A DNA stretch of 64,000 bases from Bacteroidales bacterium (GTDB lineage: Bacteria > Bacteroidota > Bacteroidia > Bacteroidales > Bacteroidaceae): the NCBI GenBank assembly GCA_024690405.1, contig JAILCU010000109.1, positions 1 through 64,000 of the forward strand, given 5' to 3'. The first letter of the stretch is position 1. Every line of letters begins with the position of its first letter. The notes below the pieces were generated by a model that was not told where the DNA came from, made no database searches, and worked only from the letters and a program-made list of their open reading frames with translations. The position numbers and the translations under genes were made by a program. This document shows positions 1-64,000 of this stretch, one piece after another.

Positions 1-804
1 CACCACATAGGTCCACATATAGAGCAGGGCCGCCCAGCAGAAGAACTGCACGAGACCCACCTTCCAGAACGTAGCGGGGGCATTTTTGAGCAACTTAAAC
101 CAGGAAGCACTATCCTCCTGACCGTCCCCGGCCGGACCGCCATTGTACTGAGCATACTCAGCAGGCGGCCATTCCCTGACCTTGATCACCGTATAAATCA
201 CACATACCACCAAGATGGCTGCACCGATGTAGAACGACCAGATGACGGAGTCGGGAACAACGCCTTCGGGAGCGACATTCTTCAAGCCAATCCATGTGAA
301 AAAGAACGGGAAGACAAAACCCACGACGGACCCGGCATTGCAGAGGAACGACTGGATAGAATAAGCCTTGGCCTTCTGCTGCTCGTTGACCATATCCCCC
401 ACCAACATCTTGAAGGGCTGCATCGCCATGTTCAGGCTCGTGTCAAGCAACATCAGCATGATCAGGCCGAAGATCATCACCGCGGAGAGCGACAGACCGA
501 GCGACCCCGAATTGGGTAACAGGCACATCACCGCCACGGCCACCGACGCACCTATAAATAAATAAGGTATACGGCGCCCGAAACGCGTCCAAGTGCGGTC
601 GCTGAGCGTGCCGACGATAGGCTGAACGATAATGCCCATGAGGGGCGGCAAGATCCAGAAATAACTTAAATCGTGCGGGTCGGCACCGAGGGTGCGGAAG
701 ATGCGCGAAATGTTGGCGCTCTGCAAGGCGTAGGCGATTTGAACGCCAAAGAAGCCAAAACTTAAGTTAAAAAGTTTCCAATAGGATAAATTAGGTTTTT
801 GCAT
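1..804 (-). CDS. MFS sugar (maltose/sucrose-type) transporter, C-terminal part runs off the window
   Basis: Minus-strand reading from ATG at 804: MQKPNLSYWKLFNLSFGFFGVQIAYALQSANISRIFRTLGADPHDLSYFWILPPLMGIIVQPIVGTLSDRTWTRFGRRIPY..., a typical MFS/SLC45-like N-terminus; no stop before the window edge, so absent from the ORF track. Confidence 0.88.
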   Translation of the reverse strand, partial: MQKPNLSYWKLFNLSFGFFGVQIAYALQSANISRIFRTLGADPHDLSYFWILPPLMGIIVQPIVGTLSDRTWTRFGRRIPYLFIGASVAVAVMCLLPNSGSLGLSLSAVMIFGLIMLMLLDTSLNMAMQPFKMLVGDMVNEQQKAKAYSIQSFLCNAGSVVGFVFPFFFTWIGLKNVAPEGVVPDSVIWSFYIGAAILVVCVIYTVIKVREWPPAEYAQYNGGPAGDGQEDSASWFKLLKNAPATFWKVGLVQFFCWAALLYMWTYVV

Positions 805-911
805 AAAAGGAGAAGATTGAGAATTAACTGACAAATGAAAGATTGAAGGATGGAAGTATCTATAGATTCCATGACTCGACAGAGATTGCGGAGACGGAAG
901 AGGGGGTACGG

Positions 912-1955
912 TTATGTGGATGACGGAAGAGGACGTGTAGTACCCCGAACGATTAGACGAGTGCGGACAACCCGTTTCTCGACTTTGTCAATGGGAATGC
1001 GCCCCTCGACATGATCAAGAAGGATCTTGACGGCTTCAGCACCGACACGGTGCCCGCGTTGTTCGATGGTCGTAAGCATGGGGTCGCATGCGACAGCACG
1101 TTCGCCGTTGGTGAAACCACAGATGCCCAAGTCATCCGGTACGTGCAGCCCCATGCGTTTAGCCGTATAGAGGACCCCGATAGCAGTATCGTCGTTAACC
1201 GCAAACACGCCATCGGGACGATCTTCACGCATGAGCAGTGCCGGCGTTAAAGCCTCTGCACCCGAACGGTTATCGCAATCGAGCACCAGAGAATCATCGA
1301 CGTTCAATCCCGCTTGTAGCAGCGCATCGCGATATCCGTTGTAGCGGTTCTTGCTAATCTCCAAATGCATATCCGAACCGTAGAAGGCAATGCGGCGGCA
1401 CCCCGTCTGGATGAGATGCGCCACGGCTGTCTGCGCCCCCGTATAGTCGTCAACCACGACCCTGCTCGTATTCAGTCCCGTGCAGATGCGGTCGTAGAAG
1501 ACAAGGGGCAGTCCGGCCTCCAGCAGATGACGGAAATGATCGTATTTCAGCGTATCCTTCGCTTGAGAGACAATGACCCCGCATACGCGATGAAGGAGAT
1601 ACGACTCACAGATGGCCACCTCGCGCTCATATTGTTCAGCACTCTGCGCCACCAAGATATTGTAGCCACGGAGCGTAGCCTCCTCCTCGATGCCTGCCAG
1701 GATGGTAGAGAAATAATAGTGAGCGAACTGAGGGACAATGACACCAATGATTTTAGGCTTGGCCACTCGGCTAAGGCGAAGCGACTCAGCCAACGCGTTG
1801 GGGAGAAAATGATGATCACGGGCAAAAGCCTGAATACGCTCACGCTGCTCCTGGCTGATGCTCGGATTATTCTTCAGCGCTCGCGAAACCGTAGCCACGG
1901 AAACACCAAGTTCCCGCGCGATATCTTTCATTGTGATAGTTGTTTTATCGCTCAT
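912..1955 (-). CDS. LacI-family transcriptional regulator
   Basis: N-terminal HTH MKDIARELGVSVATVSRALKNNPSISQEQRERI and periplasmic-binding-like effector domain. Confidence 0.96.
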   Translation of the reverse strand: MSDKTTITMKDIARELGVSVATVSRALKNNPSISQEQRERIQAFARDHHFLPNALAESLRLSRVAKPKIIGVIVPQFAHYYFSTILAGIEEEATLRGYNILVAQSAEQYEREVAICESYLLHRVCGVIVSQAKDTLKYDHFRHLLEAGLPLVFYDRICTGLNTSRVVVDDYTGAQTAVAHLIQTGCRRIAFYGSDMHLEISKNRYNGYRDALLQAGLNVDDSLVLDCDNRSGAEALTPALLMREDRPDGVFAVNDDTAIGVLYTAKRMGLHVPDDLGICGFTNGERAVACDPMLTTIEQRGHRVGAEAVKILLDHVEGRIPIDKVEKRVVRTRLIVRGTTRPLPSST

Positions 1956-2022
1956 GGTCAGTCACTTTCGGTTGCAAATGTAGATAAAACGGGCAGACAT
2001 GCAACAAATTGTTATTTTGAAA

Positions 2023-2050
2023 TCGTACGAAAGCGTACGCAAACGATTGC
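2023..2050. promoter_or_regulatory. Candidate LacI-family operator region
   Basis: Two CGTACG hexamers (aatCGTACGaaagCGTACGc) followed by the near-palindrome GCAAACGATTGC with central CG, between lacI-type regulator and susC. Confidence 0.5.
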
Positions 2051-2106
2051 ACGACTCTTTTAGTTGATTTATGTCAACAAAGATAGTACTTTTTCTTGTA
2101 ACAAAT

Positions 2107-2114
2107 TACTTTTG
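2107..2114 (+). promoter_or_regulatory. Bacteroidetes -7 promoter element (TACTTTTG) upstream of susC
   Basis: Matches TAnnTTTG, ~100 nt upstream of the susC start. Confidence 0.55.
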
Positions 2115-2213
2115 CACCAACAAATTGAAAGCAAAAGACTATCCATGTACCTGAATGGACTTTTCAATGAATTTTTAAACACCTTAATTAATATTAACTA
2201 AACTCAAACAAGC

Positions 2214-5200
2214 ATGATGAAGCAGGTAAACATCAGGATTCCTGTGCGAATCCTTGCCCTCATCTGTGGGCTTTTCATCTCACTTGGCGCCTTTGCACAG
2301 ATTCAGGTCAAAGGCCACGTCAAGGATGACACCGGCGAACCTGTCATGGGAGCTACCATCCGTGTGATTGGACAGGAAGGCGGCACTACGTCGGATTTCG
2401 ACGGTAATTTCACCATTGAAGCTCCGCAAGGGAGCCAACTCACCATCTCCTTCATGGGCTTTGCCACGCAGACCGTGGCGGCACGTCCGGTTGTGAACGT
2501 GACCATGAGCGAAGACACCAAGCTGCTCGACGACGTGGTTGTCATCGGTTACGGTACGGTGAAGAAAAACGACCTGACGGGTTCCGTCACAGCAATTAAG
2601 CCTGACGAGAAGAACCACGGTCTGATTGTCAACGCCCAGGACATGATCCAAGGTAAGATCGCTGGTGTGAACGTCACCTCGGGCGGCGGTACACCTGGCG
2701 GCGGTGCCGACATCCTCATCCGAGGCGGTTCGTCGCTGCACGCAAGCAACAAGCCCCTCATTGTGATCGATGGTCTGGCCATGGACGACACAGGCGTCAA
2801 AGGTCTGGCCAACCCTCTGTCCATGGTCAATCCCCAGGACATCGAGAGTTTCACCGTATTGAAAGACGCTTCGGCCACGGCCATTTACGGTAGCCGCGGT
2901 TCAAACGGCGTCATCATCATCACCACGAAGAAAGGCAACAAAGGCCAGAAGGCCCATGTGAGCTACAACGGTAATGTATCTTTCTCCACGCGTACTAAGT
3001 CACTCGACGTGCTCGGAGCCAATGAGTATCGCGACTTCATCAACTCATACTATGGCGAGGGTTCGGCAGCAGCCGCACTGATGGGCACTGCCGATACCGA
3101 CTGGCAGGACCAGATCTACCGTCCGGCCTTCAGCACCGACCATAACGTGACCGTAGCGGGCGGCTTAAAGAACATGCCTTACCGCTTCACCGCTGGCTAC
3201 ACCGACCAGAACGGTATCCTGAAGACCTCCAATTTCCAGCGCACCACGGCCAGCTTGTCATTGAACCCCTCGTTCCTCGACGACCACCTGACCTTCAACA
3301 TCAACGGCAAGTTCATGTACGCCTACAACCAGTATGCCAACACCGACGCCATCAATGATGCCGTGCGTATGGATCCGACCCAGCCCGTTCGCTCCAGCGC
3401 CTTCGACGGCAACTACCATGGTTACTTCGCATGGACAGCCGACGGTTCGTCGTACAAAGACCCGAGCTATCCCACGATCATGAATACCTACGCCGGCTCC
3501 AACCCGCTGGCCCGCCTCAACGAGAAATACGACCGCGCCAATTCCTTCGACTATATGGGTAATGTCGAGGTCGACTACAAGGTCCACGGCTTTGAAGACC
3601 TGCGCCTGCACATGAACTTCTCCGGCGACTGGGGACGCGGCAAGCAGAACACCACTTACCAGCCCTGGGGTCCGAGCAACTTCTACTACGGCAACGACGG
3701 CTACACGAAGGAACGCAAGTACAACCTCATCTATACCGCTTATGCCCAGTACTACAAGGACTTCAATGACAAGCACCACTTCGACATCATGGGTGGTTAC
3801 GAATGGAGCCACAAGAAGTACAAAGGACACTACAACTACGCAGGCTACTATCCCCTCACCAGCCAACTCACCGACGAGACCACCGGCGAGAGTCTGGCCG
3901 GCACGGAGTACAAGCCTAGTTTCAGCGAATGGTGCCAGGAGAGTTATCTCGTGAGTTTCTACGGCCGCGCCAACTACACGCTGCTCGACCGCTACATGCT
4001 CACAGGTACCGTGCGTTACGACGGTTCGAGCCGTTTCAAGGACCACTGGGCCCTCTTCCCCTCCGCCGCGTTCGCATGGCGTATCAGCGAGGAAGGATTC
4101 CTGAAGAACGCCACATGGCTCGACGACCTCAAGCTCCGCCTCGGATGGGGTAAGACCGGTCAGCAGGACGGCATCGGCAACTACAACTACTTTGCCTCGT
4201 ACAACGTCAACACCAACAACACCGACGGACGCTATCCCATCACGGGCGTCAACGACAGCGGTATCCTCTACCGTCCCGATGCCTACAACCAGGATCTGAA
4301 GTGGGAGACCACCACCACCTACAACGCCGGTCTGGACTTCAGTTTCTTCAAGAACCGCCTCTCCGGTAGCGTGGATGCTTACTACCGCAAGACCACGGAC
4401 CTGATCAACACGGCCTACGTCTCTGCAGGTTCCAACTTCCGCAACCAGGTGCTCTCCAACATCGGTTCTCTTGAGAACAAGGGTGTAGAAGTGATGCTTA
4501 CCGTACGCCCCATCGTGACCAAAGACTGGCTCTGGGAAATCACCGGCAACTTCACCTACAACCACAACGAGATCACCGAGCTCACCGGCGAATCGTCCAT
4601 CGTGATGACCGGCGGCATCTCTTCGGGTACCGGTAACCAAGTGCAGGCACAGGCCGTGGGTCATCCCGCCAACTCGTTCTACGTCTATCAGCAGGTGTAT
4701 GACCAGAACGGACTGCCCCTGGAAGGTGTCTTCGTAGACCGCAACGGAGACGGCAAGATCAGCGAGGACGACCGCTACTTCTACAAGAGCCCCAACGCAC
4801 CCTACTACGCAGGTCTGAGCACCCGCTTGCAGTACAAGAGTTGGGACCTCGGCATCGGTTTGCGCGCCAGTTTCAACAACTATATCTATTGGGACAAGCA
4901 GGCCGGCTATGCCAACACAGCCAAGCGTTACGACAGTTCGTTCAACTACCTGCAGACCAGCATTCCGTCGGCCATCGCCAACAACTGGTCAACCTACGAC
5001 TATGTCGTTTCAGACTACTTCGTACACAATGCCACGTTCCTCAAGTGTGACAACATCACTTTGGGTTACACCTTCGAGACCGCTGACAACTTCCTGCGCG
5101 GACGTGCTTATCTGGCTGCTACCAATGTCTTCACCGTCACGAAATACAAGGGTATCGACCCTGAAGTTTCCGGCGGTATCGACAACTCCATCTACCCCCG

Positions 5201-5240
5201 CCCACTCACCATTCAGGCAGGCGTAGCCCTTGACTTCTAA
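2214..5240 (+). CDS. susC: SusC-family TonB-linked outer membrane transporter
   Basis: Carboxypeptidase-regulatory-like N-terminus (VKGHVKDDTGEPVMGATIRVIGQEGGTTSDFDGNFTI), plug motif, C-terminal barrel ending in F; followed by SusD. Confidence 0.97.
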   Translation: MMKQVNIRIPVRILALICGLFISLGAFAQIQVKGHVKDDTGEPVMGATIRVIGQEGGTTSDFDGNFTIEAPQGSQLTISFMGFATQTVAARPVVNVTMSEDTKLLDDVVVIGYGTVKKNDLTGSVTAIKPDEKNHGLIVNAQDMIQGKIAGVNVTSGGGTPGGGADILIRGGSSLHASNKPLIVIDGLAMDDTGVKGLANPLSMVNPQDIESFTVLKDASATAIYGSRGSNGVIIITTKKGNKGQKAHVSYNGNVSFSTRTKSLDVLGANEYRDFINSYYGEGSAAAALMGTADTDWQDQIYRPAFSTDHNVTVAGGLKNMPYRFTAGYTDQNGILKTSNFQRTTASLSLNPSFLDDHLTFNINGKFMYAYNQYANTDAINDAVRMDPTQPVRSSAFDGNYHGYFAWTADGSSYKDPSYPTIMNTYAGSNPLARLNEKYDRANSFDYMGNVEVDYKVHGFEDLRLHMNFSGDWGRGKQNTTYQPWGPSNFYYGNDGYTKERKYNLIYTAYAQYYKDFNDKHHFDIMGGYEWSHKKYKGHYNYAGYYPLTSQLTDETTGESLAGTEYKPSFSEWCQESYLVSFYGRANYTLLDRYMLTGTVRYDGSSRFKDHWALFPSAAFAWRISEEGFLKNATWLDDLKLRLGWGKTGQQDGIGNYNYFASYNVNTNNTDGRYPITGVNDSGILYRPDAYNQDLKWETTTTYNAGLDFSFFKNRLSGSVDAYYRKTTDLINTAYVSAGSNFRNQVLSNIGSLENKGVEVMLTVRPIVTKDWLWEITGNFTYNHNEITELTGESSIVMTGGISSGTGNQVQAQAVGHPANSFYVYQQVYDQNGLPLEGVFVDRNGDGKISEDDRYFYKSPNAPYYAGLSTRLQYKSWDLGIGLRASFNNYIYWDKQAGYANTAKRYDSSFNYLQTSIPSAIANNWSTYDYVVSDYFVHNATFLKCDNITLGYTFETADNFLRGRAYLAATNVFTVTKYKGIDPEVSGGIDNSIYPRPLTIQAGVALDF

Positions 5241-5274
5241 AAGATGTGTAACCATTTCTTAAAGACTATCATCT

Positions 5275-6894
5275 ATGAACCTCAATAAATTCAAATACAT
5301 ACTCCCTGTGGCAGCCGTGACGCTGACCGCAGGTCTGAGCTCGTGTGTCGGGGATCTGGACGTCGAGCCTATCGACCCCAGCACAACGATGACCGTCGAC
5401 GAGGCTGGTCTGTACACCAAGTGCTATGCAAATATGGCCTTGGCAGGTAACACCGGTGCCAACGGCGACTGCGATATCGATGGCCTTGACGGCGGTACCA
5501 CTGGTTTTGTCCGCCAGTTGTGGAATGCCAATGAACTCGTCACCGATGAAGCCATTTGCGGATGGGGCGACCCCGGAATACCCCAGTTCAACTACAACAC
5601 GTGGGATTCTTCTCACCCGATGCTGCAAGGTTTCTACTACCGCCTGTATGCAGGCATCACTTACTGCAACCATTATCTGGATGTCTGCGACGGCGTTGAC
5701 GCCACCCGCACGGCAGAGATTCATTTCCTCCGTGCCCTCTATTATTACTACCTGATGGATTGCTACGGCAATGTGCCTTTCGCTACGGTTCTGTCGGCCT
5801 CCAGTCCCGAGCAGATCCAGCGCGCCGACCTCTTTGCCTGGATTGAGAAGGAACTCAAGGAGAATGTGGGCAATATGCTCGAGCCCGCCGTCCGCACCAG
5901 TTCTACCACAGGTTATGGCCGCGCCGACCAGGATGCTGCCAACCTGCTGCTGGCCCGTATGTACCTCAATGCAGAAGTCTACACTGGCACCGCCCGTTGG
6001 AGCGAGGCCAAGGAATATGCAGAGAAGGTCATCAACGGTCCCCACAAACTCTGGACCTCGAGCAAGAACGGATGGAGCGCCTATCAGATGCTCTTCATGG
6101 GTGACAATGGTGAAAACGGTGCTTCGCAGGAAGCCATCCTGCCCCTGCTGCAAGACGGTGCCACCACCACCTCGTGGGGTACAAGCCTCTTCCTGATGGC
6201 TTCGTGCTGGAAGAGCGACATGGACACCAACGGCGACTACGGCACCAAGGAATTCTGGGCTGGTAACCGCGCACGCAGCCAGTTCATCAAGAAGTTCTTC
6301 CCCAACGTCACCGACGCCAAGGACCTGGCTTACACCATTAACGATATGGCAGCGGCCGCCGGCGACAGCCGTGCCCTCTTCTACGGCATCGACCGCGAAC
6401 TCGTCGTGAGCAATCCCAGCGAGTTCACCTCCGGCATTTCCGTAGGCAAGTATCGCAACACTTACTCCACGGGAGCCAGCGGACACAACTCTCAGTTCAT
6501 CGATACCGACTTCTTCCTCATGCGTGCTGCCGAAGCATACCTTATCGCTGCTGAAGCAGATGCCCGCTTGAATGGCGGCAGTATCAGTACAACAGGTCTG
6601 GGTTACATCAACGCCCTGCGCAGCCGTGCCGGTGCCAAGGCAACGACCCAATCCGCCTGCACCCTCGACTATATCCTCGACGAGCGCGCTCGTGAACTCT
6701 ACCACGAAGGTTTCCGCCGTACTGACCTCATCCGCTATGGCTACTTCGGTGGCGAGAACAGCGGCAAATATCTCTGGGATTGGAAAGGTGGCGTACAGAA
6801 CGGACAGGCCTTCGAAGCCTATCGCAATATCTACGCATTACCGGCAGAAGACATCAATGCGAATCCCAACTTGGAACAGAACCCCGGTTACTAA
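5275..6894 (+). CDS. susD: SusD-family starch-binding lipoprotein
   Basis: Lipoprotein signal with Cys (TLTAGLSSCVGDLDVEP), SusD/RagB features, C-terminal EDINANPNLEQNPGY. Confidence 0.96.
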   Translation: MNLNKFKYILPVAAVTLTAGLSSCVGDLDVEPIDPSTTMTVDEAGLYTKCYANMALAGNTGANGDCDIDGLDGGTTGFVRQLWNANELVTDEAICGWGDPGIPQFNYNTWDSSHPMLQGFYYRLYAGITYCNHYLDVCDGVDATRTAEIHFLRALYYYYLMDCYGNVPFATVLSASSPEQIQRADLFAWIEKELKENVGNMLEPAVRTSSTTGYGRADQDAANLLLARMYLNAEVYTGTARWSEAKEYAEKVINGPHKLWTSSKNGWSAYQMLFMGDNGENGASQEAILPLLQDGATTTSWGTSLFLMASCWKSDMDTNGDYGTKEFWAGNRARSQFIKKFFPNVTDAKDLAYTINDMAAAAGDSRALFYGIDRELVVSNPSEFTSGISVGKYRNTYSTGASGHNSQFIDTDFFLMRAAEAYLIAAEADARLNGGSISTTGLGYINALRSRAGAKATTQSACTLDYILDERARELYHEGFRRTDLIRYGYFGGENSGKYLWDWKGGVQNGQAFEAYRNIYALPAEDINANPNLEQNPGY

Positions 6895-6915
6895 TCTCTA
6901 GAAAACGCTAACGAC

Positions 6916-8139
6916 ATGAAAAAGATATTTTCATACGCGATGCTGCTGCTATGCGGCACCTTCGCATTCACTGCCTGCAGCGACGACAACGAGTCTAACC
7001 CGACGCTCGTACAGCCTACTTCGTTCAGCCTCTTCGAACCGGCTGTCGGCGATGCCAGCGTAGACCTCCAACGCTCGCAGACCGTGCAACTCACTTGGAC
7101 CATTCCCACATTTACGGATTTCGGTGCTCCCGTCGTACCTACCTATGTCGTGCAACTCTCGCCGACAGGCAAGTTCACCAAGGAATACGACAGCGAGCAG
7201 AAGGACAACTCGGGCGCCGACTATATCACCCTCGAACAGACTTTCAGCGGTACCTCAGCAGACATCAGCACCGAGACCATCGACCAGATCCTGCAGACGA
7301 TGCTCGCATGGGATGACGCCACCGATGTGCCAGCCGTGCAGCCCGTCACCTTCCGCGCCATCGCCTCCATCCGCGATGCCAGTTTCCGTGACTACTACCC
7401 CATCACTTCCAGCAACACGGTCACCATCAACACCGTGCCCTACTTCATCCTGAATGTTCCGCCACTCGTATGGTACATGGTGGGCAACAATATCGGTAGC
7501 GCTTCGTGGAGCAACGATGCCACCGGAGTTGGTCTCGGTTTGATTCCTTTACTGCCCAGCGGTGATGAGGAATACGACACGGCAACGGGTACTGGCGTTA
7601 TCTCCTATACTGGTTACATGATTGCCGGCACTCAGTTCAAGTTCATCCTTACTCCGGGCAGTTGGGACAGTCAACTCAACTACACCAACGTGAAGGATCC
7701 GGATACCAACCTGATTTCCGATGAAGACGGTGACAACCACAATATCGGTATCAAGGCCGACGGCTACTACACCATTAAGATTAATACCAAGAGCCAGGAA
7801 GTGACCGTGGAGGCTTACGACAAGACCCCGAAGACCTTCTCTTCGATGAGCATGCCTGGCGGTTACAACGAATGGAGCATGGACAACCACATGACAGCAT
7901 GTGAAGTCACCAGCGGCGTCAACCACATCTGGATGGCACAGTTCGCACCTGCCGAAGACGGCGAGATGAAGTTCGCGGCCAACGATGCATGGGACGACAA
8001 CTGGGGCGCAGAGGCCTTCCCCTACGGCACCGGCGTCGGCGGTGGAGCCAACATTCCTTACGTAGCAGGCTCCTACACGGTGTTCCTCAACGACATCACC
8101 GGTCAGTATTATTTCATTGCTAACCCTACTGAAGAATAA
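6916..8139 (+). CDS. susE: SusE-like outer membrane starch-binding lipoprotein
   Basis: Lipoprotein signal (LLLCGTFAFTACSDDNESNP), SusE N-terminal-like domain, position after susD. Confidence 0.88.
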   Translation: MKKIFSYAMLLLCGTFAFTACSDDNESNPTLVQPTSFSLFEPAVGDASVDLQRSQTVQLTWTIPTFTDFGAPVVPTYVVQLSPTGKFTKEYDSEQKDNSGADYITLEQTFSGTSADISTETIDQILQTMLAWDDATDVPAVQPVTFRAIASIRDASFRDYYPITSSNTVTINTVPYFILNVPPLVWYMVGNNIGSASWSNDATGVGLGLIPLLPSGDEEYDTATGTGVISYTGYMIAGTQFKFILTPGSWDSQLNYTNVKDPDTNLISDEDGDNHNIGIKADGYYTIKINTKSQEVTVEAYDKTPKTFSSMSMPGGYNEWSMDNHMTACEVTSGVNHIWMAQFAPAEDGEMKFAANDAWDDNWGAEAFPYGTGVGGGANIPYVAGSYTVFLNDITGQYYFIANPTEE

Positions 8140-8144
8140 GCACT

Positions 8145-10064
8145 ATGAAAAAGTTTATGTATATCGCAGCGGCAGCCCTACTCGGGCTGACCGCCTGCAC
8201 CGAAGACTATAAAGACTGGACGCCCCAAGAGCAGCCCACGCAGCCCGCTACCGTCACATTCGGCAACGGAAGCGTGACCGAAGTGGGGGTCATCGACCTC
8301 AACGCTCTCGCCGAGGGGCAGGAGACTGTGCAGGTGGCTTCCATCAAGGCTCCGACCGCTTCTGATGAGAGTTATGCCCCCGTTTACACGCTGAACATCG
8401 GTGAAGAGACCTATGCGATTGACGCAGAAGGTAATATGTCGGCTGCCGAGTTACAGGACATCATCGCCAATCTCTACGGACGCAAACCTGTAGCACGCGA
8501 CGTCACGGCGACCATCAGCATGTGGGTGAGCGACGGAGCAACAGCAGTCAAGACCGCAACGTCTGACGCCTTCATCATCAACGCCATACCTCAGGCACCG
8601 ACCATCGAGGCCGCCTACTACCTCACTGGCTCTATCAATGGATGGGACAATTCCGACACGACCTACAAACTCACCAACGACGGCAGCGACCCGTACACCA
8701 ACCAGACCTTCAAACTGCGCATCCCCGCTCCCGAGGACGGCAGCAACGTCGAGTTCAAGATGACTCCCGAAAGCGGCTTGGGTGGCGACTGGAGCGGTTG
8801 TCTGGCAGCAGGCAGCGAAGAAGGTAAGTTCGTCTACAACAACGCCGGTGGCAATTTCGTCATCACGGCCGACCCCGACGCTCTCTTCTACGACATCACC
8901 TTCAACATGCTCGACCAGACTTGGAAGGCCACACCCGTTGGCTTCAACGAGTTCATCTATGAGATTGGCAATGAGAGCGGTTGGAGCGAGCCTCATCCGC
9001 TCTATGGCAATGGCCAGGGCCAATACGAGGCCGTCATCTACCTCAACGGCGAATTCAAGTTCAAGCCCAACAAGGACAACTGGGACGGCGATTGGGAAAA
9101 GGCCAGCGGTGATGCCACTGCAGGTACCCTCACCACCGACGGCGGTCCCAACGTGGATGCTGTGGAGGCTGGTTCCTACTATGTTCAGGTCGACCTGAAG
9201 GAGATGACCTATAAACTCACTCCCATCACGTCCATCGGCATTATCGGCAACGGTGGCGACTGGAACAACGATATCGAGATGACCTACAACGAGAACCTCA
9301 AGTGCTGGGAAGCCCGCACGGCATTGGCTGGCGGCGAGTTCAAGTTCCGTGCCAACCACGACTGGGCCATCAACTGGGGCGGTTCCTTCGACAACCTCAC
9401 CCAGGGCGGCAGCAATCTGAGCGTTGCTGAGGCCGGCGACTATGTTGTACGTCTCTACCTCTGCGACGAGGCTCCCGCACACTGCACCGTTAAGGCCGAC
9501 AGCGGTTATCCCGACTTCATCTACGAGATTGGCAACGAGAGCGGCTGGAGCACCAGTCATGCCCTGCTGGGCAACGGTGCCGGACTCTACACGGGTATCT
9601 ACTACCTCAACGGCGAGTTCAAGTTCAAGCCCAATGCCGACAACTGGGACGATGACTACGAGAAAGCCAGCGGCGATGCCTATGCAGGCACCCTGAAGCA
9701 GGATGGCGGCCCCAACGTCGACGCACCCGAAACCGGCCTCTACCTCATCGAGGTCGACCTCTCCGCCATGACCTATCAACTGACGGCCCTCACCGTGGGT
9801 ATCATCGGTAACGGCGGCGACTGGAACAACGACATCGAGATGACCTATAACACGGATGCAGGTTGCATGGAAGTGACCACCGAACTGGCTGCCGGCGAGT
9901 TCAAGTTCCGTGCCAACCACGACTGGGCCATCAACTGGGGCGGTTCCTTCGACAACCTCACACAAGACGGCGGCAACCTCAGCGTAGCCGAGGCCGGCAC
10001 CTACAAGGTACAACTCTTCCTCAGTTATGCCGGAAAGCACCACTGCACGCTGACCAAGCAATAA
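8145..10064 (+). CDS. SusF/SusE-like surface starch-binding lipoprotein with duplicated binding modules
   Basis: Lipoprotein signal (LLGLTACTEDYKDW), SusE-like N-terminal domain, five CBM-like modules. Confidence 0.85.
   Translation: MKKFMYIAAAALLGLTACTEDYKDWTPQEQPTQPATVTFGNGSVTEVGVIDLNALAEGQETVQVASIKAPTASDESYAPVYTLNIGEETYAIDAEGNMSAAELQDIIANLYGRKPVARDVTATISMWVSDGATAVKTATSDAFIINAIPQAPTIEAAYYLTGSINGWDNSDTTYKLTNDGSDPYTNQTFKLRIPAPEDGSNVEFKMTPESGLGGDWSGCLAAGSEEGKFVYNNAGGNFVITADPDALFYDITFNMLDQTWKATPVGFNEFIYEIGNESGWSEPHPLYGNGQGQYEAVIYLNGEFKFKPNKDNWDGDWEKASGDATAGTLTTDGGPNVDAVEAGSYYVQVDLKEMTYKLTPITSIGIIGNGGDWNNDIEMTYNENLKCWEARTALAGGEFKFRANHDWAINWGGSFDNLTQGGSNLSVAEAGDYVVRLYLCDEAPAHCTVKADSGYPDFIYEIGNESGWSTSHALLGNGAGLYTGIYYLNGEFKFKPNADNWDDDYEKASGDAYAGTLKQDGGPNVDAPETGLYLIEVDLSAMTYQLTALTVGIIGNGGDWNNDIEMTYNTDAGCMEVTTELAAGEFKFRANHDWAINWGGSFDNLTQDGGNLSVAEAGTYKVQLFLSYAGKHHCTLTKQ
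8945..10064 (+). repeat. Internal tandem duplication (~561-564 bp, ~188 aa) inside the SusF-like gene
   Basis: FIYEIGNESGW...GNGGDWNNDIEMTYN...EFKFRANHDWAINWGGSFDNLTQ occurs twice; a ~68-bp stretch at 9333-9400 is identical to 9894-9961. Confidence 0.93.
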
Positions 10065-10114
10065 TCTCATGAGTCAGGGGCTTCACGACGAAACCCTTGA
10101 CGCCATAGAATAAG

Positions 10115-10146
10115 CCCTTGAGGGTTCTCCACTGAACTCTCAAGGG
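10115..10146 (+). terminator. Hairpin between susF-like gene and alpha-amylase
   Basis: cccttgagggttc-tccact-gaactctcaaggg: 13-bp stem with one G-U pair and 6-nt loop; weak T-tract, so terminator or processing/attenuation hairpin. Confidence 0.55.
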
Positions 10147-10175
10147 TCATTGTTACCACGAACACTTATCTCCTT

Positions 10176-11948
10176 ATGAAGAAGCAAACTCTCTTTCTCC
10201 TCCCATCGCTCCTGGTGCTGGCGCTGACCATCGGATGCGGAAAAGACGATCCTACACCGACACCGTCATCAGACCCGACGCCAACCGATACCGTAACCAC
10301 CGACACGACAGAAGTGGACCCGATGCCCACCCCTGTGGCCACCGTAGAAGGCTGGCCTGCCAGTTATGGCGGCGTGATGCTGCAAGGCTTCTACTGGGAC
10401 GGCTTCGGCGACACACAATGGACACGTCTGGAGGCTCAGGCAGAAGAACTGGCCCCCTACTTCTCGCTCGTGTGGATCCCACAAAGCGGCAACTGCGGCG
10501 GCACCTCCATGGGATACGACGACCTGTACTGGTTCAACGACTACAACAGTTCGTTTGGTACAGAGGAACAACTACGTTCGCTCATTCAGACCTTCAAGAA
10601 CGCAGGCATCGGCACCATCGCCGACGTGGTCATCAACCACCGCAAGAATGTCTCCAACTGGGTTGATTTCCCGAAAGAGACATATAACGGAGTGACCTAC
10701 GAGATGGCAAGCACCGACATCTGTGCCGACGACGACGGAGGTGAAACCAAGAAGTGGGCCACACAGAACGGCTACAGCCTCAGCGCCAACTACGACACCG
10801 GCGAGGGATGGGGCGGCATGCGTGACCTCGACCACCGGAGCGAGAATGTGCAGACCATCGTCAAAGCCTACCTCGGTTTCCTGCTCAACGACCTAGGCTA
10901 CACCGGCTTCCGCTACGACATGGTGAAGGGCTACTCGGGCTCTTATACCAAACTCTACAACGAGAGCGCCCAACCCAAATTCTCGGTAGGCGAATGCTGG
11001 GACGGCACCTCCACCATCCGCAACTGGATTGACGCCACCAGCAAGACCAGCGCCGCGTTCGACTTCCAGTTCCGCTATACCGTGCGCAACGCCGTCAACT
11101 CGGGCAACTGGTCGCGCCTGGCCCAGCAGAACGACGGCAACTGGCCATTGGTCTCCAACAACTACAACAACGGAGCCTACCGCCAGTGGGCCGTGACCTT
11201 TGTGGAGAACCACGACACGGAGTACCGCTCCTCTTCGTCGCCGCAAGACCCCATCAAGAAGGACACCCTGGCCGCCAATGCCTATCTGCTGGCCATGCCG
11301 GGAACGCCCTGCGTGTTCCTCAAGCACTGGAAAGCGTACAAATATGAGATTGCACGTATGATTCAGGCCCGTCAGGTAGCAGGCATCCAGAACACCAGCA
11401 GCACCTCCATGCTGCGCTCCAATGCCCAATACTACGCCGCCACCACGACCGGTGAGAAGGGCAGGCTCATCGTCTGGCTCGGCGACCAAAGCGAGGCCGG
11501 CAGCGTCATCAGCGGCTGCACCAAGATCCTCGAAGGACCCAACTACAGTTACTGGCTCGACGATGCCCTCGTGAGTGCGTGGGAAGCCGTTCCTGAACCT
11601 ACCTTCGCCAGTACGCAGGTCACGAAGAAAGACATCACCGTTTACCTGAAGGATCCGGGATGGAACGAGGTCTATTTCTACGCATGGGACGGCAACCTCT
11701 ATATCGAGGACGCCTGGCCCGGGGTGAAGGTCACGGCCACCAAGGACATCAACGGCACGAAGTTCTACTACCGTACCTTCAACGTCGCCGACGAAGCCGG
11801 CTACTCCATGAACATCATCTTCGACCAGGGAAGCAACGAGGCACAGACCGTGGACATCACCGGCATCACCTCCGACCGCTATTACGAAATCGCCTCGGAG
11901 ACCAACAAATTCACCGTCAACGATATCACCTCATCGGTGAATCCGTAG
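10176..11948 (+). CDS. Alpha-amylase lipoprotein (GH13) with C-terminal starch-binding domain
   Basis: Motifs ADVVINH, GFRYDMVKGY, VGECWDG, FVENHDTE; lipoprotein Cys; CBM26-like C-terminus (ITVYLKDPGWNEVYFYAWDG). Confidence 0.95.
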   Translation: MKKQTLFLLPSLLVLALTIGCGKDDPTPTPSSDPTPTDTVTTDTTEVDPMPTPVATVEGWPASYGGVMLQGFYWDGFGDTQWTRLEAQAEELAPYFSLVWIPQSGNCGGTSMGYDDLYWFNDYNSSFGTEEQLRSLIQTFKNAGIGTIADVVINHRKNVSNWVDFPKETYNGVTYEMASTDICADDDGGETKKWATQNGYSLSANYDTGEGWGGMRDLDHRSENVQTIVKAYLGFLLNDLGYTGFRYDMVKGYSGSYTKLYNESAQPKFSVGECWDGTSTIRNWIDATSKTSAAFDFQFRYTVRNAVNSGNWSRLAQQNDGNWPLVSNNYNNGAYRQWAVTFVENHDTEYRSSSSPQDPIKKDTLAANAYLLAMPGTPCVFLKHWKAYKYEIARMIQARQVAGIQNTSSTSMLRSNAQYYAATTTGEKGRLIVWLGDQSEAGSVISGCTKILEGPNYSYWLDDALVSAWEAVPEPTFASTQVTKKDITVYLKDPGWNEVYFYAWDGNLYIEDAWPGVKVTATKDINGTKFYYRTFNVADEAGYSMNIIFDQGSNEAQTVDITGITSDRYYEIASETNKFTVNDITSSVNP

Positions 11949-12020
11949 CGAAAAAGACCTCCTGAAGGGGACAGGTGTGAGCAGAGTCTCGCCCGATTCC
12001 TCCCCAAAACTACAATTCTG

Positions 12021-12075
12021 AACGTAAAGAGACGAAGTAAAGGACAAAAAAACTTCGCCTCTTTACGTTTTTTCG
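12021..12075 (+). terminator. Rho-independent-type terminator
   Basis: aacgtaaagagacgaagt / acttcgcctctttacgtt, near-perfect 18-bp stem followed by T-tract. Confidence 0.8.
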
Positions 12076-12088
12076 TAAGTAAATTTTG

Positions 12089-12096
12089 TACCTTTG
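12089..12096 (+). promoter_or_regulatory. -7 element TACCTTTG upstream of GH53 gene
   Basis: TAnnTTTG match ~110 nt upstream of start. Confidence 0.55.
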
Positions 12097-12206
12097 CACC
12101 GTCAAAACAAACAAGGGTATTCTTTTCGCCCTATTTTTTCCTTACTGGGAGCGTACGACCGTGCGCTTTTATCCCTTCAACCAAGCGCTTTTCGCGCCTT
12201 TCATTT

Positions 12207-13451
12207 ATGATACGTAAACACCTCCTCGCTTTCCTTCTCATCCTCGGAACAGCCCATACTTATGCCGTAGCCCAGACGCGTGTTCTCGGTGCCGACCTCT
12301 CCATGTTACCTGCTTACGAACAGGCTCAAGTTCCTTATATGGACAGCGATGGCGTGGCACAATCCGACCCGTTGCTTTTCTTCCGCGACGAAGCAGGCAT
12401 CCGTTGTGTGCGCGTGCGTCTCTTTGTGAATCCCACCAAAGAGACCGGTGTCATACAGGACCTTGATTATGTCAAGACCTTCGGCGCACGCATCAAAGCA
12501 GCGGGTATGAAGTTCATGCTCGACTTCCATTACAGCGACACGTGGGCCGACCCTGCCCAGCAGAAACTCCCCGCAGGATGGCCTACCACCGTCCAAGAGG
12601 TGACGGCCAAGCTTTACGAATACACCTCCGAGTGCCTTGCCGCCCTGAAAGCCGAAGGTGCCACGCCCGACTATATCCAACTGGGCAACGAGATCAGTTA
12701 TGGCATGTGCGGAATCAAGGTCCATGTCAATAGCGACAATAACTGGGACACGTTCAGAGCGTACCTCAACGCGGCTGCCAAGGCCTGTCGCGAACAATGT
12801 CCCGAAGCCAAACTGATCATCCACACCGAGCGCACCGGACAGTGGAGCGTGGCCAAGGCGACCTACGAGCGCCTGGCATCAGTCGATTACGACATCATCG
12901 GCCTCTCCTACTACCCCATCTGGCACAACAGCCTCAGCGTACTCGGCACCACACTGAACGGCTTTGCATCTTCTTTCCCCACGAAAAATGTCATGATCGT
13001 GGAAACGGGCTACAACAATGCCTGGTATCCTGCGGATGCCACCTATAATGTCAGTTCCACTTATCCGGCCACGCCTGCGGGACAACAAAAATTCGTGGAG
13101 GCCCTCATCACCGAACTCCTCAAGCACAGCAACGTTACTGGCCTCTTCTACTGGTTCCCCGAGGAAAATCCGTACGAGAACCATGTCTACGAGCCATGGG
13201 TCAACCGCGGCCTCTTCAACAACGGCTATGGCGACGAATGGCCTAACGGTCATCATGCTCTGCCCGCCTTCTATTCGCTCAAGAAATACACTGAAGGCCA
13301 GCCCGATGAAATCTCCTTGCCCACGACCGATGCCGCCCCATCGTCTTCCACCAGCAAAGCATATGACCTCAGCGGACGTCCCGTCGGCACCCGCCATCAA
13401 GGCATCGTCATTCAAGATGGCAAGAAACGCTTTCAGGAGCGTAGAGAGTGA
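12207..13451 (+). CDS. GH53 arabinogalactan endo-beta-1,4-galactanase
   Basis: Signal peptide; RVLGADLSMLPAYEQ, FMLDFHYSDTWADPAQQKLPAGW, IQLGNEISYGM, VMIVETGYNNAW; C-terminal YDLSGRPVGTRHQGIVIQDGKK motif. Confidence 0.93.
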   Translation: MIRKHLLAFLLILGTAHTYAVAQTRVLGADLSMLPAYEQAQVPYMDSDGVAQSDPLLFFRDEAGIRCVRVRLFVNPTKETGVIQDLDYVKTFGARIKAAGMKFMLDFHYSDTWADPAQQKLPAGWPTTVQEVTAKLYEYTSECLAALKAEGATPDYIQLGNEISYGMCGIKVHVNSDNNWDTFRAYLNAAAKACREQCPEAKLIIHTERTGQWSVAKATYERLASVDYDIIGLSYYPIWHNSLSVLGTTLNGFASSFPTKNVMIVETGYNNAWYPADATYNVSSTYPATPAGQQKFVEALITELLKHSNVTGLFYWFPEENPYENHVYEPWVNRGLFNNGYGDEWPNGHHALPAFYSLKKYTEGQPDEISLPTTDAAPSSSTSKAYDLSGRPVGTRHQGIVIQDGKKRFQERRE

Positions 13452-13589
13452 GGCTTGGACACACAAGCGTCTTCCACTCCTGCCTGACACCGCCCGCTTC
13501 CATACTGACGAAAGCGCACCAAGATGAGATCGATGCGCACAACCATGACCGCCTCCACAAACACCGCTTTAAATTATCCCTGAATACAG

Positions 13590-15095
13590 ATGTCTGATCG
13601 CACAAAAGAACTGGGAACCAAGCCCATCGGCGCACTCCTCATGCAATATGCTGTTCCAGCTATCATTGCCATGACGGCCTCCTCTTTGTACAATATGGTG
13701 GACAGCATCTTCATCGGACAGGGTGTCGGAGCCATGGCCATTGCGGGCTTAGCCATTACCTTCCCCCTAATGAACCTCAGCGCCGCTTTCGGTGCGATGG
13801 TAGGCGTGGGCACCGCCACGATGATCAGCGTTCGTCTGGGACAAAAGAACCATGAGGAGGCCCAGCAATTCTTCGGCAACTCCCTCACTTTGAACGTGCT
13901 CATGGGTGTCTTGTTCATGGCTGTCGTACTTGCGGGTCTCGACCCTATCCTACGTTTCTTTGGAGCTTCAGAGCAGACCTTGCCTTATGCACGTGAATAC
14001 ATGGAATGGATCCTCTATGGCAATGTCTTCACGCACCTCTACTTCGGACTGAATGCCGTGCTGCGCTCAGCAGGTCATCCCCGCACCGCCATGATGGCCA
14101 CCATCCTCACCGTGATGCTCAACACCGCCCTCGATCCCCTGTTTATCTATGCTTTCGGTTTAGGCATCAAGGGCGCAGCCATCGCCACGGTCATCTCGCA
14201 ATGCGTCTCACTCGTCTGGCAACTGTGGATCTTCACACGTCCGACGGAGGTCGTTTACATCCGGCGCGACACGCTGGCCCTACGGCGCCGTATTGTCGGC
14301 GGCATTCTCTCCATCGGCCTGTCGCCCTTCCTAATGAACGCTTGCTCATGTCTGGTCGTTCTGCTGATCAACAAGGGGATGGTGGAGCACGGAGGTGACC
14401 TGGCAGTGGGGGCCTACGGCATCGACAACCGCGTACTCTTTCTCTTTGCCATGATCGTGATGGGGTTCAACCAAGGCATGCAACCCATCGCAGGCTATAA
14501 CTTCGGTGCCCAACTCCACCATCGTGTTCAAGAAGTGCTGTGGCGTACGATTTCTTATGCCACCATTGTCATGACGATCGGGTTTATCGTTTGTGAGCTC
14601 TTTGCCGAGACCATCGTCAGTGCCTTTACTACCGACCCCGACCTCATCGCCATCGCGGCCCATGGCATGCGCATCGACGTGGCACTGTTCCCCATCATCG
14701 GTTTTCAGATGGTCACCAGCAACTTCTTCCAAAGCATCGGGCAGGCTGGCAAGAGTATCTATCTCTCCCTAACCCGCCAACTCATCTTCCTGGTGCCCTG
14801 CCTTCTGCTATTGCCCTCTCTTATGCCTTCCCTCGGTCTTCCCCCGCTCGACGGCATCTGGCTCTCCCTTCCGGTCAGCGATGGACTGGCGTCGCTCAAT
14901 GCGGCCCTGCTGCTCTATCTTCAGATTCTCGAATTCCGGGGCAAACCCGTCCGTTTCTCCTTCCCGCGAATCAGCCTCATGCGCCTTCCCCGTCGCATCC
15001 GGTATTTTGCGGTCAACCGTGTAGCGCCCTACATTCCGCTCTTCTCCCTGTATCTAGCCGAGAGCAAGCAGGAGAAGGAGGACGGCAATGCCTGA
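13590..15095 (+). CDS. MATE-family efflux transporter
   Basis: GALLMQYAVPAIIAMTASSLYNMVDSIFIGQGVGAMAIAGLAITFPLMN and repeated 6-TM halves. Confidence 0.95.
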   Translation: MSDRTKELGTKPIGALLMQYAVPAIIAMTASSLYNMVDSIFIGQGVGAMAIAGLAITFPLMNLSAAFGAMVGVGTATMISVRLGQKNHEEAQQFFGNSLTLNVLMGVLFMAVVLAGLDPILRFFGASEQTLPYAREYMEWILYGNVFTHLYFGLNAVLRSAGHPRTAMMATILTVMLNTALDPLFIYAFGLGIKGAAIATVISQCVSLVWQLWIFTRPTEVVYIRRDTLALRRRIVGGILSIGLSPFLMNACSCLVVLLINKGMVEHGGDLAVGAYGIDNRVLFLFAMIVMGFNQGMQPIAGYNFGAQLHHRVQEVLWRTISYATIVMTIGFIVCELFAETIVSAFTTDPDLIAIAAHGMRIDVALFPIIGFQMVTSNFFQSIGQAGKSIYLSLTRQLIFLVPCLLLLPSLMPSLGLPPLDGIWLSLPVSDGLASLNAALLLYLQILEFRGKPVRFSFPRISLMRLPRRIRYFAVNRVAPYIPLFSLYLAESKQEKEDGNA

Positions 15096-15245
15096 GTCAC
15101 CGGCATCTGCCTGTTCACTCCCCCTGCCAACCTCCACTTATACTCATCATTCATCAAAACGCATGCCAACGTGTCATTTACTAAGAAATAAAGGTCATTT
15201 TTTGTTAATTTAACGCTTTTCTTAGAAAACATAGAAACTTTCATG

Positions 15246-15253
15246 TATATTTG
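15246..15253 (+). promoter_or_regulatory. -7 element TATATTTG
   Basis: TAnnTTTG match just upstream of the PCMD-like gene; overlaps the ORF-track start at 15251. Confidence 0.55.
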
Positions 15254-15289
15254 CACTCGACACTCATGAATATTCCTTCCATAACACTC

Positions 15290-16483
15290 ATGAAACAATC
15301 TTTGATTCTATCCCTGCTTCTCGCCACTACGCTCTTTGCAGCTTGCACCGGCGATGAGCCAGCCAATGCAGAATGCGACATTGAACAATGTTGGGTACAT
15401 TTCGATAACCCATCGGATATTTTCTTCCACGATTACGACACCCTGCAGGTCGTGCCATCCTCCGAGAGCGCGATCCAGTTCCTCACACGCTATGATGTTG
15501 AAGTACACGAGGTAGTCGTATTTTTCACCATCACGCCTGGGGCAACCATCTGCCAAACAGACGAGCACGGCAACGAAACCGTCATGAAGCAGAATGCAAT
15601 GGGTTCCTACAGCATCACCACCGACCTCTCCAACCAGCAGGTACGTCTGTTCAAGGTGATTAGCGAGGATGGAAACTATAGCCGTACCTACCAGCTCTGC
15701 ATCTCTCCAAAAGCGCTCACCCAAGGCGATCTGTTCTTCGATTTCGAGTCTTTTGATCTCGACCCGACAGGCTACTATTATGAATGGAAAGAGCCGACCA
15801 TCCCGAGTGGTGAATGGTGGGCGACGGCAAACACAGGCTTCCGCATCAGCGTCAGCTCGGCGAAACCCGAAGAATACCCGTCGTTACCCGCTGAAGGAGG
15901 AGTTGACGGAGGACACTGTGTCAAACTCACCACCCGCAGCACGCAGGGCTTTGGAGCAATGGTCAATATGCGTCTGGCCGCAGGCAACTTCTTCGTGGGC
16001 ACCTTCGATGTCACCTACGCCATGGTCGAGACCTTGAAAACCACGAAAATGGGACGTCCCTATGCCCACAAGCCTTCCAAGATCAGTGGCTACTACAAAT
16101 ACACCCCCGGCGAGACATTCCAGAACCGCAACGGAACGCCTCAAGAAGGCGTCACCGACTCGTGTGATATCTATCTGATCTACTACCGAAACATCGATGA
16201 ACTGGGCGAGAAAGTGCAACTCGACGGCACCAATGTCTACTCCAGCCCGCATATTGCAGGACGTGCCGCCATTGACAAGCAGAGTCTCGACTGCACTGGC
16301 AAGGAATGGGTTCACTTTGAACTCCCCGTCATCTATTCCAAAGAGGTGGAGCGTGCCGACGTCGAAAACGAGCTCTACAACCTTGCCATCGTATTCTCAA
16401 GCAGCTACAAGGGAGACTATTTCCAAGGAGCCATCGGTTCCACACTTTGGATTGACAACGTCACCTTGGAATGCGAATACTAA
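15290..16483 (+). CDS. PCMD-like lipoprotein (putative carbohydrate metabolism domain)
   Basis: Lipoprotein signal MKQSLILSLLLATTLFAACTGDEP; NTGFRIS...GGHCVKLTT...TLWIDNVTLEC pattern. Start chosen at 15290 instead of 15251 (TTG inside promoter). Confidence 0.72.
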   Translation: MKQSLILSLLLATTLFAACTGDEPANAECDIEQCWVHFDNPSDIFFHDYDTLQVVPSSESAIQFLTRYDVEVHEVVVFFTITPGATICQTDEHGNETVMKQNAMGSYSITTDLSNQQVRLFKVISEDGNYSRTYQLCISPKALTQGDLFFDFESFDLDPTGYYYEWKEPTIPSGEWWATANTGFRISVSSAKPEEYPSLPAEGGVDGGHCVKLTTRSTQGFGAMVNMRLAAGNFFVGTFDVTYAMVETLKTTKMGRPYAHKPSKISGYYKYTPGETFQNRNGTPQEGVTDSCDIYLIYYRNIDELGEKVQLDGTNVYSSPHIAGRAAIDKQSLDCTGKEWVHFELPVIYSKEVERADVENELYNLAIVFSSSYKGDYFQGAIGSTLWIDNVTLECEY

Positions 16484-16488
16484 AAAGA

Positions 16489-16564
16489 ACTTAAGAACTC
16501 ACAAACTTAAGAACTCACAAACTTAAGAACCCACAAACTTAAGAACTCACAAACTTAAGAACTC
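16489..16564 (+). repeat. 16-bp tandem repeat (acttaagaactcacaa), ~4.7 copies
   Basis: Direct inspection; fills the whole gap between two co-oriented genes up to the start codon at 16566. Confidence 0.95.
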
Positions 16565-16565
16565 C

Positions 16566-17345
16566 ATGAGAACAAACATCACAATACTCCTTTTTGTCCT
16601 AATCGGATACTGCACCACCTCAATGGCACAAACCAAGGAAGAAAAATTCCAGGCTTGGGGCCCCACCGCCCTCAACCAGGCTGGATGGATTGTTCGTGCC
16701 AGTTATGTCATCGGAGGCACCAGCCCTATTCCGCTTCCCAATGAAATACGCAGTATTGACGGATTCAAGCCTCTTGGAGGTTTCAGTCTCGGGGCAGACT
16801 ACTATCAGATGTTCAGCCGTCGTTGGGGCTTGCAAGCGGGCGTGCACTTCTTCCTGGAAGGCTTCCATACCAAGGCGACCGTCAAGAACTACCGCATGGG
16901 CATCACCCAAGGCGAGAACTACCTCGAAGGCAATTTCACGGGCGTAGACGAGACCGACACACAGATGACGGGCGTCACCATACCCCTCACGGCCACCTTC
17001 CGTGCTTCCCCACGGTGGAATATCAGCGTGGGACCCTTCTTCACCTTCCTCTCCAGCGGCACCTTCGAGGGTACTGTCTACGATGGCTACCTGCGCGAGG
17101 GCGACCCCACAGGTCAGAAGATCCATATCACCGACGAGAATCCCGCCACCTACGATTTCGCCGACGACATGAGGCAGTTCTACTGGGGACTGCAATTCAT
17201 GTTCGACTACAAAGTACTGGCTCACATGAATGTCTTCGGGGGCTTGGATTGGTCGATGCAAAGCATCTTCCCAAGCGATTTTGAGACCATAGAATTTAAT
17301 ATGTACCCCATCTATGCCAAAATTGGCGTAGCCTACAGATATTAA
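16566..17345 (+). CDS. Outer membrane beta-barrel (porin-family) protein
   Basis: Signal peptide, alternating amphipathic strands, C-terminal YAKIGVAYRY. Confidence 0.75.
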   Translation: MRTNITILLFVLIGYCTTSMAQTKEEKFQAWGPTALNQAGWIVRASYVIGGTSPIPLPNEIRSIDGFKPLGGFSLGADYYQMFSRRWGLQAGVHFFLEGFHTKATVKNYRMGITQGENYLEGNFTGVDETDTQMTGVTIPLTATFRASPRWNISVGPFFTFLSSGTFEGTVYDGYLREGDPTGQKIHITDENPATYDFADDMRQFYWGLQFMFDYKVLAHMNVFGGLDWSMQSIFPSDFETIEFNMYPIYAKIGVAYRY

Positions 17346-17411
17346 AGAGGCCCCTACAGAAACCGTTAATCCTCAATAAAAAAAGACAACCCCTATAAAA
17401 ATAGTACGATA

Positions 17412-20400
17412 ATGAAAAAATGGACTACACTCCTGCTCGCATTCGCTTGCACAACAGTGACCCACGCTCAACTGCAGGTGCAAAACGGCGGGTTTGAGCT
17501 ATGGGAAAACGAAGATCAGGCCACGATTGAGCCGGCCCACTGGAACTCATTCAAGACCGCTTCGGGTGCACTCAACCGAATGGGTAGCCAACAGGTAGAA
17601 AAAAGCACCGACGCCCATAGTGGCTCTTATGCAGTGCGCATTTTCTCGCGCTCTGTCTTTGGCGTAGTGGCCCAAGGCAACCTCACCACAGGCCGCATCA
17701 ACATGGGCACCACCAATGCCACCGATGCCACCGGCAACTACAACTACACCGACACCTCCGACGACAATTTCAACCAACCTATCACAGGATTCCCGGACGC
17801 CATGAGCGTATGGGTGAAAGCCTCGTGCCAGTACAACGGCGCTGTCAACTGCACCCTTCACACCGAGGGCTATTTCCAGGACCCTGCCGCCAACGATATC
17901 ACAGCCAAGGTGGTCGCCAAGGCCGACAACAGCGCAGTGCCTTCCACCGATACCTGGCAACAGATCACGATTCCGTTCCTCTATAATCTCACTGACGGCA
18001 CCCGTCCCGCTTATGCCCTCATCACCCTCTCCACCAGTGGCGAACCGGGCAAGGGTAGCAGCGGAGACTGGCTCATTGCCGACGACCTCGAATTCCTCTA
18101 CTATAGCGAACTCGAGAGTGCGCTCTGGAACGGTACGGCAGTGACTTTCAACGGCACCAATGCCACCATTGACGGCAGCTATGACGATGCCTCCAGACTG
18201 CGCATCAGGAGCAACGGTCACGGTGCAGCAGTGGACACCACCTACAATGCAGCCGACAAAACCCTTACCATCCTAATTCAAGGCGAAGACATTGCCGACA
18301 ACCCCCAAAACAAGCACACTTACACCATCACCTTCACAGGCAAGGAAAATGGCGAAGAAGGGTCAGGTACCGTCGTAGACCCCGATGACCCCACCGTTGC
18401 CACCAGTCCCTTGATTCCTAACGGGACCTTCGAAGAGTGGAAAGAGGCTTGCGGCTCAACACTTGTTGTGGGCTCTGCCGAGCTTCAACGCCCTGGCACA
18501 GAACCCACAGGATGGAACGGTAGCAGCCTCCATTTCAAGAAAATCCTCTCTACGGTAAAAGAAGTACTGGTGGAGAAAACCGACGGATTCTCCGGCAGCG
18601 GAGTACGGATGTCCAATTTCGAGACAAGCCCCACATGGGCTGCCTGGGACCGCTATATTCGCCCGGGATACATCACCCTCGGCACGCCATGGATCTATCA
18701 CAGCACCGGAGGCATGAGCGACTATGACGGAGGCACCTACGGCGGCATCGGTTTCACCCTCAGACCCGATGCAATCCGCGGACATTTCAAGCGCGACAAC
18801 AACATCACCGAGAATGCCCATATCATCGCCTACATCTGGCGAGGCACCTTCACCAGCAAGATTGGAGCTCTCTCCAACCCCAACTCCGTGGTAGAGAATG
18901 CCGACCGCGCAATTTTGGGCAAAGACGCCAAAGCTGAAGGCAACGGACAACTCATCGCCTCCTGCGACTATAGTTTTGCCTCCACCACCAACGACGACTG
19001 GCAGCAGATTACCGTTCCTCTTCAATATGTCAGCGGACAAGAGGAGGCCACACCCGAGAAGATGAATATCATTATCTCCGCTGCAGACTATTGGACGCAC
19101 GACAACCAACAAGCCAGCAGTTCACTCATCGTGGATAACCTTGAATTCCTCTACTATAGCGAACTGGCTTCCGCTACCTATGACGGTACTGACATCGAAT
19201 TCGAGGACGGCCAAGGCCGCATTCTTGCAGAATACGATCCCGCCCTGCTGCAGCTCAAGTCCAACGGTCAGGGCGCCACCATCACCACGGAATACGACGC
19301 AAACTACAAGGTGCTCACCATCATCGTACGCGGCGCTGACATCAGCGAGAACCCCAGCAACGTACACCGCTACTCCGTACAGTTCGGACCGCAGATCGTC
19401 AACTCCACCAGCTATACCGACCTCATCAAGGTCACCGTCAACGACTATGCCACGACGACCAAGCGAGCCACGATCACCCTTGATGAGATGAGCAATGGCA
19501 TCACCAACTTCACCTTGAAGAACTTCACCATGGGTGATGTGGACAATCCCACTTACGTGGGCACGATTATCGTTGAGGACATTGACATCAGTGGCAACAC
19601 CATCTACGCCAACCGCAACATCACCATCCAAAATGGCGATATGCCTGCCGACGCCAGATGGATGGGTCCCAGCCTCGGTAATGTGCCCATTGTGCTCGAC
19701 GGCGCTATTCGCAACGACTCGTTGCACATCCACATCACCATTGACATGACGCAGCAGCTCAACCAGCAAATTGACGTCCTCTTCGGCCAGTCGCTCATCG
19801 AAGATATCGAGCGTGAGAACCAACCCGAAGAACCTGAAGACCCTGAGGATCCCGAGGATCCCCAGGAAGGTCAGACAGGCATTACCCTCGAAGGCACGCA
19901 CGTTTATGAGGACGACCTCGTTGTCACCCTCAATGGCTCGGCCAACGCCCCGCAACAGACCAGCATCAAAGTGGTTTTCCATGATGACAACACCCTCGAC
20001 CTGTCCCTTGAGGACTTCGTGATGTACGATGGAGGAGATGTCATGGGCGTAGGAAACGTAGTACTGAAGAACGTCCCGTTCTCCCTGCGCAGCGGCACGG
20101 CTTATGCCACCTTCAAGACCTCCGAGGATATTGTCATCACCGAAGGCAGCAATCCCGAGATCTTCTGGACCGGTCCACTCTTGGGCAGTATACCTGTCAC
20201 CCTCAGCGGTAAGGTCGGCGAGGACAAGCTCTACTGCACCATCGACATCAAGATGGCTGGCGTGGGCGATATCCACGTCGTCTTCGGCGCCGATAGCGGA
20301 TGGCCTAAGGTTGACGAAGGCGGTCAAGGCGGAGAGCAAGGCGGCGAAGAAGGCGGCGAGCAAGAACCTCAAGCCGATCCCATCCTGCGCGATTACACCT

Positions 20401-20948
20401 TCGACGAGATGCTCACCGTCACTGTCAACGGCGAAACCAGCAAACCAGAGAATGCCAAGATTACCTTGTCTGTCAATGACGACGGCACCATTAATCTGGC
20501 CCTCAACGATTTCTGGCTGGCCACAGAGGATGGAGTGCGCACAGCCATCGGCACCATTCGTCTCCAAAACATTCTGCCCGTGCTCGTTGCCGACAAGGAT
20601 TACTATATGTTCATGGTGTCCAACAGCATTCAGATTCAGAATGGCAGCGACACCAATGAGTTCTGGATCGGCCCGCTGTTAGGCGATATCCCTGTGTCCA
20701 TGTCCGGCAAGATCAGCATGTGGAACTTCTACACTTCCATCAGTATCTTCATGCCGCAGATGGGCGAACATGGCGAGAATATCCTTGTCCTCGCCGGCGA
20801 CGATTTCAGCGATGCCATCCAGGCTGTCACACAGAGCCGACAGCTCGAAGCCACACAGGGCATCTACACCCTTTCGGGTCAACGTATCACCAAACTGACC
20901 CAGCCAGGTATCTATATCGTCAACGGTAAGAAGGTGGCTGTCCGGTAA
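17412..20948 (+). CDS. Large secreted multidomain protein: two PCMD-like units plus three calycin/lipocalin-like repeats
   Basis: Signal peptide; repeats NGGFELWE.../NGTFEEWKE...; three related units (SYTDLIKVTVNDYATTTKRATITL; HVYEDDLVVTLNGSANAPQQTSIKV; YTFDEMLTVTVNGETSKPENAKITL); acidic and Gly/Glu linkers; C-terminal GIYTLSGQRITKLTQPGIYIVNGKKV. Confidence 0.78.
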   Translation: MKKWTTLLLAFACTTVTHAQLQVQNGGFELWENEDQATIEPAHWNSFKTASGALNRMGSQQVEKSTDAHSGSYAVRIFSRSVFGVVAQGNLTTGRINMGTTNATDATGNYNYTDTSDDNFNQPITGFPDAMSVWVKASCQYNGAVNCTLHTEGYFQDPAANDITAKVVAKADNSAVPSTDTWQQITIPFLYNLTDGTRPAYALITLSTSGEPGKGSSGDWLIADDLEFLYYSELESALWNGTAVTFNGTNATIDGSYDDASRLRIRSNGHGAAVDTTYNAADKTLTILIQGEDIADNPQNKHTYTITFTGKENGEEGSGTVVDPDDPTVATSPLIPNGTFEEWKEACGSTLVVGSAELQRPGTEPTGWNGSSLHFKKILSTVKEVLVEKTDGFSGSGVRMSNFETSPTWAAWDRYIRPGYITLGTPWIYHSTGGMSDYDGGTYGGIGFTLRPDAIRGHFKRDNNITENAHIIAYIWRGTFTSKIGALSNPNSVVENADRAILGKDAKAEGNGQLIASCDYSFASTTNDDWQQITVPLQYVSGQEEATPEKMNIIISAADYWTHDNQQASSSLIVDNLEFLYYSELASATYDGTDIEFEDGQGRILAEYDPALLQLKSNGQGATITTEYDANYKVLTIIVRGADISENPSNVHRYSVQFGPQIVNSTSYTDLIKVTVNDYATTTKRATITLDEMSNGITNFTLKNFTMGDVDNPTYVGTIIVEDIDISGNTIYANRNITIQNGDMPADARWMGPSLGNVPIVLDGAIRNDSLHIHITIDMTQQLNQQIDVLFGQSLIEDIERENQPEEPEDPEDPEDPQEGQTGITLEGTHVYEDDLVVTLNGSANAPQQTSIKVVFHDDNTLDLSLEDFVMYDGGDVMGVGNVVLKNVPFSLRSGTAYATFKTSEDIVITEGSNPEIFWTGPLLGSIPVTLSGKVGEDKLYCTIDIKMAGVGDIHVVFGADSGWPKVDEGGQGGEQGGEEGGEQEPQADPILRDYTFDEMLTVTVNGETSKPENAKITLSVNDDGTINLALNDFWLATEDGVRTAIGTIRLQNILPVLVADKDYYMFMVSNSIQIQNGSDTNEFWIGPLLGDIPVSMSGKISMWNFYTSISIFMPQMGEHGENILVLAGDDFSDAIQAVTQSRQLEATQGIYTLSGQRITKLTQPGIYIVNGKKVAVR

Positions 20949-20978
20949 CTCATCAATCCCCTCTCTTCTCCATATCAG

Positions 20979-21018
20979 GTAGGAAAGAAACAACCCGTTT
21001 CTTTCCTACTTTCTTTTT
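20979..21018 (+). terminator. Rho-independent terminator
   Basis: gtaggaaagaaac-aaccc-gtttctttcctac perfect 13-bp stem followed by T-rich tract. Confidence 0.88.
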
Positions 21019-21035
21019 ATCCGATCTCGGGGTTG

Positions 21036-21112
21036 CCTCGAATGACTTTTCCCACTAATTGCCACGAATATCTTTTCCAGTAATGACCACGAATGACTTT
21101 TCCCACTCATCG
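21036..21112. repeat. Degenerate ~26-bp repeat (ccacgaatgacttttcccact family)
   Basis: cgaatgacttttcccactaattgccacgaatatcttttccagtaatgaccacgaatgacttttcccactcat. Confidence 0.75.
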
Positions 21113-21268
21113 TTAGCCAAATGGTAAACGGTAGTTGGTCAAATGATAAATGTGAGGGTTCTAGGGGCGAGCAAAGCTTTCGTGGTAATTAGTGAAAAAA
21201 AACACATACCACTGGAAGTAGTATGTGTCATACGTATGATCAGGGATGCACAGAGCACCCTCAAGTAT

Positions 21269-23308
21269 TTACTCTGTCTCTGCCTTGGGTGCTTCCTCTG
21301 CAGCCTCTGCCTTAGGAGCCTCCTCTGCCTCCTCTGCCTTGGGTGCTTCCTCTGCAGCCTCTGCCACGGGAGCCTCAGGTTTCGGTGCGCGCATTTCAGC
21401 CTCGATGGTCTTTATCTTACTGGCGAGCAGTTCGAGTTCTTCGCGCAGTTTCTCCACCTTACGATTCATCTCTGCCACGAGGGTATTACCGCTCTTGGAT
21501 TTGGCATTGAGGAAGTTGAGGTTGTTCTCGTAGGTTTGGATTTCAGCTTTACGGCTCTCAAAGATACGCAGGAGGCGTTCACGCTCACGTGACAGGGTAC
21601 TTTCGCCCTTGGCCACTGCCTGACGTACGCTCTTCTGGAAACCCTCTAAACGACGGCGGGTCTGTGAAGCGCCGAATTGTTTGTAGAGCTCATCGGCCGC
21701 AGCACGATATTCCTTATACAGACGATCCTTGTCGCGGAAGGGTACATGTCCTACCTCATTCCACTGAGCCTGCAGCTCGCGAACCTTGTCAATCGTAGCC
21801 CCGGCAGCATCCTCAGCGAGGGCTTTCAACTGTTCTATGATGCCCTTCTTGGCTTCGAGGTTCTCCTTCTCCTCGGCGCGCTGACCGGCTGTAGCCTCAT
21901 TCTTAGCTTCGAAGAACTTATCGCAAGCCGTAGTGAAGCGTTTCCACAGTTGCTCGCTGTACTTGCGTGGCACGGCTCCGATATTCTTCCATTGTTTCTG
22001 CAACTCAATGAGTTTATCGGTAGTTTTGCGCCATTCGGTGCTTTCCTGCAGAGCCTCAGCTTCTTCTACAAGACGGCGCTTCTGCTCCAGGTTTTCGTTC
22101 TGTTCGTCCTTAACGGAGCGGTAATACTCTGCCTTGGCAGAGAAGAACTGATCGCAGGCAGCACGGAAACGCTCAAAGATAATTGTGTTCTGCTTGTGGC
22201 TGGCATAACCTATGGTCTTCCATTCCGCTTGCAGCGCAATCACCTCCTTCGTCTTCTCCTCCCAGTCGTTGTAGGTCTTGATGTCCTCAACCTTAATCTC
22301 CTCCACGCGTTCGCAAAGGGCAGTTTTCTTCTGGAGGTTCTCTTCTTCGCGCGCCTTAATGGCTTCGAAGTGCTCTTGATGACGTTTGTTGATGACCGTG
22401 CTGGCCGCCTTGAAACGATCCCAGATGCTGTCTCTCAATTCCTTTGCTACAGGACCGATCTCCTTGTATTCAGCATGCAGTCCCTGCAACTTGTTGAAGG
22501 CCACGATCACATCCTCCTCGTCGGCGAGTTTCTCCGCCAGTTCAATGAGATGCTCCTTGGCCGTCAGGTTCTTTTTGAAATCATACTCACGTGCTTCGCT
22601 GTTGAGTTTCAGCAAGTCATAGAACTGCTCCACATAGAGCTGGTAGTTCTTCCACGTCTCGGTGGCTTTCTCAGCAGGAACGGCACCGAGTTCGCGCCAT
22701 TCAGCCTGGAGTTTTTTGAACTCATCAAAGTGGGCATTGGCCTCTTCGGGCGAAGTGGCCATCTCCTTAATCTGGTCGATGATGGCCAGTTTGCGCTGGA
22801 GGTTGTCGGCCTTCTGCTTCTCCACCTCCTCGGCCATCTCGGCGCGGCGCTGACGGATAGAGGCCATAATGGCCTTGAAGTTCTCCTCAGCCCCATCTAT
22901 CTCAGCACGCCAGTCCTCCGGCGCTCCGCCTTGCTCAATAAAGGCATTGCGGGCGGCCAGTTGAGCGGCGCGATGCAATTTGTAAAAGACTTGTTTCAAG
23001 AGGTCCAGCTCGTTCTTGTCTCCTCCTTTATTCTCATCCTGAATCTCCTTGAGGCGTTCGACCACCTGTTCTTTGGATTCATACACAGGACGAGCGGGAT
23101 CTTGTTCGGGAGCATTCTCAGCCTCGGGCGCAGCTGTGCTGTCCTCTGTGGGTTCGGGAGCTGCCTCCGGAGCGGTTTCGGCCACATCGGCCACGGTCTC
23201 TTGTTGAACACTCTCTACGGCCTGCGTCTCGGTAGCGGGCGCCGGCGTTTCTTGCACTTCTGCGGCTTCCACTTCGGGCTTCGGCTGCAGTTCGTTGGTT
23301 TCAGTCAT
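21269..23308 (-). CDS. DUF349 domain protein with acidic low-complexity tails
   Basis: Repeated W-centred helical DUF349-type units (LQAEWRELGAVP, LQAEWKTIGYAS, LQKQWKNIGAVP, LQAQWNEVGHVP) and Glu/Ala-rich ends (EEAPKAE repeats). Confidence 0.9.
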   Translation of the reverse strand: MTETNELQPKPEVEAAEVQETPAPATETQAVESVQQETVADVAETAPEAAPEPTEDSTAAPEAENAPEQDPARPVYESKEQVVERLKEIQDENKGGDKNELDLLKQVFYKLHRAAQLAARNAFIEQGGAPEDWRAEIDGAEENFKAIMASIRQRRAEMAEEVEKQKADNLQRKLAIIDQIKEMATSPEEANAHFDEFKKLQAEWRELGAVPAEKATETWKNYQLYVEQFYDLLKLNSEAREYDFKKNLTAKEHLIELAEKLADEEDVIVAFNKLQGLHAEYKEIGPVAKELRDSIWDRFKAASTVINKRHQEHFEAIKAREEENLQKKTALCERVEEIKVEDIKTYNDWEEKTKEVIALQAEWKTIGYASHKQNTIIFERFRAACDQFFSAKAEYYRSVKDEQNENLEQKRRLVEEAEALQESTEWRKTTDKLIELQKQWKNIGAVPRKYSEQLWKRFTTACDKFFEAKNEATAGQRAEEKENLEAKKGIIEQLKALAEDAAGATIDKVRELQAQWNEVGHVPFRDKDRLYKEYRAAADELYKQFGASQTRRRLEGFQKSVRQAVAKGESTLSRERERLLRIFESRKAEIQTYENNLNFLNAKSKSGNTLVAEMNRKVEKLREELELLASKIKTIEAEMRAPKPEAPVAEAAEEAPKAEEAEEAPKAEAAEEAPKAETE

Positions 23309-23405
23309 GTTGTTTGCGAAAGTTGAATAAGATATTATTTAGGCCTAAAGGCTTGCAAATTAAGGCAAAATATTCGAATTGGCCAAAAAAAGCGGAAAGA
23401 AAATA

Positions 23406-24332
23406 CTAAATCCACGACATTCGGCGTGCATACCACCAGAAAATGAGCGTAAGAACGACAGAGATGACAATGGCGAGGGGGAAGCCCCACACCTGGGTCT
23501 CCATCCCATTGACAAGATTCATGCCGAAGAAACTGGCGACCAGCGTAGGCACCATCAGGAACATGGAAACGAGCGTCAGGGTCTTCATCACCGTTGACAT
23601 ATTGTTGTTGATGAGGTTGGCGTAGGTCGTCATGGTAGACTCAAGGATATTGGAGTAGATACCCGTCATCTCGCGCGCCTGATTGATTTCAATGCTGACG
23701 TCTTCGATGAGGTCGGCATCCAACTCGTCCACAGGAAGTTTGAACTTCAGTTTGGACAGCAACGTCTCATTGCCGCGAATAGAGGTGGCAAAATAGGTGA
23801 GCGAATCCTGCAGTCGCGAGAGGGCAATGAGGTCGGCATTGTTGACCTTGCGGTCGAGATGCTGTTTGGCGGCTTCGATGCGTGCATTGATCTGCTTCAG
23901 TCGCTTCAGATACCAAACTGCCGAGCTGAGGAACAGACGGAAGACCATATCCACGGAATCGGTGAAACCTACGCCGCGTTTCTGCTGATAGGTTACGAAG
24001 TCGATCATCAGGTTGGTCTCGTAATAGCACACCGTGATGCAGACGTCGCCCTTAAGGATGATGCCAAGCGGGATCGTGGTATAAGGCGTTCGCGATTTCA
24101 CCTCCTTTACATAAGGGATACGTTGGATGATGAGGATCCAGCCGTCATCGTAATCGTAACGGGCACGTTCTTCCGTATCGGCGATATCGTCGAGGAAATA
24201 GTCGGGGATGCCTAAAGTCTGTTGGAGAAAAGCTGCGTCGTCTTCTGTGGGACAGGTCACCTGTACCCAGCAGTTGGGCTGCCACTGGTCCAGAGTGTGC
24301 AGGCCGTGATGTGTGTTCCAATAGGTTCGCAT
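23406..24332 (-). CDS. corA: CorA-family divalent cation transporter
   Basis: C-terminal two TM helices with FFGMNLVNGMETQ (GMN-type motif). Confidence 0.93.
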   Translation of the reverse strand: MRTYWNTHHGLHTLDQWQPNCWVQVTCPTEDDAAFLQQTLGIPDYFLDDIADTEERARYDYDDGWILIIQRIPYVKEVKSRTPYTTIPLGIILKGDVCITVCYYETNLMIDFVTYQQKRGVGFTDSVDMVFRLFLSSAVWYLKRLKQINARIEAAKQHLDRKVNNADLIALSRLQDSLTYFATSIRGNETLLSKLKFKLPVDELDADLIEDVSIEINQAREMTGIYSNILESTMTTYANLINNNMSTVMKTLTLVSMFLMVPTLVASFFGMNLVNGMETQVWGFPLAIVISVVLTLIFWWYARRMSWI

Positions 24333-24401
24333 AATCTTACCTTTCTTTGGGCACCGTCAGCGAAAAAGGGCGCTGCGATGTGGGTGTTGTAGAATGTAGG
24401 G

Positions 24402-24418
24402 GCGGGCGAGAGGCCCGC
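24402..24418. other. GC-rich hairpin in corA leader
   Basis: gcgggc-gagag-gcccgc between minus-strand -7 box (24504-24511) and corA start. Confidence 0.5.
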
Positions 24419-24503
24419 AAGACTATGCAAACCTCCGTCCTTTAATCACTGTTACGTTGATGATAATCGTCCATTTAGGGGATAAAGGATGGTTTAACGG
24501 CGG

Positions 24504-24511
24504 CAAAGGTA
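24504..24511 (-). promoter_or_regulatory. -7 element (TACCTTTG on minus strand) for corA
   Basis: caaaggta on + strand; implies a ~165-nt 5' leader. Confidence 0.5.
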
Positions 24512-24572
24512 CGCTTTTCTTGCGAAAGTTGTGCAAAAAATATTGTTTTTTTGTTGTAAAAGGTGCTTTTTT

Positions 24573-24636
24573 AGTTGACGAGTTGATTCTTTAGTTGACA
24601 AGTTGATTCTTTAGTTGACAAGTTGACGAGTTGACA
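24573..24636. repeat. 20-bp tandem repeat (agttgacaagttgattcttt), ~3 copies
   Basis: Direct inspection; lies between corA and the downstream end of the PPIase gene. Confidence 0.93.
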
Positions 24637-24647
24637 AATAAAAGACT

Positions 24648-25535
24648 TCACCTTATCGTGATGCGCTTCACGTAGACCTGACGTCTCGGACGTTCCTTGG
24701 CATCCACGGGGGTGCGTCCGATGCGCAAAGCGATGGGCATGCCGTCGACCACTTCTCCAAAGACGGTGTATTCGCCATCGAGATGCGGGGCGCCACCGAT
24801 GCGGGTATAGGTTTGGCGCTGAATGTCGTTGAAGGGTTTAGGGGGATTGGCGGCGATGGTTTCCTCTGCCTCCACTTGCAGATGGTTGAGCAGCTCCTGC
24901 CAGGCAGCACGGTTGGTAGTGCGCAGCTGCTCCAGTTCATCGGCATGCTGGCGTTGCAGCCCTTCGAAAAGGGCGACCACCTTACCTTCGTAGAGCAAGG
25001 CTTGCAGTTCCGAGAGTTCGGCTGACGTCTGTTTCTTACCCGTCACAATATACCACTGCAGCGGGCTGGAGTAGCGCCCCGGATTGATGGAATCGGGCTC
25101 ACGCGCGGCAGCCAGGGCGCCTTGTTTGTGGAAATGGCGGGGATAGATGATTTCAGGGGCGATGCCGTCGCCGGGACGAACCGCCCTCGAATTGGCGGCA
25201 GAGTCTGCTGTGCCGGTTGTCGATGCGAGCGAAGCCCGGCTGCCGTCGGCCTTACGGGCCTTACCGCCAGTCTGTGCATGCAACGTGGTGTCGCCCGTCT
25301 GGATGACCATGTCCGGAACGATTCTGTTGAAGAGCAGGCCGTCATACACTCCTGCCTCCACGTTCTTGATGAAATGATCGCGGTGGAGGGGCGTATCGTC
25401 ATAGAGCCGCACGACGATATCACCTTCCGAGGTTTCTATGAGTACTTCGGTAGAACCGATGGCATCGCGCTTTGAATCGTTGCACGCCATACAAAGCAGG
25501 GCGGAAAAAAGCAAGAGAGAAGCTGTTTTTTTCAT
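24648..25535 (-). CDS. Cyclophilin-type peptidyl-prolyl isomerase lipoprotein
   Basis: VLIETSEGDIVVRLYDDTPLHRDHFIKNVEAGVYDGLLFNRIVPDMVIQTGD and GEYTVFGEVVDGM; lipoprotein Cys (LLFSALLCMACNDSK). Start set at MKKTASLLL. Confidence 0.92.
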   Translation of the reverse strand: MKKTASLLLFSALLCMACNDSKRDAIGSTEVLIETSEGDIVVRLYDDTPLHRDHFIKNVEAGVYDGLLFNRIVPDMVIQTGDTTLHAQTGGKARKADGSRASLASTTGTADSAANSRAVRPGDGIAPEIIYPRHFHKQGALAAAREPDSINPGRYSSPLQWYIVTGKKQTSAELSELQALLYEGKVVALFEGLQRQHADELEQLRTTNRAAWQELLNHLQVEAEETIAANPPKPFNDIQRQTYTRIGGAPHLDGEYTVFGEVVDGMPIALRIGRTPVDAKERPRRQVYVKRITIR

Positions 25536-25555
25536 TGAAAAATACCTTTTGGCTA

Positions 25556-25563
25556 CAAAAGTA
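25556..25563 (-). promoter_or_regulatory. -7 element for PPIase gene
   Basis: caaaagta = TACTTTTG on minus strand. Confidence 0.55.
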
Positions 25564-25637
25564 GTGAAAAGTTCAAAAAAAAGATGCCGAATCGCGATAA
25601 TTTTCATGCTTTCAATCCCCTTTTTTCAATTTATCAT

Positions 25638-25645
25638 TAACTTTG
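25638..25645 (+). promoter_or_regulatory. -7 element TAACTTTG for TamB-like gene
   Basis: TAnnTTTG match 29 nt upstream of ATG at 25674. Confidence 0.55.
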
Positions 25646-25673
25646 CACTGAAAATTTGAATAAAGGCATCTTC

Positions 25674-28600
25674 ATGAAACGTCTGTTGAAGTGGATGACG
25701 ATCATCGTGCTGACCCCTCTCCTGCTCATCGCGCTGCTCATCCTCCTGTTTTATCTTCCCCCTGTACAGGATTGGGCTGTGCAGCGGGCGGCGGCTTATG
25801 CCTCCGGGCAGACGGGCTACGAGATCCGTCTCCAGCGTCTGCGCATCACGCCGCTGCTGGACGTCAGTCTGCAAGGACTGACGGTGTGCGATGCCGAAGG
25901 CGACACGCTGGTGGCGGCCAAAGAGGCCCTCGTAGACTTAGACCTGCACCAACTGTTTAACCAGCGCATCGTGCTCGAGGGCGTAGCGCTTCATGAGGCC
26001 AAGGTTAATACGAAAGAGATGATGGCATCGGCTGCAGTCAAAGGGGAGTTGAATTCCTTGGAATTGCACGATGACATTGATTTGCTCCAACGTCAAGTCA
26101 ACATCAGCAAAGTGACGGCCAAGGAGCTAGATGTCGAAGTCACTTTGCGCGACACCACTGTCGCGGACACCACAACCTCTGCCCCGCTCGACTGGACCAT
26201 TGCCATCGCACGCGCAGACATTCGCGAGGCCGACGTCCGTCTGACACTGGCCGACAGCACCCGTTTCGACCTGGACTCCCTCAACCTCACGGCCGACAGC
26301 ATCCATCTCGATTTGGGACGTGAACACCTGCGGGTGCCCCGTGTGCTCCTTGCCACGCCCTCGTCACGTATTGATGCCTCGGTAGCCATGGACTTCAAGT
26401 CGCTGGAATCAGGTGCCGGCGGCACTATGGACATCGGGCTCCGCACCTCGTTCTCCAAATCGGACATCCTGAGTTTAGGTGAGCCCTGGCTACCCGAAGG
26501 ATTCGGTGATGCCTACCCCGACCTTCCTTTGGCCGTGACGCTGGCGTTATCAGGCAATATCGATTCCTTGTCATTGCAGCGCATCGAGGCTACCTTGCCG
26601 GGAAGCATCAGCCTGGACGCTCGCGGAGACCTTGTCGCACTCACCGACAGTTCGACACGGCGCGGCACTTTGGACTTCAATGTACTAACCCAGGACCTTG
26701 ACTGGATACGGCCCCTCACGGGTTCCGGACTCGAGGGCATACTGCTTCCCAAGATGCAGTTGGACGGCACCGCCCACGCCAACGGGCCGGTGTATGCGCT
26801 CAAGGCCAATCTCCGCGAGGGCGAAGGCATGACGACGCTCGAAGGCACGCTCGACACCCGCGGAGCGCTCACTTACAATGCCGATATCTCAGCCCACCGC
26901 CTCCACATACGCCATTTCATACCCTCCCTCGAGGTGAGCCCGCTCACGGCCAAAGCCTCACTGTCAGGCTCCGGCACCGATTTCCTCAACCACGCTTCAC
27001 GCCTCGACGCACACGCCGACCTCCAGTCGTTCTCCTACGACAAGCTGGATCTCAGCAACACCCGGCTGACGGCTAAGATCGCCCATGGCCACGGCAATGC
27101 CCACGTGGTCACCGACGGGCCGCTCCTTGCCATGGATGCCGAGGTGGAGGCTGCGCTCGACCGCATCACCGAACTCGCCTTCTCTGCCGATGTGAGCCGT
27201 GCCGACCTCCACGCGCTCGGCATCGTTGACCATCCGTTGCGCACCGCCATGCGTATGCACCTCGACGGGGCCACCGACCTCAAGGCCAGCCACCGTCTCG
27301 AAGGCACCGTCACCGAGATTCAGCTCATGCCCGGCGACACCCTCTTCCGCCCCGAGGACGTCACGCTGGCGGCTTTGCTCCGCCCCGACACCACCTATGC
27401 CCATGTCACCAGCGGCGATCTCGAACTTACTTTACGCGGCCACACCGGCTACGAACGCTTGCTCAGCCAGTTCGACCATTTCACCCAGGAACTCCAGCGG
27501 CAGCTCAACCTCCGCCACATCGACCAGCAGGCACTCACGCGCCGCCTGCCGCAGGTGGACCTGCGCATCATTTCCGGGCAGAACAATCCGCTCCACGACA
27601 TCGCGGCCTCGATGGGCTATGAATTCGAGAACCTACGCATCGGCATGCGCCTCGATCCCGTCACGGGCATCAACGGCGGGGGACGCATCCTGGCCCTCAA
27701 CACCGGTGCCATCCTGCTCGATACCATCGGGATGCACATCTATCAGGACTCCACCGACGTCCGCCTCGATGCCCGGGTCCACAACAACCGCCGCAACCCG
27801 CAGTTCTCCTTCGACGCACGGATGAATGCCTTTCTCAACGCCGAGGGCCTCGCGGGCGCGAACCTTATTTATTACGACGATCGCGGAAAGAAGGGCGTAG
27901 ACCTGGGCATGAGGGCATCGATGACCGACGACGGATACCTCGTCAGCCTCGACCCCTTCGACCCCATCATTGCCTACCGCACCTTCCATCTCAACAAGGA
28001 TAATTTTGTAATGCTGGGCAGGGACCATCGCGTCGAAGCCAACGTTGACTTGCTGGCCGACGACGGCACGGGCCTGCATCTCTATTCCACGCCCAATGCA
28101 GAGGCCCTCCAGGACCTCACCGTGAGTATCAACCAGCTCAACTTAGGCGAACTCACCACCGTGATTCCTTACATCCCCCGCCTCGCTGGCTACCTGCATG
28201 GCGACGCTCACCTCATCCAGACGAGCGAGCACCTGAGCATCGCTGCCGACATGAATGTCAACGACCTGGTTTACGAGGGTTCACGCCTGGGTCAGGTCGG
28301 ACTGCAAGCCGTTTATCTGCCCAATGCCGACGGCAGCCATTTTATCGACGGGATCCTCTTGCATACGGGTATGCCCGTGGCGACGTATACAGGTTCCTAC
28401 ACGCCTAAGGGCGAACAGGGGCTCCTCGATATCGATGCCACCCTCGACCGTCTGCCCTTCGCGCTCCTCAACGGTTTCATCCCCGATGGCATGGCACGGC
28501 TCGAAGGCGTCGCCGTGGGAGGCGTGCACGTCGGCGGCACCACCGCGAAGCCCGATATCACCGGCGAAATCGGCACCGTAGGACTCAAATGCATCTCCGA

Positions 28601-29993
28601 GCCTTACAGCCTCAACCTCGCCTTTGCCGACGACACCCTGCACATTGCCGACAGCAACCTCCGCTTCGACAGCTTCAGCGTCTACTCCACCGGCAAGAAT
28701 CCCTTCGTGCTCAACGGACAGGTGAACTTCGCCGACCTCAGCCGCATCACCCTCGACGCCAACATGTCGGCAAAAGACTTCGAACTTATCAATGCCAAGA
28801 AAACGGCCAAGGCACTGGCCTATGGCAAGGCATTTGTTGATTTCAATGCCTACCTCCGAGGCACATTGGACCATCTGCGGATGATGGGACGGCTGAAGGT
28901 CTTGGGCAATACCGACCTCACCTACGTACTGGCCGACTCGCCGCTGACGGTGGAGGACCAGCTCGACGGACTCGTGGAGTTCGTGGACTTCACCGATTCC
29001 ACCTACGTAGCCACCGAGGAACGCGCCAAGCCGCAGCATCTCGACCTGACGATGAGCATCGAAATCGATGACGCCGCCATGCTCCACTGCCTCCTGAGCC
29101 CCGATGCCTCCAGTTATGTCGACCTCGAGGGCGGCGGCGACCTGATGATGACTTATTCGCCCGAGAAAGACCTTCAGCTCAACGGACGCTACACCATCAA
29201 CAGCGGCACGATCAAATACACCATGATGGTGATACCGCTCAAGGAGTTCAGCATCAAGAGCGGCAGTTATGTGGAGTTCCGCGGGCCGCTCATGAATCCT
29301 ACCCTCAACCTGAGCGCCTCCGAGCGCGTGCGCACCACCGTCACCGAGAACGACCACCCGCGCAGCGTCACCTTCAACGTGGGCCTCAACATCACGCAGA
29401 CGCTCGAGAACATGGGCCTCGAATTCACCCTCGAGGCGCCCGAGGACATGGCCATACAAAACGACCTCAGCACGATGAGCACAGAACAGCGCGGACGCCT
29501 GGCGGTGACGATGCTGGCCACGGGCATGTACATCAACGATGCCGGTGCCGGCACCAGCGGCGGCTTCACGGGGCAGAACGCCCTCAATGCCTTCCTGCAG
29601 GGACAGATCTCCAACATCACCAGCAAGGCCCTGAAGAGCGTTGACCTCTCCGTGGGCATGGAACAGGGCACCAGTGCCTCGGGTTCCACTACGACCGACT
29701 ACAGTTTCCGTTTCGCCAAACGTTTCTGGGGCAACCGCATCAGCATTATCGTGGGCGGCAAAGTCAGCACGGGCGATGATGCCCAGAACACAGGCCAGTC
29801 GCTCATCGACAATGTCAGCATCGAATACCGCCTTGACAAGAGTGCTACGCGCTACGTCAACCTTTTCTACGACAAGAACTACGAATCGATGCTCGACGGC
29901 GAAGTCACAGAAATGGGTGCCGGTCTGGTGCTCCGGCGCAAGACCAACAAACTCGGCGAACTGTTCCTGTTCAGGAATAAGAGCGAAGAGTGA
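25674..29993 (+). CDS. tamB: TamB/AsmA-like translocation/assembly module protein
   Basis: ~1440 aa, single N-terminal TM, repetitive beta-rich body, C-terminal DUF490/TamB-like domain. Confidence 0.88.
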   Translation: MKRLLKWMTIIVLTPLLLIALLILLFYLPPVQDWAVQRAAAYASGQTGYEIRLQRLRITPLLDVSLQGLTVCDAEGDTLVAAKEALVDLDLHQLFNQRIVLEGVALHEAKVNTKEMMASAAVKGELNSLELHDDIDLLQRQVNISKVTAKELDVEVTLRDTTVADTTTSAPLDWTIAIARADIREADVRLTLADSTRFDLDSLNLTADSIHLDLGREHLRVPRVLLATPSSRIDASVAMDFKSLESGAGGTMDIGLRTSFSKSDILSLGEPWLPEGFGDAYPDLPLAVTLALSGNIDSLSLQRIEATLPGSISLDARGDLVALTDSSTRRGTLDFNVLTQDLDWIRPLTGSGLEGILLPKMQLDGTAHANGPVYALKANLREGEGMTTLEGTLDTRGALTYNADISAHRLHIRHFIPSLEVSPLTAKASLSGSGTDFLNHASRLDAHADLQSFSYDKLDLSNTRLTAKIAHGHGNAHVVTDGPLLAMDAEVEAALDRITELAFSADVSRADLHALGIVDHPLRTAMRMHLDGATDLKASHRLEGTVTEIQLMPGDTLFRPEDVTLAALLRPDTTYAHVTSGDLELTLRGHTGYERLLSQFDHFTQELQRQLNLRHIDQQALTRRLPQVDLRIISGQNNPLHDIAASMGYEFENLRIGMRLDPVTGINGGGRILALNTGAILLDTIGMHIYQDSTDVRLDARVHNNRRNPQFSFDARMNAFLNAEGLAGANLIYYDDRGKKGVDLGMRASMTDDGYLVSLDPFDPIIAYRTFHLNKDNFVMLGRDHRVEANVDLLADDGTGLHLYSTPNAEALQDLTVSINQLNLGELTTVIPYIPRLAGYLHGDAHLIQTSEHLSIAADMNVNDLVYEGSRLGQVGLQAVYLPNADGSHFIDGILLHTGMPVATYTGSYTPKGEQGLLDIDATLDRLPFALLNGFIPDGMARLEGVAVGGVHVGGTTAKPDITGEIGTVGLKCISEPYSLNLAFADDTLHIADSNLRFDSFSVYSTGKNPFVLNGQVNFADLSRITLDANMSAKDFELINAKKTAKALAYGKAFVDFNAYLRGTLDHLRMMGRLKVLGNTDLTYVLADSPLTVEDQLDGLVEFVDFTDSTYVATEERAKPQHLDLTMSIEIDDAAMLHCLLSPDASSYVDLEGGGDLMMTYSPEKDLQLNGRYTINSGTIKYTMMVIPLKEFSIKSGSYVEFRGPLMNPTLNLSASERVRTTVTENDHPRSVTFNVGLNITQTLENMGLEFTLEAPEDMAIQNDLSTMSTEQRGRLAVTMLATGMYINDAGAGTSGGFTGQNALNAFLQGQISNITSKALKSVDLSVGMEQGTSASGSTTTDYSFRFAKRFWGNRISIIVGGKVSTGDDAQNTGQSLIDNVSIEYRLDKSATRYVNLFYDKNYESMLDGEVTEMGAGLVLRRKTNKLGELFLFRNKSEE

Positions 29994-30060
29994 GACAGCC
30001 GGGGAGTGAAAGATACGCCCGTCCCCCAGACCGTAAATGCCGCCAAACAAAGCATTTGAC

Positions 30061-32751
30061 ATGAAGACAGAAGTGAAAAACAGTTCCCGCACAAAGCAGT
30101 TCCCCGACGTACGCGCCGGGCACGCTTCCCGTCTCCGTAGCGCATCAGGCCGGGTGGAATCTCCCCGTCTCCACAGCGCATCAGCTTCAGCGGTTGCCTT
30201 CCGTCTCCGTAGCACATGCTGGGCGGTCTCCATCCTCTCACTCGCCGCCCTCTGCCTCTTCACTGCCTGTTCCACCACAGCGCGCCTGCCGGAGGACGAG
30301 GTGCTCTATACCGGCATCTCCGAAATCGCCTACGGCCACAAGGCCAGCGACCCCAAGGCCAGCAAACAGGCACGCCGCGACACCACAGGCGTCATCACCG
30401 CCGTGGCACGTGCCTACAATACCATCGAGGACCTGCTCTCCGGCAACGTCGACGCACGCACCAAGCTGCAGCGTCTGAGCCAGGCCGACAGTCTCTTCAC
30501 GCCCCGTCAGCTCGATTCCCTCCGCCGCGAGATTGCCCTCGTGGACAGCACGACGCAAGCCGTACGCACCGAGGTGAATGCCGCCCTCGAATATACTCCC
30601 AACGGCAGCCTCTTCGGCAGTTCTTCGGCGCGCTGGCCCTTCTCCTTCGGACTATGGTTCTACAACCGTTTCGAGGGCTCCCGTTCGGCTGTCGGACGCT
30701 GGCTCTTCAACAGCTTTGCCGCCCAGCCGCGTACCGTCAGCATGGCCAACCCACAGCTGCGTGTGCAGGTGGCCCGTCAGGCTCTGCGTGCCAACGGCTT
30801 CTTCCACGGCTCTGCCGACTTCGACGTCTATCCCTACGGCAAGGACCAGCGCAAAGCCAAAATCGCCTATAGCATCTACCCCGGGCCGCTCTTCCGCCTG
30901 GGCACCATCGACTACCAGCGTTTCGGTGCCGTCACCGACAGCCTCATCCGCGCCAACGACGCCAAGCGGCTGATCCACGAGGGCGACCCCTTCAGTGCCG
31001 CCAACCTCGCCGCCGAACGTACCCGTCTCAGCGAACTCTTCCGCAACAATGGCTTCTACTATTACCGGCCCGAGTTCATCACCTTCCGCGCCGACACCCT
31101 GCAAACGCCCTTCACGGCCCACCTCCAGGTGCGCCCCGCCCCTGATATGCCTCCGCAGGCCGACAACCGTTTCTATATCGGCCGCACGCGCATCACCATC
31201 CTGCCCCACGAGGCACGCAGCATCACCGACAGTCTGGGCTATCGCACCTTCAAGCTGCGCTGGGGCGGTGCCACCGAGAAGCCACCGCTCCGCTTCGGGG
31301 CCATCCGCCACAACCTCTTCTACGAGACCGGTTCGCTCTATCGCCAGCGCCTGCACGAATTCATCCAGAACAAACTCTCCGGCATGGGCGTGTTCTCCAA
31401 TATTCAGATGAACTACACCCCACGCGATACATCGGCCACCTGCGATACACTCGACGTGGACATCTTTGCCATCCTCGACAAGCCCTGGGACAGTGAATTC
31501 GAAGCCAAAGTCACCAACAAGAGCAACGGCCTCCTCGGGCCGGGTGTCGCCTGGGGCATGAACAAGCGTAATGCCTTCCGCGGCGCCGAGACCGTCAACT
31601 TCAAGGTCTATGGCAGCTACGAATGGCAGACAGGGTCCTCCGTCACCGAGGGCAACCGCGACCGCAACCTCCTCAACTCCTTCGAACTCGGTGCCTCCAC
31701 TACCCTCACCTACCCGCGCATCCGCTTCTTCGGCCTGGCCAGTAAGCTCAACCGGCGTGCCGAGGGCAGCACCAGCTACCGCATCGAAGCCGACTGGATG
31801 AACCGCTCGGGCTATTTCCGTATGGTGAACTTCAGCGGACGCCTCACCTACACCTACCGCCGACAGCGTCGCTTCCAGCATGAGCTCACGCCGCTGCGTC
31901 TGGATTACACCATGCTCACCCACCGCTCCGAGCGTTTCGACTCCATCATCAATGCCAACCAGGCGCTCTACGTCTCCATGCGCAACCAGCTCGTGCCCTC
32001 CATGGGCTACACCCTCACCTACCACCGCCGTTGGCGCGAGAGCAAGCGCGAGCGCACCGTCATCGCTGGCACCAAGGAAGCCGGGAACATCACCAGCGGC
32101 ATCTACGCCCTCGCAGGACGCAGTACCTCGCAGAACGACAAGAAGCTCCTCGGTGTGCCCTTTGCACAGTTCTTCAAACTTACGGGCGAGTGGCGCGAAA
32201 CCATCCCTCTCACTGCCCGTTCCTCCATCGCCACCCGCCTCTTTGCCGGCGCCGTATGGAGCTATGGCAACAGCACCATGGCCCCCTATGCCGACCTCTT
32301 CAACGTAGGCGGTGCCAACAGCATCCGTGCCTTCGCCGTACGCAGCATCGGACCAGGCTGCTACCACCCCGCCAATTCCAGCTGGAGCTACGTCGATCAG
32401 GTGGGCAACCTCAAACTCGAAGCCAATGTCGAATATCGTTTTCCCCTCGTCGGCGACCTCGAAGGAGCCCTCTTCCTCGATGCCGGCAACGTTTGGCTCA
32501 TGCACCCCGACGAGGCGCGTCCGGGCGGTGCCATCGAGGCCCGGCGCTTCGGCGAGGACATCGCCCTCGGCACGGGTGCAGGCTTCCGTTACGACCTCGA
32601 TTTCCTCGTCCTGCGCTTCGACATCGGCGTGGGTCTCCATGCCCCCTACGACACTGGCCGCCGCACTGCCTCGGGCCGACGTCCTTACTACAATATGCGC
32701 CGCTTTTGGGACTCTCTCGGCTTCCACATCGCCGTGGGCTATCCCTTCTGA
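30061..32751 (+). CDS. BamA/TamA-family outer membrane protein (lipoprotein)
   Basis: ALCLFTACSTTARLPEDEVLYTGI N-terminus after signal, POTRA-like region, Omp85 C-terminus (FLDAGNVW..., FRYDLDFLVLRFDIGVGLHAPY..., FHIAVGYPF). Confidence 0.9.
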   Translation: MKTEVKNSSRTKQFPDVRAGHASRLRSASGRVESPRLHSASASAVAFRLRSTCWAVSILSLAALCLFTACSTTARLPEDEVLYTGISEIAYGHKASDPKASKQARRDTTGVITAVARAYNTIEDLLSGNVDARTKLQRLSQADSLFTPRQLDSLRREIALVDSTTQAVRTEVNAALEYTPNGSLFGSSSARWPFSFGLWFYNRFEGSRSAVGRWLFNSFAAQPRTVSMANPQLRVQVARQALRANGFFHGSADFDVYPYGKDQRKAKIAYSIYPGPLFRLGTIDYQRFGAVTDSLIRANDAKRLIHEGDPFSAANLAAERTRLSELFRNNGFYYYRPEFITFRADTLQTPFTAHLQVRPAPDMPPQADNRFYIGRTRITILPHEARSITDSLGYRTFKLRWGGATEKPPLRFGAIRHNLFYETGSLYRQRLHEFIQNKLSGMGVFSNIQMNYTPRDTSATCDTLDVDIFAILDKPWDSEFEAKVTNKSNGLLGPGVAWGMNKRNAFRGAETVNFKVYGSYEWQTGSSVTEGNRDRNLLNSFELGASTTLTYPRIRFFGLASKLNRRAEGSTSYRIEADWMNRSGYFRMVNFSGRLTYTYRRQRRFQHELTPLRLDYTMLTHRSERFDSIINANQALYVSMRNQLVPSMGYTLTYHRRWRESKRERTVIAGTKEAGNITSGIYALAGRSTSQNDKKLLGVPFAQFFKLTGEWRETIPLTARSSIATRLFAGAVWSYGNSTMAPYADLFNVGGANSIRAFAVRSIGPGCYHPANSSWSYVDQVGNLKLEANVEYRFPLVGDLEGALFLDAGNVWLMHPDEARPGGAIEARRFGEDIALGTGAGFRYDLDFLVLRFDIGVGLHAPYDTGRRTASGRRPYYNMRRFWDSLGFHIAVGYPF
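30128..30220 (+). repeat. Three ~36-bp in-frame repeats upstream of the signal peptide in the TamA-like gene
   Basis: cccgtctccgtagcgcatcag / ccccgtctccacagcgcatcag / ttccgtctccgtagcacatgct; translated SRLRSASGRVES/PRLHSASASAVA/FRLRSTCWAVS. Confidence 0.8.
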
Positions 32752-32794
32752 CCTCTCCGACACCCGAAAGGCCTTAAACACACCGCAGAAACAA

Positions 32795-34513
32795 ATGAAT
32801 AGAACGACACCTGCTACAACATCTCTGAGGGTTTTCATCCCTGTACTGCTCTTCCTGCTCTGCACGTTCGCGACGACCCGCACCGCGGCTCAAGCGCAAT
32901 GCCCCGTGGTGCGCATCGTGCCCGAACAGCTACCGTCTCTGAACAGCCCCCGAAGCGGCCATTGTATCTTTTACGCCCATGGTGAACTGACCGTGGCGGG
33001 TGGCCACACCATGGGTTTTGTGCCTGTCAAGACGGCCGAATACCTCTCCGACGGAGCATGGCATACGATGACCATGACCTATACCCACGACAACGGTTTC
33101 GCGTTCTGCCACAACGGCACAGACATCCTCCTTGGCGGAGGTCACAGCGAGGAGCTGGGCGTAGGTCATTCCTACACGCTGGAGCGCTACGACCCCACGA
33201 CGCACTCTTTCGAGGGTTTCGGCTGTCTCGACAGACGGCGCGTGCTGTCCAATACCGCACGTCTGGCCGACGGGCGCATCGTTATCAGCGGCAACCACTA
33301 CGCCCCCGATGCCATCGCCTGCTACGACGGCAGGGCGCAGGTGGTAAAAGTCGAGGACGTCAGGCAAAGCCGCAACAACCCCTACATCCTCCCTATTGCT
33401 GAGGACAATGCCCTTATTATAGGACAAAACGACCCGTATCAGCGATGCCACGACACCATCTGGGCCGACCGCCTTCAGGGCGACGCCTTCAGGGTGCCGC
33501 TTTTGGAGCAGTGGCGACCCATATATACCGACCAGCCCTTCAACACCGGTGCGTGTGCCATAGGCGACACCGGGAAGGGCGAATATGCCTACCTGCTGGC
33601 TGGCCTTGACAAGAGCGGACAGATGGCCCTCATCCTGCTGCGCGACACCGTCTTCTCACTGCTGCCTACCGCCTGCGACATCCCTATGACCAGTCCCTGC
33701 GGACCTGTCCTATACAGGGGGCCGATCGTGGTCGACAAGGCAAGGGAACGAGGGTATATCGTGGGAGTGGACAGCCTCTGCAGACGCCAGTTTGTGCTCG
33801 CCATCGACTACGGACTCAAACCCGCAGCACTGACCCTCTACCACACCGACACATTAGAACATGCAACTATGGTCACCCCCATCCTGAGCCCTGAAGGTGA
33901 CCTGATTCTTGCGGGTGGCAACCCCGATAACAACTTCAAGCCCCTCTCCTCCGTGTGGCTCTACCGCTTCGGCAGTGCCGGCAAACAGAGTGCTGCAGAG
34001 CATGTTGCATCGGCTGGGAAACGACCCGTATGGCTATGGATACTGCTCCCGGCAGGCCTTCTTGCGGTCGTGGCTGTTTACATGATCTCCAAACGCCGAA
34101 GAACGAAGCCTGCCACGACCGGCGAAGACCTTACAGAGAGCGGAAAGCAAATCCAGGACGAGGAACTGATGCAGCGCCTATGCGAGGCGATAGAGCACGA
34201 ACGGCTATTCATCAGGCAACACCTCCGCCTCACAGACATCGCAGTGGATCTCGGAGTCAGCACGACCACCCTTTCCAACTGCATCTCCAGACAACGTCAT
34301 TGCACCTTTACACAGCTCATCACAGAATATCGTGTGCGCCATGCCCAGCAGCTGCTCCGCCAGAACCCGGAAATGAAGATCTACAGCATCTATAACGAAT
34401 CAGGCTTCACCAGCGAATCCACCTTCTTCCGTTGCTTCAAATCTGTCACAGGACTTTCGCCCAAAGAATGGGTTGCCAACAACGCCCCAAATAAAGCCGC
34501 CCCAACCCCCTAA
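32795..34513 (+). CDS. Membrane-anchored one-component regulator: periplasmic propeller-like sensor, TM, cytoplasmic AraC HTH
   Basis: Signal peptide at MNRTTPATTSLRVFIPVLLFLLCTF; kelch-like repeats (AGGHTMGFVPV, LGGGHSEELGVGHS, VISGNHYAPDAI, LAGGNPDNNFKPLSSVWLY); TM WLWILLPAGLLAVVAVYMI; AraC C-terminus (IYSIYNESGFTSESTFFRCFKSVTGLSPKEW). Confidence 0.85.
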   Translation: MNRTTPATTSLRVFIPVLLFLLCTFATTRTAAQAQCPVVRIVPEQLPSLNSPRSGHCIFYAHGELTVAGGHTMGFVPVKTAEYLSDGAWHTMTMTYTHDNGFAFCHNGTDILLGGGHSEELGVGHSYTLERYDPTTHSFEGFGCLDRRRVLSNTARLADGRIVISGNHYAPDAIACYDGRAQVVKVEDVRQSRNNPYILPIAEDNALIIGQNDPYQRCHDTIWADRLQGDAFRVPLLEQWRPIYTDQPFNTGACAIGDTGKGEYAYLLAGLDKSGQMALILLRDTVFSLLPTACDIPMTSPCGPVLYRGPIVVDKARERGYIVGVDSLCRRQFVLAIDYGLKPAALTLYHTDTLEHATMVTPILSPEGDLILAGGNPDNNFKPLSSVWLYRFGSAGKQSAAEHVASAGKRPVWLWILLPAGLLAVVAVYMISKRRRTKPATTGEDLTESGKQIQDEELMQRLCEAIEHERLFIRQHLRLTDIAVDLGVSTTTLSNCISRQRHCTFTQLITEYRVRHAQQLLRQNPEMKIYSIYNESGFTSESTFFRCFKSVTGLSPKEWVANNAPNKAAPTP

Positions 34514-34557
34514 CCTCTAACCCCTAACTAACCCCTAACCTCACCCTAACCTTTCAC
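34511..34557. repeat. Telomere-like CCCTAA-type degenerate repeat
   Basis: ctaacctctaacccctaactaacccctaacctcaccctaacc directly after the AraC-type gene. Confidence 0.85.
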
Positions 34558-34605
34558 TCGAGCTCCGCTCGCTCATTCGAACGAAGCGAGTCATGTGACT
34601 CCCTA

Positions 34606-34657
34606 CCCCCTAAAAAAGCCCCCTAAAAAAGCCTCCTAAAAAAGCCCCCTAAAAAAG
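34606..34657. repeat. 13-bp tandem repeat ccccctaaaaaag, 4 copies
   Basis: Direct inspection. Confidence 0.95.
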
Positions 34658-34662
34658 CCCCC

Positions 34663-34750
34663 CTGCGCCAGCCTCTCCCCCTCCACGGGGGAGATGTCCG
34701 AAGGACAGAGGGGGTCTTTAGGGGGTCCTTAGGGGGTCTTGAGGGGGTCT
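34663..34750. repeat. Dispersed hairpin element (gcgccagcctctccccctccacgggggagatgtccgaaggacagaggggg) plus 11-bp repeat agggggtcttt x4
   Basis: tctccccc-tccac-gggggaga and tgtcc-gaa-ggaca hairpins; same module recurs at 54390-54614. Confidence 0.88.
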
Positions 34751-37700
34751 ATTGTAATCTCCGCATCCTTTCCGCCCTCTTCCCACCAGACCCTGATCTC
34801 ACGCTGTTCCCCGGGCATGAGGGTGATGTAATTGTCGCTGTAGACGACGGGAAGAACCTGTTCTCCTGCGGCATTCTTGAGGTTCAGACGGAGGAAGGGT
34901 GCGGGCACCTGACTGCGGTTATGCAGACGCACGACGGCCGATCGGCGCCCCTGTTCATCGGGACTGCAGAGGGTGGTGGTGAGGTGTACGTCGGCCTGCG
35001 GCAGGGTGTTGAGGGCCTGGTAGTTGCCTTCCTCGCGACCCATGATATAGGTGTTCTCCGAGACGAGGGTCTTAGCGCCGTCGCGGGTTTCGTGCAGCGT
35101 CAGCCGCAGGAAATAGACATCGGAGGGCACCTCGGGAAGCAACCCCGCAAGGGTGAGCCAAGCGAGGGTGGTGTCGTTGCCACTGTCGAGCGTAGCGCGC
35201 TGGCGGCAGACGCGGCGTCCGTAGAGGTCATAGACCTCGGCGGTAGCCCTGACGCAGGGATGTGCTCCGGCATAGCGGTTGACAATCTCTATGCTGTCGG
35301 TGAGGGCGTTGTATTGGATATGGAGGGGTTCACAGGCTTTCTTGGTGCCGAAATAGGCAGCGGTGGGGTCGAAATAGTAGTCGTAGGTCTGCCACACCAT
35401 CGAGGGCCAGCAGGGATGACTCATCCAGATAAGCAGGCCGGCACGGTGGCGGCTGGTGGACTCGAACATGGCGCGGTAGCCGTTGTAGTTGATGAGTTGG
35501 GCGCGGCGTGTAAAGCTCCGTGCCGAGACAGGCCGTTCGCCGAAGGCCCTGTTCACGAGGCTGTTGAATTCGCGGGCGCGCTGGGCGCCGTCGAGGGTGT
35601 AGTCGTGCTGTCCCCATTGTTTGGACTGCGGCCACAGGGCACCGGGGTAGAGGGTGCGTTCAAGGCTTTCAATGTTCATCACGGCGGGCATGCCCCGCTC
35701 CGTATGGATCTTGCCTGACTGCCGCTGGAAATAGACGCGGGCGGGTTGGGCGCTGTAGGGCCCGTGGCCCGTGACACCGCCGTCGGCCGAACTGGAGAGA
35801 TAGGCGAGGCCCGGGGCATAGTGCGCCACCATGTCGCGGAGGGCCTTGTCGAGCGTAGGGGACGGGAAGCCCTCGTTGCGGCCGCAGTAGATGGCGATGC
35901 TGGGATGGCGCCGCATGCGCAAGAGATAATCGCGGGCATTGTCGGTGAAAAGGGTCTCGTCGTAGGGGTCAGGACCGTCGGCGGGGTTGGCGAGCCAGAA
36001 GTCCTGCCAGATCATCAGGCCGAGGCTGTCGCAGGCTTCGTAGAAATCTTCGTCGCCGATCATGCCCACCCAGTTGCGGATCATGGTGCAATGCATGTCG
36101 CGGTGGTAGCCCACGGCGATGTCATACTCGCGGCGGCGGTAGCAGAGGTTGTGCTCGTCCATGCCCCAGTTGCCGCCCATAGGCACGAAGTGGCGCCCGT
36201 TGATGCGGATGAGCAGACTGTCGGCGGGGCGCTCGTAGCTCATCTCGCGAAGGCCGGCTTTGTAGGTGAGGGAGTGAGTGCTGGAGGTATTGAACGAGAA
36301 GCCGGCATCGTAGCGGTAGGGTTCGCCATAGCCGTTGGGCCACCAGAGGCGGAAGTCGGGCGAGACCAGCTGGGGGTAGTCGGCAGGCAGGAAGGTGAAT
36401 TCTTCGGTGGCATGGGGGGCGAGGGTCACTTCGCGCTCGAAGTGTACGGTGCCGATCCATCCGTGGAGGATGCCGTGGAGGGGCTCTGCAGTGAGGTTGC
36501 GGGCCACGACAGAGGGTGTTACTTCAATATTGGGGGCAGCAGAGGCGGCGGTGCCTACGGGGGCGGCGTCCGCGATATGGGTGCGCACGTAGGGGTCGCT
36601 GAGCTGTATGCCGTCGTGGGTGGTGAGATACACTTCGTTCCAGATGCCCGCATTGCGCCCGCGCACGGTGGTGATCCAGTCCCATCCGATGGAGGCGTGG
36701 AAGGTGGGATTGTCGGCGCCGAGGATGCCTCCGTTGAACTGTGTGGTGTTGGCGTCTTTCTCCTTCACAACGCCGAAATGCTCGTTGCAGATGATTTCCA
36801 CGGCCAGCACGTTGCGCCCCGGCCGCAGATGGTCCGTGACGTCGAAATCGCCGCGCATGAAGGCGCCCTCCACGCGGCCCAGGCGTTGTCCGTTGATGAA
36901 GACGTTGGCTTTCCAGTTGATGCCGTCGAAGTGCAGGCGCTGCTGTGCCCCGCTGCGGAGCAGGTCGTCGGTGACGTCGAATTCACGGCGGTACCAGAAG
37001 TTGGAGCGGAAAAACGATTCGGAGATCTGTTCGGCATTGTCGCCATAGTTGGGATGGGGCACGGCGCCGATGTTGACATAGGACATCAGTGCGGTGGCGG
37101 GTACGGTGGCCCATATCCAACCTGTGGTGTCGAAGCCTTGTGTGGCTACGGTCTCGCCCGTGGCATGCACCTCCGAGGCGCGTTGCAGCTGCCAGGGGCC
37201 TCCGTTGAGCGGCAGGAGGTTGTCGGCGACCGGACGCTCTGCCTCGCGTGGGGTGATCACAGTGCCTCCGGTGCCCCACACCTCCAACTCGCGCAGGGCA
37301 TAGCAACCTGCAGCGCCGGCTTCCTGCATCACCAGGGTGACGTAGCGCCCGTCGGCCGAGACGATGGGGTGCCACCGGCGCGGCTCATGGTACCAGTGGG
37401 GCACGATGCGTTCTACGCAGGCGGGTGCACCGAGGTCCACGCAGAGCCACTGCGGTCCTCCGCCATTGCTCATCCACATGCTGCAGAACTGCTGAGAGGG
37501 CTGCGCCCACACTTCCCGCCCGGCGGCATCGAAGAAATGCAGGTCGTGGATGTCCCAATGCACGGCGCCTTCCATCCTGAGACAGAGACGCAGATGCCCG
37601 AAGGCCTCGGGGCTGACGCTGTCGAGGGGCAGGGTGAGGTCCAGGTTGCGGGCAGGCAGGTAGTCGTTGCCGGTCTGCTTGTTGGGGTCGGCATGCAGTT

Positions 37701-38328
37701 TGTAGGTCATGGCCTTGCCGGGGAGGCCGTCGCCCGATGCCGCAGCGATGGTGGTCCAGTGGGTGCCGTCGGCCGAGACCTGTGCTTCGATGTTGTAGCC
37801 ATGGCGGGCGGCATCGCTGCGGTAGGCCACGCGGGCGTCGAGGCGGATGGAGCGCGCGGGCAGGGCAAAGGGGCCGCTCCAGTCATAGCGCAGCCACGTC
37901 GTGTCGCCCATTAGGATCTGACGGGAATAGGGACCGCCGTCAAGCGTCCACTCTGCCTCGCGACGGGGAAGGGCACCGGCAGGAGTGGACACGGTGAGCA
38001 CCGAGGGACGCGTGGCATCGCAGATGCCGTCGGTGACCAGGTGCGCCGTGAGGTTGTAGTCGATGGCGGAAGAGGCTGTAGCGGTACGGTGGAGGGCAAG
38101 ATTATGATAGAGGACGTATGGGGATGGCCCGCAGGGCCCCCCTTTCGTCTCCCGAGGGGGACACGGTTGTGTGGAGGACGGGACGGAATAGGCTGGAGTG
38201 GGGAGGGAAAGAAATAGACAGAGGAGGGAGAAGAGGAGAATAGAGAAGGGACGGTATGGATGCGAAAGAAGAAAATGAAGGGTAAGAGTTCGGAGGATGG
38301 TTGGGGGTATGGCGGTACGGTTCATCAT
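34729..38328 (-). CDS. GH2-family glycosidase (mannosidase/glucosaminidase-like) with N-terminal discoidin-like domain
   Basis: NFWYRREFDVTDDLL, MGGNWGMDEHNLCYRRREYDIAVGYHRDMHCTMIRNWVGMIGDEDFYEACDSLGLMIWQDFWLANP, HPSIAIYCGRNEG. Start placed at 38328 because the 38460 extension crosses a promoter. Confidence 0.88.
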   Translation of the reverse strand: MMNRTAIPPTILRTLTLHFLLSHPYRPFSILLFSLLCLFLSLPTPAYSVPSSTQPCPPRETKGGPCGPSPYVLYHNLALHRTATASSAIDYNLTAHLVTDGICDATRPSVLTVSTPAGALPRREAEWTLDGGPYSRQILMGDTTWLRYDWSGPFALPARSIRLDARVAYRSDAARHGYNIEAQVSADGTHWTTIAAASGDGLPGKAMTYKLHADPNKQTGNDYLPARNLDLTLPLDSVSPEAFGHLRLCLRMEGAVHWDIHDLHFFDAAGREVWAQPSQQFCSMWMSNGGGPQWLCVDLGAPACVERIVPHWYHEPRRWHPIVSADGRYVTLVMQEAGAAGCYALRELEVWGTGGTVITPREAERPVADNLLPLNGGPWQLQRASEVHATGETVATQGFDTTGWIWATVPATALMSYVNIGAVPHPNYGDNAEQISESFFRSNFWYRREFDVTDDLLRSGAQQRLHFDGINWKANVFINGQRLGRVEGAFMRGDFDVTDHLRPGRNVLAVEIICNEHFGVVKEKDANTTQFNGGILGADNPTFHASIGWDWITTVRGRNAGIWNEVYLTTHDGIQLSDPYVRTHIADAAPVGTAASAAPNIEVTPSVVARNLTAEPLHGILHGWIGTVHFEREVTLAPHATEEFTFLPADYPQLVSPDFRLWWPNGYGEPYRYDAGFSFNTSSTHSLTYKAGLREMSYERPADSLLIRINGRHFVPMGGNWGMDEHNLCYRRREYDIAVGYHRDMHCTMIRNWVGMIGDEDFYEACDSLGLMIWQDFWLANPADGPDPYDETLFTDNARDYLLRMRRHPSIAIYCGRNEGFPSPTLDKALRDMVAHYAPGLAYLSSSADGGVTGHGPYSAQPARVYFQRQSGKIHTERGMPAVMNIESLERTLYPGALWPQSKQWGQHDYTLDGAQRAREFNSLVNRAFGERPVSARSFTRRAQLINYNGYRAMFESTSRHRAGLLIWMSHPCWPSMVWQTYDYYFDPTAAYFGTKKACEPLHIQYNALTDSIEIVNRYAGAHPCVRATAEVYDLYGRRVCRQRATLDSGNDTTLAWLTLAGLLPEVPSDVYFLRLTLHETRDGAKTLVSENTYIMGREEGNYQALNTLPQADVHLTTTLCSPDEQGRRSAVVRLHNRSQVPAPFLRLNLKNAAGEQVLPVVYSDNYITLMPGEQREIRVWWEEGGKDAEITIDPLKTP

Positions 38329-38349
38329 GAAAGGAGGGGGAGGATAAGG

Positions 38350-38457
38350 GGTGAAACGATGGGGCAAAAGTAACATTTTTTTCTGGGTGCAACGCTTTTT
38401 ATGGCAGAAAATTTCTGAGGGTCGGCAGAAAATGCTACTTTTGGGGCATCGTTTCAT
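38350..38457. promoter_or_regulatory. Mirror-image divergent promoter pair (-7 boxes at 38365-38372 minus and 38436-38443 plus) in a ~27-bp inverted repeat
   Basis: tgaaacgatggggcaaaagtaacatttt vs reverse complement of aaaatgctacttttggggcatcgtttca, with only 4 mismatches. Confidence 0.75.
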
Positions 38458-38477
38458 CATTTACCCTACTCCACGTT

Positions 38478-41400
38478 ATGCGAAAGTGTGCTCTCCTGCG
38501 TTCTCTCTGTATGCTGCTGGCGGCCGGTGCCGTGTGCCTCCAGGCTACGGCCCGCACCGCGCCGTCCGACAGTCTCCTTCCTGCTCCCCTCCCGCCGCTG
38601 CCTACGCCGCAACAGGTGACGTGGCAGCAGATGGAGACGTATGCCTTCATTCATTTCGGGCCCAACACCTTCGGCGACCGCGAATGGGGCTACGGCGATG
38701 CGCCAGCCTCCACGTTCAATCCCGCCCGACTCGACTGCGACCAGTGGGTGCGGGTGCTCAAGGCTGCAGGCATGAAGGGCGTCATCATCACTGCCAAGCA
38801 CCACGACGGCTTCTGCCTCTGGCCCACGCGCTACACCGACTACAACGTACGCAACAGTCCCTGGCGCCAGGGCAAGGGCGACGTGGTGGGCGAGCTGGCT
38901 GCGGCGTGCCGTCGCCACGGACTGCGCATGGGGGTCTATCTCTCGCCGTGGGACCGCCACCAGGCCACCTACGGCACGCCGCTGTATGTGGAGTATTTCC
39001 ATGCCCAGCTCGAGGAACTGCTCACGGGCTACGGTCCTCTGTTCGAGGTGTGGTTCGACGGGGCCAACGGCGGCGACGGGTGGTATGGCGGGGCCTGCGA
39101 GACGCGGCAGATCGACCGGCGCAGCTACTATGACCTGCCGCGGGCTTTCGAGCGCGTGGCGGCACTGCAGCCCGGGGCCGTGATATTCAGCGACGGAGGG
39201 CCTGGCTGCCGGTGGGTGGGCAACGAACGCGGACATGCCAGTGCCACCAACTGGTCGTTCCTGCGCCGCGGCGAGGTTTACCCCGGCTACCCGCACTTCA
39301 GTGAGCTCACCGAGGGCCATGCCGACGGCGATATGTGGGTGGCGGCAGAGTGCGATGTCTCGATCCGTCCGGGATGGTTCTACCACCGCAGCGAAGACAC
39401 CCTGGTGAAGAGTGCCGACGAGCTGTGCGAGCTCTACTATCAGAGCGTGGGCCACAACGCTACGCTGCTGCTGAATTTCCCCGTCAACGACGAGGGCCTC
39501 ATCTCGCCCGCCGACTCGGCCCATGCCGTGGATTTCCACCGGCGCATCCTCGCTGAGCTGAGCAACAACCTGCTGCAGCGGGCCAGGGTGACGGCCTCAC
39601 CGGCTTCCAATGCCTCTTCCAAAACCTCTTCCAACGCCCTCACGAAAGCCCTCACAGGCGCCCTCACAGACGACGACTACTCCACCTTCTGGTCGGCCCC
39701 CGAGGGCAGCACGGCGGCCACGCTCACCTTCACGTTCCGGCGCCCGCAGGAGGTCAACCGCCTGCGCCTGCAGGAATATATTCCGCTAGGACAGCGCGTG
39801 CGGGCCTTTAAGTTGGAATATCTGTCTGACGAGGGGTGGCGCGACGTGCCCGTCGGCGAACCCACCACCACCATCGGCTACAAACGCCTGTTGCGCTTCT
39901 CCACTCTCCGCACACGGGCATTGCGCCTGACCGTCACCGACGCCCGCGGACCGGTGTGCCTCAGCGGAATAGGGGCCTACCGCGCTCCCGACAAGGTTTT
40001 CGATAAGGCTGGCGCAGAGGCTTCCGATAAGGCTGGCGCAGAGGCCCCCGCACCCTCCGACCCCGAGGAGCGCGTGGCGGCGATGCTGAAGGCGATGACG
40101 CTTCGCGAGAAGGTGGGACAGCTGCGCTGCGCCATGGCGTGGGACTACTACACCATCGATGCCCAGGGCCGCATCGCTCCCTCCGAGCGTTTCAAACGCG
40201 ACGTCGCCGACGGCAGCATCGGCATGCTCTGGGCCACCTTCAGGGCCGACCCGTGGACGCGCAAGACCATCGCCAACGGACTCTCTCCGCGCCAGGCGGC
40301 CGAGGCGGCCAACGTGCTGCAGCGCTATACCATCGAACACTCGCGGATGGGCATCCCGCTGCTCCTGGCCGAGGAAGCGCCGCACGGCCACATGGCCATC
40401 GGCACCACCGTCTTCCCCACCGGACTGGGCATGGCCGCCACGTGGTCTGAAGAGCTGATGGAACGGGCCGGGGAGGTCATTGCCAAGGAGATACGCCTGC
40501 AGGGCGCACACATCAGCTACGGACCCGTGCTCGACCTGGCTACAGACCCTCGGTGGTCGCGGGTGGAGGAGACGTTCGGCGAGGATCCTGTGCTCACCGC
40601 CGCACTGGGCGCTGCCATGGTGCGCGGACTGGGCAGCCGCGGGGCTTCGGCGCAGGGCGGCACACTGGCCACGCTGAAGCATTTCGTGGCGTACGGAAGC
40701 AGCGAGGGGGGACAGAACGGGGGACATACACAAATGGGCCCGCGCCAGCTGGCACAGCGCTTTCTGCCGCCTTTCAGGGAGGCGATAGAAGCGGGCGCCG
40801 CGGGGGTGATGACGGCGTATAATGCGGTCGATGCCGTGCCGTGTACGGCCAACGCTTCGCTGCTCACCGACGTGCTGCGCCGTGAGTGGGGCTTCAGCGG
40901 ACTCGTCGTGAGCGACCTCTATGCCATCGACGGACTGGCGGGCACGCACCACGTGGCCTCCGACCGCACCGGTGCCGCGGCTAAAGCGCTGCAGGCCGGC
41001 GTGGATATCGACCTTGGCGCCTCGGCCTATGCCCGCCTCGAGGAGGCCGTGGAGCAGGGGCTCGTGGGTCAGGCACAGCTCGACAGTGCCGTGGCGCGCG
41101 TACTGCGCCAGAAAATCGCTATGGGGCTCTTTGAACAGCCTTATGTGGACCCCGATTCCACGCGGCAGGTGCACAGCGCGGCCCACCGCCAGGTGGCGCT
41201 CGACGTGGCACGGGCCTCCGTCACGCTGCTGAAAAACGAACACGGCGTACTGCCGCTGCAGCCGTCCTCGCGCGTGCTGGTGTGCGGTCCCAATGCCGAC
41301 AACGTTTACAACCAACTCGGCGACTACACGGCACCGCAGCCCGAGGGCGCCGTCACAACGGTTCTCGCGGCCCTGCGGCAGAAGATGCCGACGCAGCAGG

Positions 41401-42293
41401 TAACGTATGTCAAAGGCTGCAGCGTGCGCGACACCGCCAGCAACCACATCGCTGAGGCCGTGGCGGCAGCACAGCAGGCCGATGTCATCGTGGCTTGCGT
41501 GGGGGGCTCCAGCGCACGGGATTTCCGCACCTCCTACGCCTCCACGGGCGCCGCTGCCACCACGTCAGCGCCCTCCGACATGGAGTGCGGCGAAGGCTTC
41601 GACCGCGCCTCGCTCGAACTCATGGGGCTGCAGCTGCCTCTGCTGCAAGCCTTGAAGGCCACAGGCAAACCGCTCGTGGTGGTCTATATCGAGGGACGTC
41701 CGCTCGACAAGCGATGGGCTGCAGAGCACGCCGACGCCCTCCTCACGGCCTACTATCCCGGCGAGGCCGGAGGCACCGCCGTTGCCGACGTGCTCCTGGG
41801 CGACTACAACCCCGCCGGACGCTTACCCGTGAGCACGCCCGCCACGGTGGGACAGCTGCCCGTGTACTACAACCGCATCGGCGTCCCCCACGACTATGTC
41901 GAAAGCTCCGCTCAGCCGCTGTATCCCTTCGGCTACGGCCTGAGCTACACCACCTTTGCCTACAGCCGTCTGCAGGCCGAGCCCGCCCCCGACGGTACCT
42001 ACAGCGTGAGCATCGATGTCACCAACACCGGCCAGCGCGACGGTGAGGAAGTGGTGCAGCTCTACCTGCGCCACGAAACGGCATCGGTGGCCATGCCCAG
42101 GAAACAGCTCAAAGCTTTCCGCCGAATCGCCGTTCCACGCGGCCAGACGCGCACCGTCTCGTTCGCCCTCCGTCCCGACGACTTCGCCATCGTCAACGAA
42201 CGCCTCCAGCGGGTGGTGGAGCCGGGCCTCTGCACCCTCTTCGTCGGAGACCAGAAAGTGCAGATACCTCTCCCCTCCCCCACTGACGAATGA
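38478..42293 (+). CDS. GH29 alpha-L-fucosidase fused to GH3 beta-glycosidase
   Basis: N-terminal FIHFGPNTFGDREWGYG, GVIITAKHHDGFCLWPT, FEVWFDGANGG (GH29); from ~40060 GH3: LREKVGQL, LKHFVAYG, FSGLVVSDLYAIDGL, C-terminal fibronectin-III-like domain. Confidence 0.92.
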   Translation: MRKCALLRSLCMLLAAGAVCLQATARTAPSDSLLPAPLPPLPTPQQVTWQQMETYAFIHFGPNTFGDREWGYGDAPASTFNPARLDCDQWVRVLKAAGMKGVIITAKHHDGFCLWPTRYTDYNVRNSPWRQGKGDVVGELAAACRRHGLRMGVYLSPWDRHQATYGTPLYVEYFHAQLEELLTGYGPLFEVWFDGANGGDGWYGGACETRQIDRRSYYDLPRAFERVAALQPGAVIFSDGGPGCRWVGNERGHASATNWSFLRRGEVYPGYPHFSELTEGHADGDMWVAAECDVSIRPGWFYHRSEDTLVKSADELCELYYQSVGHNATLLLNFPVNDEGLISPADSAHAVDFHRRILAELSNNLLQRARVTASPASNASSKTSSNALTKALTGALTDDDYSTFWSAPEGSTAATLTFTFRRPQEVNRLRLQEYIPLGQRVRAFKLEYLSDEGWRDVPVGEPTTTIGYKRLLRFSTLRTRALRLTVTDARGPVCLSGIGAYRAPDKVFDKAGAEASDKAGAEAPAPSDPEERVAAMLKAMTLREKVGQLRCAMAWDYYTIDAQGRIAPSERFKRDVADGSIGMLWATFRADPWTRKTIANGLSPRQAAEAANVLQRYTIEHSRMGIPLLLAEEAPHGHMAIGTTVFPTGLGMAATWSEELMERAGEVIAKEIRLQGAHISYGPVLDLATDPRWSRVEETFGEDPVLTAALGAAMVRGLGSRGASAQGGTLATLKHFVAYGSSEGGQNGGHTQMGPRQLAQRFLPPFREAIEAGAAGVMTAYNAVDAVPCTANASLLTDVLRREWGFSGLVVSDLYAIDGLAGTHHVASDRTGAAAKALQAGVDIDLGASAYARLEEAVEQGLVGQAQLDSAVARVLRQKIAMGLFEQPYVDPDSTRQVHSAAHRQVALDVARASVTLLKNEHGVLPLQPSSRVLVCGPNADNVYNQLGDYTAPQPEGAVTTVLAALRQKMPTQQVTYVKGCSVRDTASNHIAEAVAAAQQADVIVACVGGSSARDFRTSYASTGAAATTSAPSDMECGEGFDRASLELMGLQLPLLQALKATGKPLVVVYIEGRPLDKRWAAEHADALLTAYYPGEAGGTAVADVLLGDYNPAGRLPVSTPATVGQLPVYYNRIGVPHDYVESSAQPLYPFGYGLSYTTFAYSRLQAEPAPDGTYSVSIDVTNTGQRDGEEVVQLYLRHETASVAMPRKQLKAFRRIAVPRGQTRTVSFALRPDDFAIVNERLQRVVEPGLCTLFVGDQKVQIPLPSPTDE
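40001..40044 (+). repeat. 24-bp direct repeat in GH29-GH3 linker (DKAGAEAS/P)
   Basis: cgataaggctggcgcagagg at 40001-40020 and 40025-40044, identical. Confidence 0.95.
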
Positions 42294-42319
42294 ACCGCGC
42301 CTGGGGGCGGCATACGAAA

Positions 42320-42352
42320 AAAGGAGGACTGACGGCCTGTCAATCCTCCTTT
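42320..42352. terminator. Bidirectional terminator between convergent genes
   Basis: aaaggagga...tcctccttt stem extended by tgac/gtca. Confidence 0.75.
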
Positions 42353-42394
42353 CATGCTTTTCCTCTTTCCCGTTCTCCCCGCTTGCTGCAAGGG

Positions 42395-43123
42395 TCAGAA
42401 GGCGGCAAGGACGGCTACCGTCAGGAGCGTGACGAAGAAAGTGATCGGAAGGAGCCACACCTCCGCCGGGGCAAAGCCCTGGGGATGGGGTTGACTGCCG
42501 AAGGCAAGGGGCGAAGTGGCCTCGGGCGTAACGGGACGATGGAATAAGCGTTCCGCAAGAAAGCACATCAAACGATAAGACAGGTACCCGAAGAGCAGAC
42601 CCGCCACGGCGCCCGCCAGAATGTCGCCCGGATAGTGGAGTCCCAGATAAATGCGGGAGTAGCTGCTCAGACTCGCCCACAAAAAGATGGTGAGGACCGT
42701 GGGGAGGATGAGGTTCCAACGGAACGCCACGCGCCGCAGATAGAACGCGATGAAGGCAAAGGCCCCGAACGTGTTTGCGGCATGACTCGAGATGAAGCCA
42801 AACCTGCCGCCACGCCGCCCCTCAACGAGATCTACCAGACCTTCCAACACGGGCTCGTGGCTCGGACGGAAACGCTGGAAGAGGGGCTTGCAAAGGCTGC
42901 TGGCGAATTGGTCGCAGACGAGTATCACAAGCGCCAGGCACACCGCAAACAGGATGACCTCGCGCCAAGGCCGGGTGCGGAGCAAACAGACAAGCAGAAC
43001 TACAGTAATAGGGATCCAGGTGGAGGTACGCGTGACGTACGCCATCACCTGATCCAGCCACAGGCTGTCACTGCCGTTCAGCGCAAGCAGCAGACGCTGG
43101 TCGATATCGATAAGGAAGTCCAT
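42395..43123 (-). CDS. PAP2-family phosphatase (membrane)
   Basis: KPLFQRFRPSHEP, SSHAANTFGAFAF, SRIYLGLHYPGDILAGAVAG motifs. Confidence 0.95.
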   Translation of the reverse strand: MDFLIDIDQRLLLALNGSDSLWLDQVMAYVTRTSTWIPITVVLLVCLLRTRPWREVILFAVCLALVILVCDQFASSLCKPLFQRFRPSHEPVLEGLVDLVEGRRGGRFGFISSHAANTFGAFAFIAFYLRRVAFRWNLILPTVLTIFLWASLSSYSRIYLGLHYPGDILAGAVAGLLFGYLSYRLMCFLAERLFHRPVTPEATSPLAFGSQPHPQGFAPAEVWLLPITFFVTLLTVAVLAAF

Positions 43124-43157
43124 TGAGTGATGGGTTGTGGGCTAAGAGACGCAGGCC

Positions 43158-43262
43158 GTCATCGGTTCATCATCGGTGGTCATCAATTCATCATCGGTGG
43201 TCATCAATTCATCATCGGTGTTCATCAATTCATCATCGGCTCATCATTATTTCATCATTATT
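43158..43262. repeat. 21-bp tandem repeat (catcaattcatcatcggtggt)
   Basis: Direct inspection, ~4 copies decaying into tcatcattatttcatcatt. Confidence 0.92.
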
Positions 43263-43388
43263 TTGTCCGATTTCCCCTCAAATATGTCGCAAAGGTACAC
43301 ATTTATTTTATAATGTGATGCAAGAGGGGCAAAAAATGAGAGAAAAATGTGTGGGAGGAGGGGGCACGAAGCACGCGGAGGCTACGAC

Positions 43389-43418
43389 GACCACGGATTG
43401 CACGGATGCCACGGATTT
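43389..43418. repeat. cacggat(t/g) repeat
   Basis: gaccacggattgcacggatgccacggattt. Confidence 0.8.
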
Positions 43419-43423
43419 CTTTT

Positions 43424-43572
43424 TCACATATAATGGCCATGAATGGGCACATGGAATGGTCATGAATGCCTTTTTCACATGGAATGGCCGTCAATGGGCA
43501 CATGCAATGGTCATGAATGCCTTTTTCACATGGAATGGCCGTCAATGGGCACATGTAATGGTCATGAATAGC
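43424..43572. repeat. 51-bp tandem repeat, ~3 copies
   Basis: tttttcacatggaatggccgtcaatgggcacatgcaatggtcatgaatgcc and close variants. Confidence 0.95.
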
Positions 43573-43731
43573 AAAGAGGGTTCCCGCAGGGGAGCCCCCT
43601 CTTCTGCTGTTGTGTCCGGTGGGGACAAGGGTCTGTTTTCGGCGATGAACCGCCTCACGTGCCACACACATGCATTTTTATTCCTGTCCACATGTGTGTT
43701 AGTGTGTTGGTGTGTTTGTGTGTTGGTGTGT

Positions 43732-43841
43732 GAAGATGCAGCATCTTACGGCCTTAAGATGCTGATCTTATGCCCCGAAGATGCTGATCTTACGCCCCGA
43801 AGATGCTGATCTTACATAACCGACATGCTGAGCCCAGCATG
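43732..43841. repeat. 22-bp tandem repeat of hairpin units (aagatgctgatcttacgccccg) flanked by further hairpins
   Basis: AAGATnnnnATCTT in each unit; agcatctta-cggcct-taagatgct and catgctg-agcc-cagcatg flank it. Confidence 0.9.
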
Positions 43842-43998
43842 GCCTCAAAATGTTGTTTTGCCGAGAAAGGTCTTTGGAAAAAGTGTAACTTTTGCAGGGA
43901 AAGTGCGGTGGAAAAGAGTTATACAATCATTGAAAAAAAAGGATTATACAATCATTGGGAAAAGGATTATAAAAAAAGACAAATAAACAACGGGAATA

Positions 43999-44029
43999 TT
44001 TGCGCACTTCGCGTTTTTTGCTATCTTTG
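43999..44029 (+). promoter_or_regulatory. Full Bacteroidetes promoter: TTTG-N19-TATCTTTG
   Basis: tttgcgcacttcgcgttttttgctatctttg; matches both the -33 and -7 consensus with consensus spacing. Confidence 0.7.
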
Positions 44030-44079
44030 TAGCGTTAAAGGAAGGGTTGAGGGGGCGCCGGCGGGCGCCCGGAACAGGG

Positions 44080-44263
44080 CCCGGTTAACATAGTGAAAAA
44101 CACATACAAAGAAAGGGGCCGGTTAACATAGTGAAAAACACATACAAAGAAAGAGCCCGATTAACATAGTGAAAAACACATACTAAGAAAGAGCTCGGTT
44201 AACATAGTGAAAAACACATACAAAGAAAGAGCCCGGTTAACATAGTGAAAAACACATACAACG
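44080..44263 (+). repeat. 38-bp tandem repeat array, ~4.7 copies, downstream of 43999-44029 promoter
   Basis: ccggttaacatagtgaaaaacacatacaaagaaagagc repeated head-to-tail with no spacers. Confidence 0.96.
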
Positions 44264-44452
44264 AGCAGAAAAGAAAAAGCATCCGGCCGGATGTCAGGTT
44301 TATACCGACTATTTATTAACTTTTAAATCTATTTTTATTATGAACAACACATTGAAATATTCCCTGCACATGATGCAGAACAACGCGCCCCCGTGACGGG
44401 CTCAACGCGCCGCGCCAGCGAAAAAGCTCACCGCCCACGCCCCCCTTTCGTA

Positions 44453-44496
44453 CAGGGACAGACGATAGCCACCCACGGCTCCCTCGTCTGTCCCTG
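44453..44496. other. Perfect 13-bp inverted repeat with 18-nt loop
   Basis: cagggacagacga - tagccacccacggctccc - tcgtctgtccctg. Confidence 0.92.
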
Positions 44497-44577
44497 GTTT
44501 GGTTCAAGGCGCCGATGGCGCGGTTCAAGGGTTCAAGGCACAGTGGCGCGGTTCAAAAGGCTCAAGAACCAAGAGAC

Positions 44578-44760
44578 AAAAGGCAAGCGCCAAGGGCCAA
44601 ATGGCCAAGAGCCAAGAGCCAAATGGCCAAGGGCCAATGGCCAACAGCCAAGAGCCAAGGGCCAAATGGCCAAGGGCCAAGAGCCAACAGCCAATGGCCA
44701 ACAGCCAACAGCCAATGGCCAACTGCCAATGGCCAACTGCTAAGGGCCAACAGTCAGTGT
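44578..44760. repeat. Heptamer-type repeat array (gccaaNN/ggccaa)
   Basis: gccaagggccaaatggccaagagccaagagccaaatggccaaggg... over ~180 bp. Confidence 0.95.
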
Positions 44761-44933
44761 CCATCCCGGAGGCCTGTCCTATTCCTGGGCGTCGTCGCCC
44801 AGGCCAACACCCAACACCCAACAGCCAGCACCCACCCCCCATTTTTCCCCTCTTCTGCGCCAAATCATCAAAAAACTTTGTTGCAGACCGAAAATTATAC
44901 GGGATTTAGTATGGCAAATCCAAGTTTTTGCTG

Positions 44934-44941
44934 TATCTTTG
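44934..44941 (+). promoter_or_regulatory. -7 element TATCTTTG for aminotransferase
   Basis: 25 nt upstream of ATG at 44966. Confidence 0.6.
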
Positions 44942-44965
44942 CAGCCAAAATTACTACCACGCAAT

Positions 44966-46159
44966 ATGAATACATTATCTGACCGCCTCAATCGTCTTGC
45001 ACCGTCGGCAACGCTGGCCATGAGTCAGCGCAGCGGCGAGCTGAAGGCACAGGGCGTCGACGTCATCAATATGAGCGTCGGCGAGCCTGATTTCAACACC
45101 CCCGACCACATCAAAGCCGCTGCCATCCGCGCCGTGGAAGAGAACTATTCGCGCTACTCGCCCGTGCCGGGCTATCCCTCGCTCAAGCAGGCCATCGTGG
45201 AGAAGCTGCGCAAGGAGAACGGCCTGGAGTACGCACCCTCGCAGATCCTGTGCTCCAACGGCGCCAAGCAGAGCGTGTGCAACGCGGTGATGGCCCTGGT
45301 GAACGCCGGCGACGAGGTGATTATCCCCGCGCCCTACTGGGTGAGCTACCCGCAGATGGTGCTCCTGGCTGAGGGAACGCCCGTGTACATCGACGCGCCC
45401 ATCGAGCAGGACTTCAAGATCACGCCCGAGCAGCTCGAGGCCGCCATCACGCCGCGCACTCGCGCCCTCATCCTGTGCTCGCCCTCGAATCCTACGGGTT
45501 CGGTTTACACCAAGGCTGAGCTGCAGGCGCTGGCCGCCGTTGTGGCCCGCCATGAGCGCATCATCGTGCTGGCCGACGAGATCTACGAGCACATCAATTA
45601 CGTGGGGCGCCACGAGAGCATCGCGCAGTTCGAAGAGATCCGCAACCGCGTGGTGATTATCAACGGCGTGTCGAAGGCTTACGCCATGACGGGCTGGCGC
45701 ATCGGTTTCATCGCCGCTCCCGAGTGGGTGGTGAAGGGCTGCAACAAGCTGCAAGGACAGTACACGAGCGGTCCGTGCTCGGTGAGCCAAAAAGCCGCCG
45801 AAGCCGCCTACACCGGCTCGCAGCAGTGCGTGGAAGACATGCGCAAGGCCTTTGAGCGCCGCCGCGACCTCATCGTCAGCCTGGCCAAGGACATCCCGGG
45901 TCTGGAGGTGAACGTGCCGCAGGGCGCCTTCTACCTCTTCCCCAAGTGCAGCAGCTACTTCGGCAAGCGCGACGGCGACCGCGTGATCGCCAACAGCACC
46001 GACCTGGCGATGTATCTGCTCGAAGTGGGGCACGTGGCCACCGTCGGCGGCGACGCTTTCGGTTCGCCCGAGTGCTTCCGCATGAGCTATGCCACGAGCG
46101 ACGAGAACATCGTGGAGGCCATGCGCCGTATCAAGGAGACATTAGCAAAACTGAAATAA
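44966..46159 (+). CDS. Pyridoxal phosphate-dependent aminotransferase (aspartate aminotransferase-like)
   Basis: SVGEPDFNTPDHIKAAA, CSPSNPTGSVY, GVSKAYAMTGWRIGF. Confidence 0.95.
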   Translation: MNTLSDRLNRLAPSATLAMSQRSGELKAQGVDVINMSVGEPDFNTPDHIKAAAIRAVEENYSRYSPVPGYPSLKQAIVEKLRKENGLEYAPSQILCSNGAKQSVCNAVMALVNAGDEVIIPAPYWVSYPQMVLLAEGTPVYIDAPIEQDFKITPEQLEAAITPRTRALILCSPSNPTGSVYTKAELQALAAVVARHERIIVLADEIYEHINYVGRHESIAQFEEIRNRVVIINGVSKAYAMTGWRIGFIAAPEWVVKGCNKLQGQYTSGPCSVSQKAAEAAYTGSQQCVEDMRKAFERRRDLIVSLAKDIPGLEVNVPQGAFYLFPKCSSYFGKRDGDRVIANSTDLAMYLLEVGHVATVGGDAFGSPECFRMSYATSDENIVEAMRRIKETLAKLK

Positions 46160-46173
46160 TTCTGAAATCATCT

Positions 46174-46764
46174 ATGGATAAGAAAACAATAAAAACGGCC
46201 CTCATCTCCGTTTTCCACAAAGACGGTCTCGACCAGCTCCTCGAGAAGCTCCATGCCGAAGGCGTGGAGTTCCTCTCCACGGGAGGCACACAGGCTTTCA
46301 TCGAGAGTCTCGGTTACCCCTGCCGCAAGGTGGAGGAAGTCACCACCTACCCCAGCATCCTCGGCGGGCGCGTGAAGACGCTGCACCCCAAGATCTTCGG
46401 CGGCATCCTCGGCCGCCGCGAGCTGGACTCCGACCGCCAGCAGATGGCCCAATACGAGATTCCCGAGATCGACCTCGTGATCGTGGACCTCTACCCCTTC
46501 GAGCAGACCGTGGCCAGCGGTGCTTCAGCCGAAGATATCATCGAGAAGATTGATATCGGCGGCATCTCGCTCATCCGTGCCGGCGCCAAGAACTTCAACG
46601 ACGTCGTCATCATCCCCTCGAAGGAACAGTATCGTCCGCTCCTCGACATCCTCAACGCCCAGGGCGCCGTCACTACGCTTGAGCAGCGCCGCCGCTTCGC
46701 CACAGAGGCTTTCGGCGTGAGCAGCCACTACGACACGGCCATTCATGGCTGGTTTGTAGGATAA
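46174..46764 (+). CDS. purH: IMP cyclohydrolase domain of PurH only (C-terminal AICAR transformylase domain absent)
   Basis: KTALISVFHKDGLDQLLEKLHAEGVEFLSTGGTQAFIESLGYPCRKVEEVTTYPSILGGRVKTLHPKIFGGIL...GVSSHYDTAI then stop after HGWFVG (196 aa). Confidence 0.88.
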   Translation: MDKKTIKTALISVFHKDGLDQLLEKLHAEGVEFLSTGGTQAFIESLGYPCRKVEEVTTYPSILGGRVKTLHPKIFGGILGRRELDSDRQQMAQYEIPEIDLVIVDLYPFEQTVASGASAEDIIEKIDIGGISLIRAGAKNFNDVVIIPSKEQYRPLLDILNAQGAVTTLEQRRRFATEAFGVSSHYDTAIHGWFVG

Positions 46765-46769
46765 GACAG

Positions 46770-46833
46770 GCGGCAGGTTCCAGATTTCAAGTTCCAAGGT
46801 TCCAAGGTTACAGGATTCCAGGTTACAGGTTTC
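46770..46833. repeat. Degenerate ggttccaag/ggttacagg repeat
   Basis: ggcaggttccagatttcaagttccaaggttccaaggttacaggattccaggttacaggtttcaaa; resembles 48875-48960. Confidence 0.8.
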
Positions 46834-46940
46834 AAACCCGCCTCCACCGAATAGCCCGCTGCAGCCTTTACAGCACGGACACGCCTGTGCTGAGGCACCA
46901 TTCACACATAAAACAAAAAAAAACAACACATAAAAAGAAT

Positions 46941-47960
46941 ATGGGATTTTTCTCTTTCACCAAAGAAATAGCCATGGACCTCGGCACGGCCAACACCATC
47001 ATCATCAGCGATGACAAGATCGTGGTGGACGAGCCCTCCGTGGTCGCTTTGGACCGCCACAGCGAGAAGATGATTGCCGTAGGCGAGAAAGCCAAGCTGA
47101 TGCACGAGAAAGTGCACGCCGGCATCAAGACCATCCGTCCGCTGCGCGACGGCGTCATCGCCGACTTCAACGCCTGCGAGCAGATGATTCGCGGCCTCAT
47201 AAAAATGGTACACACTGGCAGCCGCCTCTTCACGCCCTCGCTGCGCATGGTCATCGGCGTGCCCTCTGGCTCCACCGAAGTGGAACTGCGCGCCGTGCGC
47301 GACTCCGCCGAACATGCCGGAGGCCGCGAAGTGTACCTCATCTACGAACCCATGGCAGCGGCCATCGGCGTGGGACTCGACGTCCTGGGCTCCGAGGGCA
47401 ACATGATCGTGGACATAGGCGGCGGCTCCACCGAGATTGCCGTGATCAACCTGGGAGGTATCGTGGCGGACCAGAGCCTGCGCATCGCCGGCGACGAGTT
47501 CACACACGACATCCAGGACTACATGAGCCGCCAGCACAACGTGAAGGTGAGCGAACGCATGGCAGAGCGCATCAAAATCAACGTGGGCTCCGCCCTCACC
47601 GACCTGGGCGAGCAGGCACCCGAGGACTATGTCATCCACGGACCGAACCGCATCACCGCACTGCCCATGGAGGTGCCCGTATGCTACCAGGAAATCGCAC
47701 ACTGCCTCGAAAAGACCATCGCCAAAATTGAGACCGCCGTGCTCGCAGCGCTCGAAGAGACACCGCCAGAGCTCTATGCCGACATCGTCAAGAACGGCAT
47801 CTATCTCACCGGAGGCGGAGCCCTGTTGAGAGGTCTGGACAAGCGCCTCACCGACAAGATCAACATCCCGTTCCACATCGCCGAGGATCCCCTGCACTGC
47901 GTGGCCAAGGGAACGGGTCTGGCACTGAAGAACATACACCGCTTCTCGTTCCTCATGTAA
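46941..47960 (+). CDS. mreB: Rod shape-determining protein MreB
   Basis: MDLGTANTIIISDDKIVVDEPSVVALD, IGVPSGSTEVELRAV, VDIGGGSTEIAVI. Confidence 0.97.
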   Translation: MGFFSFTKEIAMDLGTANTIIISDDKIVVDEPSVVALDRHSEKMIAVGEKAKLMHEKVHAGIKTIRPLRDGVIADFNACEQMIRGLIKMVHTGSRLFTPSLRMVIGVPSGSTEVELRAVRDSAEHAGGREVYLIYEPMAAAIGVGLDVLGSEGNMIVDIGGGSTEIAVINLGGIVADQSLRIAGDEFTHDIQDYMSRQHNVKVSERMAERIKINVGSALTDLGEQAPEDYVIHGPNRITALPMEVPVCYQEIAHCLEKTIAKIETAVLAALEETPPELYADIVKNGIYLTGGGALLRGLDKRLTDKINIPFHIAEDPLHCVAKGTGLALKNIHRFSFLM

Positions 47961-48002
47961 AAGACCTTACGAAACGAAAAGAAGTTAACAACCGTCTGAA
48001 AA

Positions 48003-48857
48003 GTGAACGCGCTATACCAATTCTTAGCGAAATATTACCACTGGCTGTTATTCGTTGCACTGGAAGGGATCAGTATCACGCTGCTCTTCCAGTTCAATTA
48101 TTATCAGAACAGCATCTGGCTGACAACGGCGAACAGCGCGGTAGGGCGCGCCATCGACTGGCAACAGCAGGCACTGCGCTACATCCATCTGGGCGACGTC
48201 AACAAAGCCCTCATGCAGCGCAACATCCTGCTGCAGCAGAACAACCGCATCCTGGCTGAGGAAATCGCGCAGCTCACCCACGACAGCACCCTCTCCGAGC
48301 GACGGCAGAAAGCGCAGCTCGAGGGCATACGCCTCATCCCCGCACGCGTGACCACCAACAGCGTCATGCACCGCGACAACCTCATGACCATCAACGTGGG
48401 CTCGCTCGACGGCGTGGAACCTGAGATGGGCGTGATCAGCGGCACTGGCGTCGTGGGCATCGTGTACATGACGTCGAGCCACTACTCCATCGTGCTGCCG
48501 CTGCTCAACAGCCGCTCCAACATCAGCTGCCGCCTGCGCGGCACCGACTATCCGGGCTCGCTCAAGTGGGACGGCAGCAATCCGCTCTACGCCACCCTCG
48601 ACAACATTCCCCGCCACGCCCGCTTCAAGATCGGCGACATCGTCGAGACCAGCGGCTACAGCGTTGTCTTCCCCCCGGGCCTCTTCATGGGCAAGATCGA
48701 CAAGGTGGAAAACAGCGACGACGGCCTCAGCTACAAACTGCGCGTGCACCTGAGCATCGACTTCGCCCGCCTGCAGGACGTCTGCGTCGTGGCCCAGGAT
48801 TTCCAGGCCGAAGTCAGGGAACTCGAGCAGCGCGCCGACTCGTTGCTGGAAAGATAG
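48003..48857 (+). CDS. mreC: Rod shape-determining protein MreC (GTG start)
   Basis: N-terminal TM, coiled coil, VGSLDGVEPEMGVISGTGVVGIVY; position after mreB. Confidence 0.93.
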   Translation: MNALYQFLAKYYHWLLFVALEGISITLLFQFNYYQNSIWLTTANSAVGRAIDWQQQALRYIHLGDVNKALMQRNILLQQNNRILAEEIAQLTHDSTLSERRQKAQLEGIRLIPARVTTNSVMHRDNLMTINVGSLDGVEPEMGVISGTGVVGIVYMTSSHYSIVLPLLNSRSNISCRLRGTDYPGSLKWDGSNPLYATLDNIPRHARFKIGDIVETSGYSVVFPPGLFMGKIDKVENSDDGLSYKLRVHLSIDFARLQDVCVVAQDFQAEVRELEQRADSLLER

Positions 48858-48874
48858 TGGCTGAAAGCAGGTTT

Positions 48875-48960
48875 CAGGTTCCAAGTTCCAGGTTCCAAGT
48901 TCCAGGTTCCAAGTTCCAGGTTCCAAGTCCCAGGTTCCAAGTCCCAGGTTCCAAGTTTCA
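48875..48960. repeat. 14-bp tandem repeat (caggttccaagttc) x6
   Basis: Direct inspection; starts 18 nt after the mreC stop. Confidence 0.96.
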
Positions 48961-49057
48961 TCTGCGCCTCCCCTCCGTGGGTCGAGTGTATGGCGGTTCG
49001 TCCGCCATATCATCCCCCTCCCACCCTCACAAACTCACAACCTCAAAAACATCCCCG

Positions 49058-49576
49058 ATGTTTCCACAATTCCTACGACGACTCTTTTGGCTGGTGCTGC
49101 TGGTAGTGGCACAGATGGTGATTTTCAACTACATCCACCTCTTCGGCTACGCCACGCCACTGGTCTATGTCTATTTCCTGCTGCTGTTCCCGCTGGGCAC
49201 TTCCCGCTGGAGCATCCTTCTGTGGGGTTTTGTGTGCGGGTTCCTGTGCGACGTGGTGTCGCTCAGTCTGGGCATGGGCGCGGCCTCCATGACGCTCGTA
49301 GCGTTTGTCCAGCCCCTTCTGCTCAAGATCATGGTTCAGAAAGATGCCCCCGAGGACCTGCAGCCCGGCTTACGCACCATGGGATTCTGGTCCTACACCA
49401 ACTATACGGCAATCCTCACCGCCCTCTTCTGCCTCTGCTACTTCCTGCTGCAGGCCTTCACCTTCAACCATGCCAAAGACCTCGCCATTGCCTGCGGCAG
49501 CAGCTGGCTGCTGACCTTCGTGCTGTGCATGGTCTTCGAAGGCCTGCGCGACCACAAGACCTCCGAACTGACCTAA
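49058..49576 (+). CDS. mreD: Rod shape-determining protein MreD
   Basis: ~172 aa polytopic membrane protein between mreC and mrdA. Confidence 0.85.
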   Translation: MFPQFLRRLFWLVLLVVAQMVIFNYIHLFGYATPLVYVYFLLLFPLGTSRWSILLWGFVCGFLCDVVSLSLGMGAASMTLVAFVQPLLLKIMVQKDAPEDLQPGLRTMGFWSYTNYTAILTALFCLCYFLLQAFTFNHAKDLAIACGSSWLLTFVLCMVFEGLRDHKTSELT

Positions 49577-49589
49577 CCGCTCCCGTGCC

Positions 49590-51437
49590 ATGGCTAACAA
49601 CACGTATGTCAATCGCAAATATGTCCTCGGAGCCTCGGCGGTGCTGATTATCGTGGTCTTTATCATACGACTCTTCACCCTGCAGCTGCTCTCCGACGAC
49701 TATAAACAGCGCGCCGACTCCATCGCACTGATGCGCCGCATCCAGTTCCCCGCACGCGGAGCCATCACAGACCGCAACGGCAAACTGCTCGTGTACAACC
49801 AGCCCGCCTACGACATCATGGTGGTGATGCAGGAGCAGGTGGGCGTGGACACCCTCGCACTGTGCGAGAGCCTGGGCATCGACACCGCTTGGTACCAACG
49901 CCGCATGGCCGAGATCAAGAACCGCAGCCGCAACCCGGGCTACTCGCCCTACACCCAGCAGCTCTTCATGAACCAGCTCTCCGTGGAGGAGTTCAGCGTC
50001 TTCCAGGAGAAGCTGTTCCACTTCCCGGGCTTCTACATACAAAAACGCAGCATACGGCAATACACCCATCCCTATGCCGCACATGTCCTCGGCGACGTGG
50101 GCGAGGTGAACCCCGACGAGATCAAGGCCGACGACTACTACCGCTCGGGCGACTACATCGGCAAGCAAGGCGTGGAACGGAGCTACGAGCAGCAGCTGCG
50201 CGGCATCAAAGGCTCCGAGATCCTCCTGCGCGACGTTCACGGACGCATCAAGGGACGCTATCAGAACGGCAAATACGACGTCAAACCCATCCCCGGCAAG
50301 AACCTCACGCTGAGCATCGACCTGGAGCTGCAGAAACTCGGCGAACGCCTCATGCAGGGCAAACTGGGCAGCATCGTTGCCATAGAACCCTCGACGGGAG
50401 AGATCCTGTGCATGGTCACCGCTCCGACCTACGACCCCCGCACCATGGTAGGACGCCAGCGCGGCAAGAAACACCGCGAGCTCGCGGCTGACCCCATGAA
50501 ACCGCTCCTCAACCGCGCCATCATGGGCACCTATCCCCCAGGCTCCACCTTCAAGACATCGCAGGCCCTCACCTTCCTCGAAGAGGGCATCATCACGCCT
50601 CAGACGGCTTACCCCTGCTCCCACGGCTTCCACTACGGACGCCTCAAGGTGGGATGCCACGGACATGGCTCGCCGCTGCCCCTCGTGCCCGCCATAGCCA
50701 CCTCGTGCAACGGCTATTTCTGCTGGGGACTGTTCCACATGTTCAACAACCGCGTCAAATACCACTCCACACAGGAGGCCATGACGACGTGGAAAGACTA
50801 CATGGTCTCCATGGGCTTCGGCTACAAACTCGGCGTGGACCTGCCCAACGAGAAACGCGGCATGATTCCCAACGCCGACTACTACGACAAGGCCTACAAG
50901 GGCTCGTGGAGCGGACTCACCGTCATCTCCATCTCCATCGGGCAGGGCGAAGTCACCCTCACGCCCCTGCAAATCGCCAACTTAGGCGCTACCATTGCCA
51001 ACCGCGGGTGGTACATCACCCCGCACGTCGTGCGCGAAGTGCAGAACGACACCCTCGCATCGCAGTATCAGAAACGCCACTACACCAAGGTCTCGCGCTT
51101 TCACTACGAGACCGTCTGCGAAGGCATGGAGCGCGCCGTGAGAGGAGGCACCTGCCGTTCGGCCTACACACCCGAATACGTCACGTGCGGTAAGACGGGC
51201 ACCGCACAGAACCGCGGGCACGACCACTCGGTGTTCATGGGCTTCGCACCGCGCCAGAATCCAAAAATCGCCATCGCCGTATATGTCGAGAACGGAGGAT
51301 GGGGAGCCACCTACGGCGTGCCCATCGGAGCGCTGATGATGGAACAGTACATCAACGGACACCTCTCCGCAGCCAGCCAGCAGAAGACGGAAGTCTTCGC
51401 CGCCAGGCACATCGACTACGGAGGTTACATCAGATAA
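49590..51437 (+). CDS. mrdA: Penicillin-binding protein 2
   Basis: RGAITDRNGKLLVYNQPAYDIMV, GTYPPGSTFKT (SxxK), KTGTAQN. Confidence 0.96.
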   Translation: MANNTYVNRKYVLGASAVLIIVVFIIRLFTLQLLSDDYKQRADSIALMRRIQFPARGAITDRNGKLLVYNQPAYDIMVVMQEQVGVDTLALCESLGIDTAWYQRRMAEIKNRSRNPGYSPYTQQLFMNQLSVEEFSVFQEKLFHFPGFYIQKRSIRQYTHPYAAHVLGDVGEVNPDEIKADDYYRSGDYIGKQGVERSYEQQLRGIKGSEILLRDVHGRIKGRYQNGKYDVKPIPGKNLTLSIDLELQKLGERLMQGKLGSIVAIEPSTGEILCMVTAPTYDPRTMVGRQRGKKHRELAADPMKPLLNRAIMGTYPPGSTFKTSQALTFLEEGIITPQTAYPCSHGFHYGRLKVGCHGHGSPLPLVPAIATSCNGYFCWGLFHMFNNRVKYHSTQEAMTTWKDYMVSMGFGYKLGVDLPNEKRGMIPNADYYDKAYKGSWSGLTVISISIGQGEVTLTPLQIANLGATIANRGWYITPHVVREVQNDTLASQYQKRHYTKVSRFHYETVCEGMERAVRGGTCRSAYTPEYVTCGKTGTAQNRGHDHSVFMGFAPRQNPKIAIAVYVENGGWGATYGVPIGALMMEQYINGHLSAASQQKTEVFAARHIDYGGYIR

Positions 51438-51486
51438 CAACAAACAGGTTACATCAGATAACAAAACAACAGATTACAGCACTATC

Positions 51487-53010
51487 GTGGAAAAGCAGAG
51501 AAGCGTCTTCGCCAGCATCGACTGGGTCACCATCATGATTTATATCCTCCTCCTCGGGATGGGGTGGATGAGCATCTGCGGAGCCTGCTACGAATACGGA
51601 CAGCCGCGCGACTTCCTCTCGCTGGCCTCCTTCGACACCCGCACTGGCATGCAGCTGGTGTGGATCGGCTCCTCCATTCTCCTGGGCTCCGTCATCCTGC
51701 TGCTAGACGACCGCATCTTCGACACCTTCGCCTATCTCATCTACGGAGTCCTCGTCATCCTGCTCTTCATCACGCCTTTTCTGGCGCACGACATCAAGGG
51801 CTCCATGTCGTGGATCAAGATAGGCCCCTTCAGCTTCCAGAGCGCCGAATTTGCCAAGTTTGCCACGGCGCTGGCCCTGGCCAAGTTCATGGGCAGCTAC
51901 GGTTTCAAGCTCGAAGGCTCGTGGAAGAACATGGCCGTATGCCTCGCCCTGATGCTGCTGCCCATGGCGCTCATCGTGATGCAGAAAGAGACGGGTTCGG
52001 CACTGGTCTATCTCAGCCTCTTCCTCATGCTCTACCGCGAAGGCATGCCCGGCAGCGTGCTCTTCCTCGGACTCTCCGCAGTGGCCTACGTCGTGGTCGG
52101 ACTACGCTTTGCCGACGAAATGGTGCTGGAGGGCACCACCAGTCTGGGTTTGCTGCTGGTGATGGCGATGATCGTGGTCTTCACCGCCGGTCTGCTCTTC
52201 TCCTACGCGCGTCCCTCGGCACTGTTCGGTTCCGTGCTGGGCGAGCAGCGCAAGACGTACGACAGCTACCGCCGCGCCATGACCGACACCCTCGGTTTAG
52301 GCCTCGGCACGATGGTCGCCGCGGTGCTCTTCGCACGCTTCATCCATGCCTTCAACATCGGTCCGATCTTTGTCGCCGTCTGCGTACTGCTGATCCTGCG
52401 CCTCGCATGGATAGGCCTGCACACGCACATCTACCGATACATCACCATCGCCCTCTTCGGCATCACCTCCATAGGCCTTTTCTACTCCTCCAACTACCTC
52501 CTCGACCACCTGCAGCCCCACCAGCGCGCCCGTGTGCAGGAGCTGCTGGGCCTGAGCGAGGACCCCGACGGCGTGGGCTATAACGTCATCCAGGCCAAGA
52601 TCGCCATCGGCTCCGGCGGTCTCGAAGGCAAAGGTTTCCTCAAGGGAACGCAGACCAAGCTGCGCTACGTGCCGGAGCAGGAGACGGACTTCATCTTCTG
52701 CACCATGGGCGAGGAACAGGGCTTCATCGGGTCCTCCGTCGTTCTGATTCTCTTCCTGGCTCTGCTCCTGCGGCTCATCTATCTCTCCGAGCGGCAGCCC
52801 TACACCTTCGGCCGTGTCTACGGCTATTGTGTCTTCTCCATTTTCCTCTTCCATGTCCTCATCAACATCGGCATGGTCTTAGGTCTGATGCCCGTCATCG
52901 GCATTCCCCTGCCCTTTTTCAGTTACGGCGGCTCCTCCCTCTGGGGCTTCACCCTCCTCCTCTTCATCTTCCTTCGTATCGATGCGGGTCGCGTTAGGTT
53001 GCAGCGCTAA
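51487..53010 (+). CDS. rodA: Rod shape-determining protein RodA (SEDS glycosyltransferase, GTG start)
   Basis: SMSWIKIGPFSFQSAEFAKFATALALAKFM, GIPLPFFSYGGSSLWGF. Confidence 0.96.
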   Translation: MEKQRSVFASIDWVTIMIYILLLGMGWMSICGACYEYGQPRDFLSLASFDTRTGMQLVWIGSSILLGSVILLLDDRIFDTFAYLIYGVLVILLFITPFLAHDIKGSMSWIKIGPFSFQSAEFAKFATALALAKFMGSYGFKLEGSWKNMAVCLALMLLPMALIVMQKETGSALVYLSLFLMLYREGMPGSVLFLGLSAVAYVVVGLRFADEMVLEGTTSLGLLLVMAMIVVFTAGLLFSYARPSALFGSVLGEQRKTYDSYRRAMTDTLGLGLGTMVAAVLFARFIHAFNIGPIFVAVCVLLILRLAWIGLHTHIYRYITIALFGITSIGLFYSSNYLLDHLQPHQRARVQELLGLSEDPDGVGYNVIQAKIAIGSGGLEGKGFLKGTQTKLRYVPEQETDFIFCTMGEEQGFIGSSVVLILFLALLLRLIYLSERQPYTFGRVYGYCVFSIFLFHVLINIGMVLGLMPVIGIPLPFFSYGGSSLWGFTLLLFIFLRIDAGRVRLQR

Positions 53011-53027
53011 ATAATGCCAATACCGGT

Positions 53028-53046
53028 TCCCTCTCTTTGAGAGGGA
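53028..53046 (+). terminator. Hairpin after rodA
   Basis: tccctctc-ttt-gagaggga perfect 8-bp stem; no strong T-tract. Confidence 0.5.
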
Positions 53047-53112
53047 CAGTTGTACAATCTTCCTCCTTTCAATAAAAAAATGCATTCATGCTAAAAAATA
53101 TTTGCAAAATAA

Positions 53113-53144
53113 TTTGGTTTATATTATAAACTTATTTACCTTTG
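53113..53144 (+). promoter_or_regulatory. Promoter TTTG-N20-TACCTTTG for the membrane protein/wHTH pair
   Basis: Both consensus elements present with normal spacing. Confidence 0.65.
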
Positions 53145-53252
53145 CGCCGTGATTCGAACACAAAAGGCCTAAAACCTTGCTTTCTGCAGGAGCAGGGCAG
53201 CGGCCAAAAGCGTTAAAAAACTATTGTTAAACCAAAGCAAATAGAGAAAACA

Positions 53253-53879
53253 ATGGAAGAAAACAACAATATGACTGCAGAACGCAGTCTGGAAATCATT
53301 CGTGAATCGATAGAACGCAGCCAGCGTACTATTACTAAGAACTCGTCAGTCCCTATGATCTGGTGGGGTGTCTGCGTCGTCATGTTCGCTTTGCTCATAG
53401 CCTATTTATGGAAGAATTATGGTGGCCCTGTCTGGAATTGGTTGTGGGCTGTCATGTGGGTCGTGGGATATGCCGGCAATTGGCTCATTGACAAGAAAAA
53501 GGAAACTATTCCAACGACCTTTGTGGGTAAAGCCATCGGCTATGTGTGGAGCACTTTTGGTGTCTTCTGTGGAGGCTTTGGCATTTTGTTAGGCTTAATT
53601 GGCGGCAAAATATTGCCTTTTGAACTGATCATGCCTGGTATGTATGTCTTCGGTTGCATTACAAGCATTATTTCGTTATGCTTTGGGATGGGTACGACCA
53701 TCACAGGACTCATCATCCAAAACCGCATTATACAGGTTTGTGGGATTATAGCCGGTCTGGGTGGATTCTTCTACGCTCTGCATTTTCCCGATTACAGGCA
53801 ACTTTTCGTAATGGCTAGCGTGGCAATCATTGGTCTGATCATTCCAGGCTTGATCATCCATTTGCAAAATAAAAAATAA
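53253..53879 (+). CDS. Uncharacterised integral membrane protein
   Basis: 208 aa, ~6 hydrophobic segments; followed by a wHTH gene 13 bp away. Confidence 0.8.
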   Translation: MEENNNMTAERSLEIIRESIERSQRTITKNSSVPMIWWGVCVVMFALLIAYLWKNYGGPVWNWLWAVMWVVGYAGNWLIDKKKETIPTTFVGKAIGYVWSTFGVFCGGFGILLGLIGGKILPFELIMPGMYVFGCITSIISLCFGMGTTITGLIIQNRIIQVCGIIAGLGGFFYALHFPDYRQLFVMASVAIIGLIIPGLIIHLQNKK

Positions 53880-53891
53880 GGAGGAGAGTAC

Positions 53892-54179
53892 ATGTTCCAA
53901 CCATTAGATCCACTTCTGCATTCCGAGTTGCGACTAGCGATTATTTCGTTGCTTATCAGCGCTGAAGAAGCGGAGTTTCCCTATATTAAAGAACAGACAG
54001 GCGCCACTGCCGGCAATCTGAGCGTGCAGGTAGACAAACTGTCGGTTGCTGGATATATAGAGGTAGAGAAGACCTTCAAGGGCAAGCGGCCATGTACCAT
54101 CTGTCGAATTACACCCACAGGGATTACAGCCTTTAAGGCCTACGTGGAGGCTTTGAAAACCTATCTCAACGTGAAATAA
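53892..54179 (+). CDS. Winged-helix (MarR/ArsR-like) transcriptional regulator
   Basis: LHSELRLAIISLLISAEEAEFPYIKEQTGATAGNLSVQVDKLSVAGYIEVEKTFKGKRPCTICRITPTG. Confidence 0.88.
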   Translation: MFQPLDPLLHSELRLAIISLLISAEEAEFPYIKEQTGATAGNLSVQVDKLSVAGYIEVEKTFKGKRPCTICRITPTGITAFKAYVEALKTYLNVK

Positions 54180-54256
54180 GCCTCCCTCTCACCATCCCCC
54201 TTTTCATGTGGAAAAGGTACCGCAACTAAGTCAAATTTAGAAACTGCTATAAAGTG

Positions 54257-54300
54257 AGTCCCGAAAGAAGTAACGATCACTTTCGGGGCTTTCTCTTTTT
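54257..54300 (+). terminator. Rho-independent terminator
   Basis: agtcccgaaag...ctttcggggct stem followed by ttctcttttt. Confidence 0.82.
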
Positions 54301-54389
54301 ATTCTTCTTATAAATCAGTCAAACTCCAGCCCCCCTTCCCGGCAGTTTTCATCTTCCTAACGACAGAAAAATGATAGGCCTCCTCCTCC

Positions 54390-54614
54390 CTGCGCCAGCC
54401 TCTCCCCCTTCACGGGGGTAGCGAGGGAAAAGAGGATTGACTGAATGTCAATCATCCCCGAGCGACCGACGCTTATCTCCTAAGCGGAGGACGACCATGT
54501 CCGAAGGACACAGAGGGTCTGCTGCAAGATGTCCGAAGGACAGAGGGGGCTGCTGTAAGACGTCCGAAGGATAGAGGGGGCTGCTGTAAGATGTCCGAAG
54601 GACAGAGGGGGCTT
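54390..54614. repeat. Second copy of dispersed hairpin element with expanded 31-bp array (gatgtccgaaggacagagggggctgctgtaa, ~4 copies)
   Basis: gcgccagcctctcccccttcacggggg followed by repeated gtccgaaggac hairpins up to the 3' end of the 54616-57069 gene. Confidence 0.92.
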
Positions 54615-54615
54615 T

Positions 54616-57069
54616 TCACTTTATAAACCTCAATCCCTTCACGTGGTTTCCCACGTACATCGGCACGAAATCTGCCGTGGTATACCATCGCGGTTTTTCC
54701 GGCATGTCGTCGTAGAGTTTGCGGCCATTGATTTTCAGGCCTTCAAAGGTGATATTTTCCACGCAACGCTCTTCGTTGTAACCATTGAGGATGGAGAGAT
54801 AAGGTTGGGGGCCGTTGTAGCGGACGTTGCGGAAGGTGACGTCCCTGACACCTCGTCCCGGTGCCGTGCAGTATTTCTCGTTCCATGCCACTTTCACCTG
54901 CAGGATGCTTCCGCGGTGGAGGCTCTCGATGCGGATGTTGTCAAAAAGCACGTTGCGCACGAGATTATCGTCGCCGCAGTTGATGGCTAAGCAGCCCTGA
55001 TAGTCCACCTGTGCCTCGCTCTGGCAAAGGATATCGATGTTCTCGTACACGAGGTCGCAGATGCTGTCGGGTGCCGAGGGATTGCCGTGGATGCCGATGA
55101 AGATGGGATGGGCGACATCGGCCCATAAAGTGGAGTTGCGCATACGCACATTGCGCACCGAACCCGTGAAGCCCTTGCGCGTGGCATAAGCCGTGGTGCA
55201 GTCATCGGAGTTGCGGCAGAATACGCGGTCGTAGAGCACATTGCTGCTGGCAAACACGTTGAGTCCGTCGCCCCACCCGGGGTGCGAGATGCTGCGCACA
55301 TCGTGCAGCACTACGCCATCCGAACCGCCCACGGGACAGGTGTTCAGCACGAGCCCGTCGATGTTCACGTTACGGCTGCGGTGCACGTGGCAACCCTCGT
55401 AGCCGTCGGCGGGACGAGCGATGCCGCGTCCCACGATGCTCACGTCGTGCGCATCCTCAATGGCAAACGTTCCCGTGAAATAAGCACCTCCGGCCAGATA
55501 GACCGTGGTGTTGGAGGCGAGACTGACGGTCTTCTCATCATACAGCCCCGGTGCGAAATAGCGGAAGGTGCGCCCTTGCTTGCGGGCCTGTTTCTCCGCT
55601 TCTTCGCGTGAGACGGGCGGACGCGAGGTGAACACGAGGAGGTTGTCGGTGATGTCGCCGTCGAATTCCACGCTGACGTTCTCGGGCTGGAAAAGCACGA
55701 ACTGCACGGTGCTGTCGTTCAACTGGTTGGCGATGACGCCACGGTAGTCGGGTCGCACGCGCGCGATCTTATATTTCTTGGTCTTGCACACCACACGCAC
55801 GAAGACGTCGCCGGTGAAGTCAAACATGGCATACGAGATCTCGCTCACGGCGTGCCCCGTGCCTCTGAGGGCCGACACCGAGGCGTCGGCGGGTTGGACG
55901 GAAGAGGCGGGAGCCGCAGCCACAGGGGCGTTGACCTTGGCCATGTAGGTGTCGATGCGCGTCCATTCCTTGGCACCGCGCGGTTGGATGAAAACGTCGT
56001 AGTCGTGTTTCAGCGGTGCTCCTTCTGGAGCGGGATAAGTGAATACCTCATGCAGTTTCTTGCCTTCGGTGACGCCCGGTGCCCGCGTGATGGTGGTCTC
56101 CTGTCCCACTTGTGCCTGTCCGTTTTTCAGGGCTTTGCGCTGAATGGCGAGCACTTTCTTGGCATAGGGCATCTTCAGTCCCTTCACCTTCACATAATGT
56201 TCGTAGGGCTTGCGGTAGATGTCCCACAGGCGGCCGCGTCCCATTGCTCCGGGCTCGTTCCATTTGCAGTAGAGCCCAGTACAGTCCGACCACGTCTCGA
56301 AAGGTACGTCGTAGCCTAAGTTGTAGCAGGCGGTGTATTCTATGCCTTTCATCAGGCGGTTGTCGAAGGCTCCCCAGAGGTCATCTCCCTGCTCCCACGC
56401 CAGTTCGCAGATGTCGCACAGCATGCCCAAGCCTAATTGCACATGCCCCTGGTCGCGTCCCGTCTCCTGGCATTGACCCGTGACGCCCACGTAGTTTGGC
56501 AAGGCTCCGTTGTCCTTGGCGTGTAGGAAGTAGTCGACGGAAGCCCGGTAGAGCGTGCTGTCCTCCAGGAAAAGGGCACATGCCATGCGGCAGCGGTTGA
56601 CCACGGCACCCCAGTTGCCGTTGGCATAGGGACTGTCTTCCTCAAACTTGTCGATGGCAGGCAGTATGGCCCTGCGCACCATCGCCGCCCACTCGGGCGT
56701 AGCATGCCGGCGCAGGAGCGTCATCGCCCTGACGAGGTCAAAGCCCTGGATGCAGCACAACGGAGCGTCGTGACCGTCAAAGCGCTGCAGCGTCCGGGCA
56801 TAGGCGTTGATGATCTCGAGTGCTTTCGCCTGATGGGCTTCGCGCGCAGCCGTCACTCCGCTACCCTTCTCCGTGCACACCCGGGCACATTCGAGCGCCG
56901 CACGCATATCGCGTTCGCTGCCGACCTTCGAGCGGCGGAACTCGCCGTCGCGGGCCACCACCTCGTAGGGCCCTGCTATTTTATACCCGGAGTAATCTGT
57001 TTGTGCCCGTACGACGGTTACCGGCAACGACAGCAGGAAAAGGGCGAAAATGACGCATCGTTCTCTCAT
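54616..57069 (-). CDS. Two-domain secreted protein: alginate-lyase-like N-terminal domain and GH28/right-handed beta-helix C-terminal domain
   Basis: N-term: YANGNWGAVVNRCRMACALFLEDSTLYRASVDYFLHA...GQCQETGRDQGHVQLGLGMLCDICELAWEQG; C-term: pectate-lyase-fold repeats (NVNIDGLVLNTCPVGGSDGVVLHDVRSISHPGWGDGLNVFASSNVLYDRVFCRNSDDC). Confidence 0.8.
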   Translation of the reverse strand: MRERCVIFALFLLSLPVTVVRAQTDYSGYKIAGPYEVVARDGEFRRSKVGSERDMRAALECARVCTEKGSGVTAAREAHQAKALEIINAYARTLQRFDGHDAPLCCIQGFDLVRAMTLLRRHATPEWAAMVRRAILPAIDKFEEDSPYANGNWGAVVNRCRMACALFLEDSTLYRASVDYFLHAKDNGALPNYVGVTGQCQETGRDQGHVQLGLGMLCDICELAWEQGDDLWGAFDNRLMKGIEYTACYNLGYDVPFETWSDCTGLYCKWNEPGAMGRGRLWDIYRKPYEHYVKVKGLKMPYAKKVLAIQRKALKNGQAQVGQETTITRAPGVTEGKKLHEVFTYPAPEGAPLKHDYDVFIQPRGAKEWTRIDTYMAKVNAPVAAAPASSVQPADASVSALRGTGHAVSEISYAMFDFTGDVFVRVVCKTKKYKIARVRPDYRGVIANQLNDSTVQFVLFQPENVSVEFDGDITDNLLVFTSRPPVSREEAEKQARKQGRTFRYFAPGLYDEKTVSLASNTTVYLAGGAYFTGTFAIEDAHDVSIVGRGIARPADGYEGCHVHRSRNVNIDGLVLNTCPVGGSDGVVLHDVRSISHPGWGDGLNVFASSNVLYDRVFCRNSDDCTTAYATRKGFTGSVRNVRMRNSTLWADVAHPIFIGIHGNPSAPDSICDLVYENIDILCQSEAQVDYQGCLAINCGDDNLVRNVLFDNIRIESLHRGSILQVKVAWNEKYCTAPGRGVRDVTFRNVRYNGPQPYLSILNGYNEERCVENITFEGLKINGRKLYDDMPEKPRWYTTADFVPMYVGNHVKGLRFIK

Positions 57070-57110
57070 CGGTGTATTGATTTTGTGTTATTTACAAGTC
57101 TATTGCGCTG

Positions 57111-57118
57111 CAAAGATA
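57111..57118 (-). promoter_or_regulatory. -7 element for the 54616-57069 gene
   Basis: caaagata = TATCTTTG on minus strand. Confidence 0.55.
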
Positions 57119-57193
57119 ACACTTTTAATCATACGATTCCCGTTTTGGGGCAAAAAAGTAAATGATGCATCTTGTTTAGGCCGGCATTGGTTG

Positions 57194-57320
57194 GGGTTTA
57201 AAGGGATTAAAAGGGTTTAAGGGTTTAAGAGTTTAAAGGGTTTAAGAGTTTAAGAGTTTAAGAGTTTAAGGGGTTTAAGGGTTTAAGGGTTTAAGGGTTT
57301 AAGAGTTTAAGGGTTTAATG
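57194..57320. repeat. Octamer repeat gggtttaa/gagtttaa, ~14 copies
   Basis: Direct inspection; contains a canonical G-quadruplex pattern at 57270-57297. Confidence 0.95.
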
Positions 57321-57337
57321 GCTTCTATAGCCAACAG

Positions 57338-58948
57338 CTAAGGTTTAAGGTTTCTCCTCCTCTTCCTCCTCGCTCTCAGCGCCCTGGCCCCCACGATGGG
57401 CCAACTGGGAAAACGGCGGGCCTGGCGGCGTACCATGGGAATATCCCAGAGAAGGAAGGCGATGGCAAGGAAGGCACTGATGTAAAGCACCCAGCCATAG
57501 AGTTGCTTGATGCTCACGGCCATCATGTCTGGAATGAAATGCTCCATCCACAGGCCAACGTCGAAGGGCTCCGACGTGAACGCAGGCATGTCAAGATAAG
57601 CCGTATAGCGGAGGATGTTGTCCGCCATGTAATAGCGTAAGCCCCATGCATACAATGCACAGCCGATGACGCCACCGATGTACATATGCATGAAGTTGAA
57701 CACCGACAACGACTGAAAGAAATGCTCGAAGGTCATGATCTCATGCAGACTCCACATGAAAGAAATGCTCAGTACGGCATAACTGAAGCCGCGGAAGGCG
57801 ATGGGCAGGCGCAACACCTCTATGTTGATGTGCGCGGCCACAAGGAAATAGAAACCGGCGGCGTAAAGCGTCACACCAATTAAGCCGATGGCGATGAGTT
57901 TATAGACATTGAAATGCCACACCTTCAGCCATAGCCACGAGAGCAGACAGCCGAGCCAGATGCCAGGCAAAGCCCACAGCGTGAGGCCTCGCGAACGCAG
58001 CATCTCGTAGTCCATCACCTCCTCGAAGAACACTTCTTCCAGCACGTGCTCCGTAGCCAGCATGCCCTCCACAACCACTATGAGCAGCAAGATAGGCACC
58101 AAATGGCGATACGTCCACATCTTCGGTTCGTAATAGGGCTGCTGCTTGGTCCACATGCGATGCAGACATCCGCCCAGGGTGATGAGCGACGAGCCCGTGA
58201 GCATGCGGATCGTGGGCGAATGCCACCAGTCGAGCCAGTCGCCGTAGTTGAAAATATAGGCGATCTGCAGACCTAGCAGACTCCAGAAACCCGCCCCCAG
58301 CCAGTCAATACCCTTCAAAGGGACGCGCTGGGGCATCGGGCACCACGGACGGGTCAGAAAGAACTGAACGCACACCACCAGCAGCATCAGGATGATAACG
58401 AACCAATAGGAGACGTACCAGTGCATCTCGTGGGCAAAGAAAGCACTGTACCAGGCCTGCACCTCGATGCTCGTGAGCAGGATGATGTGCAGGCACCGGA
58501 AAAACACCCCCATGTCGCGTGTCGGGGTCATCCACAGCTGGATGTTTGACATATTCTCAAAGGTGCCCTGTATTTTGGCCATGCCTGCCACGAAGCACAA
58601 GACCCACATCAGCGGAAGAAAAGTGGTATGCATGAAGAGCCAGTTGCAAAGCGCTAACACCAACGCTGAGGTGATCAGCAAAGAACGGTTGGTGAAGCGG
58701 AATTTCATGCGGAAGAGAATGGGGAAATAGATGGCCATGCCCGCCAGGTTGGAGTAGAGGCACATCGTCACGTCCTCGCGCATGATGGAGCGCCCCCCGA
58801 TCATCTCGTTCAGCGCACCCAGGTACACGCAACCGGCCAGTTGGAAGCAGAAAGCCTGCACTACATAAATCCACGGCCGCAGCCAACGCGGCACGAAGTC
58901 GCGGAACATGGGCATGGCAAAGGGGGGAGGAGTAGGATGGGAGGTCAT
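57338..58948 (-). CDS. MFS-type transporter of a tripartite efflux operon
   Basis: ~536 aa, multiple TM segments; ATG at 58948 one base after the stop of the HlyD gene. Confidence 0.8.
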   Translation of the reverse strand: MTSHPTPPPFAMPMFRDFVPRWLRPWIYVVQAFCFQLAGCVYLGALNEMIGGRSIMREDVTMCLYSNLAGMAIYFPILFRMKFRFTNRSLLITSALVLALCNWLFMHTTFLPLMWVLCFVAGMAKIQGTFENMSNIQLWMTPTRDMGVFFRCLHIILLTSIEVQAWYSAFFAHEMHWYVSYWFVIILMLLVVCVQFFLTRPWCPMPQRVPLKGIDWLGAGFWSLLGLQIAYIFNYGDWLDWWHSPTIRMLTGSSLITLGGCLHRMWTKQQPYYEPKMWTYRHLVPILLLIVVVEGMLATEHVLEEVFFEEVMDYEMLRSRGLTLWALPGIWLGCLLSWLWLKVWHFNVYKLIAIGLIGVTLYAAGFYFLVAAHINIEVLRLPIAFRGFSYAVLSISFMWSLHEIMTFEHFFQSLSVFNFMHMYIGGVIGCALYAWGLRYYMADNILRYTAYLDMPAFTSEPFDVGLWMEHFIPDMMAVSIKQLYGWVLYISAFLAIAFLLWDIPMVRRQARRFPSWPIVGARALRARRKRRRNLKP

Positions 58949-58949
58949 C

Positions 58950-59984
58950 TCAGTATTCCACTTCACATTCTACGTTCAGCCCGGCGCGCAGACGGACCAG
59001 GTCTTCAGCATGGTTTCCTTCGAGGCTGATGCGCACGGGCACGCGCTGCTCCACTTTCACGAAGTTACCGGTGGCGTTGTCCTGCGGAATCAGGCTATAG
59101 GCGCTGCCCGTGGCATCGGAGATGCGTTCTACGATGCCTGTGTACACTATGTCCGGCACGGCATCGGCTTTCACACGCACCTTGGCACCCACACAGATGT
59201 TTGGCAGTTGCGTCTCGCGGTAGTTAGCCACAACCCACATCTCTTCGCTGTCAACGATATCCACCAGCGTCTGTCCCGGTTGCACCAGCTGCCCCTCATG
59301 GATTTCCTTCCTACCGAGCACGCCGTCGGCAGTAGCCACGACGACGGTATAGGAGAGGTTCAGCCGTGCGAGGTCAAGGCGGGCACGCGCCACTTCTATG
59401 GCGGCTTCGCTCTGCTGCAGATGATGACCTTGTTCGCTGCGCAGCAGCGTCATCGAACGCCGCTGACGGTTGACGGCTTCGTAGCGTGCAGCGGCAGCCT
59501 GATAGGCGGTATGCACGTTGTCGGCCTGCTGCTGCGTCACGCTCTGCTCCGCCAGCAGTTTCTCGAAGCGCGCATCTTCACGACGCGCATGTTCCATCTG
59601 CGCACGCAGTTCCTCGATGGTGGCCTCCGTCACGCCGATATTGCTACTTGTCGTGGCCATTCCCGTGGTCGTGGCACGGCTCCCGGCTTCGGCATTGGCC
59701 AGTTCGGCTTCGGCCTGTGCTACAGCCAGACGGTATTCCGTATCCTCGATTACCGCCAGCGTATCGCCTTTCCTGACGGACTGGAACTCCTCGAAGCGGA
59801 TTTCCTTGATGAAACCCGCCACGCGCGTGTTCACGGGGGTGATATGCTGCCTCACGTGGGCATTATCCGTCCACTCTACCCGACCAAAATGGGCGAAGTT
59901 CAGAATGACGATGGCGGCACCGGCTACGAGCAGCACCATCACGATGATATTGTACGTCCAACGATAGATGATTTTCTTTTCCAT
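58950..59984 (-). CDS. HlyD/EmrA-family membrane fusion protein
   Basis: WTDNAHVRQHITPVNTRVAGFIKEIRFEEFQSVRKGDTLAVIEDTEYRLAVAQAEAELANAEAG. Confidence 0.95.
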   Translation of the reverse strand: MEKKIIYRWTYNIIVMVLLVAGAAIVILNFAHFGRVEWTDNAHVRQHITPVNTRVAGFIKEIRFEEFQSVRKGDTLAVIEDTEYRLAVAQAEAELANAEAGSRATTTGMATTSSNIGVTEATIEELRAQMEHARREDARFEKLLAEQSVTQQQADNVHTAYQAAAARYEAVNRQRRSMTLLRSEQGHHLQQSEAAIEVARARLDLARLNLSYTVVVATADGVLGRKEIHEGQLVQPGQTLVDIVDSEEMWVVANYRETQLPNICVGAKVRVKADAVPDIVYTGIVERISDATGSAYSLIPQDNATGNFVKVEQRVPVRISLEGNHAEDLVRLRAGLNVECEVEY

Positions 59985-59986
59985 AA

Positions 59987-61300
59987 TTATAATGTGTTGC
60001 TGATATACTTGAGTTGGTAATAGTTGTAAATCACATTGATGCGCGCGCTCACCAGGGCGAGTTCCGCATCGAGTTTCACGTTGGCGGCATCCACCATGTC
60101 GGTGATCAGCGCCAGGCCGTTCTCGTAGCGGTTCTGGATAATACGGTAGTTCTGCTCAGCCAGTTCCACGCTTTTCTGCTGCGTCTCGAGTTCGGAGAAG
60201 GCCGTGAGATAGTTGGTGTAGGCGGCTTGCATGGCATTCTCCACGCCCTCGGCGGCTTCGCGTTGCTGCTGCTGACTGCGGCGTACAGCGGTGCGGGCCT
60301 GACGCAGCCGTTTGTTGTTTTTCCATAGCGAGGAGAAAGAATAGTTCACGCCTACGCCCACATACCAGTAGTTGATGTTCTTGTCCAGCGTAGGAATCTC
60401 GAACGTCACGGGACCGTCGAAGTGGTCTTCTGCCACCAAGGCTACTTTCGGCAGACGCTCCGCACGTTCCAGCCGCACTTTTTGCTGAGCCATGCGCAGA
60501 CCTATAGCCGCTTTCTTCAGGTCGGCATTGTGCTCGGTGGAGAGTTGCTGCCACCTGTTTTCGCCTTCCTGAGGGCAGAGTGCTTCAGCGAAATCGTCTT
60601 TGGGGAGAATGGTTACCACGGTGTCGATGCCTAAAGCCGTCGCCAACTGATGGCTGATGATGCGCCTGGCATCTTGCACGCGTGTGCGTCCCAGTTTCAG
60701 GCTCTCCAACTGCAGTTCATGCCTCGTGATGTCGTTCTCCAGAGCCACGCCCTGTTCCATGCGCCGCCGCGTCTGTGCGATCAAAGTCTCTGCCAGCGCG
60801 ATGTTCTGCTCGAACACCGCCTCTTGGTTGTGCAGGTTGTGCAGTTGCAAATAGTGCCCTGCGAGCAGGAAACGTACGCGCTGACGGTTCTCCCCGGCTT
60901 CGGCTTCGGCCTGTTCGCGCATCAGTTCGGCCAAACGGATGCCGCTGCTGACGGCTCCTCCGCTATACACGGTCTGCCGCGCCATCAGTGCGAAGTTGTT
61001 GCCGAAATGAGGCGTCTTGGCCGTGAACCTGTTACGCAGTGGACGGTCCCATATCTTCACGTTTCCCATATAGCTCACGGAAGCTGTCGCCTCGACATCG
61101 GGGCGCCGGGCCGAACGCGCCGCGGCCACACCTTCTTCGGCCTCGGCGATGGCTGTCGTGTGCGACTGGATGGAAGCGTTATGCGCTTCGGCCGTCATGA
61201 AAAGTTGCTCCAATGTCATCCCGAGCGGCTCCTGTGCCGGGGCGCAGAGCACGCCGGCTGCAGCACAAACTGCCGTCAGCCACTTTCTTTTTTCCTTCAT
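59987..61300 (-). CDS. TolC-family outer membrane efflux protein
   Basis: Signal peptide, repeated helical TolC-type halves, first gene of the efflux operon. Confidence 0.93.
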   Translation of the reverse strand: MKEKRKWLTAVCAAAGVLCAPAQEPLGMTLEQLFMTAEAHNASIQSHTTAIAEAEEGVAAARSARRPDVEATASVSYMGNVKIWDRPLRNRFTAKTPHFGNNFALMARQTVYSGGAVSSGIRLAELMREQAEAEAGENRQRVRFLLAGHYLQLHNLHNQEAVFEQNIALAETLIAQTRRRMEQGVALENDITRHELQLESLKLGRTRVQDARRIISHQLATALGIDTVVTILPKDDFAEALCPQEGENRWQQLSTEHNADLKKAAIGLRMAQQKVRLERAERLPKVALVAEDHFDGPVTFEIPTLDKNINYWYVGVGVNYSFSSLWKNNKRLRQARTAVRRSQQQQREAAEGVENAMQAAYTNYLTAFSELETQQKSVELAEQNYRIIQNRYENGLALITDMVDAANVKLDAELALVSARINVIYNYYQLKYISNTL

Positions 61301-61409
61301 AAAATAACTGATTATACGATGGTTTCTGAAATGTTTTAGCCAGCATTTGCCCTGGCCTTTGTCCTTTCAAAAACTACAACCCTGCAGGCATTCTTGCTTT
61401 TTGCGGCTG

Positions 61410-61417
61410 CAAAGGTA
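61410..61417 (-). promoter_or_regulatory. -7 element for efflux operon
   Basis: caaaggta = TACCTTTG on minus strand. Confidence 0.5.
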
Positions 61418-61517
61418 GGCAAAAACAACAACAGTTGTAACCTTACGGATTCTTGCATACGGCCGATTCTTAACAATCTTTAGCATTCCTGCCTCCCTTC
61501 CACACACCAAAAATACG

Positions 61518-61525
61518 TACCTTTG
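61518..61525 (+). promoter_or_regulatory. -7 element TACCTTTG for rnhB
   Basis: Located 3 nt before ATG at 61528, implying translation from ATG at 61558. Confidence 0.6.
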
Positions 61526-61557
61526 CCATGAATTGTAAGTGTTTTGCCGTAAGTTCC

Positions 61558-62157
61558 ATGCTGAAATCATTCCATACACCCCACGTCATCGAGGCGGGCT
61601 GCGACGAAGCTGGCCGCGGATGTCTGGCCGGACCTGTCTTTGCCGCGGCCGTCATCCTTCCGGCTGATTTCCGCAACGAGCTGCTCAACGACTCCAAGCA
61701 GCTCACCGAGCGCCAGCGCTACAGCCTGAGGGAGGTGATTGAGCGTGAGGCCGTGGCCTGGGCCGTAGCGGAATGCTCACCGCAGGAGATTGACAAGTTC
61801 AACATCCTGCGCTGCTCCATCCTCGCCATGCAGCGTGCCGTGGAGCAACTCTCCGTGCAACCCCAGCACCTCATCATCGATGGCAACCGGTGGATGGCTT
61901 TTCACATCCCTGCCGACACCGTCGTCAAGGGCGACGCCATCTACATGAGCATCGCCGCCGCCAGCGTCCTTGCCAAGACGTACCGCGATGATTGCATGAA
62001 AGCCCTCGCCAAAGACTACCCTCAGTACGGATGGGACAAAAATATGGGTTATCCTGCCAAGGCTCACCGCGAGGCGATACGCCAGTTCGGTCCCACGCCC
62101 CACCACCGCATGACCTTCCGCCTTCTCCCCGAACAGCAGCTGATGCTGGATCTGTAG
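61558..62157 (+). CDS. rnhB: Ribonuclease HII
   Basis: [59 protein letters not shown]; start at [14 protein letters not shown]. Confidence 0.95.
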
Positions 62158-62227
62158 CTGCCGCCGGCGGACACCTACGCATCATTCATCCTATTTATAT
62201 ATAGAACCCGAAAACCAAACACACGCC

Positions 62228-64000
62228 ATGCGCTTTCCCTCGAAACTCCCCCTGTTTCTCTTCCTGCTCACGACAGCCACGCTGAACGCTGCGGCAGATT
62301 ATACGTCCTTTCTCACCCCGGAACGCGGATTCACCGAGGTCACCGACATGGATCAGATCATCGGTGGTCCCGACTATTGCTATATCCTTTGCGCGGCAGA
62401 GGATCCTGCGCTCATCGTGGGCGTAGGCACCTACGAGGCAAAGCCCGATTGGGCCGGCGACGACACCAAGGCCTTGCGCTACGACTCGGCTGCCACGGAC
62501 CCCGTGCTCAACCTCAGCAACTTCTTCACCATCGAGAAAAACGACCATTTCATCGGGCTGAAGAACGTTTTCTACAACAGCCATTTCTTCCAGACGCACG
62601 AGAATGCGGGCTTCATGTATGTGCTCACCTACACCGAACCGACGCTCTCGGAATGGTGCTATCTGCAGCCCACCTTCAACGATGGATACTGGCTCTTCGA
62701 GAGCGGCAAATACCCCGTCGCGAGCAACGACTGGGCCTGCGGATACCTGGGGCCGTGGAACCTGAAGGTGGCCCAAGGCGAGGCTTTGGCGCTGAACCGG
62801 CGCAACACCGATGACGATCCCGCAGGACATTTCCGGATGTTCCGCATCAGACGTAAGGACCTGCAGCTGGCATGGAGCCAACGGTGGAAAGAGGCTTCTG
62901 TCATCAACAAGATGGAGATGTCCTGGCTGATCTGCAATCCGTCCTTCGAGACGGGCGACGAACGGGGATGGACCCTCGTGGGCAAGGATGCAAACGGCAA
63001 TGAGGAGTTCCGCGCCCATAGCGACTATCCCATGACGGAACAGGACGGGACCTATCTGCTGAATGCCTATCAGTGGTGGGCCCAGACGCTCGGCGCTACG
63101 CAGACCGTGGAGAACATCCCCTGCGGGAAATATGAGCTGTCGGCGGTCGTGGCCACCTGGGAGGGACGCACCGTCACCTTCAGCGCCAACGACAAATCCA
63201 TCACCAAGAAAGGTGGCGGCGACGACAAAGGCATCAAGGTTTCGCTCAACGTGGACATCGGGCCTGAAGGCAAACTGACCATCGGCGCACAAAGCACTGC
63301 ACAGTGGTGGGAAGAAGGCCACGAGAGCGAGACGCAGACGTTCTTCAAGCTGGACCACGTGCAGCTCAAATGCCGCAGTATGTTTATCCAGGCATTGGCC
63401 GTACCCCTGCCCAACGACGGGAGCACGACGCTCCTGCCGGAACAGTGGTATTACTACGATGCACCGCTCTTTGCCGACTACAGCCTCCAGGGCCGGATCA
63501 GCGACATCGTCTATACCACCAACGGACAAGTGACGCAACTCGGCGCCACGACCAAGGCCACCCGTGCCAAAATGACCTTCGAGCCCGGACGTCTGTTCTT
63601 CAAGACTGAGGCCGGGGATGCCACGCTGAGTATTCAGCCCCTGCAGGGCCCCACCACAGGACTCTTCACCGTAACAGCACTCAACGTCGACGGCTTACCG
63701 AATTCCATCGCCGGCATCAATCTGAACCCCGACGGCCCGGGCAGCGACGGCACCAAGAAAATCAGCCGCTACCTGGCCTCCAAGAGCTACGACCTCATCG
63801 GCTGCAGCGAGGACTTCAACTACCACGGTTCGCTGATGTCGGCCCTGCTCGACGACTACAGCAGCGGCACCGTGCGCAGCACGCTGAGCGTGGGCAACCT
63901 GCCGCTGGGACAGCTCTTCCAGGGCAGTTTCCGCTTCGACACCGACGGACTGAACATCATCTGGAAAAACGACGCCCTGCAGATCAGCAACGAGAGCTGG
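62228..64000 (+). CDS. Secreted protein with novel N-terminal region and C-terminal endonuclease/exonuclease/phosphatase-like domain, truncated by window end
   Basis: Open frame from ATG 62228 with signal peptide MRFPSKLPLFLFLLTTATLNAAADYTSF; TVTALNVDGLPNS...ISRYLASKSYDLIGCSEDFNYH resembles EEP motifs; not in the ORF track because no stop is reached. Confidence 0.75.
   Translation, partial: MRFPSKLPLFLFLLTTATLNAAADYTSFLTPERGFTEVTDMDQIIGGPDYCYILCAAEDPALIVGVGTYEAKPDWAGDDTKALRYDSAATDPVLNLSNFFTIEKNDHFIGLKNVFYNSHFFQTHENAGFMYVLTYTEPTLSEWCYLQPTFNDGYWLFESGKYPVASNDWACGYLGPWNLKVAQGEALALNRRNTDDDPAGHFRMFRIRRKDLQLAWSQRWKEASVINKMEMSWLICNPSFETGDERGWTLVGKDANGNEEFRAHSDYPMTEQDGTYLLNAYQWWAQTLGATQTVENIPCGKYELSAVVATWEGRTVTFSANDKSITKKGGGDDKGIKVSLNVDIGPEGKLTIGAQSTAQWWEEGHESETQTFFKLDHVQLKCRSMFIQALAVPLPNDGSTTLLPEQWYYYDAPLFADYSLQGRISDIVYTTNGQVTQLGATTKATRAKMTFEPGRLFFKTEAGDATLSIQPLQGPTTGLFTVTALNVDGLPNSIAGINLNPDGPGSDGTKKISRYLASKSYDLIGCSEDFNYHGSLMSALLDDYSSGTVRSTLSVGNLPLGQLFQGSFRFDTDGLNIIWKNDALQISNESW

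Follow-up and report, generated by a model that had tools for sequence, protein, structure and literature searches.

What does a consensus promoter serve when no ordinary gene appears to lie behind it? In the window, the whole 64-kb stretch of DNA analysed here, such a promoter reads into a tandem array, a palindrome and an 18-codon micro-ORF, in a locus flanked by PAP2 and aminotransferase genes. The original prediction offered a repeat-based non-coding RNA, a regulatory leader or the leader of a decayed gene. Our preferred reading, with a probability of roughly two in three, is that the locus is the 5′ end of a lost HU-HIG gene, whose leader is complementary to the small RNA FopS and which would now act as a decoy or persist as a relic. 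The genome itself is probably a rumen-type Bacteroidales MAG, judging from the origin of its relatives.

Promoter and hairpins of the locus

The promoter, identified by pattern match, is of the Bacteroidota type TTTG-N19-TATCTTTG (plus strand, 43999–44029; TTTG at 43999–44002 and TATCTTTG at 44022–44029). The pattern TTTG-N18..20-TAnnTTTG has two matches in the 64 kb, including this promoter, while shuffling gives an expectation of 0.15; the occurrence exceeds chance. Transcription is predicted to start at about 44036. Direct reading places the GC-rich leader hairpin gggcgcc-ggcg-ggcgccc at 44053–44070 on the plus strand. The palindrome CATCCGGCCGGATG follows at 44280–44293, with 0.11 occurrences expected by chance and counterpart hairpins in orthologous leaders. 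These three elements had all been predicted, and each was recovered at its position. Farther downstream, direct reading and folding revealed a 13-bp inverted repeat, CAGGGACAGACGA...TCGTCTGTCCCTG (plus strand, 44453–44496), with a weak U tract, which is a possible transcript end. Gene order around the locus, with its PAP2 and aminotransferase neighbours, was not conserved in the relatives. In the congener G064, a broken HU-gene copy also adjoins the PAP2 ortholog, in a different orientation.

The micro-ORF is a remnant of an HU-HIG gene

The micro-ORF MNNTLKYSLHMMQNNAPP* occupies 44340–44396 on the plus strand, as predicted. Its sequence MNNTLKYSLHM represents the N-terminal end of a DNA-binding protein of the HU-HIG (HU_rel) type and conforms to the N-terminal motif MxxT[LI]KYSxxM. 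By homology and DNA alignment it belongs with the MKNTLKYSLHMQKNP... proteins, a family assigned to HU_rel/HU-HIG by hmmscan. A complete HU domain spans approximately 120 aa, whereas the homology here ends at about codon 20; because the domain is lost beyond this point, the ORF is a frameshifted 5′ remnant and not a member of the family. In a 63-nt alignment with the ortholog L225, the coding part carries a 1-nt gap and a 2-nt insertion adjoining the TGA. No homology to an HU-HIG gene was found past the micro-ORF up to 44520, and a search for a smalltalk remnant 3′ of it gave no significant similarity. A PF18291 scan of the own genome, which is 88% complete, detected no intact copy of this subfamily.

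Very likely, the locus is an HU-HIG gene that has decayed behind a promoter and leader that still look intact. Among the options originally proposed, the leader of a decayed gene is correct, since the coding part carries a frameshift and nothing of it is left beyond some 20 codons, and the shared element order of intact orthologous loci supports a regulatory leader; a repeat-based non-coding RNA gained no support. The description of a promoter with no ordinary gene is valid only locally, as the gene was originally HU-HIG. The 18-codon ORF is very unlikely to encode a working small protein or a leader peptide controlling the downstream aminotransferase. Its start context is good, and short derivatives of the same N-terminus (35 aa and about 28 aa) exist in G064, but the ORF ends by a frameshift relative to the orthologs, the aminotransferase has its own promoter-like TATCTTTGCAGCC approximately 30 nt ahead of its start codon, and no HU-type ORF was found beside the aminotransferase in relatives.

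Orthologous loci share the leader architecture

A scan for the peptide NTLKYSLHM identified full-length MKNTLKYSLHMQKNP... orthologs of 165–174 aa in other rumen Bacteroidales MAGs. They comprise L221 (171 aa, roe deer MAG), L224 (165 aa, rumen-type MAG) and L225 (174 aa, congener G064, Red_deer_1_mag_14 from red deer); a further ortholog, L226 from a rumen-type MAG, is cut by the contig end. These four loci and the window share the same order of promoter, variable segment, hairpin, AU-rich start region and N-terminus, and the hairpin of the window leader is of the CATCCGGCC type of this KYSLHM subfamily. The promoter TACCTTTGC is present in all four ortholog leaders, at the matching place as TACCTTTGC(A)GCATC. 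The hairpin CATCCGGCCAGATG occurs in L221, L224 and L225, while in L226 it reads CATTTGGCCAATG, in which one C-G has become T-A on both sides. All four continue with a TTAACC-rich start region and ATGAA(G/A)AACAC, with an insertion between the TTAACC stretch and the ATG in L221 and L224. The locus resembles HU-HIG/HU_rel genes (PF18291, TIGR01201) accompanied by smalltalk (NF033879), matching the four orthologs in promoter, hairpin, start region and the first 13 or so codons, and differs from them in the loss of the coding sequence after about 20 codons and in its private 38-bp leader array. Smalltalk-like ORFs lie 3′ of L221 and L225, scoring above (25.0 bits) and below (19.5 bits) the NCBIfam cut-off of 24.7 bits, respectively.

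The variable segments carry different tandem repeats: 22 bp × 2.5 in L221, 22 bp × 2.7 in the broken copy L227, others in L224 and L226, and only short TAACCAT repeats in L225. Judged from these sequences, the stretch from promoter to hairpin varies strongly within this gene family and is prone to repeats. G064 contains two broken copies, L227 and L228, in addition to the intact L225. Both have internal deletions, and the leader hairpin is missing in L227. These deletions join short identical stretches and leave the first 12–26 codons. Separately, two intact HU-HIG genes of the own genome, L174 (G000:C124) and L175 (G000:C89), share a long leader segment, GCGGGAAGCGGCCACCCGnTGnAGnTGGTC, as well as the site AATACCATAAAAAACA near the start codon. 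This segment gave no convincing family match in Rfam.

The 38-bp array is private to the host species

TRF reports the tandem array at 44079–44261 (plus strand) with a period of 38, 4.8 copies and 93% matches, as the top-scoring row of the window; the 4.7 near-identical repeats originally described are real and exceed chance. Its core occurs five times in the locus, with none expected in shuffles, and nowhere else in the own genome when up to three mismatches were allowed. The unit was absent from all 138 congeners searched, had no match as an exact pattern in GTDB genomes and IMG/VR contigs, and had none by blastn against plasmids. By these searches the array is private to the host species. 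The proposed conservation check in relatives thus gave a divided answer, in which the array is lacking but the promoter, hairpin, start region and N-terminus are kept in orthologs. Since tandem repeats are frequent in the intergenic DNA of this genome, with 33 TRF rows across the 64 kb, the array by itself is unremarkable.

The argument that a period of 38, not being a multiple of 3, makes the array non-coding is too simple, because a possible 12-codon frame lies within each copy (GTG AAA AAC ACA TAC AAA GAA AGA GCC CGG TTA ACA TAG). These predicted frames would overlap successively by TAGTG. The 19-nt core is free of substitutions, and the five substitutions among the first four copies all lie outside it. 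A CRISPR array was ruled out, as spacers are lacking and the units run head to tail. Other intergenic arrays in the window consist of 7–8-bp units (CAAGGGC, CAGGTTC, AAGGGTTT) and lie at 44584–44750, 46774–46835, 48868–48957 and 57211–57318.

The start region is complementary to FopS

FopS (RF04319) is a family of paralogous sRNAs of Bacteroidota (Rfam). In B. thetaiotaomicron, the FopS 5′ end binds susC mRNAs and other mRNAs for polysaccharide utilisation at their start codons and blocks their translation (PMC11697453). One clear FopS gene (80 bits, 5′ end GTGTTTTTCATGGTATTAGATTTAAGGTTAAT) was detected in the own genome, the only strong one at 88% completeness, and the 5′ end is identical in the congeners read. 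The translation-initiation region of the locus (plus strand, 44304–44351) is predicted to pair with nucleotides 1–42 of this FopS at −39.0 kcal/mol over 42 nt (z −7.8), an extended 5′-end pairing at the start codon. Of the 10,660 windows scanned along both strands of the 64-kb stretch, it is the best FopS-pairing site (next best −31.1, mean −14.5, s.d. 3.2 kcal/mol), and none of 2000 dinucleotide shuffles reached its energy. The orthologs pair less strongly, at −34.2, −34.1, −28.3, −27.8 and −20.2 kcal/mol. Predicted accessibility of the FopS sites at the locus is average; competing structure enters these duplex energies only through this simple check. This start region is probably a FopS-binding site. 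The predicted pairing around the ATG is like that of FopS-10 on the susC gene BT_3983, although the targets named in the paper are homologs of susC and glycoside hydrolases (PMC11697453) and the gene at this locus is a broken HU-HIG gene.

Every array copy contains TGAAAAACAC, a perfect complement of FopS nucleotides 1–10, by exact match at 44094, 44132, 44170, 44208 and 44246 on the plus strand. Genome-wide there are 11 such sites: these five, one opposite FopS itself and five elsewhere. Among the last is a short ORF (L123, G000:C18:3765) that starts with ATGAAAAACACC (MKNTEGNGVAKGASSPRR..., 33 aa). The array copies pair through the seed only, at about −14 kcal/mol, and the unit as a whole gives an unexceptional −16 to −21 kcal/mol. 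The seed complement is absent from the orthologous arrays. We also considered the array as tandem FopS promoters on the minus strand and rejected this, because the −7 box TA is missing from the TTTCTTTG of the repeat and the −33 element is TTTT.

The same complementarity bears on a further alternative, namely that the locus encodes a FopS-like antisense sRNA running on the minus strand from 44350 to 44266 and ending at the palindrome followed by TTTTTCTTTT. A full-length RF04319 match does cover 44350–44266, the minus strand offers a hairpin and a U-rich run, and antisense RNAs account for 4 of the 14 FopS in B. thetaiotaomicron (PMC11697453). However, the match scores 27.4 bits, below the cut-off and half of the gathering threshold of 56, the minus-strand promoter TTGT-N19-TATTTCAA is poor, and the hairpin is conserved in leaders on the sense strand, where the U-rich run is mostly missing. 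In addition, sub-threshold FopS matches in congeners are mostly antisense to gene starts, two of them HU-HIG starts; one of the HU-HIG genes under a weak match, L162 (MRETIKYSTCMRANPMK...), resembles the micro-ORF MNNTLKYSLHMMQNNAPP. Since such matches generally lie antisense to starts, complementarity of the start region explains the match at the locus and no sRNA gene is needed. We regard an antisense sRNA gene as improbable.

FopS complementarity is enriched at HU-HIG starts

Under a composition-controlled z score, 7 of 31 HU-HIG start regions fell below −4 with FopS, as compared with 0 of 175 start regions of other genes (Fisher p 9e-7); the two HU-HIG genes first detected via the FopS model were excluded, and related genes in the HU-HIG set do not count as independent. 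FopS of the own genome served as the query for all species. The controls, ORFs of 180 aa or more, were chosen mechanically among those of the window and the congener loci, and their signal could be weakened because some starts may be wrong. Beyond the 1% cut of the controls lay 29% of the HU-HIG start regions with the real FopS and a mean of 0.9% with shuffled FopS. A fresh HU-HIG set, fetched afterwards, gave 8 of 40 versus 1 of 175 controls (p 6e-6). A motif common to HU-HIG start regions, TTTCATTAACCTTAAATCT...TACCATG, matches the FopS 5′ region in reverse complement. Some HU-HIG start regions are ATTAACC 7-mers matching FopS. From this complementarity, we infer that FopS may target HU-HIG mRNAs. 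The susC genes of the own genome were rejected as the main FopS targets, as their start regions are not strongly complementary to FopS, those of the long susC genes giving roughly −16 to −23 kcal/mol.

DNA-binding, histone or nucleoid proteins go unmentioned in the main text of the FopS paper (PMC11697453), and the predicted complementarity of the locus start region and of HU-HIG start codons is new. The established role of FopS is to repress sugar-uptake (susC) mRNAs. A further class of targets is predicted by the enrichment, namely DNA-binding proteins of the nucleoid type, which exist in many copies in these genomes.

Decoy or relic

These findings suggest a course of events in which a frameshift broke the HU-HIG coding sequence and everything beyond about 20 codons was lost, while the promoter, long leader, hairpin and start region survived, and the hypervariable stretch between promoter and hairpin grew into the 38-bp array in this species. 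In intact relatives, the start region would be the likely FopS site, where FopS would prevent the start of translation, as with B. thetaiotaomicron susC. The RNA of the window locus, if made, would retain the start region with the strongest FopS pairing in the window, together with five seed-complementary sites, and the locus would exemplify a pseudogene leader that keeps or strengthens sRNA pairing after loss of the protein. As no protein is left to control, any remaining activity could only be FopS binding, as a decoy, or none, as a relic.

The inert alternative shares the gene identity with our preferred reading and denies a present function: an undecayed promoter and leader of a broken gene, ordinary repeat expansion, and seed matches inherited or arisen by chance. 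We give it an even chance. The repeat-rich genome, the broken copies in G064 and the restriction of the array to the host species are all consistent with it, but the complementarity of the start region, the strongest among the orthologs, speaks against it, and the core-sparing substitutions weakly favour retained seed sites (sign test, ~0.03).

Bacterial sRNA sponges, or decoys, are transcribed RNAs that reduce the amount of free sRNA, and carry several seed-complementary sites on one transcript. Given transcription from 44036, a single RNA with no intact protein would hold five perfect 10-nt sites and one 42-nt site, and 5 of the 11 genomic seed complements fall in this locus; in this layout it would resemble a sponge, but it is not conserved. 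That the transcript binds FopS at all six sites and relieves the repression of HU-HIG or susC mRNAs is nonetheless unlikely, as the array sites pair only weakly overall and an array of this kind is missing from the congeners searched. The broader proposal, that an HU-gene leader became a natural FopS decoy freeing these mRNAs and that FopS controls the HU-type nucleoid proteins of the genus, is speculative to a similar degree.

Two minor observations concern FopS. At five congener loci (L104, L105, L106, L107 and L157), FopS-type 5′ ends (GTGTTTTTCATGG..ATTAGATTTTTAAGG) lie a few nucleotides behind tRNA-Asp(GTC) genes and have no visible −7 box of their own, as if released from the tRNA transcript. 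At L164, a weak FopS match is antisense to the start of the gene MIKKTLCFSNPAYLSLRNG..., which resembles cas1.
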